Assembly (NCBI GenBank): GCA_034189135.1
Contig: JAXHVO010000089.1
Span: forward strand, 1-39,094
DNA from: Thermodesulfobacteriota bacterium
Lineage (GTDB): Bacteria; Desulfobacterota; Desulfobacteria; Desulfobacterales; JAUWMJ01
Reading direction: 5' to 3'
Length of the DNA: 39,094 nucleotides
The notes beneath the pieces were generated by a model. That model was not told where the DNA came from. It did not search any database and was given only the letters and a program-made list of their open reading frames with translations. Positions 1 to 39,094 of the stretch are shown piece after piece. A program made the translations under genes and the position numbers. The first letter of the stretch is position 1. The number at the start of each line of letters is the position of its first letter.

Positions 1-131
1 GGTAGCCAAGATTTGATTTACTACTGGCTGCCATCATTTTGAACGGTAGTAATTTAATGAACGAACATAACCAACCGGCTGGCTCGTAAAACCATGACTT
101 TTCGTTCAGGCACTAATTAGTTGAAAGTAAT

Positions 132-1934
132 ATGAACGCTCTAGAAAATAAAACGCAAAAAAAACTTGAAGAACGCATCGCATACCTGGAAAAAAACAGG
201 CGTTTTGTGCAGAATGCTCTAGAGATGGCACTTTCCATGGGGGACTTTTTAGAGAGCATCAACGGAAAAAAAGATGTAAAACAGATTTTACTGGCAACCG
301 AAAAACGGATCAAAAAAATTATACCCTTTGACACATGTGTTTTATATCGTATTAATGAAGAGGATCACTCAGATTTTATCCCTGCCGTATATGATACCGA
401 TCCGTTTGAACAATATGTTAAAAACGAAATAGAGTTTATGATTGACGAGGGCCTTTTTTCATGGGCGCTTAGAGAGAGAAGGGGGATTACCCTTTCATCA
501 AAAGACAAGACGAGACAATTCGTATTGCATGTAATTTCTACACCTTCCCGGATCCGCGGCATGTTTGTCGGATTATTACCGGCTAAAAAGCCTGTGGTTG
601 CCGATTATTCTAAAGCCCTCCTGTCTATCATTTTAATGAATACCGCCAATGCGATGGAAAACAATCAGTTATATAAAATAATTCTTAACCAGAATTCAAT
701 TCTTGAAAAGAAAATCGAGAAGAAGACCAAAGAACTTATTCTTGCCGAAAGAAAACTATCACACGCCCGAAAGATGGAAGCAATCGGAACCCTTGCGGGA
801 GGCATTGCCCACGATCTTAACAATATCCTTTCAGGTCTTGTGAGCTACCCGGATTTACTGTTGATGGACATTCCTGAAGACAGCCCTTTAAGAAGTACCA
901 TCCTGACCATACAAAAATCGGGTGAAAGAGCGTCAACCATGGTCCAGGATTTGCTGACCATGACAAGAAGAGGGGTAGCGGTTACCAACGTATTGAATTT
1001 AAATGAAATAATTTCTGAATACTTGAACAGCCCGGAATATAATAAACTTAAATCATACCATCCTGAGGTTGAAGTTAGCACCTGTTTTGACTCCAATTTG
1101 CTTGAAATTTTAGGCTCTCCGGTTCATCTTTCTAAAATCATTATGAACCTTGTCACAAATGCAGCCGAAGCACTCCCCGAAGGAGGAAAAATTAACATCA
1201 CCACCCAAAACCGCTATATAGACATGCCGGTGGGAAGTTACGATGATGTAGAAGAAAATGACTATGTGGTTTTAACCGTTTCAGATAATGGCACCGGGAT
1301 ATCACCGGAAGATTTGGAAAGAATATTCGAGCCTTTTTACACTAAAAAAGTGATGGGCCACAGCGGAACCGGACTTGGAATGGCTATTGTTTGGGGAACG
1401 GTCAAAGACCATAAGGGATATATAGATGTAGAAAGTACCGAAGGGAAAGGAACCGAATTTACACTTTATTTTCCCGTTACCAGACAGGAACTAGAAAAAG
1501 ATACCACCAGATTATTCATGCGGGATTATATGGGTAATGGAGAGTCCATTCTGGTTGTTGATGATATGGAAGAGCAAAGGGATGTTGCCGAGGGATTGCT
1601 TAAAAAACTGGGTTATTCGGTGACGACCGTAGCGAGTGGTGAAGAAGCCGTCGATTACATGAAAAATAATTCTTCAGATCTGGTGGTACTCGATATGATT
1701 ATGGATCCCGGAATTGATGGACTTGAAACGTATAGAAGAATTCTTAAATTACACCCCGGACAAAAGGCTATTATCACCAGCGGATTTTCTGAAACAGACA
1801 GAGTAAAAGAGGCTCAAAAACTTGGCGCAGGCGCATATGTAAACAAGCCATATATGCTGGAAAAAATTGGAATCGCCATCAAAAAGGAACTGGGGGAAAA
1901 GGCACCAAAACAGAAGGCAGAAGGATCAATGTGA
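132..1934 (+). CDS. Hybrid sensor histidine kinase with C-terminal receiver
   Basis: Predicted cytoplasmic histidine kinase of 600 residues that autophosphorylates and can pass the phosphate to its own receiver domain. Residues about 45-175 look like a GAF-type sensor, followed by a coiled-coil linker (about 188-212). The HisKA H-box LAGGIAHDLNN places the phospho-accepting His at 227. The ATPase follows with N-box LVTNAAEAL (340-348), G1 VSDNGTGI, F-box IFEPFYTKK and G2 GTGLGMAIV. The receiver (about 471-590) has the acidic pair D477/D478, phospho-acceptor D521 and K572. No transmembrane segment is visible, so the signal is probably intracellular. The ATG at 132 has only a weak ribosome binding site. 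It stands alone, convergent with the helicase gene. Family assignment is secure; signal and target are unknown. Confidence 0.93.
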   Translation: MNALENKTQKKLEERIAYLEKNRRFVQNALEMALSMGDFLESINGKKDVKQILLATEKRIKKIIPFDTCVLYRINEEDHSDFIPAVYDTDPFEQYVKNEIEFMIDEGLFSWALRERRGITLSSKDKTRQFVLHVISTPSRIRGMFVGLLPAKKPVVADYSKALLSIILMNTANAMENNQLYKIILNQNSILEKKIEKKTKELILAERKLSHARKMEAIGTLAGGIAHDLNNILSGLVSYPDLLLMDIPEDSPLRSTILTIQKSGERASTMVQDLLTMTRRGVAVTNVLNLNEIISEYLNSPEYNKLKSYHPEVEVSTCFDSNLLEILGSPVHLSKIIMNLVTNAAEALPEGGKINITTQNRYIDMPVGSYDDVEENDYVVLTVSDNGTGISPEDLERIFEPFYTKKVMGHSGTGLGMAIVWGTVKDHKGYIDVESTEGKGTEFTLYFPVTRQELEKDTTRLFMRDYMGNGESILVVDDMEEQRDVAEGLLKKLGYSVTTVASGEEAVDYMKNNSSDLVVLDMIMDPGIDGLETYRRILKLHPGQKAIITSGFSETDRVKEAQKLGAGAYVNKPYMLEKIGIAIKKELGEKAPKQKAEGSM

Positions 1935-2062
1935 AAGAATGAAAAAATTGTGTGTTGCTATTCTCATTGATTGTTACTAATTTTGGATTTCTCAGGCTTT
2001 TCTATTTTTCACTTTTGCCTCCGTGACTTTCTGCCCGTGTCTTTCCAAGAAAATTCTTCGCT

Positions 2063-3421
2063 TCAGGCATTATATACCTTCTGCCTTGCCCTTGCCGCAT
2101 TCTTTAACGTATCCACATGAATATCTACATAATCAAAAAGCCGGGCTTTTGCTTTACCTGGTGCCGGACGGAGTATTCTTCCAAGATATTGAACCACTCT
2201 TCCACTAAACCGTATCGGTGTTGCCAGAAATAGTGTCGACAGATCCTTGCAGTCGAAACCTTCTCCTATAAGTTGACCTGTAGCGATCAAAACCTTAACT
2301 TTTCCCTTATTCAATCGGGCAAGCGCTTTTTGCCGATGCCCTGCACTTACACTTCCTGTCAGAAGTTCGGATGATATTTTGTATTTGTACCTAAGCAGCG
2401 ATTGAAGGGTTTCACAGTGCTTTTTCCGGTCTGACAGCACCAGGCAAACGCCCCGTTCCTGTTGCGTTTCCTTGGCCACATCTGCTGCGATAAGATGGTT
2501 TCTTTTATCGTTCATGGTAAGTTCCAAGAGCATTTTGCTGTACTGATTGACCGGATCAAAATAGGGTTTAAAATCGGTTTCCCGTGTAATTACCCTAACA
2601 GGCATAACATCGCCGGTTTCAATCAGACGTTTTTTATCAACCTCGTAATGAATATCCCCCAAATGCCAGAATATCAATTTGGCAAGATTGTCCCTTCTAT
2701 AAGGGGTGGCACTTAAACCAAGCATATATTTTGAATCAAATTCGCTTACGGCTTCTGTAAAGGTACGACTTGGAGTTCTATGGCACTCGTCGACCACAAG
2801 GCTTCCAATATGCTGCGACACTTCGGAAGCACATTTATAGAGAGACTGGACCAGGGCCACCGTGATTTTTTTTCCTATCATCTTTTTCCCTCCACCAATA
2901 ACACCTACCTCTGTGGCTGGAATTTGTAAAAACGTCTCAATCTTCTCAGTCCATTGAACAGCCAATTCTCTGGTATGGACCACAATCAGGGCCGGCTGTT
3001 TACGCTCTGAAATGATATGCAAAGCCATGATGGTTTTCCCTGAGCCGGTGGGAGAGCTCAACGTTCCGAATTCTTTAGATATCATCCGGTCAACCGCCTT
3101 TTGTTGAAAGGGCTTTAGCCTGCCGGTAAATGAAAAGGCGACTTTTTTCAACATTCGTCTTTTATCTTCAATCCGGTAATTCACCCGGTGACGCCGGCAA
3201 AGGAGAATAAGCTGCCGTAAATATCCCCGAGGAATCCATAGGCCGTTGCCACCTACTTTATGGTAAAACTTAAGTGTTTTGGGCGTGCCTCTGTTCCACC
3301 GACTCATCCTGGCGTTTTCTATCCATTTTGGATTAGTAAATTCCAGCCGTTGGGTCAGTATGGCCATCAGTTCCGGTGGAACAGCAGAAAGTCTTAAATT
3401 ATTTTTAAGGAGAATATTCAC
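2063..3421 (-). CDS. Superfamily 2 DNA helicase (XPB/ComFA/UvsW-like)
   Basis: ATP-dependent nucleic-acid helicase or translocase of 452 residues. Walker A SPTGSGKT is at 123-130, the DECH box at 211-214 and motif III SATP at 237-240. The C-terminal RecA-like domain carries IGEGFD and motif VI QYLGRILR. About 100 N-terminal residues precede the core and contain the pattern RWNRGTPKTLKFY seen in stand-alone phage- and XPB-like helicases; I infer a DNA-binding role for them. The start is GTG at 3421, with GAGGAAGA just upstream inside the preceding gene, and the start overlaps that gene's TGA in a GTGA arrangement, so the two are probably translationally coupled. No nuclease or methylase is adjacent, so a restriction system is not supported. 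Role in repair or recombination is inferred. Confidence 0.88.
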   Translation of the reverse strand: MNILLKNNLRLSAVPPELMAILTQRLEFTNPKWIENARMSRWNRGTPKTLKFYHKVGGNGLWIPRGYLRQLILLCRRHRVNYRIEDKRRMLKKVAFSFTGRLKPFQQKAVDRMISKEFGTLSSPTGSGKTIMALHIISERKQPALIVVHTRELAVQWTEKIETFLQIPATEVGVIGGGKKMIGKKITVALVQSLYKCASEVSQHIGSLVVDECHRTPSRTFTEAVSEFDSKYMLGLSATPYRRDNLAKLIFWHLGDIHYEVDKKRLIETGDVMPVRVITRETDFKPYFDPVNQYSKMLLELTMNDKRNHLIAADVAKETQQERGVCLVLSDRKKHCETLQSLLRYKYKISSELLTGSVSAGHRQKALARLNKGKVKVLIATGQLIGEGFDCKDLSTLFLATPIRFSGRVVQYLGRILRPAPGKAKARLFDYVDIHVDTLKNAARARQKVYNA

Positions 3422-3672
3422 TCTTCCTCATCTAAAAGCACTTTTGCCATGTTTATATCGTAGACCTGTTTCGAATCGAAATCTTTATTCTTGTTTAAAG
3501 CAGCCGCCTGTTTAATGGCTTCGTAAGGCAGCCAGCCATGTTCTTCCCAGAGCCCCGGATCATCTGAATTTAACAGTCTGAAAAAAACTTCCCCTTTTAT
3601 TTTGCGCACATAGGTGCGAACTTTTTTATTTTGCAGGTTAGGGTAATAATAAAAACCCCTTTCGTCTTTCAT
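3418..3672 (-). CDS. Small hypothetical protein coupled to the helicase
   Basis: 84-residue acidic-tailed protein that I do not recognise. It is rich in aromatic and charged residues (FYYYPN near the N-terminus, LWEEHGWLPYEA in the middle, LLDEEE at the end) and has no signal peptide or membrane segment. The ATG at 3672 is preceded by AGGAAAGG at good spacing. Its stop overlaps the GTG start of the helicase by four bases, so both proteins are made from one message and may act together. The ordered aromatic/basic N-terminal third could bind nucleic acid, but that is only a guess. Confidence 0.72.
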   Translation of the reverse strand: MKDERGFYYYPNLQNKKVRTYVRKIKGEVFFRLLNSDDPGLWEEHGWLPYEAIKQAAALNKNKDFDSKQVYDINMAKVLLDEEE

Positions 3673-3976
3673 CTTTTTGTTTCCTTTCCTTTAAAGTTGA
3701 TGGATTGGGAAAAAGTCTAAAATTCCCCTTACACCTTTAAGCTGACTTTTGGATACACTTAACACCGTGAGAATAGCAACTATTTGTTTTATATGTACTT
3801 TTTGTGAACCGCAGAATATCGAACAAAAAATATCGAATGTGGAGGTGCTCCCCCTTCGTAATTCTGCGGTTCCTTGTTCGATATTCAATATTCTATGTTT
3901 TTGGAGGACTACAAAAAAGTCACAAAACACCTCTGGCCTCATGTGCGGATAAAAATCAGCCCCAACATGGATGAGA
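3673..3976. other. Intergenic region with a REP-like hairpin
   Basis: About 300 bases between the ferredoxin-like gene and the small helicase-associated gene, both on the minus strand. The right half holds a nested inverted repeat (described separately at 3806-3886). The left part carries the ribosome binding site of the small gene. Open frames crossing this stretch are shadows of the ferredoxin-like gene or of the hairpin; I see no independent gene. Confidence 0.6.
3806..3886. repeat. Nested palindromic (REP-like) repeat, copy 1
   Basis: GAACCGCAGAAT at 3806-3817 is a perfect inverted match to 3861-3872, and GAATATCGAACAA at 3814-3826 is a perfect inverted match to 3874-3886. The two pairs overlap on the left arm, so alternative hairpins are possible. 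The outer motif with TTGTTCGATATTC recurs at 34330-34440 inside the trp operon, so this is a dispersed family rather than a gene-specific terminator. No T-tract follows. Confidence 0.75.
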
Positions 3977-5038
3977 TTAAATTTTTCCCCGTTCCTGAGC
4001 AATCCGGATGTAGGTTTCCATACCGGTTTTGGGAGGCAGATACTGCTGGGCATCCGATTTTTTAACCAGCTGCATGGCTTCGGCAGGACAGGTGGTGACA
4101 CACAGGCCGCAGCCGATACACCGGTCAAGATTAACGGCTGCGATATCGTCTGCCATATCGATGGCTTCCATCTGGCAGCGATCGATGCAAGTTTCACATC
4201 CTGTACATTCTTCATCATTCACCTGTGCAAAATAGTTGCTCTGGACAGCCGCAGAGGGTACAGGCTGCTTTTTCAAAGACCTGAGCATCCCGCAACAGTC
4301 ACCGCAGCAACTACACATACCGCCAACCTTCTGAGAGTTAAATGGCTGCATGACCAGGCCGGCCTTTTCATTCTCCCTGACTATTTTTTTAGCCTCCTCC
4401 TTGTTGATATATCGTCCCATACCGTTATCCACGTAGTATCGACCGTGGGAACCGAATAAAAAACAGGCCTCAAGTGGTTTATCACATCCCTTGCCGGCAA
4501 GCCTGGCAGTTTTACGGCAAATACACGGCGCAACTGCAATGATCTCCTGGCTATCAATAATTTCAAGCACATCCTCATAAGGTGCCACCGGCCATTTTGC
4601 TACCAGTTCCCGATTGATAGGAACCGTTCGCATCACAGGCGTTTTGAATGATTGTAAAGTACTACCCAGCGCCGTTTCGTAGTATTCATCCAGATCACGA
4701 GCCATTTGTTGATCCACCGAATTAAGCTGAAACTCATATAAACCGACCACAAAAGGTATGGCAGCATATCGAACTCCACCATTTTTTACCTGACGAAACA
4801 GTAACCCTTTTCCGGCCATTTGCTCCATTTGTTTCGCTAAGTCGGCGGGATCCAACCCCAGCCTTGCAGCCGCATCATCCGGTGTTTCCAGGAGAGGTAA
4901 AAGCCCTAAAAACAATTCGGCATCCTTTTTACTGAACAGCCTTTGGAGTATCTTGATTTCAATCTTTGTTTTGGTAGCTGGATAACCAGTGGCCAGATCG
5001 TCAAGACGCTGTCTTAATCTTTCGTAAGTGTCACTCAT
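3977..5038 (-). CDS. Multi-cluster 4Fe-4S protein with winged-helix-like N-terminus
   Basis: 353-residue predicted cytoplasmic redox protein. The C-terminus has a ferredoxin-type pair of [4Fe-4S] motifs: C278/C281/C284/C288 and C307/C310/C313/C317. Upstream lie two further cysteine groups, C172/C174/C185/C192 and a dense CSCCGDCC stretch (C242, C244, C245, C248, C249), which could hold a third cluster or another metal. Residues about 35-82 look like a winged helix. The start has a near-perfect ribosome binding site, AAAGGAGGT. Such proteins occur in anaerobes and usually shuttle electrons or report redox state. No partner dehydrogenase lies beside it, so partner and reaction cannot be named. 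Confidence 0.85.
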   Translation of the reverse strand: MSDTYERLRQRLDDLATGYPATKTKIEIKILQRLFSKKDAELFLGLLPLLETPDDAAARLGLDPADLAKQMEQMAGKGLLFRQVKNGGVRYAAIPFVVGLYEFQLNSVDQQMARDLDEYYETALGSTLQSFKTPVMRTVPINRELVAKWPVAPYEDVLEIIDSQEIIAVAPCICRKTARLAGKGCDKPLEACFLFGSHGRYYVDNGMGRYINKEEAKKIVRENEKAGLVMQPFNSQKVGGMCSCCGDCCGMLRSLKKQPVPSAAVQSNYFAQVNDEECTGCETCIDRCQMEAIDMADDIAAVNLDRCIGCGLCVTTCPAEAMQLVKKSDAQQYLPPKTGMETYIRIAQERGKI

Positions 5039-5215
5039 ATCACGACCTCCTTTATATCAATCGGTTTCATCAAAATCTAATATTTTTCAAACCGATGTAA
5101 AGCCTTGGATAAAAAAAGAGTCAAGAAAAAAGAACAAATATTCGTTTTTAATTGACTCGATTTCTTTTCATTTCTAAAATGTATACAATTAGCCAATTTA
5201 AAAGGACTTCTAATT
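5039..5215. promoter_or_regulatory. Divergent intergenic region
   Basis: A 177-base A+T-rich spacer between the minus-strand 4Fe-4S gene and the plus-strand lipase operon. It must carry both promoters. The ribosome binding sites are clear (AAAGGAGGT for the 4Fe-4S gene, AAAAGGA for the lipase), but I could not pick unambiguous -35/-10 pairs. Confidence 0.4.
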
Positions 5216-6301
5216 TTGTATTCTTCAACCAAAAACTTGGTGTTCCTTGCCGGGAAAAAAGCATTTTTAAAAATAAGGGAAGAAGGCCTTAAGCCGGAAA
5301 TGATAAAAGTGATCACCGGCGCAGCCGGCGGGCCTAAATGGCTGGTACTCAATCATCTTGATCGGGTCATTTTTTCTTCCTGGATAAAAAACCGTAAAAA
5401 ACCTCTTTTCCTGCTTGGTTCTTCCATCGGCGCCTGGAGATTTGCAGCAGCTTCGCAAAACAATCATCGCCAAGCGATCGATCGGTTTCAATCGGAATAC
5501 CTTGGCCAGCATTACAGTTCAAATCCTGGGCCTGAAGAAGTCACCCGCGAAACCGTTCGCATCATGAACCGCTATATTGACGATACCAAGATCAGGGAAA
5601 TTTTGCAGCATCCCTATATGCGGCTTAACATAATGGCAGTTCGGTCAAAATGGGTTGTTTCCAGCGATAAAAAGCTGTTTTTGACATTCGGATTACTGGC
5701 TTCGGCCTTTTTAAACGCATTCAGCAGAAACAGCCTAAGATTCTTTTTTGAAAGGGCTCTCTTTTATGATGAGAGAAGCCTTCCCCCTTTTTGGGAAATG
5801 GACGGTTTTCCCATCAAAAAAATTCCTCTCCATACATATAATATTAAAAAGGCCCTGTTGGCCTCCGGTTCAATACCTTTGATTATGTCCGGTGTGGATA
5901 ATATTTCCCATGCACCGAAGGGCACTTACAGGGATGGTGGGGTTATCGATTATCATATGGACATTCCTTTTCTGGGTGGAGATGAAGGGATAGTCCTTTA
6001 CCCGCACTTTACAGACCGTATTATTCCAGGATGGTTTGATAAAAAACTGTTCTGGCGGAAACCATTAAATATGGATCACGTATTACTCATAGCGCCATCA
6101 GAAAAATTTATTGACCGTCTGCCCCGAAAAAAAATACCTGACAGAAATGATTTCATCCATTTTAAAGGGCGCGATGCAGAACGAATTGAATGCTGGAAAA
6201 CGGTGATTAAAATTAGTGAGCGCCTGGGACACGAATTTTTAGAAACCGTAGAAACAGGTAAAATTCGAAAGCTGATAAAACCCATGAGGTGTGTCAAATG
6301 A
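5216..6301 (+). CDS. Patatin-like phospholipase
   Basis: 361-residue acyl hydrolase of the patatin family, expected to cleave acyl groups from lipids with a Ser-Asp dyad. GSSIG at 68-72 gives nucleophile S70, and DGG at 240-242 gives catalytic D240. The glycine-rich GAAGGPKW (35-42) fits the oxyanion-hole region, and ASGSIPLIMSG precedes the DGG block as in patatins. The start is TTG at 5216, with AAAAGGA about ten bases upstream; no in-frame ATG precedes the catalytic region. There is no signal peptide. The stop overlaps the ATG of the next gene (ATGA), so it is co-translated with a second predicted hydrolase. Substrate unknown. Confidence 0.88.
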   Translation: MYSSTKNLVFLAGKKAFLKIREEGLKPEMIKVITGAAGGPKWLVLNHLDRVIFSSWIKNRKKPLFLLGSSIGAWRFAAASQNNHRQAIDRFQSEYLGQHYSSNPGPEEVTRETVRIMNRYIDDTKIREILQHPYMRLNIMAVRSKWVVSSDKKLFLTFGLLASAFLNAFSRNSLRFFFERALFYDERSLPPFWEMDGFPIKKIPLHTYNIKKALLASGSIPLIMSGVDNISHAPKGTYRDGGVIDYHMDIPFLGGDEGIVLYPHFTDRIIPGWFDKKLFWRKPLNMDHVLLIAPSEKFIDRLPRKKIPDRNDFIHFKGRDAERIECWKTVIKISERLGHEFLETVETGKIRKLIKPMRCVK

Positions 6302-9129
6302 GTATACTGAAATTATTTGTTAAAATATCATTTATCTGCCATCTGATGGCGCTTTTTGTGGGGTGCAATTATCTGGGACTGGTGGAACAGCAATACCTGG
6401 ATGACTCGCCTAAAAAAACGTGTATTCTAATGGGGGAAATTAAAAAAACGGGGCGGACGTCCAGACCTGTTTTGGTGGTTGCTTTTTCAAAACAATACTC
6501 TGCTAAACAAAAGGCTCAAATCATAAAAGTCGCTGACTCCATTTTGCTCAAGGAACCTGGACCGTATACGCTGCATGTGACCCAGGGAAAGTATAATATT
6601 GCCGCTTTCATAGATTTTGACGAAAATTTCATCTATGACCGCGATGATTTTGCCGGCTGGTATGGAATGCCGGACACCGCATCGATTAAATCGGAGCAGG
6701 TGATGAGCGGTCTTGATATTGTTGTATCGGAAAAAACAGACCAATCCATTGATTTTCCCATTTCAATAAAAGCATCCGCATATAAGCATAAAAAAAATCT
6801 CGGTCTTGAAAATGAAGGAATAATAGATCTTGATGATAAAGTCTTTGCAAAAAAATACAGTTCCATGGGCCTGTGGTCACCTGCCAAATTTATTATGAAA
6901 GCAGGTATTCATATATATTCTCTTGAACATTATGACAAAGCAAAAATACCGATCCTGTATATTCATGGCGCTGGAGGCTCCCCGAGGGATTTCAAATATT
7001 TGGTAAAAAATATTAACCGGGATATATATCAACCCTGGTTCTTTTATTATCCATCCGGACTGAAGATAGAAAAGATATCTGATATCCTTTATAAAAAAAT
7101 CGAAGTGCTTCATAATAAATATAAATTTAAAGTGCTCTACATAACCGCACACAGCATGGGAGGCTTGGTATCACGATCCTTGATAAATAGATATGACAGT
7201 CAAAAAAGGTTTGATTTCTTAAAGTTATACATCTCACTTTCCACCCCTTACGGAGGCAATAAAGTATCCCGGCTTGGGGTGGATTACAGCCCGGCCCACA
7301 TTTCCTGCTGGGAAGATGTTGCCACGGGCAGCCAATTCTTAAAAAATCTTTTTATAAAAAAAATGCCGCCTAACATTCGGTTTTATCTTTTTTTTGGATA
7401 TGCCGGGGATAGCAGAATCTCTAAGGATTTTGACGATGGTATCATATCCCTAAAAAGCCAGCTTGATCCAAAAGCAAAAGCAGAGGCACTTCTTACCTGC
7501 GGTTTTGACGAAGATCATGTCAGCATCTTAAGCAGCCATAAAATGGTTGCAAAATACAACGAGATTCTTTCTATCGAGTATGCAAATATTTCAAAGGAGG
7601 TTGAAAGGGATGCAAAAAAAGCTTTGCGCTTCGGGGAATATCAACCGATAACAAAAATTACCGGGCCCGTGGCCTTAAATAAGAAGCGTTTAGCTTTGTA
7701 TCGCCCGGATACCCTGCCGGAAAAAAGCAAAAAAAAATATATCAATATGTTACGATCGGTCAAAGACACGGATATAATACGGGCGTCAAAAGCCATCTGT
7801 AAATCTTATGCGGGCAATGAAGGGTTGGTAAAGGCAGCCAATAAAAGGCTTCTGACGAAAGTTAAAAAGCGCTCAAACGCAATCAACCATGTGGATGCCA
7901 TATCGTGGCTTTGCAATATTCTTGGGACTTCGGAAGATGTGCGATTCTTACCTACCTTAAAAAAAGTGGCACATGAGACCGATAATGAAAAAATAAAAAG
8001 ATATGCTGAACTGAATATAGCAAAGCTGATGAAAATCAGTTACTATCCTTTAGGCAGATTTTCAAAATGTATCAATGGCGAATGTATCAATGGCCGGGGA
8101 ACGCTGATTCTTCCTGATAAAACCATATATACGGGTGAATTTCAAAAGGGTTGGATGCATGGATATGGTAAAATCTCCTTTCCCGACAAATCGGGTTATA
8201 ATGGTCCGTGGTTTAAGGACAAAATGCATGGGGAGGGAGTGATCACCTATCCTGATCGAGCTGTATATACGGGAAAAGTCAGTAGAAATGTAAGACATGG
8301 ATATGGATATATGACTTTCCCCCAAGGCATGAAATTTGCCGGAGAATTCAGAGACGACATGCGGCATGGCCCGGGGAAAAGGATTTTTACCGATGGGACC
8401 ACCTATGAGGGAATATGGAGAAATGGCCGCATTCGTGGCAAAGAAACCGTTTTTTCATCCCAATATGCAAAAACCGAAAGTGCCACGGTAGTGAAAAAAG
8501 CCTTTCCTGACGGGATAAGCTATATTGATGCCTTTAAAGACAGGTTATCTTCCAAACGGTTGAATGCCGGGCTTCGAATACAAAAAGGGAACATCCTTTA
8601 TTTTGACGGGAATTATGAATACGCCATTATTTATTATGGCAAAGCAATTGAGTTGTTTCCCAATAATAAAACCGCATATATAAACCGGGGAACCGCATAC
8701 GCAAAAAAAGAATTATTTATCAAAGCCATTGATGATTTCAGTAAAGCGTTAGAGATCGACCCTGAAAATTCAGTTTGTTATAGTAACAGAGGATTTGTCT
8801 GGGGGAAAAGGGGATACTATAATCGTGCATTAGAAAATTTTAATCAAGCGCTCAATATTAATCCTAACCGTATAGACGCGCTGAACAACCGGGGCTGTAT
8901 ATGGATTATAAAAGGTCAACCGGACAAGGCGGTGAACGATTTTACTAGGATTTTAAAACTTGATAAAAAAAATGATCTGGCCTACTACAATCGCGGGTGT
9001 GCCTGGATCGAAAAAAAGAAAATAAAAAAGGCACTTAAAGACGTTCAAATTGCCCATAAACTCAAACCCGATGATAATAGATATAAAGACGTTCTTGCCT
9101 TACTGCAAAAAAAGGCCGCGAAACAGTAA
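6298..9129 (+). CDS. Lipoprotein: alpha/beta hydrolase + MORN repeats + TPR repeats
   Basis: 943-residue multidomain protein, probably a membrane-anchored esterase or lipase. The ATG at 6298 overlaps the upstream stop and has GAGGTG before it; an in-frame GTG at 6289 is less likely. A signal peptide ends in LFVGC, a plausible though imperfect lipobox. A beta-rich segment (about 40-160) precedes the hydrolase: oxyanion loop IHGAGG (about 220), nucleophile elbow AHSMGG (Ser about 286), candidate Asp near 380 and His near 407. A helical HEAT-like stretch follows. About 596-718 holds roughly five MORN repeats (pattern YxGxFxxGxxHGxGxxxFPDG), and about 759-931 holds four or more TPR units (AYINRGTAYAKK, DDFSKALEIDPEN). 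The order hydrolase-MORN-TPR in one chain is unusual. It is coupled to a patatin-like lipase, suggesting joint lipid processing at the envelope. Confidence 0.88.
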   Translation: MSILKLFVKISFICHLMALFVGCNYLGLVEQQYLDDSPKKTCILMGEIKKTGRTSRPVLVVAFSKQYSAKQKAQIIKVADSILLKEPGPYTLHVTQGKYNIAAFIDFDENFIYDRDDFAGWYGMPDTASIKSEQVMSGLDIVVSEKTDQSIDFPISIKASAYKHKKNLGLENEGIIDLDDKVFAKKYSSMGLWSPAKFIMKAGIHIYSLEHYDKAKIPILYIHGAGGSPRDFKYLVKNINRDIYQPWFFYYPSGLKIEKISDILYKKIEVLHNKYKFKVLYITAHSMGGLVSRSLINRYDSQKRFDFLKLYISLSTPYGGNKVSRLGVDYSPAHISCWEDVATGSQFLKNLFIKKMPPNIRFYLFFGYAGDSRISKDFDDGIISLKSQLDPKAKAEALLTCGFDEDHVSILSSHKMVAKYNEILSIEYANISKEVERDAKKALRFGEYQPITKITGPVALNKKRLALYRPDTLPEKSKKKYINMLRSVKDTDIIRASKAICKSYAGNEGLVKAANKRLLTKVKKRSNAINHVDAISWLCNILGTSEDVRFLPTLKKVAHETDNEKIKRYAELNIAKLMKISYYPLGRFSKCINGECINGRGTLILPDKTIYTGEFQKGWMHGYGKISFPDKSGYNGPWFKDKMHGEGVITYPDRAVYTGKVSRNVRHGYGYMTFPQGMKFAGEFRDDMRHGPGKRIFTDGTTYEGIWRNGRIRGKETVFSSQYAKTESATVVKKAFPDGISYIDAFKDRLSSKRLNAGLRIQKGNILYFDGNYEYAIIYYGKAIELFPNNKTAYINRGTAYAKKELFIKAIDDFSKALEIDPENSVCYSNRGFVWGKRGYYNRALENFNQALNINPNRIDALNNRGCIWIIKGQPDKAVNDFTRILKLDKKNDLAYYNRGCAWIEKKKIKKALKDVQIAHKLKPDDNRYKDVLALLQKKAAKQ

Positions 9130-9152
9130 TGCTTATACAAAGTGGGACACAC

Positions 9153-9416
9153 TCAGTGATGGTGATGTGAATGATCGTGATTGTGGTGATGATGATGTTC
9201 TAAATGTCCTCCGAGCAATTCAAGGGCTTGGGTTAGATGGTCATTGACTACAGACATTTCTTCAATGGCTGCATTTATTTTTAAACCCGCCTCTTTAGAT
9301 CCAAGACTTTCAGCACGCTCAGCCCAATCTTTATATTCCTGTACATGGTCACCGTTATGATTTACCCAATGAGACAAAAGAATTTTTAGTTTTTCAAGAT
9401 CAGAAATTGAACTCAT
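9153..9416 (-). CDS. Small protein with histidine-rich C-terminal tail
   Basis: 87-residue protein. A helical body of about 70 residues (SISDLEKLKILLSHWVNHN at the N-terminus) is followed by a tail with 11 histidines in the last 14 residues (HHHHHNHDHSHHHH), a natural metal-binding string likely to hold nickel, zinc or cobalt. The start is ATG at 9416, chosen because GGAGGAG lies just upstream; a longer frame to 9575 would run back through the PilZ gene. It sits 10 bases downstream of the PilZ gene and is probably co-transcribed. Its function, perhaps metal storage or sensing, is inferred from the tail only. Confidence 0.8.
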   Translation of the reverse strand: MSSISDLEKLKILLSHWVNHNGDHVQEYKDWAERAESLGSKEAGLKINAAIEEMSVVNDHLTQALELLGGHLEHHHHHNHDHSHHHH

Positions 9417-9426
9417 AACTCCTCCA

Positions 9427-9867
9427 TTACCAGTAAAGCCGTTTTTCTTCTTTTTTAGTTTTTTGGGGGGAAACTTCAATGACTTTGTTGAACTTAACGC
9501 CAAAACCGATCTCCGGAATAAGCCGAACAATTTTTCCGGAAACCTTGACATGCTCACCTGGTTCCGGAAGTTCAAAAGTCAAAGTAATTATTTGTCCCTC
9601 GGAAAAAGATTCGCTGGTTTCTATAAACATACCACTTGCACTTAGGTTTTGAATGAAACCTTTAAATATTCGCTTATTTAAAACAAAATCAACTTCTTTT
9701 TTATAATCTTTCCTGGAAAATTTTCTGTTTCCTTTTTTAAATTTTTCTTCCAGTTGGTTAAGAAGCGTTTGGCGCTCTTTGACGCTCATTTTTAATATTA
9801 AATCAACCAGGCGGGTCGTTATAATGGAAACATTCGGCTGGTTATCTGTTTTACTCGAATCAGTCAT
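9427..9867 (-). CDS. PilZ-domain protein
   Basis: About 146 residues. The C-terminal 85 form a PilZ-type beta barrel, the family of cyclic-di-GMP receptors. The second binding motif NLSASG fits (D/N)xSxxG. The first motif region reads RKFSRKDYKKEV: in the standard alignment the second Arg of RxxxR becomes Lys, although RKFSR just before it could serve, so nucleotide binding is likely but not certain. The N-terminal 40 residues resemble a short helical regulator (LVDLILKMSVKERQTLLNQLEE). I chose the ATG at 9867; a TTG at 9885 is the alternative. A cyclic-di-GMP source (REC-GGDEF) is encoded about 14 kb away. Confidence 0.8.
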   Translation of the reverse strand: MTDSSKTDNQPNVSIITTRLVDLILKMSVKERQTLLNQLEEKFKKGNRKFSRKDYKKEVDFVLNKRIFKGFIQNLSASGMFIETSESFSEGQIITLTFELPEPGEHVKVSGKIVRLIPEIGFGVKFNKVIEVSPQKTKKEEKRLYW

Positions 9868-9944
9868 TTGCCTGTCATACCTCAATTATCTGGTAAACGT
9901 TCACCGAACGCTGAAATTAGATCTTTGGGCTTCATGCTCTGTCA

Positions 9945-10097
9945 CCGTTCACAGTTGACGGTTTTTCCCATGAACGATTCAGCGATTAAAGCATTTTGGA
10001 TATGGACCTCAATTGTTGAATTTTTAAAAACTTATTATTGTTTTATGCTTTTTATCTTTTTTCAACTGTAAACTGTAACATCGGCAACTGTAAACGG
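9945..10097. repeat. Inverted pair of CCGTTyACAGTTG repeats
   Basis: CCGTTCACAGTTG at 9945-9957 is matched in inverse orientation by CAACTGTAAACGG at 10085-10097 (12 of 13), with further CAACTGTAAACTG units at 10064-10077. Sequences of this type also appear near 37220 and 38750 in this window. They look like short dispersed repeats of the genome. Confidence 0.5.
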
Positions 10098-10111
10098 CTG
10101 CTTAATTTTTT

Positions 10112-10449
10112 AAGGGGTCGGGACGTTTTTCTATCTCTACTCAGTTCGTCCGGGGAAGCGACCCTATGCCGGTACAAGCCTTAACAATATTACCGAGAAA
10201 TTGACGTACGGCAGCTATCTCGCTGAGATAGGATTTGAACCAGCCCCATCAAACAGATTCCCACGGCGGCAATGATCATCACTGCCTGTATCGGTTTAAC
10301 GCAAAAGATAGGGGGCGTGTACAAAGCGCTATACTCATTGGTTAAGGCTTGTACCGGCATAGGGTCGCTTCCCTGGACGAGCCTCTAACAATCATTAAAG
10401 CGCAAATGGTTCACAAAAAGGGCCATTATGAAAAACTCCCCGATCCTTC
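10112..10449 (+). mobile_element. MITE-like inverted-repeat element, copy A
   Basis: Non-coding element of about 338 bases. The outer ends are imperfect inverted repeats (left 10112-10131; right 10430-10449, whose reverse complement is GAAGGATCGGGGAGTTTTTC). Inside are 40-base inverted arms, 10146-10185 and 10341-10380, identical at 39 of 40 positions, around a core of 155 bases. The possible target duplication is AATTTTTT (10104-10111) against AATTATTT (10450-10457), 7 of 8. It shares ends, flanks and core with 14183-14523, but the core is inverted relative to the ends. A 38-codon frame (10272-10388) gives a peptide with KIGGVY, also visible in copy B; I take it as a possible relic rather than a gene. 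Confidence 0.75.
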
Positions 10450-10487
10450 AATTATTTATAATAAAATGAGACGAGTTGTCAAATATT

Positions 10488-11630
10488 CTACATCTGCAAT
10501 AGGGAAATAATTTTTTCTCCGAACTCGTTTTTCTGCCAGTTTTTCATTCCCGGTATAGCTTCGAGGGACTTCCTGTTCTTCGGATTTTGCAAGGCAATAG
10601 AGGTTAACAGCGCCTTATTTAAAACTAGTGCCGGATCTATTTTCAGTTTTCTGGCAATAGTATCTCGATACGATTTAATCGCTTTGACTCTTTGGGGAAG
10701 TTGTGGAGGAAGCGGTGAAGGCTTTTTGCGCGGATAAACCGGGAGAGACTCTCTGGGCACTTTCAACGTGTTGTTTATCAAATCCAGGATAGCATCCCCA
10801 TGTATTCTGATCTGTCTTGGGCTAAGTGCGTTTGTCTTTTTCATTATGCTTAAATTAACCGGTTTTGTGGTTGCCAGTTTCATGAGCGAATGGTTTCCTA
10901 AGATTTTAAAAAGCGGGCGGTCTTCTTTTCTGGCGATTTTCTTTCGATACTGAAGAAGGGATTCAAGAGTTCCCAGACTTCTTGAATCGAGTCTACCGGC
11001 ACCTTTAAATTTAAGATAAAGGGGCGCCTGGTTGGCCCCATCATGCCGAACTTTGCTCAAGTAAAGGCATTCTTCATTTACCCAGGAAAGTCGTTTCAAT
11101 TCTTTTAGTTTTTTTTCAAGGAGTTCCGCCAGGGGAAGAAGATAGAGCGTATCTTTTGCCGCATATGTCATCATATCTGTGGATAATGGCCTTTTGGACC
11201 AGTCTTTTCTCTGATATTTTTTGTCCAGTCTAACCTTGAAACATTTTTTTACAACCGCTTCAAGCCCGGTTTCTTTGAAACCGAGAAACATACACGCAAA
11301 CTGTGTATCAAACAGGTTATTTATGCTAATGTTAAAATCCCTGTAAAGGCTGCGAACGTCATAGTCAGCTCCGTGAAATATTTTTTTGATGCCGCGATTT
11401 CGAAAAATCGGCCTAAGCGGTGACAAATCGCTAATTTTTAACGGATCGATTACCACATTTATATCATGCGTGGCCATTTGAAGCAGGCACACCTTCTCTT
11501 TAAAATGATACATGGAATCGGCTTCCAGATCCACGCCAATGGTTTTTTCTTTCCGAAAAAGACTGGCAACCGTTTTAAGTTCTACAAGAGTTTCAATTAA
11601 CTGGTAGTTTCGATTATTACTTTTACTCAT
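10488..11630 (-). CDS. rnd: Ribonuclease D
   Basis: 380-residue 3'-5' exoribonuclease that trims the 3' ends of tRNA precursors and other small RNAs. The DEDDy exonuclease domain is intact: D34 and E36 (GVDLEAD), D91 (HGADYD), and Y156/D160 (YAAKD). An HRDC domain follows at about 211-292 (LQYRKKIARKEDRPLFKI), and the C-terminal 85 residues form the second helical module of RNase D. Length matches the family (E. coli about 375). The ATG at 11630 has a weak ribosome binding site. It is divergent from thrS across a 95-base spacer. Confidence 0.92.
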   Translation of the reverse strand: MSKSNNRNYQLIETLVELKTVASLFRKEKTIGVDLEADSMYHFKEKVCLLQMATHDINVVIDPLKISDLSPLRPIFRNRGIKKIFHGADYDVRSLYRDFNISINNLFDTQFACMFLGFKETGLEAVVKKCFKVRLDKKYQRKDWSKRPLSTDMMTYAAKDTLYLLPLAELLEKKLKELKRLSWVNEECLYLSKVRHDGANQAPLYLKFKGAGRLDSRSLGTLESLLQYRKKIARKEDRPLFKILGNHSLMKLATTKPVNLSIMKKTNALSPRQIRIHGDAILDLINNTLKVPRESLPVYPRKKPSPLPPQLPQRVKAIKSYRDTIARKLKIDPALVLNKALLTSIALQNPKNRKSLEAIPGMKNWQKNEFGEKIISLLQM

Positions 11631-11725
11631 TTTTTATCTTGACCAAAAGGGTCATTTTTCCTAAGTATAAACAGTTGGCAACAATTTAAAATTCAAAGAA
11701 AAATTATAAACCGGGTGAGCAAATA

Positions 11726-13642
11726 ATGATGAACATAACATTTCCTGACGGCAATATAAAGAGTTTTAAAAATAACTCCACAGGACTGGACGTGGCAGAG
11801 AGCATTTCAGAGGGTTTTGCAAGAAATTGCGTTGCCATGGAATTAAATTCTGAAATGGTTGATTTGAGTACAAAGATAGCCCGGGACACTAAAATCAGGT
11901 TTATCACCACCAAAGACCCTGAAGCAGTTAACATTCTGCGCCACAGTGCGGCCCATGTCATGGCGCAGGCAATTTTGCGCCTTTATCCCGACGCCAGGCT
12001 GACCATCGGACCCGCGGTGGAGGATGGTTTTTATTACGATATAGACATGCAGCCGGTGTCGAGAGACAATTTCTCAGAGATCGAAGCGGAAATGAAAAAC
12101 ATCATCAAGGGAAAATTTCCTATTACACGCAGGGAAGTTTCCAAAGCCGAAGCGCTTGAATTTTATAAGGATGAGCCTTACAAGCTCGAAATGATTTCTG
12201 AATTGGATGATAATACCATTTCATTTTACCAGCAGGGTGAGTTTACTGATTTATGCCGCGGCCCCCATCTTCCCCATACCGGATTTGTCAAAGCGATTAA
12301 ACTCATGAAAGTTTCCGGGGCCTACTGGAGGGCGGACCAAACCAAAGCCCAGCTCCAGCGCATATACGGCACCGCGTTTTTTAGCAAGAAAGAACTGGAA
12401 GAATATATCCGTTTTCGAGAGGAGGCAAAAAGACGCAACCATCGTAAAATTGGAGAAGCCATGGAGCTGTTCAGCTTCCACGATGAAGCTCCGGGTATGC
12501 CGTTTATTCATTCTAAAGGGATGGTGATCTGGAATATTCTGATTGACTACTGGCGCAAAGAGCATTCCGCCGCCGGCTACTCGGAGACAAAAACCCCGAT
12601 CATGCTGAAGCGCAGTTTGTGGAAACAGAGTGGCCACTGGGACAATTACCGGGAGAATATGTATACTTCCGTCGTTGATGATTACGATTATGCCATTAAA
12701 CCGATGAACTGTCCCGGGGGTATGCTGATCTACGGAAATCGCCCCCATTCTTACCGGGAACTGCCCATGAGAGCGGGTGAAATCGGACTGGTACACCGGC
12801 ACGAACTTAGCGGTGTACTTTCTGGCCTGTTCCGCGTTCGAGCATTTCATCAAGATGATGCCCATCTATTCATGACCCCTGATCAGATCCAGGATGAAAT
12901 TATTGGGGTTTTATCGTTGTCGGAAAAAATTTACGGGACCTTTGGACTCGGTTTTCACCTTGAGTTGTCTACACGTCCGGAAAAATCCATCGGAACCGAT
13001 GAACAGTGGGAGGTTGCCACTGAAGGGTTGCGGTCCGCCCTTGACGTCTATGGGCAAGAGTATATTGTTAATGAAGGAGATGGCGCCTTTTATGGCCCCA
13101 AGATCGACCTTCACATTAAAGATGCCCTGGGACGAACCTGGCAGTGCGGCACGATTCAACTCGACATGTCATTGCCGGAAAGGTTTGACCTGTCTTATAT
13201 TGACAAAGACAATGAAAAGCATCGGCCGATCATGATACACCGAACTATTTTCGGGTCTCTGGAGAGATTCTTCGGAATATTGATCGAACATTTTGCCGGA
13301 AAATTTCCTTTATGGCTATCACCGGTTCAGGCGATCCTTTTACCCATAAATGACAAACTGGTGTCTTACGCAGATGAGATAAGAATGTTACTTGAAAATG
13401 AAAGTTTGCGAGTTGATGTGGACAGTCGCACAGAAAGCCTGAACAAAAAAATCAGGGATGCACAGCTTAATAATATTCCGCTCATCCTCACTATCGGTAA
13501 AAAGGAACAAGAATCAAAAACATTGTCGGTGAGAACCCAGGATGGCAGTGTCAAATACGGAGTGATTCATGAGGATTTTATAGAGAGAGTCGTTGAGCAC
13601 ATCAATCAGCGAAAATTAATGTTAGATATTTTTAAAAATTAA
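11726..13642 (+). CDS. thrS: Threonyl-tRNA synthetase
   Basis: Class II synthetase of 638 residues that charges tRNA-Thr, complete and near the usual length (E. coli 642). The TGS domain is at 1-61. The editing domain has H73xxxH77 (HSAAH) with C177 and H181. The catalytic core has the zinc ligands C329 (MNCPGG) and H380 (DDAH), motif 2 around GLFRVRAFHQDD and motif 3 around HRTIFGSLERFFG. The anticodon-binding domain is about 533-638. The first codons are ATG ATG at 11726 and 11729; GGGTGAGC upstream fits either. infC-rpmI-rplT, which often follow thrS, are absent; a VanZ-like gene follows instead. No T-box motif was found upstream. Confidence 0.97.
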   Translation: MMNITFPDGNIKSFKNNSTGLDVAESISEGFARNCVAMELNSEMVDLSTKIARDTKIRFITTKDPEAVNILRHSAAHVMAQAILRLYPDARLTIGPAVEDGFYYDIDMQPVSRDNFSEIEAEMKNIIKGKFPITRREVSKAEALEFYKDEPYKLEMISELDDNTISFYQQGEFTDLCRGPHLPHTGFVKAIKLMKVSGAYWRADQTKAQLQRIYGTAFFSKKELEEYIRFREEAKRRNHRKIGEAMELFSFHDEAPGMPFIHSKGMVIWNILIDYWRKEHSAAGYSETKTPIMLKRSLWKQSGHWDNYRENMYTSVVDDYDYAIKPMNCPGGMLIYGNRPHSYRELPMRAGEIGLVHRHELSGVLSGLFRVRAFHQDDAHLFMTPDQIQDEIIGVLSLSEKIYGTFGLGFHLELSTRPEKSIGTDEQWEVATEGLRSALDVYGQEYIVNEGDGAFYGPKIDLHIKDALGRTWQCGTIQLDMSLPERFDLSYIDKDNEKHRPIMIHRTIFGSLERFFGILIEHFAGKFPLWLSPVQAILLPINDKLVSYADEIRMLLENESLRVDVDSRTESLNKKIRDAQLNNIPLILTIGKKEQESKTLSVRTQDGSVKYGVIHEDFIERVVEHINQRKLMLDIFKN

Positions 13643-13717
13643 ACAGTTACCAAAACACAACAGAAAGTGCAAAAAAAATCTTTCCGTACTTAGGGTAAAA
13701 CAGGCTTTTTAGGTTTC

Positions 13718-14131
13718 GTGATCATTCAACTACCTAATTTGATTAAATTTTTTCGATACTGGTTTCCTCTCATCACTTACTGCATTTTAATTTTTTTGCA
13801 GTCCTCTTTCCCACCTATTGAAAGTGTTCCTGAGCTTCCATACTCAGACAAGGTGCTTCATTTTATTGCTTATGCAATTCTAGGCGCTCTCTTTTTTAGG
13901 GCCTATAGCAGCCTGCAAGTTAGCAAACACCTCAATGCATTGATAATCCTCAGCGTACTGTCATCAAGCCTTTATGGAATAAGTGATGAAATTCACCAGT
14001 ATTTTGTTCCATACCGAAATTTTTCATATTTTGATATTTTAGCAGATATGCTTGGCAGTCTTTTTGGCGTCTTTATTTACCAATTCATCATGAGAAAGCA
14101 GATAGTCAAACGGTTTAACTTCTTAAACTAG
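13718..14131 (+). CDS. VanZ-like membrane protein
   Basis: 137-residue integral membrane protein of the VanZ family with about four hydrophobic segments. The family signature is visible: YSDKVLHFIAYAILG in the second helix and SDEIHQYFVPYRNFSYFDILAD before the last. VanZ was named for low-level teicoplanin resistance, but most chromosomal members have no proven function. The start is GTG at 13718 with AGG four bases upstream. It lies 75 bases after thrS and may share its transcript. Immediately downstream is the second inverted-repeat element. Confidence 0.85.
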   Translation: MIIQLPNLIKFFRYWFPLITYCILIFLQSSFPPIESVPELPYSDKVLHFIAYAILGALFFRAYSSLQVSKHLNALIILSVLSSSLYGISDEIHQYFVPYRNFSYFDILADMLGSLFGVFIYQFIMRKQIVKRFNFLN

Positions 14132-14521
14132 CAAAAAAAGCAACCCTGCCTTTGGATGAAAAATCCGGATTGTTAATCAAATGAGGGTTCGGAGAGTTTT
14201 TCAATCTCTACTCAGTTCGTCCGGAGAAGCGCCCATTTGACCGTATCAGCCTTAACAAATAAGTCGTCCAGCACTCTGTACACACCCCCTATCTTCTCAG
14301 TTAAATCCATACAGGCAGAGACGATCAACGCTGCCGTGGGGTTCTGTCCCTTGGGGCTGGTTCACATCGAATCTCATCGAGATAGCTGCCGAACGCCGGT
14401 TTCTCGAAATTAATGTTAAGGCTGATGCGGTCAAATGGGCGCTTCTCCGGACGAACCACTAACAATCATTAAAGCTCAAACGGTTCATAAAAAAGGCCAT
14501 TGATAAAAACTCCCCGACCTC
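14132..14521. other. Intergenic region occupied by repeat element copy B
   Basis: Apart from 43 bases after the VanZ stop and the 8-base direct repeat, this gap is the inverted-repeat element at 14183-14523. No gene is supported. Both neighbouring genes converge on the element. Confidence 0.6.
14175..14182. repeat. Target-site duplication, left copy
   Basis: AATCAAAT immediately outside the left end of element B. An identical octamer abuts the right end at 14524-14531, as expected for an 8-bp duplication made on insertion. Confidence 0.75.
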
Positions 14522-14523
14522 TC
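14183..14523 (-). mobile_element. MITE-like inverted-repeat element, copy B
   Basis: 341-base element. The outer ends read GAGGGTTCGGAGAGTTTTTC on the left and, reverse-complemented, GAGAGGTCGGGGAGTTTT on the right. Inner arms 14217-14256 and 14415-14454 match as inverted repeats at 39 of 40 positions, yet differ from the arms of copy A at about nine positions. The flanks (TCTCTACTCAGT on the left, CTAACAATCATTAAAGC on the right) have the same orientation as in copy A, but the core between the arms matches copy A only as its reverse complement. It is bounded by an exact 8-base direct repeat and ends inside the stop codon of the peptidase gene. No transposase is encoded, so movement would need an enzyme supplied in trans. 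Confidence 0.8.
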
Positions 14524-15049
14524 AATCAAATAGAAATTCAGGAGCAAAGGGCATGCGCTTCAACACTCGATAATGAGAGCCAAGAATGCACAGGGGGTCC
14601 ATCAAAGTAAAGGTATTTGGATCGCCTATCGTCTCCCAGTCAAGTGTGTCATATGAGATATATTTGGATGCCCACCCCACTGAGATGTGCAAATGGGAAA
14701 GGGTTTTGGCTTTTGAGTTGTTCCAGTCAGCCAACGATACAATGATATCCCCTTCTTTTACGATCCTGCCAACATGAAGACCCCGGTGTGGGTTGGTGTG
14801 GCCGTAAATAGTACAAAATCTATTGTTATCGCTATCGGTGAAGCCATGTTCTATAATCACCGACTTGCCGATAAAATCATGGAACATCCCCACCACCGTT
14901 CCGTCATAACTTACCGGGATCTTGGTTTTTTCACCAAGACGGTGAATCATGCCCAGTCGATCCCGGTATAAACATACATCCAATCCCTGGTGAGGCTTAT
15001 TTCGCTTGCCCTGATCGTCCCACCATTTGTCCGACGCATTAAACAACAT
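14522..15049 (-). CDS. M23-type peptidase domain protein, start uncertain
   Basis: LytM/M23-like domain that would cleave peptidoglycan cross-links using zinc. The ligand pattern is complete: H20xxxD24 in PHQGLDV, and H119xH121 in SHLHIS; YGHTNPHRG lies between. The ATG at 15049 has no ribosome binding site and the frame stays open upstream for 53 codons with protein-like content (IDREVWRNKNIDDLTKTRFA), back to a TAG at 15212-15214 that is the stop of the next gene. No ATG, GTG or TTG occurs in that extension. A GGAGG precedes an in-frame ATT at 15143-15145. The real protein is therefore probably longer than the coordinates given. Its 3' end abuts element B, which supplies two bases of the TGA stop. 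Confidence 0.75.
   Translation of the reverse strand: MLFNASDKWWDDQGKRNKPHQGLDVCLYRDRLGMIHRLGEKTKIPVSYDGTVVGMFHDFIGKSVIIEHGFTDSDNNRFCTIYGHTNPHRGLHVGRIVKEGDIIVSLADWNNSKAKTLSHLHISVGWASKYISYDTLDWETIGDPNTFTLMDPLCILGSHYRVLKRMPFAPEFLFD
14524..14531. repeat. Target-site duplication, right copy
   Basis: AATCAAAT directly outside the right end of element B, identical to 14175-14182. On the minus strand this octamer encodes the last residues of the peptidase and the first base of its stop codon. Confidence 0.75.
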
Positions 15050-15211
15050 TTCGGGGTAGAAGATCCACTCTTGAAAACCATGATCATTCAGGAAATTCTC
15101 ATGGATGAGATGATGAGCAAATCTCGTTTTGGTTAAATCGTCAATATTTTTATTCCTCCAGACTTCCCGGTCAATTTTCTTTTGAACGTAGGACCTTTGC
15201 AGGCAATTAAC

Positions 15212-15622
15212 CTACTGGACAACTTCGAATTCAACCGTTTCCAACACTTCACCTGCCGGGTCAATCACATCTACATGCCATGCACCGATCTCGTGGGCCT
15301 GCAAAACTTTTGAACTGTAAGTACGCCAGGTATTTGCTTTTACCGGCAAAATTACACGGGCTCTTTCGGTATCACCAAAGTACCAGACATGTGAAATCTC
15401 TATGGGATTTTCAGCACCGACAATTTTGGTAAAACAAAAAAGTTTTCCCACCGTAACCGAAAAACTGGTATTTACATCCGCAGGTTCACGATCAACAATA
15501 TTTTCACAGACTGAAGCGGATTCGACCTTTATGGAATCTGTTTCCTGGGCGATTGCGTTAATGGTAAGAAAAAGGACCAGAGACAACAATGTAAATCCGG
15601 ATATTTTTAAATTTCGTTTCAT
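15212..15622 (-). CDS. Secreted DUF2914-like protein
   Basis: 136-residue exported protein. A signal peptide (MKRNLKISGFTLLSLVLFL, probably cleaved after INAIA) is followed by a beta-rich domain with ENPIEISHVWYFGD, TWRTYSSKVL and GAWHVDVIDPAGEVLETVEF. These are the hallmarks I associate with DUF2914, a domain of unknown function found in exported proteins of Desulfobacterota and relatives. Ribosome binding site AAAGGAGG precedes the ATG at 15622. It ends in TAG, and the peptidase frame continues directly in the same phase. Confidence 0.78.
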   Translation of the reverse strand: MKRNLKISGFTLLSLVLFLTINAIAQETDSIKVESASVCENIVDREPADVNTSFSVTVGKLFCFTKIVGAENPIEISHVWYFGDTERARVILPVKANTWRTYSSKVLQAHEIGAWHVDVIDPAGEVLETVEFEVVQ

Positions 15623-15735
15623 AACATTTCCTCCTTTTAGTGGATTTTTTTCTTAACTTTTGCTTATTTATCAATTATAGTACAGTATTTAAGCGAGTCA
15701 AATAAATTAAACTCCAAAGGAACAAAGGCAAAGAA

Positions 15736-15825
15736 GCTGGGAGGCTCCAATGCCGGTATGACTGGAATTGTTTTTGAACAAACCCTAAAAAGCTTCCAAG
15801 CATTATGGCCTTCCAGCTTCCCAGC
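15736..15825. repeat. Degenerate AGCTTCC-type inverted repeat
   Basis: GCTGGGAGGCTCCAATGCC at 15736-15754 matches the reverse complement of 15807-15825 at 15 of 19 positions. It lies just before the transglutaminase gene, and the right arm would encode the extra N-terminal residues if the ATG at 15805 were used, which argues for the ATG at 15835. Confidence 0.45.
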
Positions 15826-15834
15826 ATACATACC

Positions 15835-17307
15835 ATGTCTTTAAATAAAATGAAATCATACTGGATGGCGGGTGCTTTTTTTGCTCTCGTTTTTTCAGTG
15901 CTGTTGATCATGCGGATGGATTTGCTCGACAAAATCTTTTCCGCTCCGCAAGCTTTACCCATTTCCTCGCCGTCTGTACTCCCTTCAAGTGACACCTGGA
16001 TGAACATTTTTCAAAAGGATAAAAAAATCGGTTTTTCTCATAAAATATTTACTAAGAAGGAAAACGGGTACCTTTTACAGGAGAATGTTTTTATGCGCAT
16101 CAATACCATGGGAATGGTGCAGAATATCAACCTTAAAACCCATGGAGTGCTAAATGATGACTTAAGTCTTTCTTCTTTTGATTTCAAAATCAGTTCCGGT
16201 CGTTTCAACTTCTCAGCCAATGGATCAGTTTCAGGTGATGTGATTCACATTACCACCCAAAGCTCAGGATCGTTTAAGACTTATAATATTCAGCTTAAAA
16301 ACAAGCCTTATATTGCGGCCGGAATTATGGACGCGATCCGGATTGCAGGGATTAAGACGGGGGAAAAATATACCTTTGATGTGTTCGATCCCGCTACGAT
16401 GGGTCAGGAGCCGGTTTTGGTCACTGTGGTTGGGAAAGAAAATGTTGAAGCCATGGGGAGCATGAAAGCAGCCACCAAGTTTCTAATGAATTTTAAAGGA
16501 GCCACCCAGTTTGCCTGGATTGGAGAAGATGGTGAAGTGCTGAAAGAAAAAGGGCTTTTAGGTATCAATCTTGAAAAAACAACCCGTAATGATGCGCTTG
16601 ACAAACTTTCTGTGGAAACAGGAGAAGACCTCACCAAACTGGCTTCAATTGCATCTAACATGATGATCAAAGATGCTAGCGGACTTCAAAAACTTAAACT
16701 GGAAATAAGCGGTATAAAGTATAATGAGGTCAATTTGCAGGGGGAAAGACAAACCCTTACAAATAACATCCTTACCGTGAAAAAAGAATCATTGTTGGGT
16801 CTTCCACCTGCTCTTGAGGTCGATAAATTAGAACCCCTGGAAAAGATTTTTATGCAACCCGAGCCGTTTATCCAGTCTGATCATCGCACCATTATAGATC
16901 AGGCGAAAAAGATCATACAAGATGAAATCGTGCCGCTTAACAAGGCAAAAAAGCTGATTGAATGGGTTTATAAAAATATTGAAAAGCGGCCGGTTTTATC
17001 CGTACCTGATGCGCTTTCCACTCTTGAGAACCGTGTCGGGGATTGCAATGAACATGCTGTGCTTCTGGCGGCACTGGCAAGGGCCTCCGGAATACCAGCA
17101 CGGATTGAGACGGGTCTGGCTTACTTAAATGGCAGGTTTTACTACCACGCATGGAACCTTTTGTACCTTGGTAGATGGATCACTGCCGATTCGGCTTTTG
17201 GCCAGATTCCGGCCGATGTCACCCATATTCGCTTTACCACCGGTTCTTTAAAACAGCTTGATCTAATGGGTATCATCGGCCAAATAAAACTGAAGGTGAT
17301 TGGATAA
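15835..17307 (+). CDS. Membrane-anchored transglutaminase-like protein
   Basis: About 490 residues. An N-terminal membrane anchor (AGAFFALVFSVLLIM) is followed by a long beta-rich region and a C-terminal transglutaminase/cysteine-protease fold. The triad is visible: C404 in RVGDCNEHA, H438 in YYHAWN and D452 in TADSAFG, with the typical ARASGIPARIETGL between. Most of the protein is probably extracytoplasmic. The ATG at 15835 is chosen over 15805 because the earlier codons fall in a repeat; neither has a good ribosome binding site. The stop TAA overlaps the ATG of the ABC ATPase gene by one base, so the three genes 15835-19759 form an operon. Substrate unknown. Confidence 0.85.
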   Translation: MSLNKMKSYWMAGAFFALVFSVLLIMRMDLLDKIFSAPQALPISSPSVLPSSDTWMNIFQKDKKIGFSHKIFTKKENGYLLQENVFMRINTMGMVQNINLKTHGVLNDDLSLSSFDFKISSGRFNFSANGSVSGDVIHITTQSSGSFKTYNIQLKNKPYIAAGIMDAIRIAGIKTGEKYTFDVFDPATMGQEPVLVTVVGKENVEAMGSMKAATKFLMNFKGATQFAWIGEDGEVLKEKGLLGINLEKTTRNDALDKLSVETGEDLTKLASIASNMMIKDASGLQKLKLEISGIKYNEVNLQGERQTLTNNILTVKKESLLGLPPALEVDKLEPLEKIFMQPEPFIQSDHRTIIDQAKKIIQDEIVPLNKAKKLIEWVYKNIEKRPVLSVPDALSTLENRVGDCNEHAVLLAALARASGIPARIETGLAYLNGRFYYHAWNLLYLGRWITADSAFGQIPADVTHIRFTTGSLKQLDLMGIIGQIKLKVIG

Positions 17308-18029
17308 TGATAGAGCTTAAAGACTTGACTAAAAATTATGCTGATTTTCCTGCAGTGGATCATTTGAATCTTTCAATCCAAAAAGGCGAAATATTTGGCT
17401 TTATCGGTCCAAATGGAGCAGGCAAAACAACCACCATAAAAATGATTGGTGGCGTACTTGAGCCCACCAGTGGCAGTGTGATGATTGCCGGAATCGACAT
17501 GAAAAAGCACCCTGAAAAGGCAAAAAGCAAAATCGGTTTTATCCCGGATCGACCGTATCTTTATGAAAAACTCACCGGCATGGAATTTTTAAAATTCGTG
17601 GCTGATTTATACGGAGTTGACGCTGATGTCTTTTTAAAAAAAGCCAGCCAACACCTTAACATGTTTTCACTTCTTGATTGGTCCAACGAGCTCATCGAGT
17701 CCTATTCCCACGGAATGAAACAGAGGCTTATCATGGCTGCTGCACTTTTGCATGATCCTGAAGTTATTATTGTTGATGAGCCGATGGTGGGACTCGATCC
17801 TGTTGCGATTATGATGGTTAAAGACCTTTTTCAAAACCTGGCAAAACAGGGTGTCACCGTTTTTATGTCCACCCATACTTTAAAAATTGCAGAGGACATA
17901 TGTGACCGTATCGGCGTCATTCACAAGGGGCGGTTGATTGCCAAAGGAACCACTGAGGACCTGCAACAGGAAGCACAGGTTTCAAATGCCGATCTGGAAC
18001 AGGTCTTTTTAAACCTGACAACGGATTGA
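17307..18029 (+). CDS. ABC transporter ATP-binding protein
   Basis: 240-residue ATPase subunit. Walker A GPNGAGKT is at 34-41, signature SHGMKQ at 134-139 (a variant of LSGGQ), Walker B VIIVDE at 153-158 with catalytic E158, and the switch His in [10 protein letters not shown]. It most resembles ABC-2 type exporters such as CcmA/NatA. It overlaps the transglutaminase stop by one base and is followed 41 bases later by the permease gene, so it should power that exporter. Confidence 0.93.
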
Positions 18030-18070
18030 GTGGGTGAGCGGTTTCGCAAAACTCGGGTGATAAACGATTA

Positions 18071-19759
18071 ATGAACGATATTTTAATATTACTAAAGCCA
18101 AGGATTTCGTCAATTAGGAACAGCGGCTTCTCCACAAAAAACAGAGGGCGGTCGATGAAATTCTTGTTGATAGGTATCATCGGTCTGGTTTTCTGGACCG
18201 GTCTTTTCGCCATCTCCCTTCGTGTCCTGTCCTATTTTAAAGGAATCGAGGATATTGGTGATATACTTGCCTTTAAGCTTCTCTCCATGCTGCTGATTAC
18301 TTCTTTTTTTCTTCTTATTTTCAGCAGTATTCTGACATCTCTTTCAAAGCTGTATCTTTCCAGAGATCTTCTCCTGGTGCATTCTCTGCCTGTTTCAAGC
18401 CATAAGATTTTTACTGCACGATGGATTGACAGTACTATAGACAGTTCGTGGATGGTTATCATTTATACGCTGCCAGTTTTCATATCTTATGGTATTGTTT
18501 ACCGGTCTGGGTTTTTTTTCTATTTTGATTTCTTCCTGGTCCTTATGTCCCTGTCTATGACTGCATCTGCATTAAGTACTATTCTGGTCATGTTCGCAGT
18601 TATTGTTGTTCCGGCAAACCGAATGAAAAGCGTTTTTATTTTTATAAGCCTGGCTTTTTTTGTTGTTCTTTATATTGCCATTCGTTTTTTGAAACCCGAG
18701 CTCCTGGTTGACCCTGAAATTTTTGACAGTGTCCTTGTTTATATAACGGCCTTAAAGACACCGTCATCTCCTCTTCTTCCTACCACGTGGGCATTTGACA
18801 GTATTAAAACGGTTCTTTCCGGTTCGGTGGCCGACGGAATATTTCATGCCTTTATTTCCCTAAGTTTTACCGGCACACTTGTATTTACCCTAATCATTGT
18901 GGCAGACGCCATTTACTTTAAAGGGTTTTCAAGAAGCCAGTCCGCCCAGGTACGTCTGATTAAACAAAGTGCCATTGGCTCCCATTTGTTTAAATTTTTA
19001 CCAAGCCAGATCAGAGCACTGGCAGTAAAGGAGATCAAAGCCTTTTTTCGTGACCAGACCCAATGGTCACAGCTTTTTCTTATTGCCGCACTTGTTGTCA
19101 TCTATATTTATAACTTTAACGTACTTCCCATTGAAAAATCGCCCATTAAAACCGTATACCTCCAAAACCTGCTTTCTTTTCTTAACATGGGACTTGCACT
19201 TTTTGTCCTGACAGCAATCACAGCACGTTTTGCTTATCCTGCAGTCAGCTCAGAAAAAAATGCGTTCTGGATTATAAAATCATCCCCGGGCACCCTTAAA
19301 AAGTTTCTCTGGGTAAAGTTTTTTATCTACTACTGTCCTCTTCTTATTCTGGCTGAAATACTTATTATTTTCACCAATATTCTGCTTAATGTCACCCATT
19401 TTATGATGGTTCTTTCAATTGTCACTGTTTATTTTCTTGTCCCCGGAATTGTGGCAATGGGAATAGGCATAGGTGCCGCATACCCTGACTTTAAGGCAGA
19501 AAACCCAACCCAGACGGTCACAAGTTTTGGCGGATTTGTCTTTATGATACTCTGTGCCTGCTATATCGGAATGGTTATTGTTATTGAAGCCGGTCCGGTT
19601 TATAGCATTTTCATGGCGCAAATCAACAGGCAAACTCTAAATATGTTGAACTGGTTATGGATAATCGTGTCGTTTACCATCGCCTTTGCACTAAGCATTC
19701 TGGCCATTATTCTTCCCATGAATTTTGGAGAAAAAAAATTGTCTCAGCGATCAACCTGA
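18071..19759 (+). CDS. ABC-2 type transporter permease
   Basis: 562-residue integral membrane protein with roughly twelve hydrophobic segments, for example FLLIGIIGLVFWTGLFAISL near the N-terminus and LNWLWIIVSFTIAFALSILA near the C-terminus. A central cytoplasmic region (SQIRALAVKEIKAFFRDQTQW) is typical of large ABC-2 exporter permeases and would contact the ATPase. ATG at 18071. Last gene of the transglutaminase-ATPase-permease operon. Cargo cannot be named from sequence. Confidence 0.85.
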   Translation: MNDILILLKPRISSIRNSGFSTKNRGRSMKFLLIGIIGLVFWTGLFAISLRVLSYFKGIEDIGDILAFKLLSMLLITSFFLLIFSSILTSLSKLYLSRDLLLVHSLPVSSHKIFTARWIDSTIDSSWMVIIYTLPVFISYGIVYRSGFFFYFDFFLVLMSLSMTASALSTILVMFAVIVVPANRMKSVFIFISLAFFVVLYIAIRFLKPELLVDPEIFDSVLVYITALKTPSSPLLPTTWAFDSIKTVLSGSVADGIFHAFISLSFTGTLVFTLIIVADAIYFKGFSRSQSAQVRLIKQSAIGSHLFKFLPSQIRALAVKEIKAFFRDQTQWSQLFLIAALVVIYIYNFNVLPIEKSPIKTVYLQNLLSFLNMGLALFVLTAITARFAYPAVSSEKNAFWIIKSSPGTLKKFLWVKFFIYYCPLLILAEILIIFTNILLNVTHFMMVLSIVTVYFLVPGIVAMGIGIGAAYPDFKAENPTQTVTSFGGFVFMILCACYIGMVIVIEAGPVYSIFMAQINRQTLNMLNWLWIIVSFTIAFALSILAIILPMNFGEKKLSQRST

Positions 19760-19763
19760 CATG

Positions 19764-19940
19764 TTAATTTTCTACTTGGACATCCACCTTGATGCAAAAA
19801 CGTTTTACTGCATTATCAGCGTGTATCCGTCGTATTTCTGCCGGTATAGCGTCAAGACTTTGACATAAAGTAATACTTAATACCCGTGGCTTTTCCCTTT
19901 CCCTATCTTTAGAAATGATCATAGTTGGATATTGTCTCAT
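19764..19940 (-). CDS. Possible small hypothetical protein
   Basis: A 58-codon frame in the 250-base gap between the permease gene and the hybrid kinase, on the opposite strand. The product would be basic and soluble (MRQYPTMIISKDREREKPRV at the start, FCIKVDVQVEN at the end). A second ATG lies at 19922. No convincing ribosome binding site precedes either start and I recognise no family, so it may be a gene remnant or chance. Confidence 0.28.
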   Translation of the reverse strand: MRQYPTMIISKDREREKPRVLSITLCQSLDAIPAEIRRIHADNAVKRFCIKVDVQVEN

Positions 19941-20054
19941 ATCTTATCGAATAAATTGAAAATAATATAATTACACTTTCCCATTAACTAAGACATTGGG
20001 ATTGGCATGTTTGTTGCTTTTTATGGTAACGTTTTGGAATTAAAAAATACCCAT

Positions 20055-23000
20055 ATGAAAATAAAAGGAAGTCTGGCATACTACATAATTGGGCTGATTT
20101 TTCTGGTGACCTTGAGTACGACATCGTTATCATACTATGCCAGTACGTTTTCTTTAAAAACCGCAGTAGAAAAACAGGAAGCCGTTTTTGCCAAAAGCAC
20201 CGAAACCATGATCAAGGCAATAATGAAAGAAGAAACAGACAGACTGTCCGACGTGTCAATGGCCTTGAAAGAACACATTGAACTTAGAAACGCACTTATC
20301 TACTATTATACCAATGAAGATATCAAGCCTCTAAAAAAAATAATGCATACCATAGCCCATGATCTGAAAATAGGTATGCTCTGGATAACAGCTGCGGATA
20401 AGAAAGTCATTTGTCAAACTCATTCTAACAAACAGGGAGACATAAAGGATATCGCGCCGGTAAATAATGCGCTGGCCGGCAAAAGCAGTACCTACCTGTC
20501 AAAATGCAGTCTAGGGTGGGGTATCAGAACCTATGGGCCAATAACATGGTACGGTGAAGCAATCGGTACGATTATGGCTGGAACCTGGATCAACCATGCG
20601 TTTGCCCAAAAAATTGCCCGTGAAATCAATACCGGCATTTTATTGGCCATGTCGAATAATGTAATGGCCAGCTCTATCTCTGATGGAAAGAGAGCCCGCA
20701 TTGATCCCGCTACCATGGAAAACTGTATCAAGAAGAGAAAGCTGATTCGTCAAAACCATACAGCGGAATTAAAGGCTCTCTTTTATACTCCCATACAGAT
20801 TATTGACCAAACCATTTGCGTCATAGTCGAAATGGACACCAGCCTGACACAAAAATTGCTCAACCAAAACCGAAAAAATATTTTTTATGCGGTTTTGCTT
20901 ATTCTGCTGATATTTTTACCCCTGGGGAGCTGGCTGGCATTTTATTTGATTAAGCCGTTAAAAAAGCTGCAAACAAAGGCTCAGTCCACAGTGAAGGAAC
21001 TTTCAGGCTATGTGTTGAAAACTGATAAAGGAAATGAAATACAAAATCTGGTTTTGGCTTTTAATGTGATGACGGACACAGTTAGAGATCATCTTGACAG
21101 CCGCAAAAAAGTAGAAATGCGTCTTAAAGAGTCGTTGGACTCTCTAAGCAAGTCGGAAACTCGATTTAGAGACATTGCGGAAAGTATGTCTGACTGCGTC
21201 TGGGAGATGAATAAAAATGGTGTATGTACTTATATCTCGAGAAAGGTGGAAGAGCTTTTGGGCTACAGTGCCAAAGAGGTGATTGGTAAAACGCCTCTTG
21301 ATTTCATGCGCCCTGATGAAAGGGAAAGAGCCGGGGCGATCTACCGGGAGGTTGCTAAACAAAAAAAACCGATACGCGATTTAGAAAACTGGAATGTTAC
21401 CAAAGACGGTCAGCAGGTTTGTCTTTTGACCAACGGAATTCCGCTACTTGATGAAAAAGGTGGGCTGATCGGTTATCGAGGCGTTGATTCCGATATTACC
21501 GAACGTAAACAGGCTGAAGAACAGCTTTCTGAAACCAACCGTCAGCTAGAGTACGCCATTGAACAAGCCAATGAGATGGCTTTATTGGCAGAGACTGCCA
21601 GTATGGCCAAAAGCGAGTTTTTGGCCAACATGAGCCATGAGATCCGAACGCCCATGAATTCCGTAATCGGTTTTTCAGACATGTTGCTTGATACTGATCT
21701 TGATGAAGAACAGAGCGATTATGTGGCCACCGTTAAAAGAAGCGGTGAGTCTTTGCTTTCATTGATTAACGATATTCTCGATTTTTCCAAAATCGAATCC
21801 GGTCAGCTCGATTTTGAAGAAATCGAATTTGATCCTGAACTCCTTGTCTATGATATTTGTGAGTTAATCCGCCCCAAGATTAAATCAAAACCCATTGAGG
21901 TTTTGTGCCGTATCGACGATAATATTCCGTCAATGGTGCAAGGCGACCCAACACGGTACAGGCAGGTCATTACCAATCTGATGGGGAATGCGCCCAAATT
22001 TACCGAATCCGGAGAAATCGAACTCTCCCTTGGAGTAGATAAAGAAACTGGAGACAGGGTTTTGCTTCACGCTAAAATACGCGACACTGGAGTGGGTATC
22101 CCCCAAGACAAATTGACAAGCATTTTTGAGCCTTTCCAGCAGGCAGACGGTTCAACAACCAGAAAATACGGCGGTACAGGCCTGGGTCTTTCCATATGCA
22201 AGAGAATATCTAAACTAATGGACGGTGATGTCTGGGCCCAAAGCCCTTCACCCAACCACACTACCTCCCAACCACTCAGCCAATTCCCGGGAAGTGTTTT
22301 CCACTTTACTGCCTGGCTAAAAAAAGCTGAAAAAGTAGTGGTAAAAAAAGGCGCTCCAGTTACCCTTGCCGGTAAAAAGGCTCTCATTGTTGATGACAAT
22401 CAGAGAAACCTGGAAATTTTAACCTATACTTTAAAATCCGTCAAAATGGATGTGATTGCCCTTTCCCATGGGAAACAAGTCCTGCCTGCCCTTCAAGCGG
22501 CCATGGAAACCAAAAAACCCTTTGACTTTTGCATTTCAGATGTCCAGATGCCGGAAATGGATGGATATGAAGTGGCAAGAAAAATTCGAAATTATGAAGA
22601 CCGGGTTGCGGCCGACAATCCGCAACATGCGACGCACATCTTCCTGCTTGCCCTTTCTTCTTTGATGCAACGGGATGCTAAAAAATGCGAAAATGCAGGA
22701 TTTGACGGCTTTTTAGCCAAACCGGTTCGCAGAAAAAAGCTGGTAAAGATGATTCAGCAGCTGTTGGTAGCTAAGCCTGCCACTGGGAAAAAACCGGCCA
22801 AAAGGAAAATAGTCACCCGGCACTCCATTAAAGAAGATGCAAAACACTCGGTAAGCATTCTACTGGTCGAAGACAATCCGGTCAATCAAAAGCTTGCAAC
22901 GATGATGTTAATAAAGGCCGGCTACCAGGTTGAAGTGGCCCATAACGGTAAAATGGCTTTGGAAAAATACACAGACTCTCCCGATGATTTCGATCTTATA

Positions 23001-23288
23001 TTCATGGATATCCAAATGCCGGAAATGGACGGTTTGGAAGCAACAGGCAAAATCAGAAAATGGGAGGAAGAGCTTATCGCTCATCGCTCACAGCTCACAG
23101 CACAAGATGAAAAACCCGCCATCCTCCACTCGCAACCCGCCGCTCGTGTTCCAATCGTGGCCATGACCGCCAACGCGATGAAAGGTGACCGGGAGATGTG
23201 CCTTGAAGCAGGTATGGATGACTATATCCCCAAACCGATAAAAAGAGAGCTTGTTTTTAAAGCAATTGGGAAATGGGTATTCGCATAA
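20055..23288 (+). CDS. Cache-HAMP-PAS hybrid histidine kinase with two receivers
   Basis: About 1077 residues, membrane-bound sensor kinase. Transmembrane helix 1 (about 3-30), a periplasmic Cache-like sensor to about 270, helix 2 (about 270-299), HAMP, PAS (about 366-490), HisKA with H528 in NMSHEIRTP, and HATPase with F-box [11 protein letters not shown] and G2 [11 protein letters not shown]. Receiver 1 has phospho-Asp 829 ([10 protein letters not shown]) and receiver 2 has Asp 985 ([10 protein letters not shown]). No HPt domain is present, so onward transfer needs a separate protein. Two loops, about 729-745 and 1006-1031, carry low-complexity insertions resembling translated intergenic repeats. 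The ATG at 20055 fits the membrane topology; an in-frame ATG at 20007 would add 16 residues. Confidence 0.9.
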
Positions 23289-23358
23289 TGGCTATACAGA
23301 ACCAAATCAATACCATTGTATTTCGAATTTATAACCAACTTCAAAGGATAAATATCAA

Positions 23359-24300
23359 ATGTCAGGTATCAACTTTCCCATACTGATCGCAGAAGATGAT
23401 GCAGTCACCCGGATGCTTTTACAAAAGACCCTTATAAAGGAGGGCCACGAAGTTGTTTCCGTGGAAAACGGGCGGAAAGCCTTTGACCTGTTTGAAAAAA
23501 GCTTTTTTCCCATTGTTCTGACGGACTGGATGATGCCCGAGATGGACGGGCTGGAGCTGTGCCGAGTCATCCGGCAAAAGGAAAATCCGGGATATGTTTT
23601 TATTGTTCTTCTTACTGCGCAAGATTCCCAGGACGACATTATCACCGGGCTTAAAGCCGGAGCAGATGAGTATTTAACCAAACCTTTCAACCGTGCTGAA
23701 CTGATTGCCCGACTGAACACCGGAAGGCGTTTTTTAGAACAGGAAAGAGCTCTGAGAAAGGCAAATGAAGAGATCAGAATTTTATCTATAACCGATCCTC
23801 TAACCGGTTGTTCCAACCGCGGATGCCTGAATACGAGACTTCCCCAGGAGATTCAAAGAGCAGCGAGATACCACCGTCCCCTTTCTATTGTCATGTGTGA
23901 CATTGATCATTTTAAGAAAGTGAACGATACATACGGTCATCAACCAGGAGATATGGTATTAAAAGAATTTTCCAGGCGCATAAATAAATCCATTAGGGAC
24001 AAAGTTGACATGCTGGCTAGGTACGGAGGTGAAGAGTTTCTGGTTACACTTCCCGAAACCGGTTTGGATGGCGCTTTAAATTTGGCGGAAAGACTTCGCA
24101 GGGTTATTTCTGAAAAAAAATTCGCTATCGGTACAAAAAAAATCAAAATTACCGCCAGTTTTGGCGTCGCAGGATTTGACTCGGTGAATGCCGATAATCA
24201 AATTTCGTTTGACACCTTAATAAACCTTGCAGATAAGTATCTTTACCAGGCAAAATCCGAAGGAAGAAACAGGGTGGTCGGAGGCGGGCTGAACGCTTAG
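23359..24300 (+). CDS. Response regulator with GGDEF output (diguanylate cyclase)
   Basis: 313 residues. The receiver (1-120) has D56 in TDWMMPEMDG and an acidic pair EDD near 13-15. A short helical linker leads to a GGDEF domain that condenses two GTP into cyclic-di-GMP. The active-site motif is GGEEF, which is functional in known cyclases, with CDIDHFKKVND for metal and substrate binding. The inhibitory I-site position reads RDKVD instead of RxxD, so product inhibition is probably weak or absent. AAAGGATAA precedes the ATG. It lies 70 bases after the hybrid kinase and is its most likely partner. The PilZ protein at 9427-9867 is a possible downstream receptor. Confidence 0.93.
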   Translation: MSGINFPILIAEDDAVTRMLLQKTLIKEGHEVVSVENGRKAFDLFEKSFFPIVLTDWMMPEMDGLELCRVIRQKENPGYVFIVLLTAQDSQDDIITGLKAGADEYLTKPFNRAELIARLNTGRRFLEQERALRKANEEIRILSITDPLTGCSNRGCLNTRLPQEIQRAARYHRPLSIVMCDIDHFKKVNDTYGHQPGDMVLKEFSRRINKSIRDKVDMLARYGGEEFLVTLPETGLDGALNLAERLRRVISEKKFAIGTKKIKITASFGVAGFDSVNADNQISFDTLINLADKYLYQAKSEGRNRVVGGGLNA

Positions 24301-24352
24301 CTTGTCACGTTAAGCCATTCAACCACTTAATGAATCATTGGGGGATTTTTCA

Positions 24353-25900
24353 GTGAAAGAAAAAATGCTGGTGGTGGATAATCACCGGATGATGAAAACG
24401 TTTATGGCCGCTTTGCTTGAAAAAGAAGGCTTTGAAGTTCAAACGGCACAAGACGGTATATCCGCAATAGATGTTTTAAAAACATTCTATCCGGATGTCA
24501 TCTTTATTGATCTGATCATTCCTAATATTAGCGGAGAAAAGCTTTGCAAGATTGTCCGCAGCATGCCGCAGGTGAAAGATGCCTTCGTTGTTATCCTTTC
24601 ATCCGTAGCTGCCGAGGGTAAGTTCGATTTTACGGAATTTGGTGCTGATGCATGCATTGCCAAGGGACCGATTGATAAAATGTCGGCCCATGTCCTTACC
24701 CTACTTGAGAAATGGAAAAAGGGAGATCTAAGCGAGTTTGCCCATAAAGTAATTGGTGTTGAAGATATTCATAAAAGAGAGGTGGTAAAAGAGCTCCTTT
24801 CCACCAGGAATCATCTTCAAGTTATCATAGAAAATAAGATCGAAGGAATTCTTGAACTGACAGCGGACGGAAAAATTATTTATGCAAACCCGGTTGCGAT
24901 TTCCCTATCAGGTATTAAAGAAGAAAAACTCCTCGGCAGCTATTTTACAGATCTTTTTGGAGAGAATCATTTAAAAGGAGTCAAAGACCTGTTTGTGCCT
25001 GCCGCTGACCCGATAAATGCAATATCCGACAATTTGTCGGTTGCTATTAACGGCAGGAAAGTTTTGCTGAACATAATTCCGATTAAAGACCAAGGCGGAA
25101 ATTCTTTTATTGTAATTCTGAATGCGGCAAGCGAACGGAAACAAGCTCAACAAAGGCTCTACCTGTCGGAGAAACAGTGCGGGCGGCTGGTGGAAATTTC
25201 GCCCCACACCATTCTTTTGCACCACAAAGGTAAACTTCAGTATGTCAATTCGGCCGGGGTGAAACTCTTTGGTGCTTCAGGCTCGCAGGAGATGATTGGT
25301 CGACCTTATGCAGATTTGGTTCACCCGGACGATCGGGCAGGGTTTAAAAAACATATGAGAAGGTTGGTTAAAGAGAGGCAGGTCACCCCTTTCAGGGAAC
25401 ACAGATTAATCACCTTAAACGACCGGGTGATAAACGTCGAGTCCACCGATACAGCTTTCAAAGAACAGAACAAAATCATGATCCAAACGGTTATTCATGA
25501 CATCACCGAGCGCAAGAAGGCAGAGACCGCATTAACCGAAAGTGAACGGCGCTATCGCAACCTGATGGATATGATACCGGATGCCGTGGTGGTGTGGGCA
25601 GATGAAAGAATTGTGTTTGCAAACCCGGCTGCAGTGAAAATGATTGGGGCAACCGGTCCTGACAAGCTTATGGGGAAATCATACTGGAAAATTGTCCATC
25701 CGGATTATCACGCGGTGAGTAGAAAGCGGATGGATCTTCTCCACCAGGATGAACAAATTTTGCCGGTGGAAGTAAAATTTATCAGGCTTGACGGCAAGAC
25801 AGTAATTTGTGAGTGTACAGGAAAATCTATTACTTTCAATGGCTGGCCGGCCCTTCTTGAAGTCTGGCACGAAAAAGCCAACCTCGACAAATCTGGATAA
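24353..25900 (+). CDS. REC-PAS protein, truncated remains of a histidine kinase
   Basis: 515 residues: a degenerate receiver (about 1-120; D at VIFIDLIIPN present, the usual Lys motif reading IAKGPID), then three PAS domains (about 155-265, 270-390 and 395-510), the middle one followed by the typical ITERKKAE helix. There is no output domain. Start GTG at 24353 has GGGGGA seven bases upstream; the TTG at 24338 would overlap that site. The frame ends in TAA, but the following 46 codons still encode a recognisable HisKA H-box with stops, so this is a kinase that lost its catalytic half. Whether the truncated protein still works as a PAS sensor is unknown. Confidence 0.8.
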   Translation: MKEKMLVVDNHRMMKTFMAALLEKEGFEVQTAQDGISAIDVLKTFYPDVIFIDLIIPNISGEKLCKIVRSMPQVKDAFVVILSSVAAEGKFDFTEFGADACIAKGPIDKMSAHVLTLLEKWKKGDLSEFAHKVIGVEDIHKREVVKELLSTRNHLQVIIENKIEGILELTADGKIIYANPVAISLSGIKEEKLLGSYFTDLFGENHLKGVKDLFVPAADPINAISDNLSVAINGRKVLLNIIPIKDQGGNSFIVILNAASERKQAQQRLYLSEKQCGRLVEISPHTILLHHKGKLQYVNSAGVKLFGASGSQEMIGRPYADLVHPDDRAGFKKHMRRLVKERQVTPFREHRLITLNDRVINVESTDTAFKEQNKIMIQTVIHDITERKKAETALTESERRYRNLMDMIPDAVVVWADERIVFANPAAVKMIGATGPDKLMGKSYWKIVHPDYHAVSRKRMDLLHQDEQILPVEVKFIRLDGKTVICECTGKSITFNGWPALLEVWHEKANLDKSG

Positions 25901-26041
25901 AAGGTCAGGCTCGCCTCACATCTCCTTAAGTCCCGAAAGATATAGACCATCGACACGCTGGATAGAGGGGCTGCCTGGAATTTTAACAACCTATTCATGG
26001 GAATCGAGGGACACGCCTTGCGACAATTGCTCAAATGCTAA
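25901..26041 (+). pseudogene. HisKA remnant in frame with the REC-PAS gene
   Basis: Reading on past the TAA at 25898-25900 in the same frame gives LLKSRKI, TAG, then TIDTLDRGAAWNFNNLFMGI, EGHALRQLLKC and TAA. This lines up with the common kinase H-box pattern KMEAIGTLAGGIAHDFNNLL plus MGIQGHA, with the phospho-accepting His replaced by Trp. Two in-frame stops and the absence of any ATPase domain before the convergent MFS gene show the kinase half is dead and mostly deleted. Confidence 0.7.
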
Positions 26042-26055
26042 ACGAAAATTGCTTT

Positions 26056-27213
26056 TTACTGTCGCCATCCCTGCAATCCCCAGGTCAGTGACGCCAGTCC
26101 TAAAAAGGTGACAGCGGCGGAAGTAAAACAGGTGACGGCTATTCCGCCAGCCAACCATATATGACCGCCCATCAGCGCCCCGACAATCCTTCCCAAGCCG
26201 GCTGCCGCAAAAAAACCGGACATCATGGTTGCACGGTATTCAGGCAGAAGTTCCGTGGAAAGAGAAATGCCTGTAACCATGGTAAATTCAAAAGTCAAAA
26301 AGATGAAAAACAGGCCGGCGAGAGCCATGGGCAAAGTTAGTCCTAAAAAAGGTAATATCCCATAGCTCATTACACACAGGATCAGGGCAATATTCACAGT
26401 CTGTTTTATCCCGAAACGGTCGGCAAAAGCGGCTGTCAGCGTTTCACCCGATAATTCGGCCAGGCCGATCAGCCCTGTGCTCATTCCAATGGCAATAATG
26501 CTCAGATCGAAAGATTTTTCAAGCCACGCGCCATACACCACAAAAAGATTATCGTTTGCAGCGCTTAAAAAAAAAGCAAATCCAAGGGCCCCAAGGGCTG
26601 CGCGTTTCCTGATCAGTTGTCGCCATGCGCGCCAAATACCAATGGAAGCCTGATGCGAGCCATTTTTTTTATCATCCCGTGGAATCACCCCGGCCAGTAT
26701 AATCATTCCCAGCAGACTTAATCCACCCAAAACAATGAAAGGCGAACGCCAGCCGAAACGGTCGATTAAAAAAGCAATCAGGGGCATCCCCACTAGGGTG
26801 CTTAACGCCCAGCTGTATTCAATCAAGCCTATCACGAGGCCTCGCTTCTTAAAGGACACCCTTTCACTGACATAAGCCTGAACAGCCGGGTCAAAAATAG
26901 TTTTGCCTAATCCCGCCAGAAACAATGCAATCAGGATAACACCGTAGAAAGGAAAAAAGCCTCCGGCAAACATCCCAAGGGCCAACATTGCCAAGGCAGC
27001 CAGCATCATCAGCCGGTATCCCAAGCGATCGGCAGCAGGCCCGAAGAAGATACCGAACAGAGCTGTCACCTGGTTTGCTGCGATCAGAGAAGTAATTGCA
27101 GTCAGCTCAACACCAAGCCCTCTGCTAAGCGCGGGGGCAAAAGGGTAGGCAAAACGCCGGGAAGTGTTCAGGATCACCCGACATAACGTTGCTGTAAATA
27201 TCTTTAAAGCCAA
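26056..27213 (-). CDS. Major facilitator superfamily transporter
   Basis: 385 residues with about twelve membrane helices. The loop between helices 2 and 3 carries GPAADRLGYRLMML, the MFS motif A pattern, and it recurs in weaker form as AAFADRFGIKQTVN in the second half. The start is TTG at 27213, with AAAAAGG upstream, and no good ATG nearby. It is the last gene of a three-gene minus-strand operon, 13 bases after the TPR lipoprotein. Substrate unknown. Confidence 0.87.
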   Translation of the reverse strand: MALKIFTATLCRVILNTSRRFAYPFAPALSRGLGVELTAITSLIAANQVTALFGIFFGPAADRLGYRLMMLAALAMLALGMFAGGFFPFYGVILIALFLAGLGKTIFDPAVQAYVSERVSFKKRGLVIGLIEYSWALSTLVGMPLIAFLIDRFGWRSPFIVLGGLSLLGMIILAGVIPRDDKKNGSHQASIGIWRAWRQLIRKRAALGALGFAFFLSAANDNLFVVYGAWLEKSFDLSIIAIGMSTGLIGLAELSGETLTAAFADRFGIKQTVNIALILCVMSYGILPFLGLTLPMALAGLFFIFLTFEFTMVTGISLSTELLPEYRATMMSGFFAAAGLGRIVGALMGGHIWLAGGIAVTCFTSAAVTFLGLASLTWGLQGWRQ

Positions 27214-27226
27214 GCTTTAAGCCTTT

Positions 27227-27628
27227 TTACTTTTCCAACTCCTGAATTCGGTCCTTTTGTCTGGCTATGCGAACCGTCCAATCCGGGAATTCATTTAAAT
27301 AAATTTCCGCCAGGTGATTAAACTCTTTGGCCTGTTTTGCCTCACCTTTTTTCAGCCAACTTTCTGACAGGTAGTAGTAATTTTCACCACTCCCGGGGTT
27401 CAGGTTGATGGCCCGTTCGAGAACCCGGATGGCGGCATCAGGTTTACCTTGCTTCAGGAGGCTTCTGCCTTGCTCGGTTAATTGCAAGGATGCAAGTACC
27501 CGTGGTGTGGCGGATGATTCAAGGGGTGGTGGCGGTTCAGGGGTTAAGGCGGGTTTCACACACCCGACTGCCGAAAAAAACACCGTTACTGCCAAAAGGA
27601 TATTCAGCCATTTAATTCTTGGTGTCAT
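27227..27628 (-). CDS. TPR lipoprotein
   Basis: 133-residue lipoprotein. The signal peptide MTPRIKWLNILLAVTVFF ends in the lipobox SAVGC, followed by a proline-rich linker (ALTPEPPPPLES) and about two TPR units (LLKQGKPDAAIRVLERAINL and NYYYLSESWLKKGEAKQAKE). The ATG at 27628 has GAGG six bases upstream; an earlier in-frame start would place a long tail before the signal peptide. It overlaps the end of the PBP gene by 17 bases, so the two are coupled and it may assist the cell-wall synthase, as PBP-activating lipoproteins do; that link is inferred. Confidence 0.85.
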   Translation of the reverse strand: MTPRIKWLNILLAVTVFFSAVGCVKPALTPEPPPPLESSATPRVLASLQLTEQGRSLLKQGKPDAAIRVLERAINLNPGSGENYYYLSESWLKKGEAKQAKEFNHLAEIYLNEFPDWTVRIARQKDRIQELEK

Positions 27629-29912
27629 ATTCCTCTTTTCTCGTGAAATTAAATAATCTTCTAAATAAACCGGGTTTATTATGAATCGGGCAAAAAACGG
27701 TCGGCACATTTTCTTTAAGAAATATTTCTTCCATACTTTCCGGGCAACCCTTATGTGCGAGCAGACCGCTTTCTGAACAGACTGTTTTTTTTACGATGCC
27801 TGGAGGTGTTTTATACCAGTTTTCGGATACATACTGGGGAACAGAATTCATAAGGTCCGCCCAGATGGGGAGCGCTGCGACCGAACCTGTGGTAAAAATG
27901 GAGTCCTGGTTGTCAAATCCAATCCATACCAGGGCCATGATATCGGGAGTATATCCCACAAACCAGGCGTCCCTGAAATTATTCGTTGTTCCTGTCTTGC
28001 CTGCAACCGGCCACGATATGCCTCTGCTGAGTAAAGATCTTGCAGTTCCATCAGTTGTCACGCTGCGGAGCATGGAACTTATCATAAATGCTTTTGCGGG
28101 ACTGGTCAAACGCTGAATATGCATGTGCTTTTGTTTCAGCAGTTTTTTGTTTTCGTCAGTCACGTCTTTCAAAGACAATGGATAAGGCAGCATGCCGTCT
28201 GCCGCAAAAACGCAATAAGCGCGTGCCAGTTCAATGGGTATAACCTCAAACGCACCCAGAGCAAGGGAGGGGTATGGCTTAACAGGGGTTGAGAAATGAA
28301 ACCGTGTGGCTGTGTGAACAATCTTATCAAGGCCGGTTTTCATGGCCAGGTCAACCGTTGCAAGATTATGGGATTTTGCCAGGGCCATCCTCATGCTGAC
28401 CCTAAGTTCATCTGAGGGAGAAAAGTTTTGAGGCGCCCACTCTTTATTATTGACCACATAAGTTTTTATGTCGTTGGAAAACCTGGACGCAGGATTGAAT
28501 TCTTCAAGGCTGGTTAAATAAACAAAAGGCTTGAATGCACTTCCGGGTTGTCTTCGGCTCTGGGTAATACGGTTAAACTGGCTTGCGGCGTAATTGCGGC
28601 CCCCAACCATGGCCAATATGTATCCTGTTTTGGGTTGCACCACTATGACGGCACCCTGTAGTTTTTCTGCAACTTTTTCCCGCCGTAAGGCCGGAATTGA
28701 TTTTTCCAGCCGGGCGAGGCCCTTTTCCAGGGCAAGTTCTGCCGCTGCCTGAACCTGTGTATCAAGCGTGGTATAAATGGAAAGACCCAGGCTGTTTAAA
28801 ACTTTGACAGGGTACAGTGTTTCTATTTGTTTGTATAGGTAATCGATAAAATACGGTGCTTTTTTTTGTTGAAGGTTAAAACCCGAAGGTTCAACTTTTG
28901 CCGACAACGCCCCCTCAAGCTTATCATTGCTGATCCAACCCTTCCGGTGCATGGCATGCAGCACCCTATTTCTTCTTTCCCGGCAGCGGAATTTGTCAAC
29001 ATATGGTGAATAATGATTCGGCCCTTTGATCAATCCTGCAATTGTGGCTGCTTCAGGCAATGAAAGCTTACTGACCGGCTTGTCGAAGTAGAAAGAGGAG
29101 GCTTCGCCAACCCCATTGATGGAGACCGATCCTTTTTGTCCCAGGTAAATTTCGTTTAAATATATTTCAAGAATTTCATCTTTTTCATATATGGCTTCAA
29201 TGATGATAGAAAGGATGGCTTCGTTGATTTTCCGTGAGATTGTTCTTTCCGGGGTTAAAAAATAATTTTTCGCAAGCTGCTGGGTTAAAGTAGATCCCCC
29301 CTGCCGGATTGCACCATGACGCAGGTTGGTGTGAAGTGCCCTGAGAATGCCCCGCGGATCAATTCCATGGTGCTGGTAAAAACGGCCATCTTCTGCAGCA
29401 AGCACGGCATAGATGAGATCTTCGGGAACCTGTTGAATGGAAACAAGATGTCGCTTTTCCCGCTCCGGCCCGAAAAACCGCATGATTTCCTCCGGTTCCA
29501 GTTCCAGTATTGGAATAGGTTTTCCGATATCGGTGCGATTAATGGCCTCTATTTTGTTTTGGAGAAATCGGATATTTACCGGAAAGCCTTTCCGGGAAAG
29601 GGAGGGTATTTTAAGATCGTGAAGATAAATGGTTACTTCAGAAGGTGCTGTTTTTTTCTCCCCTTTATTCAAGGGGGTATGAGAAACTTCACGATATCCC
29701 AGGCTGTTTAGCTTTTTATTAAAAAGGACGCGATTGATTCGCTGTCCGGGATATAACGTGGTGATATCAGAAAAAACAGTGGAAGGAATACTCCACCGTC
29801 TCCCGGCAAAGCGCTTTTCCACTTTGGCCGACAGATACCAACCGTAAACAATTAATCCGGCACTTAGTAAAAGAATGGACAAGCCGATTATTTTTATTAT
29901 TTTTTTTAACAT
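27612..29912 (-). CDS. mrcB: Class A penicillin-binding protein (PBP1B type)
   Basis: 766-residue bifunctional peptidoglycan synthase. One N-terminal membrane helix (IIGLSILLLSAGLIVYGWYL) is followed by a UB2H-like domain (RRWSIPSTVFSDITTLYPGQ). The GT51 glycosyltransferase has EDGRFYQHHGID (catalytic E174) and QGGSTLTQQLAKN. The transpeptidase has the three penicillin-binding motifs: S458xxK461, SHN 514-516 and KTGT 639-642. The UB2H region is what relates it to PBP1B rather than PBP1A. Residues about 79-87 (TPLNKGEKK) come from a palindromic repeat-like sequence. First gene of the minus-strand operon with the TPR lipoprotein; divergent from the trp operon. Confidence 0.93.
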   Translation of the reverse strand: MLKKIIKIIGLSILLLSAGLIVYGWYLSAKVEKRFAGRRWSIPSTVFSDITTLYPGQRINRVLFNKKLNSLGYREVSHTPLNKGEKKTAPSEVTIYLHDLKIPSLSRKGFPVNIRFLQNKIEAINRTDIGKPIPILELEPEEIMRFFGPEREKRHLVSIQQVPEDLIYAVLAAEDGRFYQHHGIDPRGILRALHTNLRHGAIRQGGSTLTQQLAKNYFLTPERTISRKINEAILSIIIEAIYEKDEILEIYLNEIYLGQKGSVSINGVGEASSFYFDKPVSKLSLPEAATIAGLIKGPNHYSPYVDKFRCRERRNRVLHAMHRKGWISNDKLEGALSAKVEPSGFNLQQKKAPYFIDYLYKQIETLYPVKVLNSLGLSIYTTLDTQVQAAAELALEKGLARLEKSIPALRREKVAEKLQGAVIVVQPKTGYILAMVGGRNYAASQFNRITQSRRQPGSAFKPFVYLTSLEEFNPASRFSNDIKTYVVNNKEWAPQNFSPSDELRVSMRMALAKSHNLATVDLAMKTGLDKIVHTATRFHFSTPVKPYPSLALGAFEVIPIELARAYCVFAADGMLPYPLSLKDVTDENKKLLKQKHMHIQRLTSPAKAFMISSMLRSVTTDGTARSLLSRGISWPVAGKTGTTNNFRDAWFVGYTPDIMALVWIGFDNQDSIFTTGSVAALPIWADLMNSVPQYVSENWYKTPPGIVKKTVCSESGLLAHKGCPESMEEIFLKENVPTVFCPIHNKPGLFRRLFNFTRKEEYDTKN
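29660..29677. repeat. Palindromic repeat inside the PBP gene
   Basis: CCCCTTTATTCAAGGGGG is an inverted repeat (CCCC or CCCCTT pairing with AAGGGG). Sequences of this kind are common dispersed palindromes in many bacteria; here it is read in frame as part of a surface loop of the UB2H domain. Confidence 0.5.
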
Positions 29913-30064
29913 ACTCGAGCTTCTAAAATACCATAAAATTCAATGCATTCCCGAAAAGAGTCAATTTTATCCTTATTTTGTTGTGTTTTTCAAATACCAT
30001 GTCCCCTTGCGGCGGAAAGCTTCAATTTTCAAATGCGCTAACTCTAAAAACACAGTAAAAAAGC

Positions 30065-30094
30065 TTGACAAGAGCAATATGATTTAGATAACAT
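30065..30094 (+). promoter_or_regulatory. Promoter of the trp operon
   Basis: Perfect -35 hexamer TTGACA at 30065-30070. The -10 is less clear: TAACAT at 30089-30094 with an 18-base spacer, or ATAACA one base earlier with 17. It lies just upstream of the leader peptide at the expected distance. I see no sequence close to the symmetric TrpR operator, so control probably rests on attenuation. Confidence 0.65.
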
Positions 30095-30115
30095 TTAAAC
30101 ATCTTTGGAGAAAAA

Positions 30116-30190
30116 ATGGAAGCATATAATATTCAAAATACCACTATTAACAACACTGACTTAAATAATTGGTGGTGGCAGATGCTGTAA
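30116..30190 (+). CDS. trpL: trp operon leader peptide
   Basis: 24-residue leader peptide. Ribosome binding site GGAG lies six bases before the ATG, and three consecutive tryptophan codons (TGG at 30170-30178) come four codons before the stop. When charged tRNA-Trp is short the ribosome stalls on these codons and the downstream RNA folds as antiterminator. Position, codon run and the hairpins that follow make the identification firm. Confidence 0.93.
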   Translation: MEAYNIQNTTINNTDLNNWWWQML

Positions 30191-30193
30191 TCA

Positions 30194-30272
30194 GGGTTTG
30201 CCTCGTAAAATTATTTTTATATAATAGATTAAAATTATCAGACCGTGGGCAATCCCAGCCCACGGTTTTTTT
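30194..30272 (+). promoter_or_regulatory. trp attenuator (antiterminator and terminator)
   Basis: GGGTTTGCC at 30194-30202 can pair with GGCAATCCC at 30248-30256 (8 of 9 positions), which would break the terminator stem CCGTGGGC 30243-30250 / GCCCACGG 30258-30265. The antiterminator strand can instead pair upstream with GGCA at 30177-30180 beside the Trp codons, the protector fold. These are the mutually exclusive structures of classical Trp attenuation. Confidence 0.8.
30243..30272 (+). terminator. trp attenuator terminator hairpin
   Basis: Perfect 8-base stem CCGTGGGC / GCCCACGG with a seven-base loop, followed by seven T (30266-30272). It lies 52 bases after the leader stop and before trpE, as expected for an intrinsic attenuator. 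Confidence 0.9.
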
Positions 30273-30281
30273 ATTTTAAAG

Positions 30282-30310
30282 GGCCGTGGAATTTTTCACG
30301 GCCTTTTTTT
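30282..30310 (+). terminator. Second terminator hairpin in the trp leader
   Basis: GGCCGTG at 30282-30288 pairs with CACGGCC at 30297-30303, followed by seven T. It sits 10 bases after the first T-run, so trpE is guarded by two terminators in tandem. Part of it (CCGTGG) could also pair with the CCACGG of the first stem, so the two hairpins may compete. Confidence 0.75.
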
Positions 30311-30332
30311 ATTTAAGCAAAAGGAAAAAAAT

Positions 30333-31823
30333 ATGCAGTTACATCGTTTTCCCAATAAAGAGCAGTTCGGTGAACTGGCTGGAGATTATAATGTCATTCC
30401 GGTCTGTGCAGAGATTCTGGCAGATACGGAAACACCTGTTTCTCTTTTGAGAAAAATATATAAAAACAAGGGGCCGGTCTTTCTTTTTGAAAGCGTGGAA
30501 GGCGGTGAGCGGTGGGGAAGATACAGTTTTATGAGCGCATCAGCCCACAGTCATATCAGGGTTTATCAGAATTTTGTTGAGATAGAAAATAACGGATGTT
30601 TGGAAAAGATTGCTCATCAAAAGAACCCGGTCATTGTACTTAGAAATTTTATGAAAAGGTTTAAACCTGCCAATGTATCGGGGCTTCCGAGATTCTGGGG
30701 AGGGCTGGTTGGCTATTTGACATATGAGATGGTCTCTTTCTTTGAGGCGATTCCCAACCGGTTACCACCAGACAAGCCTCTTGCTCATTTCATCATGCCC
30801 GATGAACTCCTTATATTCGACAATGTCCGTAATATGTTACTTTGCGTTGTCATTTCCTTTACGGACGGGAAAGAAGATGCGGATACAATATACGAAGACG
30901 CAATCATGCGTATCGAGGCCATACTGGCCAAAATGAAGCAGAATTTAAAGATTCATCTTACCGCAGCAAATTTGGTTACCGGGAAAAGCGATAAGCTGAC
31001 TGCCGTGCTGCAAGATGAAGTCTTTCGATCAAAGGTTAAAAAAGTTAAAAAGCATATCAAACAAGGAGATATTATCCAAGCCGTTATTTCTCAACCCTTT
31101 GCATGCGAAGCTCCTTTGGACCTGTGGTCATTATATCGTGTGCAGCGATTCATCAACCCATCTCCATATCTTTATTTCCTTCATCTGGACAATCTGGCAC
31201 TGGTAGGATCTTCCCCGGAGACAATGGTAAGACTGGAAAAGAGGATTGCAACTCTTCGACCCATTGCAGGGACCCGCCCCAGGGGTGAAAATGAACAGAA
31301 AGACCGAGCAAATGCAGATGAACTTTTAAAGGATGAAAAAGAACGGGCGGAACACCTGATGCTGGTCGATCTGGGGAGAAATGATCTTGGGCGGGTAGCA
31401 AAAACCGGAACCGTGCAGGTGACCGACCTTATGGTTGTGGAACGGTATTCACATGTCATGCATCTGGTTTCAAACATATGCTGTGATTTAAAATCCGGTT
31501 TTGATGCATGGGATCTTCTTTCCTCGACATTTCCGGCCGGCACCTTGTCCGGAGCGCCCAAAGTAAGGGCCATGGAAATTATTGATGAACTTGAGCAGGA
31601 ACCTAGGAAAGCGTATGGCGGGGCGGTCGGTTATATTTCTTTTGACGGAAACATGGATATGGCTATTACAATCAGGACCGCCTGCATCGAAAACGGGCAG
31701 CTGACGGTTCGTGCTGGGGCTGGGATTGTGGCGGATTCCGATCCGGAGAAAGAACGGGTTGAAACCGTTAATAAGGCCATGGCTTTGCAAAAAGCGCTGG
31801 AGCTGATGGATGACAACACATAG
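30333..31823 (+). CDS. trpE: Anthranilate synthase component I
   Basis: 496 residues. With TrpG it makes anthranilate from chorismate and glutamine, the first committed step to tryptophan. The N-terminal ESVEGGERWGRYSF (53-66) corresponds to the LLES feedback site, so inhibition by Trp is expected. The chorismate-binding core shows IAGTRPRGENEQKD, DLGRNDLGRV and GTLSGAPKVRAMEIIDELE. AAAGGA precedes the ATG. First structural gene after the attenuator; trpG follows 53 bases later. Confidence 0.97.
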   Translation: MQLHRFPNKEQFGELAGDYNVIPVCAEILADTETPVSLLRKIYKNKGPVFLFESVEGGERWGRYSFMSASAHSHIRVYQNFVEIENNGCLEKIAHQKNPVIVLRNFMKRFKPANVSGLPRFWGGLVGYLTYEMVSFFEAIPNRLPPDKPLAHFIMPDELLIFDNVRNMLLCVVISFTDGKEDADTIYEDAIMRIEAILAKMKQNLKIHLTAANLVTGKSDKLTAVLQDEVFRSKVKKVKKHIKQGDIIQAVISQPFACEAPLDLWSLYRVQRFINPSPYLYFLHLDNLALVGSSPETMVRLEKRIATLRPIAGTRPRGENEQKDRANADELLKDEKERAEHLMLVDLGRNDLGRVAKTGTVQVTDLMVVERYSHVMHLVSNICCDLKSGFDAWDLLSSTFPAGTLSGAPKVRAMEIIDELEQEPRKAYGGAVGYISFDGNMDMAITIRTACIENGQLTVRAGAGIVADSDPEKERVETVNKAMALQKALELMDDNT

Positions 31824-31876
31824 CTTACAGTTCATAACTTCCAAGCTTTGGTTAAGGGCTTTAAGGAGAAATCGAA

Positions 31877-32470
31877 ATGATAGTCATGATAGACAACTAT
31901 GATTCTTTTACCTACAACCTGGTGCAGCACATTGAAGCTCTGGGTGCTCCGGTGAGCGTATTCAGGAATGACGTTATTTCTTCGTCAGAAATTGGAGCTA
32001 TAGGTCCGGCAGGGATTGTTATATCTCCCGGGCCCGGCAGGCCGGAGTCTGCGGGAGTGACGCTTTCTGTAGTGAAGGAGTTTTCCGGACAAATTCCCAT
32101 TCTTGGAATATGCCTTGGGCATCAGGCGATTGCTGCTGCATTTGGGGGAGAAGTCGTATCGGCAAAAAAGCTGATGCACGGAAAGACTTCAACCATCACA
32201 TCGGATGGGAAAGCGCTGTTTCAAGGGATGTGCAAGCCTTTTAAGGCCATGCGGTATCATTCACTTGCGGTTTCAAAAAAGAGCCTTCCCAAGTGCTTTA
32301 AAATCAGCGCACGGTCGAAAGACGGAGAAATAATGGGAATTCGGCACAAGAAGCACCCCACGGAGGGAATTCAATTTCATCCTGAATCAATCATGACACC
32401 AGTGGGTAAGAGGATTTTAAGGAATTTTTTGAATATAATTGCGACGGAGAATACAAATTATGTTTCGTGA
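31877..32470 (+). CDS. trpG: Anthranilate synthase component II (glutamine amidotransferase)
   Basis: 197-residue class I glutamine amidotransferase that supplies ammonia to TrpE. The triad is C79 (GICLGHQ), H168 and E170 (QFHPES), and the oxyanion region is SPGPGRP. It is not fused to TrpD here. AAGGAGAAA precedes the ATG. The end overlaps the trpD start by 11 bases, so the two are translationally coupled. Confidence 0.97.
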   Translation: MIVMIDNYDSFTYNLVQHIEALGAPVSVFRNDVISSSEIGAIGPAGIVISPGPGRPESAGVTLSVVKEFSGQIPILGICLGHQAIAAAFGGEVVSAKKLMHGKTSTITSDGKALFQGMCKPFKAMRYHSLAVSKKSLPKCFKISARSKDGEIMGIRHKKHPTEGIQFHPESIMTPVGKRILRNFLNIIATENTNYVS

Positions 32471-33476
32471 AAAACTAAACAAAATTGTTCAGGGAAACGA
32501 CCAGAACGAAACTGAAATGTCTTTTATGATATACGAAATTTTATCAGGCAATATCACTGATGCGCAAATCGGGGCATTTATGGCAGCGCTCGCAACTAAG
32601 GGGGAAACCATTGAAGAGCTTGCAGGCGCGGCAACTGCAATGCGACGGAAGGCTTTGCGGATTCAAGTTTCATCACCTGCGGTTGTCGACACATGCGGAA
32701 CAGGAGGAGACGGTTTGCAGACTTTCAATATTTCAACGACTGCGGCGTTCGTTGTGGCAGGTTGCGGCGTAACAGTCGCAAAGCATGGTAACCGCTCGGT
32801 TTCCAGTAAATGCGGAAGCGCTGATTTGCTGGAAACACTTGGTGTGAAGCTGGATTTGCACCCTGAAATAGTTGAAGAAGCCGTAGCTGAAATCGGCATC
32901 GGATTTCTCTTTGCACCGCTGTATCACAGCGCGATGCGATATGTTGCCGGTGCTAGGAAAGAAGTCGGGCTTCGTAGCATCTTCAACATGCTGGGCCCGC
33001 TGACCAACCCGGCCGGGGTTAAATACCAGCTCCTTGGAGTGTACGCACCTGAATTGACTGAGATGGTTGCAAATGCCCTTAAGCTTCTTGGAGCAAAGCG
33101 AGCCTTTGTTGTCCACGGGCATGACGGGCTGGATGAAATATCGGTTTGTGCCTCAACAAGGATTTCAGAACTTCAAGACGGCCTTATTCGTACATACGAT
33201 ATTACCCCAGAGCAGTTTTTTGAAAAGCAAGCTGACGCTAAAGAGCTTATCGGAGGCGGTCCTGAAAAAAATGCAGATATAACCAAAAAAATACTCAGTG
33301 GTGAAAAGGGTACAAAAAGAAATGTGGTACTTTTGAATGCATCAGCCGCCCTGGTAGCTGCCGGAAAAGCCAAAAACTTTATGCAGGGAATCGATCTTGC
33401 CAAGGGTTCCATAGACAGCGGTGCAGCTGCGGATAAACTTGAGGCACTTGTCAGATTCACCAGGAGAAATGGATAA
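32460..33476 (+). CDS. trpD: Anthranilate phosphoribosyltransferase
   Basis: 338 residues, transferring the phosphoribosyl group of PRPP to anthranilate. The glycine-rich PRPP loop CGTGGDGLQTFNIST and KHGNRSVSSKCGSADLLE are intact, as is RSIFNMLGPLTNPA. I chose ATG 32460 because GGAG lies nine bases upstream; the TTG at 32439 would extend further into trpG. trpC starts five bases after the stop. Confidence 0.96.
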   Translation: MFREKLNKIVQGNDQNETEMSFMIYEILSGNITDAQIGAFMAALATKGETIEELAGAATAMRRKALRIQVSSPAVVDTCGTGGDGLQTFNISTTAAFVVAGCGVTVAKHGNRSVSSKCGSADLLETLGVKLDLHPEIVEEAVAEIGIGFLFAPLYHSAMRYVAGARKEVGLRSIFNMLGPLTNPAGVKYQLLGVYAPELTEMVANALKLLGAKRAFVVHGHDGLDEISVCASTRISELQDGLIRTYDITPEQFFEKQADAKELIGGGPEKNADITKKILSGEKGTKRNVVLLNASAALVAAGKAKNFMQGIDLAKGSIDSGAAADKLEALVRFTRRNG

Positions 33477-33481
33477 CCGGG

Positions 33482-34273
33482 ATGAACATTTTACAAAAGA
33501 TCGTTGAACAAAAAAAACAGGAAATCGCTGAGGCCAAAAAACGGCTGCCGGAAAGTGTGCTTCGCAAGAAGGCGTTTTACCTGAAGAGAAGGCGCTCCTT
33601 TCTAAAACGACTTTCAAAGCCGGAGTCATCCGGAGTGAATGTAATTGCCGAAATCAAACGGGCCTCCCCCTCTAAAGGAATGATTCGACCCGATCTGGAC
33701 GTGGCCAAATATGCTTTGGACTGCGAGCTGGGAGGTGCAAGCGCCCTGTCGGCTTTAACAGACCGCTGCTATTTTAAGGGAAGTATTGAAGATCTTAAAA
33801 AGGCAAGAAAAACCACTTCACTTCCTGTGCTTCGAAAAGATTTTATAATTTCTTCGTACCAAATTTATGAATCTTCAGTCATGGAGGCTGATGCCGTGCT
33901 TCTTATTGTGCGGATTCTTTCCAGACAACAGCTTAAAGATTATATAAATCTTTGTGCCAAGATCGGTATGGATGTCCTGGTGGAGACGCATTCCAGAGAA
34001 GAAATTGAAGCAGCGGCTATGGCAGGTGCAAAACTGATAGGGATTAACAACCGCAATTTGAGTTCTTTTAAGACGGATGTCGAAAATGCTGTCCGGCTTG
34101 CATCTCTTCTATCGCCGGTTCAGATCGCCGTGGCGGAAAGCGGGATAAAGTCAAGGGAAAATATTGAAAAACTCATGGATGCCGGGATCCGGAACTTTCT
34201 GATCGGCGAAAGCCTGGTTATGGCACCGGATGCAAAGGCCTTTTTACGGGCCCTTCTGAGAGATAGATTGTGA
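33482..34273 (+). CDS. trpC: Indole-3-glycerol-phosphate synthase
   Basis: 263-residue (beta/alpha)8 enzyme that closes the indole ring. The signature IAEIKRASPSKG holds the catalytic lysine, followed by VLRKDFIIS and GINNRNL; AESGIKS and FLIGESLV bind the phosphate. Monofunctional, with trpF as a separate gene. The following 216 bases before trpF hold a dispersed repeat, the only large gap in the operon. Confidence 0.96.
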   Translation: MNILQKIVEQKKQEIAEAKKRLPESVLRKKAFYLKRRRSFLKRLSKPESSGVNVIAEIKRASPSKGMIRPDLDVAKYALDCELGGASALSALTDRCYFKGSIEDLKKARKTTSLPVLRKDFIISSYQIYESSVMEADAVLLIVRILSRQQLKDYINLCAKIGMDVLVETHSREEIEAAAMAGAKLIGINNRNLSSFKTDVENAVRLASLLSPVQIAVAESGIKSRENIEKLMDAGIRNFLIGESLVMAPDAKAFLRALLRDRL

Positions 34274-34329
34274 AATATGTATTTTTTGTACCTGCCTGTG
34301 TGTGCTCATAGACTGAGCAGAGAAAATTT

Positions 34330-34440
34330 GAATATCGAATGTCGAAGTGAGGTATGCTGTCATTATTTATAAAATAAAAAGATAGAGCCAAGCGATTCCA
34401 CACTTCATCATTCGTAATCCCTTGTTCGATATTCGATATT
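34330..34440. repeat. Palindromic (REP-like) repeat, copy 2, inside the trp operon
   Basis: GAATATCGAA at 34330-34339 is a perfect inverted match to TTCGATATTC at 34425-34434; the arms continue with GTCGAAGTGAGG on the left and CACTTCATCATTCGTAAT on the right. It is the same family as 3806-3886. It lies between trpC and trpF, so it is transcribed and could affect mRNA processing or polarity. A separate small hairpin TGCTCA/TGAGCA (34303-34319) precedes it, with no T-run. Confidence 0.7.
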
Positions 34441-34489
34441 TATCTGCAAACATAACTTTTTGGTTCTTCAGTAAATCGGTATTAGGCAT

Positions 34490-35182
34490 ATGCAAAGGAA
34501 TAATAAAAAGCGAACAACGGGCAACATCCACATCCCCCAGATAAAAGTTTGCGGGTTGACAAGGGTAGAAAATGCACTGGAATGCATCGCCCTTGGAGCC
34601 GATGCTATTGGGTGTGTTTTTTATCCAAAAAGCCCAAGGCATGTGACTGACGACAAAGCCAGAAATATATGCAGGGCCGTTTCTTCCACTGCTGTTACAG
34701 TGGGCGTTTTTGTAAATGAATCCTTTTCTTTTATATTGAAAAAGGTTCAGCGATGCTTGCTTGATGCGGTACAGCTCCATGGGCAGGAATCACCGGAACT
34801 TGTCAGTCGTCTTCGCAAAGAGAAGCTTAAGGTGATCAAAACGTTATTTTTAAGGTCAATGCCAACTTTTGAAAACGCAAATGATTTTGAACCATCGGCG
34901 TTTCTGGTGGAATGCGGCGGCGGAGCACTTCCCGGCGGCAATGCCGTTTCATGGAATTGGGAGAAAGCAAGACATTTGGTGGGAAACTACCCTGTTATAC
35001 TTGCCGGCGGGCTTTCTCGGGCAAATGTATCAGATGCTGTTAAACAAAGCACCCCGGATGCCGTGGATGTCAGTTCAGGCGTGGAGATTTCACCGGGCCT
35101 GAAAGATACCGGCAAGGTGGGGGCTTTTATTCGGGCTGTTTCAATGTGTGATCTTAAAAGAAAAGCAAGGAGGATTTTTTAA
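34490..35182 (+). CDS. trpF: Phosphoribosylanthranilate isomerase
   Basis: 230 residues, isomerising PRA to Cd[14 protein letters not shown] holds the catalytic Cys; [24 protein letters not shown] and the C-terminal LAGGL and DVSSGVE are standard. The ATG at 34490 adds about 15 residues before the usual family start and has only a weak ribosome binding site (AGG). The stop overlaps the trpB start by one base (TAATG). Confidence 0.94.
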
Positions 35183-36432
35183 TGCAAGGCAATACTTTGT
35201 TTGAAAATGTCGTAAGATATGAAAAAGGAGTGATGCCTGATTCAAAAGGCCATTTCGGGCCATACGGCGGGAGATATGTTGCAGAGACTCTTATGCCGGC
35301 AGTCCTGGAGCTTGAAGCGGCCTGCAATAAGTTTTTACCGGACAAAGCTTTTCAGGAAGAGTTTTTTGCTCTGCTGGAGAGGTATGCGGGGCGGCCGACA
35401 CCACTGTTCCATGCAAAACGCATGAGCAATCACTTTAAAGGTGCATCGATTTATCTGAAGCGGGAAGATCTTGCTCATACCGGTGCGCACAAAATCAACA
35501 ACACAATCGGCCAGGCACTTCTGGCAAATTGGATGGGGAAAGATAAATTAATTGCCGAGACCGGAGCAGGTCAGCATGGAGTTGCAACGGCAACTGTGGC
35601 CGCACTTTTTGGGATGGAGTGCCGTATTTTTATGGGTGAAGAAGACATCCGACGGCAGGCGGCAAATGTTAAGCGGATGAAGCTTCTGGGCGCCGAAGTA
35701 ATAAAAGTGGTTTCCGGTACTTCGACTTTAAAAGATGCAATGAATGCGGCCATGCGTTACTGGGTAGGTGCGGTTTCCGATACGTTTTATGTGATCGGAT
35801 CGGTTGCAGGGCCTCATCCTTACCCGGTAATGGTTCGGGATTTTCAAAAGGTAATTGGCGAGGAAACCAGAAAGCAGATTCTCGAATCTGCAGGGAAGCT
35901 GCCTGACATGCTTGTTGCCTGTGTGGGCGGAGGAAGCAATGCCATGGGGCTTTTTTATCCTTTTATGAGTGATCAGGTGAAAATGGTTGGAGTCGAGGCT
36001 GCCGGGTCCGGGATAAAGAGTGGAAAACATGCCGCCACACTTTCAAAAGGGAGTGTGGGGGTTCTTCACGGGTCGAAATCGTACCTGCTCCAGGATGAGA
36101 ACGGCCAGATTATGGAAGCTCATTCGATCTCGGCAGGCCTGGATTATCCGGGTGTCGGGCCGGAGCATTCATTATTAAAGGATTTAGATAGAGTCCGTTA
36201 TGTATCGATCGATGACAGGCAGGCCCTGGAAGCATTTCAAATGCTTTGCTCTCTTGAAGGGATAATCCCGGCACTTGAGAGTTCCCATGCAGTTGCATGG
36301 GCAGCCGGGTATGCAAGTACACGGCCAGGCAATGAGATTATCGTAGTAAATCTTTCAGGAAGAGGGGATAAAGATCTTGGAATTGTTTTTTCCCATTTAA
36401 AGGAAGTTACGGATAATGAACCGAATAGATAG
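35182..36432 (+). CDS. trpB: Tryptophan synthase beta chain
   Basis: 416 residues, joining indole and serine with pyridoxal phosphate. K104 in [10 protein letters not shown] forms the Schiff base, and GGGSNAMG binds the cofactor phosphate. [14 protein letters not shown] and [12 protein letters not shown] mark it as the common TrpB1 type. Ribosome binding site AAGGAGG is strong. The last 17 bases overlap trpA, giving coupled synthesis of the two subunits. Confidence 0.97.
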
Positions 36433-37216
36433 AACATTTGAAGAATTGAAAAAAAAAGGCGAAAAAGCGCTGGTGGGGTTTGTAACGGCAGGCGATCCTG
36501 ACATGCGGGCATCATTTGATATGGTTGCTTCCATGTGCAGGGCAGGTATTGATGTTTTGGAGCTGGGGATTCCGTTTTCAGACCCTACGGCAGACGGGCC
36601 AGTAATTCAAAAGTCATCTACCAGGGCGCTTGAAAAAGGGACAAATTTAGAAGCTGTTCTTTCAATGACAGGAAAGCTTCGGGAAGAGACAGCAGTTCCG
36701 ATCATTCTTTTCAGCTACTACAATCCCATATATGCCTATGGAAATGAGGAATTTTATAGGGATGCTCTGGCTGTGGGTACCGATGGTGTTCTGGTGGTTG
36801 ATCTTCCACCGGAAGAGTCGGATGAAATGACAGGAACCTGGCCGGGATCTGACCTGGCTTTGATTCGTTTGATAGCTCCAACTACGCCTTTGGATAGGAT
36901 GAGGAAAATTACGGCAGATGCACGGGGCTTTATCTATCTTGTTTCAAAGACCGGGGTTACCGGAAGCAGCGGGCTTAAAACAGAAAGTATAGGCCGGCAG
37001 GTAGATTCTCTTCGCAGTGTAACTTCTCTTCCTGTTTGTGTTGGATTCGGTATTTCCACCACAGATGATGTGGCGGCCGTCGCATCCGTTGCAGACGGAG
37101 TAGTAATTGGCAGCGCCTTTGAGCGGCTGATTGAAGATAATCTTGAAAATAAGGATTTGGCTTCTATTTTGGCCGGTCAGGTCAGAAAATATAGGGAAGC
37201 AACGTTAAAAAATTAA
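36416..37216 (+). CDS. trpA: Tryptophan synthase alpha chain
   Basis: 266 residues, releasing indole from indole-3-glycerol phosphate. The catalytic pair E49 ([10 protein letters not shown]) and D60 (ADGPVIQ) falls at the same positions as in E. coli. [13 protein letters not shown] and GFGIST bind the phosphate. Last gene of the operon; a weak hairpin at 37337-37352 is the only terminator candidate I see downstream. Confidence 0.97.
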
Positions 37217-37241
37217 TAACCGTTCACAGAGAGGTTGCTCT

Positions 37242-37266
37242 CGTTCCCATACTTCGCTGTGGAACG
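37242..37266. repeat. Eroded GTTCCCA...GGAAC palindrome
   Basis: CGTTCC at 37242-37247 is inverted at 37261-37266 (GGAACG). The context resembles the widespread dispersed palindrome of the form CTCGTTCCCA-N-TGGGAACG, with several changes in the inner part. Confidence 0.5.
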
Positions 37267-37458
37267 TACACACGACACTTAAGCACCGACATATGAGTGC
37301 CCGATGACCAGAGCCCGATATCGCATCAGAGATCATAAAGAGGGGTCTCTTTTCCGCTTCCTACACACCGGCAGTTGGAGTAGAGCGCCGGAATGAGTGG
37401 AAAGGCAATCTTGAACCTTTGAACGTTGAACCATGAACGCTTACCTAAAAGTAAAAGG

Positions 37459-37486
37459 TTGACCTCTTATAGCGGCTTTATATAAT
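37459..37486 (+). promoter_or_regulatory. Promoter of dinB
   Basis: TTGACC at 37459-37464, a 16-base spacer, and a perfect TATAAT at 37481-37486, about 90 bases before the dinB start. It is the best sigma-70-like promoter in the window. No obvious LexA-type dyad overlaps it, so SOS control is not shown. Confidence 0.75.
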
Positions 37487-37573
37487 ATGCGAATTAGGTT
37501 ATTTCTCGGTAGAAACTAAAATCAAAAAATCAGCTCTGTTTCAACTTCCTATATTTATTACAGGTCAAGCCGC

Positions 37574-38734
37574 ATGATACTTCATATAGATATGGATGCC
37601 TTCTATGCTTCGGTTGAACAGTTGGACAATCCTGATCTTAAAGGAAAATGTGTGATTGTGGGAGGACAATCAAACAGGAGCGTTGTTTCAGCGGCAAGCT
37701 ATGAGGCAAGAAAATACGGTGTCCGGTCTGCCATGCCCGTATTTATGGCCAAACAAAAGTGTCCCCAAGGGGTGTTTGTCCTACCGAGAATAAAAAGATA
37801 CAAAGAAGTGTCAAAAACAATCATGAAGCTGCTCTGCGATTTTTCTCCTCTGGTAGAACCTGTCTCCATTGACGAAGCCTACATGGATATTACCGGTGCT
37901 GAAAGGCTGTTGGGATCACCGCAGGAGATCGGTATTCACCTGAAGGAAAACATAAAGAAAAAAACCAATCTGACCTGCTCGGTAGGAATTGCGCCAAACA
38001 AGTTTCTTGCTAAAATTGCCTCGGATATGAACAAACCCGATGGTCTTTTCATTATCAGGCCTGAGGAAGCCCGCGAATTTATTAAAACACTACCGATTAA
38101 TAGAGTACCGGGCATAGGCAAAAAGACCGGCAGTCACCTTATAAACCTTGGTATTACGACCCTTGGCGATGTAAAAAAATTTGAGGAAAAAATGTTGCTT
38201 CATAAACTCGGAAAGTCCGGCAAACGCCTGATAGAACTTTCGAATTGTATTGACATCTCTCCGGTAATTCCTTTTACGCAACGAAAATCAGTCAGCACCG
38301 AGCATACGCTTACACAAGACACCCGGAATCCTGCAATTTTAAAAAAATTTCTATTAAAACATTCCGAACAAGTAGGAAGGGAGCTAAGAAGACAAAAAGT
38401 TAAAGCAAAAACCATCACTTTGAAACTAAAGCACGCAGACTTTAAACAGATCACAAGGAGTTCAACCCTTGATCATCCCACCCAATCATCGGAAACGATT
38501 TATGCTACTGCTTGCCGGTTGCTTTTAACCTACAGACCAAAAACAAAAATCAGGCTCATCGGGGTCGGAGCATCAGGTTTAATGCCATCGACTGTGCCAT
38601 TTCAGCTGGCGCTTTTTGAACAAAAAGAAAAAAAAGGGACAAATTGGGAAAGGGTTGAAAAGGCTGTTGACACCATAATCGAAAAATTTGGGATCGATGC
38701 TGTCAGACGTGGCACTTTGACCGAAAATAAATAA
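37574..38734 (+). CDS. dinB: DNA polymerase IV (Y-family translesion polymerase)
   Basis: 386-residue error-prone polymerase that copies past damaged bases. Metal ligands are D6 (HIDMDAF) and D100/E101 (SIDEAYMDI); Y11 is the expected steric-gate position. NRVPGIGKKTGSHL is the helix-hairpin-helix of the thumb, and the little finger starts near KSVSTEHTL. QLALF at 344-348 is a beta-clamp binding motif. About 38 residues follow it (WERVEKAVDTIIEKFGIDAV), longer than in E. coli DinB but common elsewhere. Monocistronic, with its own strong promoter. Confidence 0.95.
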   Translation: MILHIDMDAFYASVEQLDNPDLKGKCVIVGGQSNRSVVSAASYEARKYGVRSAMPVFMAKQKCPQGVFVLPRIKRYKEVSKTIMKLLCDFSPLVEPVSIDEAYMDITGAERLLGSPQEIGIHLKENIKKKTNLTCSVGIAPNKFLAKIASDMNKPDGLFIIRPEEAREFIKTLPINRVPGIGKKTGSHLINLGITTLGDVKKFEEKMLLHKLGKSGKRLIELSNCIDISPVIPFTQRKSVSTEHTLTQDTRNPAILKKFLLKHSEQVGRELRRQKVKAKTITLKLKHADFKQITRSSTLDHPTQSSETIYATACRLLLTYRPKTKIRLIGVGASGLMPSTVPFQLALFEQKEKKGTNWERVEKAVDTIIEKFGIDAVRRGTLTENK

Positions 38735-39094
38735 GCTGTCGCCGTTCATGGATCGTAATTTAAATTGGAAATTAGACATTTGCAACAGACAAAACCACTT
38801 TACTCAATGGAATAAAAGTTGCGCATGTTCATCAACAGTACAAAAGCATGAAGTCCAAATTTCCCATTTCTATTTTCAATGTCCCGCGAACGCTTACTAT
38901 ACTGTTTCTCAAAATATATTCCGTTTTAAACGATGAAAAACTCGTATATAAGAAATCGTAAAGAAAGAACTAACTATCTTTATAATAAGTAATTTCAGTA
39001 TGACAACTACTACAATAAATTAGCCATATTGCAGTTAAGTTCTTTGTTAACGATTTCTAATACACTCAGACAGTTTCCTCATTTAAAACGGAAC
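38735..39094. other. A+T-rich terminal intergenic region
   Basis: No gene is supported to the end of the window. The left 180 bases include short dispersed-repeat-like stretches (CCGTTCATGGATCG, AATTTAAATTGGAAATTAG). The right 176 bases are a long imperfect inverted repeat (38919-39093). Confidence 0.5.
38919..39093. repeat. Long inverted repeat at the right edge
   Basis: TTCCGTTTTAAA at 38919-38930 is perfectly inverted at 39082-39093. The arms continue for about 60 bases, with AGAAATCGT, AAAGAAC and TAACT on the left recurring inverted on the right (GTTAAGTTCTTT, ACGATTTCT). The loop is about 55 bases. It looks like a small terminal-inverted-repeat element or its ends; the window stops at its right tip, so a target duplication cannot be checked. 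Confidence 0.6.

Follow-up and report, generated by a model that had tools for sequence, protein, structure and literature searches.

An M23 peptidase-like gene without a conventional start codon, in frame with an upstream DUF2914 gene, and its possible ATT start

Two genes along one reading frame

The window (the whole stretch of DNA analyzed here, 39,094 nt in length) carries on its minus strand a DUF2914 gene and, downstream of it in the same reading frame, an M23 peptidase-like gene. The DUF2914 gene (15212..15622) encodes a protein of 136 amino acids, ends in TAG and is preceded by a GGAGG Shine-Dalgarno (SD) motif at 15630..15634, 7 nt before its ATG, found in the sequence and by motif scan. 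Its product matches Pfam family PF11141 (E 7e-19; 67.8 bits against a curated cut-off of 23.6), with profile positions 3-62 of 62 falling at residues 75-134 of 136. In this near full-length match at the C-terminus the protein is like other DUF2914 proteins, and nothing unusual relative to the family was seen in the window gene; its N-terminus has, by eye, a signal-peptide-like stretch. DUF2914 matches are present in 82 of the 116 genomes searched (its own, G000, included), and a literature search returned no paper that concerns the family by its title and the start of its abstract. A second DUF2914 match at a contig edge in a genome of the same genus (G002:C22:2-169) ends at 139, with the end of a dispersed repeat, described below, at 157-169.

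Past the TAG at 15214-15212 the frame remains open through the M23 domain to a TGA ending at 14522. The first ATG, GTG or TTG after the TAG is the ATG at 15047..15049, 54 codons on. The original prediction had given positions for the TAG, a CTG (15202-15200), an ATT (15145-15143) and this ATG (15049-15047), all of which are correct on the minus strand, and had stated that no ATG, GTG or TTG precedes 15049 in frame; this holds, as does the openness of the intervening stretch, the length of which we count as 54 codons rather than the 53 given. The M23 gene is placed at 14522..15145 on the minus strand, 207 codons from the ATT at 15145-15143, its inferred start, to the TGA. A GGAGG that is probably its SD motif lies at 15155..15159, 9 nt before the ATT, and a stop-free intergenic gap of 66 nt with a possible repeat relic (15146..15211, minus strand) separates the two genes.

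The motifs HxxxD and HxH hold the zinc ligands of Peptidase_M23 (PF01551). The window product, scanned with a query that took in the 22 codons upstream of the ATT, matches this profile with an E-value of 1.7e-7 and 31.8 bits against a curated cut-off of 28.7, and it carries HQGLD and HLH, the same motifs being found in the eight relatives listed. Its frame is intact for 207 codons with both zinc motifs kept. Sharing the over-cut-off score and the two motifs with the family, the product of 14522..15145 is Peptidase_M23-like and a predicted hydrolase, whereas by eye it differs from the family in having no signal peptide. A comparison of N-termini across the M23 subfamily likewise revealed, by eye, no signal peptide, which is odd for a cell-wall peptidase. 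Searches with the M23 product returned no NCBIfam family and no solved structure (PDB, by sequence) at E<=0.01. Compared with a relative, L043, to which it aligns free of gaps from three codons past the ATT, the gene has pN 0.149 and pS 0.361 over 204 codons (dN/dS 0.34).

The gap and the case for separate genes

For codons of their composition, the 22 codons between the TAG and the ATT would form a stop-free run with a probability of 0.16, and the codon-usage score of the gap is 0.097 in the coding frame against 0.188 and 0.144 in the other frames; with a run this probable and no frame-specific codon bias, the common frame is no more than would be expected by chance. Most of the open stretch from the TAG to ATG 15049, described earlier as protein-like, belongs to the 5' end of M23; what calls for an explanation is the 22 gap codons, which have no coding bias.

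Judged by eye from the listed places, M23 lies beside DUF2914 in two genomes, G000 and G063, a count that covers the 29 M23-positive genomes of 116 and includes several M23 matches near contig ends. In G063 the M23 gene follows DUF2914 in a different frame, across a gap with further stops, and in two genomes of the same genus, G001 and G002 (75% and 73% complete), there is no M23 match and other genes follow DUF2914. A conserved in-frame continuation from DUF2914 into M23 is thus absent from G063, where M23 is out of frame, and from G001 and G002, which are without M23. The DUF2914 proteins of G001 (TAA), G002 (TAG) and G063 (TAG) have the same final VVQ, each with a stop where the window protein stops, and the TAG at 15214-15212 is, judged from sequence, the genuine terminator of the DUF2914 protein. 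A 4-nt tandem duplication shifts the frame within the M23 gene of G063 (contig C59; L012/L040), whose TTG is not preceded by any clear SD motif, and a 55-bp repeat copy lies between this gene and DUF2914.

These comparisons contradict the first reading offered by the original prediction, in which amber readthrough, by pyrrolysine or a suppressor, would yield an exported DUF2914-M23 fusion. The continuous frame favors such a fusion, as do the signal-peptide-like N-terminus of DUF2914 and its absence by eye from M23, but the relatives end DUF2914 at the matching residue, G001 with TAA, the M23 gene of G063 is out of frame with DUF2914, and the gap codons are without coding bias. For two of the pyl genes, the suggested check came out negative: neither PylS nor PylB exceeds its cut-off in G000, which is 95.5% complete (best scores 27.0 bits for PylS, cut-off 178, and 24.1 for PylB, cut-off 348). 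Matches at E<=0.001 also arise in 13 of 14 control genomes, with a single control exceeding the cut-off. Readthrough is extremely improbable, and the outcome removes one candidate for amber readthrough. DUF2914 and M23 are almost certainly separate genes, and their common frame a coincidence.

The gap also carries TGCAAAGGTCCTA at 15201-15189 (minus strand), which has two mismatches in 13 to the end of a dispersed repeat; the same repeat also lies in the G063 gap between DUF2914 and M23. Ten identical bases in the gap would occur by chance about once in 10,000, a figure to be read with the motif having been chosen after it was seen in G063. Over the whole window the repeat end is not in excess (4 matches with at most two mismatches to TTTGCAAAGGTC, against 7.1 expected), so the case for a relic in the gap depends on its place and on the 10 identical bases, and we consider 15201-15189 a possible repeat relic. 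The repeat is a MITE-like dispersed element with ends TGAGACCTTTGCA and TGCAAAGGTCTCA, observed in G000, G001, G002 and G063 (L091-L094, L096-L099). Its ends, allowing at most one mismatch, number 51, 190, 74 and 9 in these four genomes, against 2, 4, 2 and 1 in a reversed-pattern control; the 190 ends in the 2.3-Mb genome of G001 are dense, and the eight end-to-end intervals examined span 37-242 bp.

Where the M23 gene begins

M23 matches occur in 29 of the 116 related genomes and, in a wider draw within the order, in 136 of 389 genomes, the window's own included in both counts. The comparisons cover the best 30 loci at most from each search, and the weaker matches of the 389-genome draw are not among them. 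When the 116 genomes were searched with a query that included the 22 codons above the ATT, the best match started at a codon of at least 23 in 28 of 28 other genomes. Among 45 distinct loci aligned (duplicates and the window's own locus left out), 34 start at codon 20-31, six at codon 4-14 (L016, L020, L044, L053, L061 and L064), which we take as alignment slack, and five at codon 35-134, these last including contig edges, runs of N and divergent copies. A start at the CTG at 15202-15200, which is in frame and has a weak TAGG upstream, would lie above the zone where the relatives begin, 19 codons above the ATT and 14 above the NTG common to the near relatives, and within the gap that has no coding bias; initiation at this or another in-frame gap codon is very unlikely.

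A codon-by-codon trace of six near relatives (L043, L012 and L045-L048) places in every one of them an ATG, GTG or TTG aligned with the TGG at 15160-15158 of the window, five codons above the ATT. It is the sole NTG position common to all six, L043, L045 and L046 having a further ATG, GTG or TTG nine codons higher, and an ATT start is found in none of them (0/6), nor in any other relative read. Since the near relatives carry a conventional start codon five codons above the ATT position, remodeling of the start region is the best explanation for the window M23 gene. The closest relative, L037 (72%), was the sole relative among 28 pattern matches in a contig scan of named genomes and has a coding sequence identical to that of L043. 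Its M23 gene is preceded by AAAGGAGGAGAG and then TTG, with a GGAGG of its own, and the gene upstream is, by eye, transporter-like and not DUF2914. Homology between the GGAGG of L037 and that of the window would need a gap whose length is not divisible by three, and the alignment did not choose such a gap.

The first conventional start codon of the window gene, ATG 15049, was ruled out as the start. The 29 codons compared before it are conserved in L043 (pN 0.218, pS 0.531), which makes the ATG internal, and the comparison of orthologue N-termini, proposed as a check, turned up no start at this position. A check for five SD-like motifs finds none of them in the 22 nt preceding it, in agreement with the original prediction that it lacks a ribosome binding site.

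The real anomaly at this locus is not the common frame of the two genes; it is the missing normal start codon of the M23 gene. An error of one base or a local misassembly might conceal such a codon, the genome being a draft of 140 contigs and a run of five A standing directly before the ATT, but the region contains no N and the gap-free alignment with L043 begins three codons past the ATT; we regard this as unlikely.

Initiation at ATT

We propose that translation of DUF2914 stops at the TAG at 15214-15212 and that the M23 gene would be initiated anew behind the GGAGG at 15159-15155, most likely at the ATT at 15145-15143 read by the initiator tRNA. Such a start would be weak as well as sensitive to initiation factor IF3. 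Of the four readings in the original prediction, an ATT start behind GGAGG has the strongest support, and we put the probability that this ATT is the start in use at roughly 0.5. The pentamer GGAGG occurs 18 times on the minus strand in 39,094 nt, from which arithmetic gives a chance of about 0.5% that one falls within the 10 nt fitting a given start. Of the in-frame codons 3-13 nt past the GGAGG, only the ATT is one base from ATG, and the first ATG, GTG or TTG comes 32 codons past it. GGAGG also stands 7 and 8 nt before two other long open reading frames in the window, and an SD-like motif precedes 8 of 23 long open reading frames taken from their first ATG, some of which may have wrongly placed starts and some of which may not be genes.

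The serious rival, also named in the original prediction, is that the M23 start has been lost (the relatives' start being TGG here), that the gene is young and decaying, that the ATT is inefficient and that the GGAGG is accidental or a leftover. Of 56 columns that do not vary among eight relatives, the window product departs at 8, against 1 of 49 for each of L043-L046, a hint of relaxed constraint, but divergent relatives depart as well (L047 at 3/51, L048 and L050 at 5/53, L051 at 17/65). With L044 and L046 as outgroups, nonsynonymous changes number 25 in the window gene against 12 in L043 and synonymous changes 12 against 11 (binomial p 0.047; Fisher p 0.28 for nonsynonymous against synonymous); this nonsynonymous excess vanishes with L047 as outgroup (27 vs 25), and four other outgroup choices give p 0.06-0.22. 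The G063 gene likewise shows an excess over L043, with 28 nonsynonymous changes against 12 and 14 synonymous changes against 7. Apart from the window gene it is the one copy seen next to DUF2914, and it is broken by the 4-nt duplication and without a clear SD motif before TTG, which favors decay, as does the lack of an M23 match in the same-genus genomes G001 and G002 at 75% and 73% completeness. On the other side stand the 207-codon frame with both zinc motifs intact, the dN/dS of 0.34 against L043 and a GGAGG located where a start requires it. We judge a lost start in a decaying gene quite plausible, though short of even odds.

Non-canonical starts have precedents: infC starts at ATT in E. 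coli and at ATC in Streptomyces, Streptomyces sigR starts at GTC, IF3 represses such starts, and very few genes with non-canonical starts have been characterised (PMC5472188). The window's own genome probably offers another, as the part of its infC (L065, G000:C138) that runs from the upstream stop to the conserved domain holds no in-frame ATG, GTG or TTG, and GGGGGT stands before an ATA. Within the order, 11 of 20 readable infC loci (own included) have no in-frame ATG, GTG or TTG start, 24 loci (L065-L088) having been tried, four of them unmatched by the motif and L085 viewed over its nearest 62 codons only; in seven of these 11, an ATA or ATC follows GGAGGT at a distance of six nt. Given the non-canonical starts of infC and their repression by IF3, initiation at the M23 ATT is possible and would be weak. 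The M23 gene would be like infC and sigR in its rare start codon and expected repression by IF3, and stands behind a strong SD motif; it differs from them in that their starts were shown by experiment, whereas the M23 ATT is deduced from a single genome with no regulatory need known. More tentatively, a peptidase outside the translation machinery may here have acquired an ATT start on remodeling of its upstream region, which would bring it under IF3 fidelity control like that of infC.

Gene calling restricted to ATG, GTG and TTG starts would trim about 30 conserved codons off the M23 gene. If the ATT start is true, it would add to the few non-canonical starts described in PMC5472188 as experimentally characterised.
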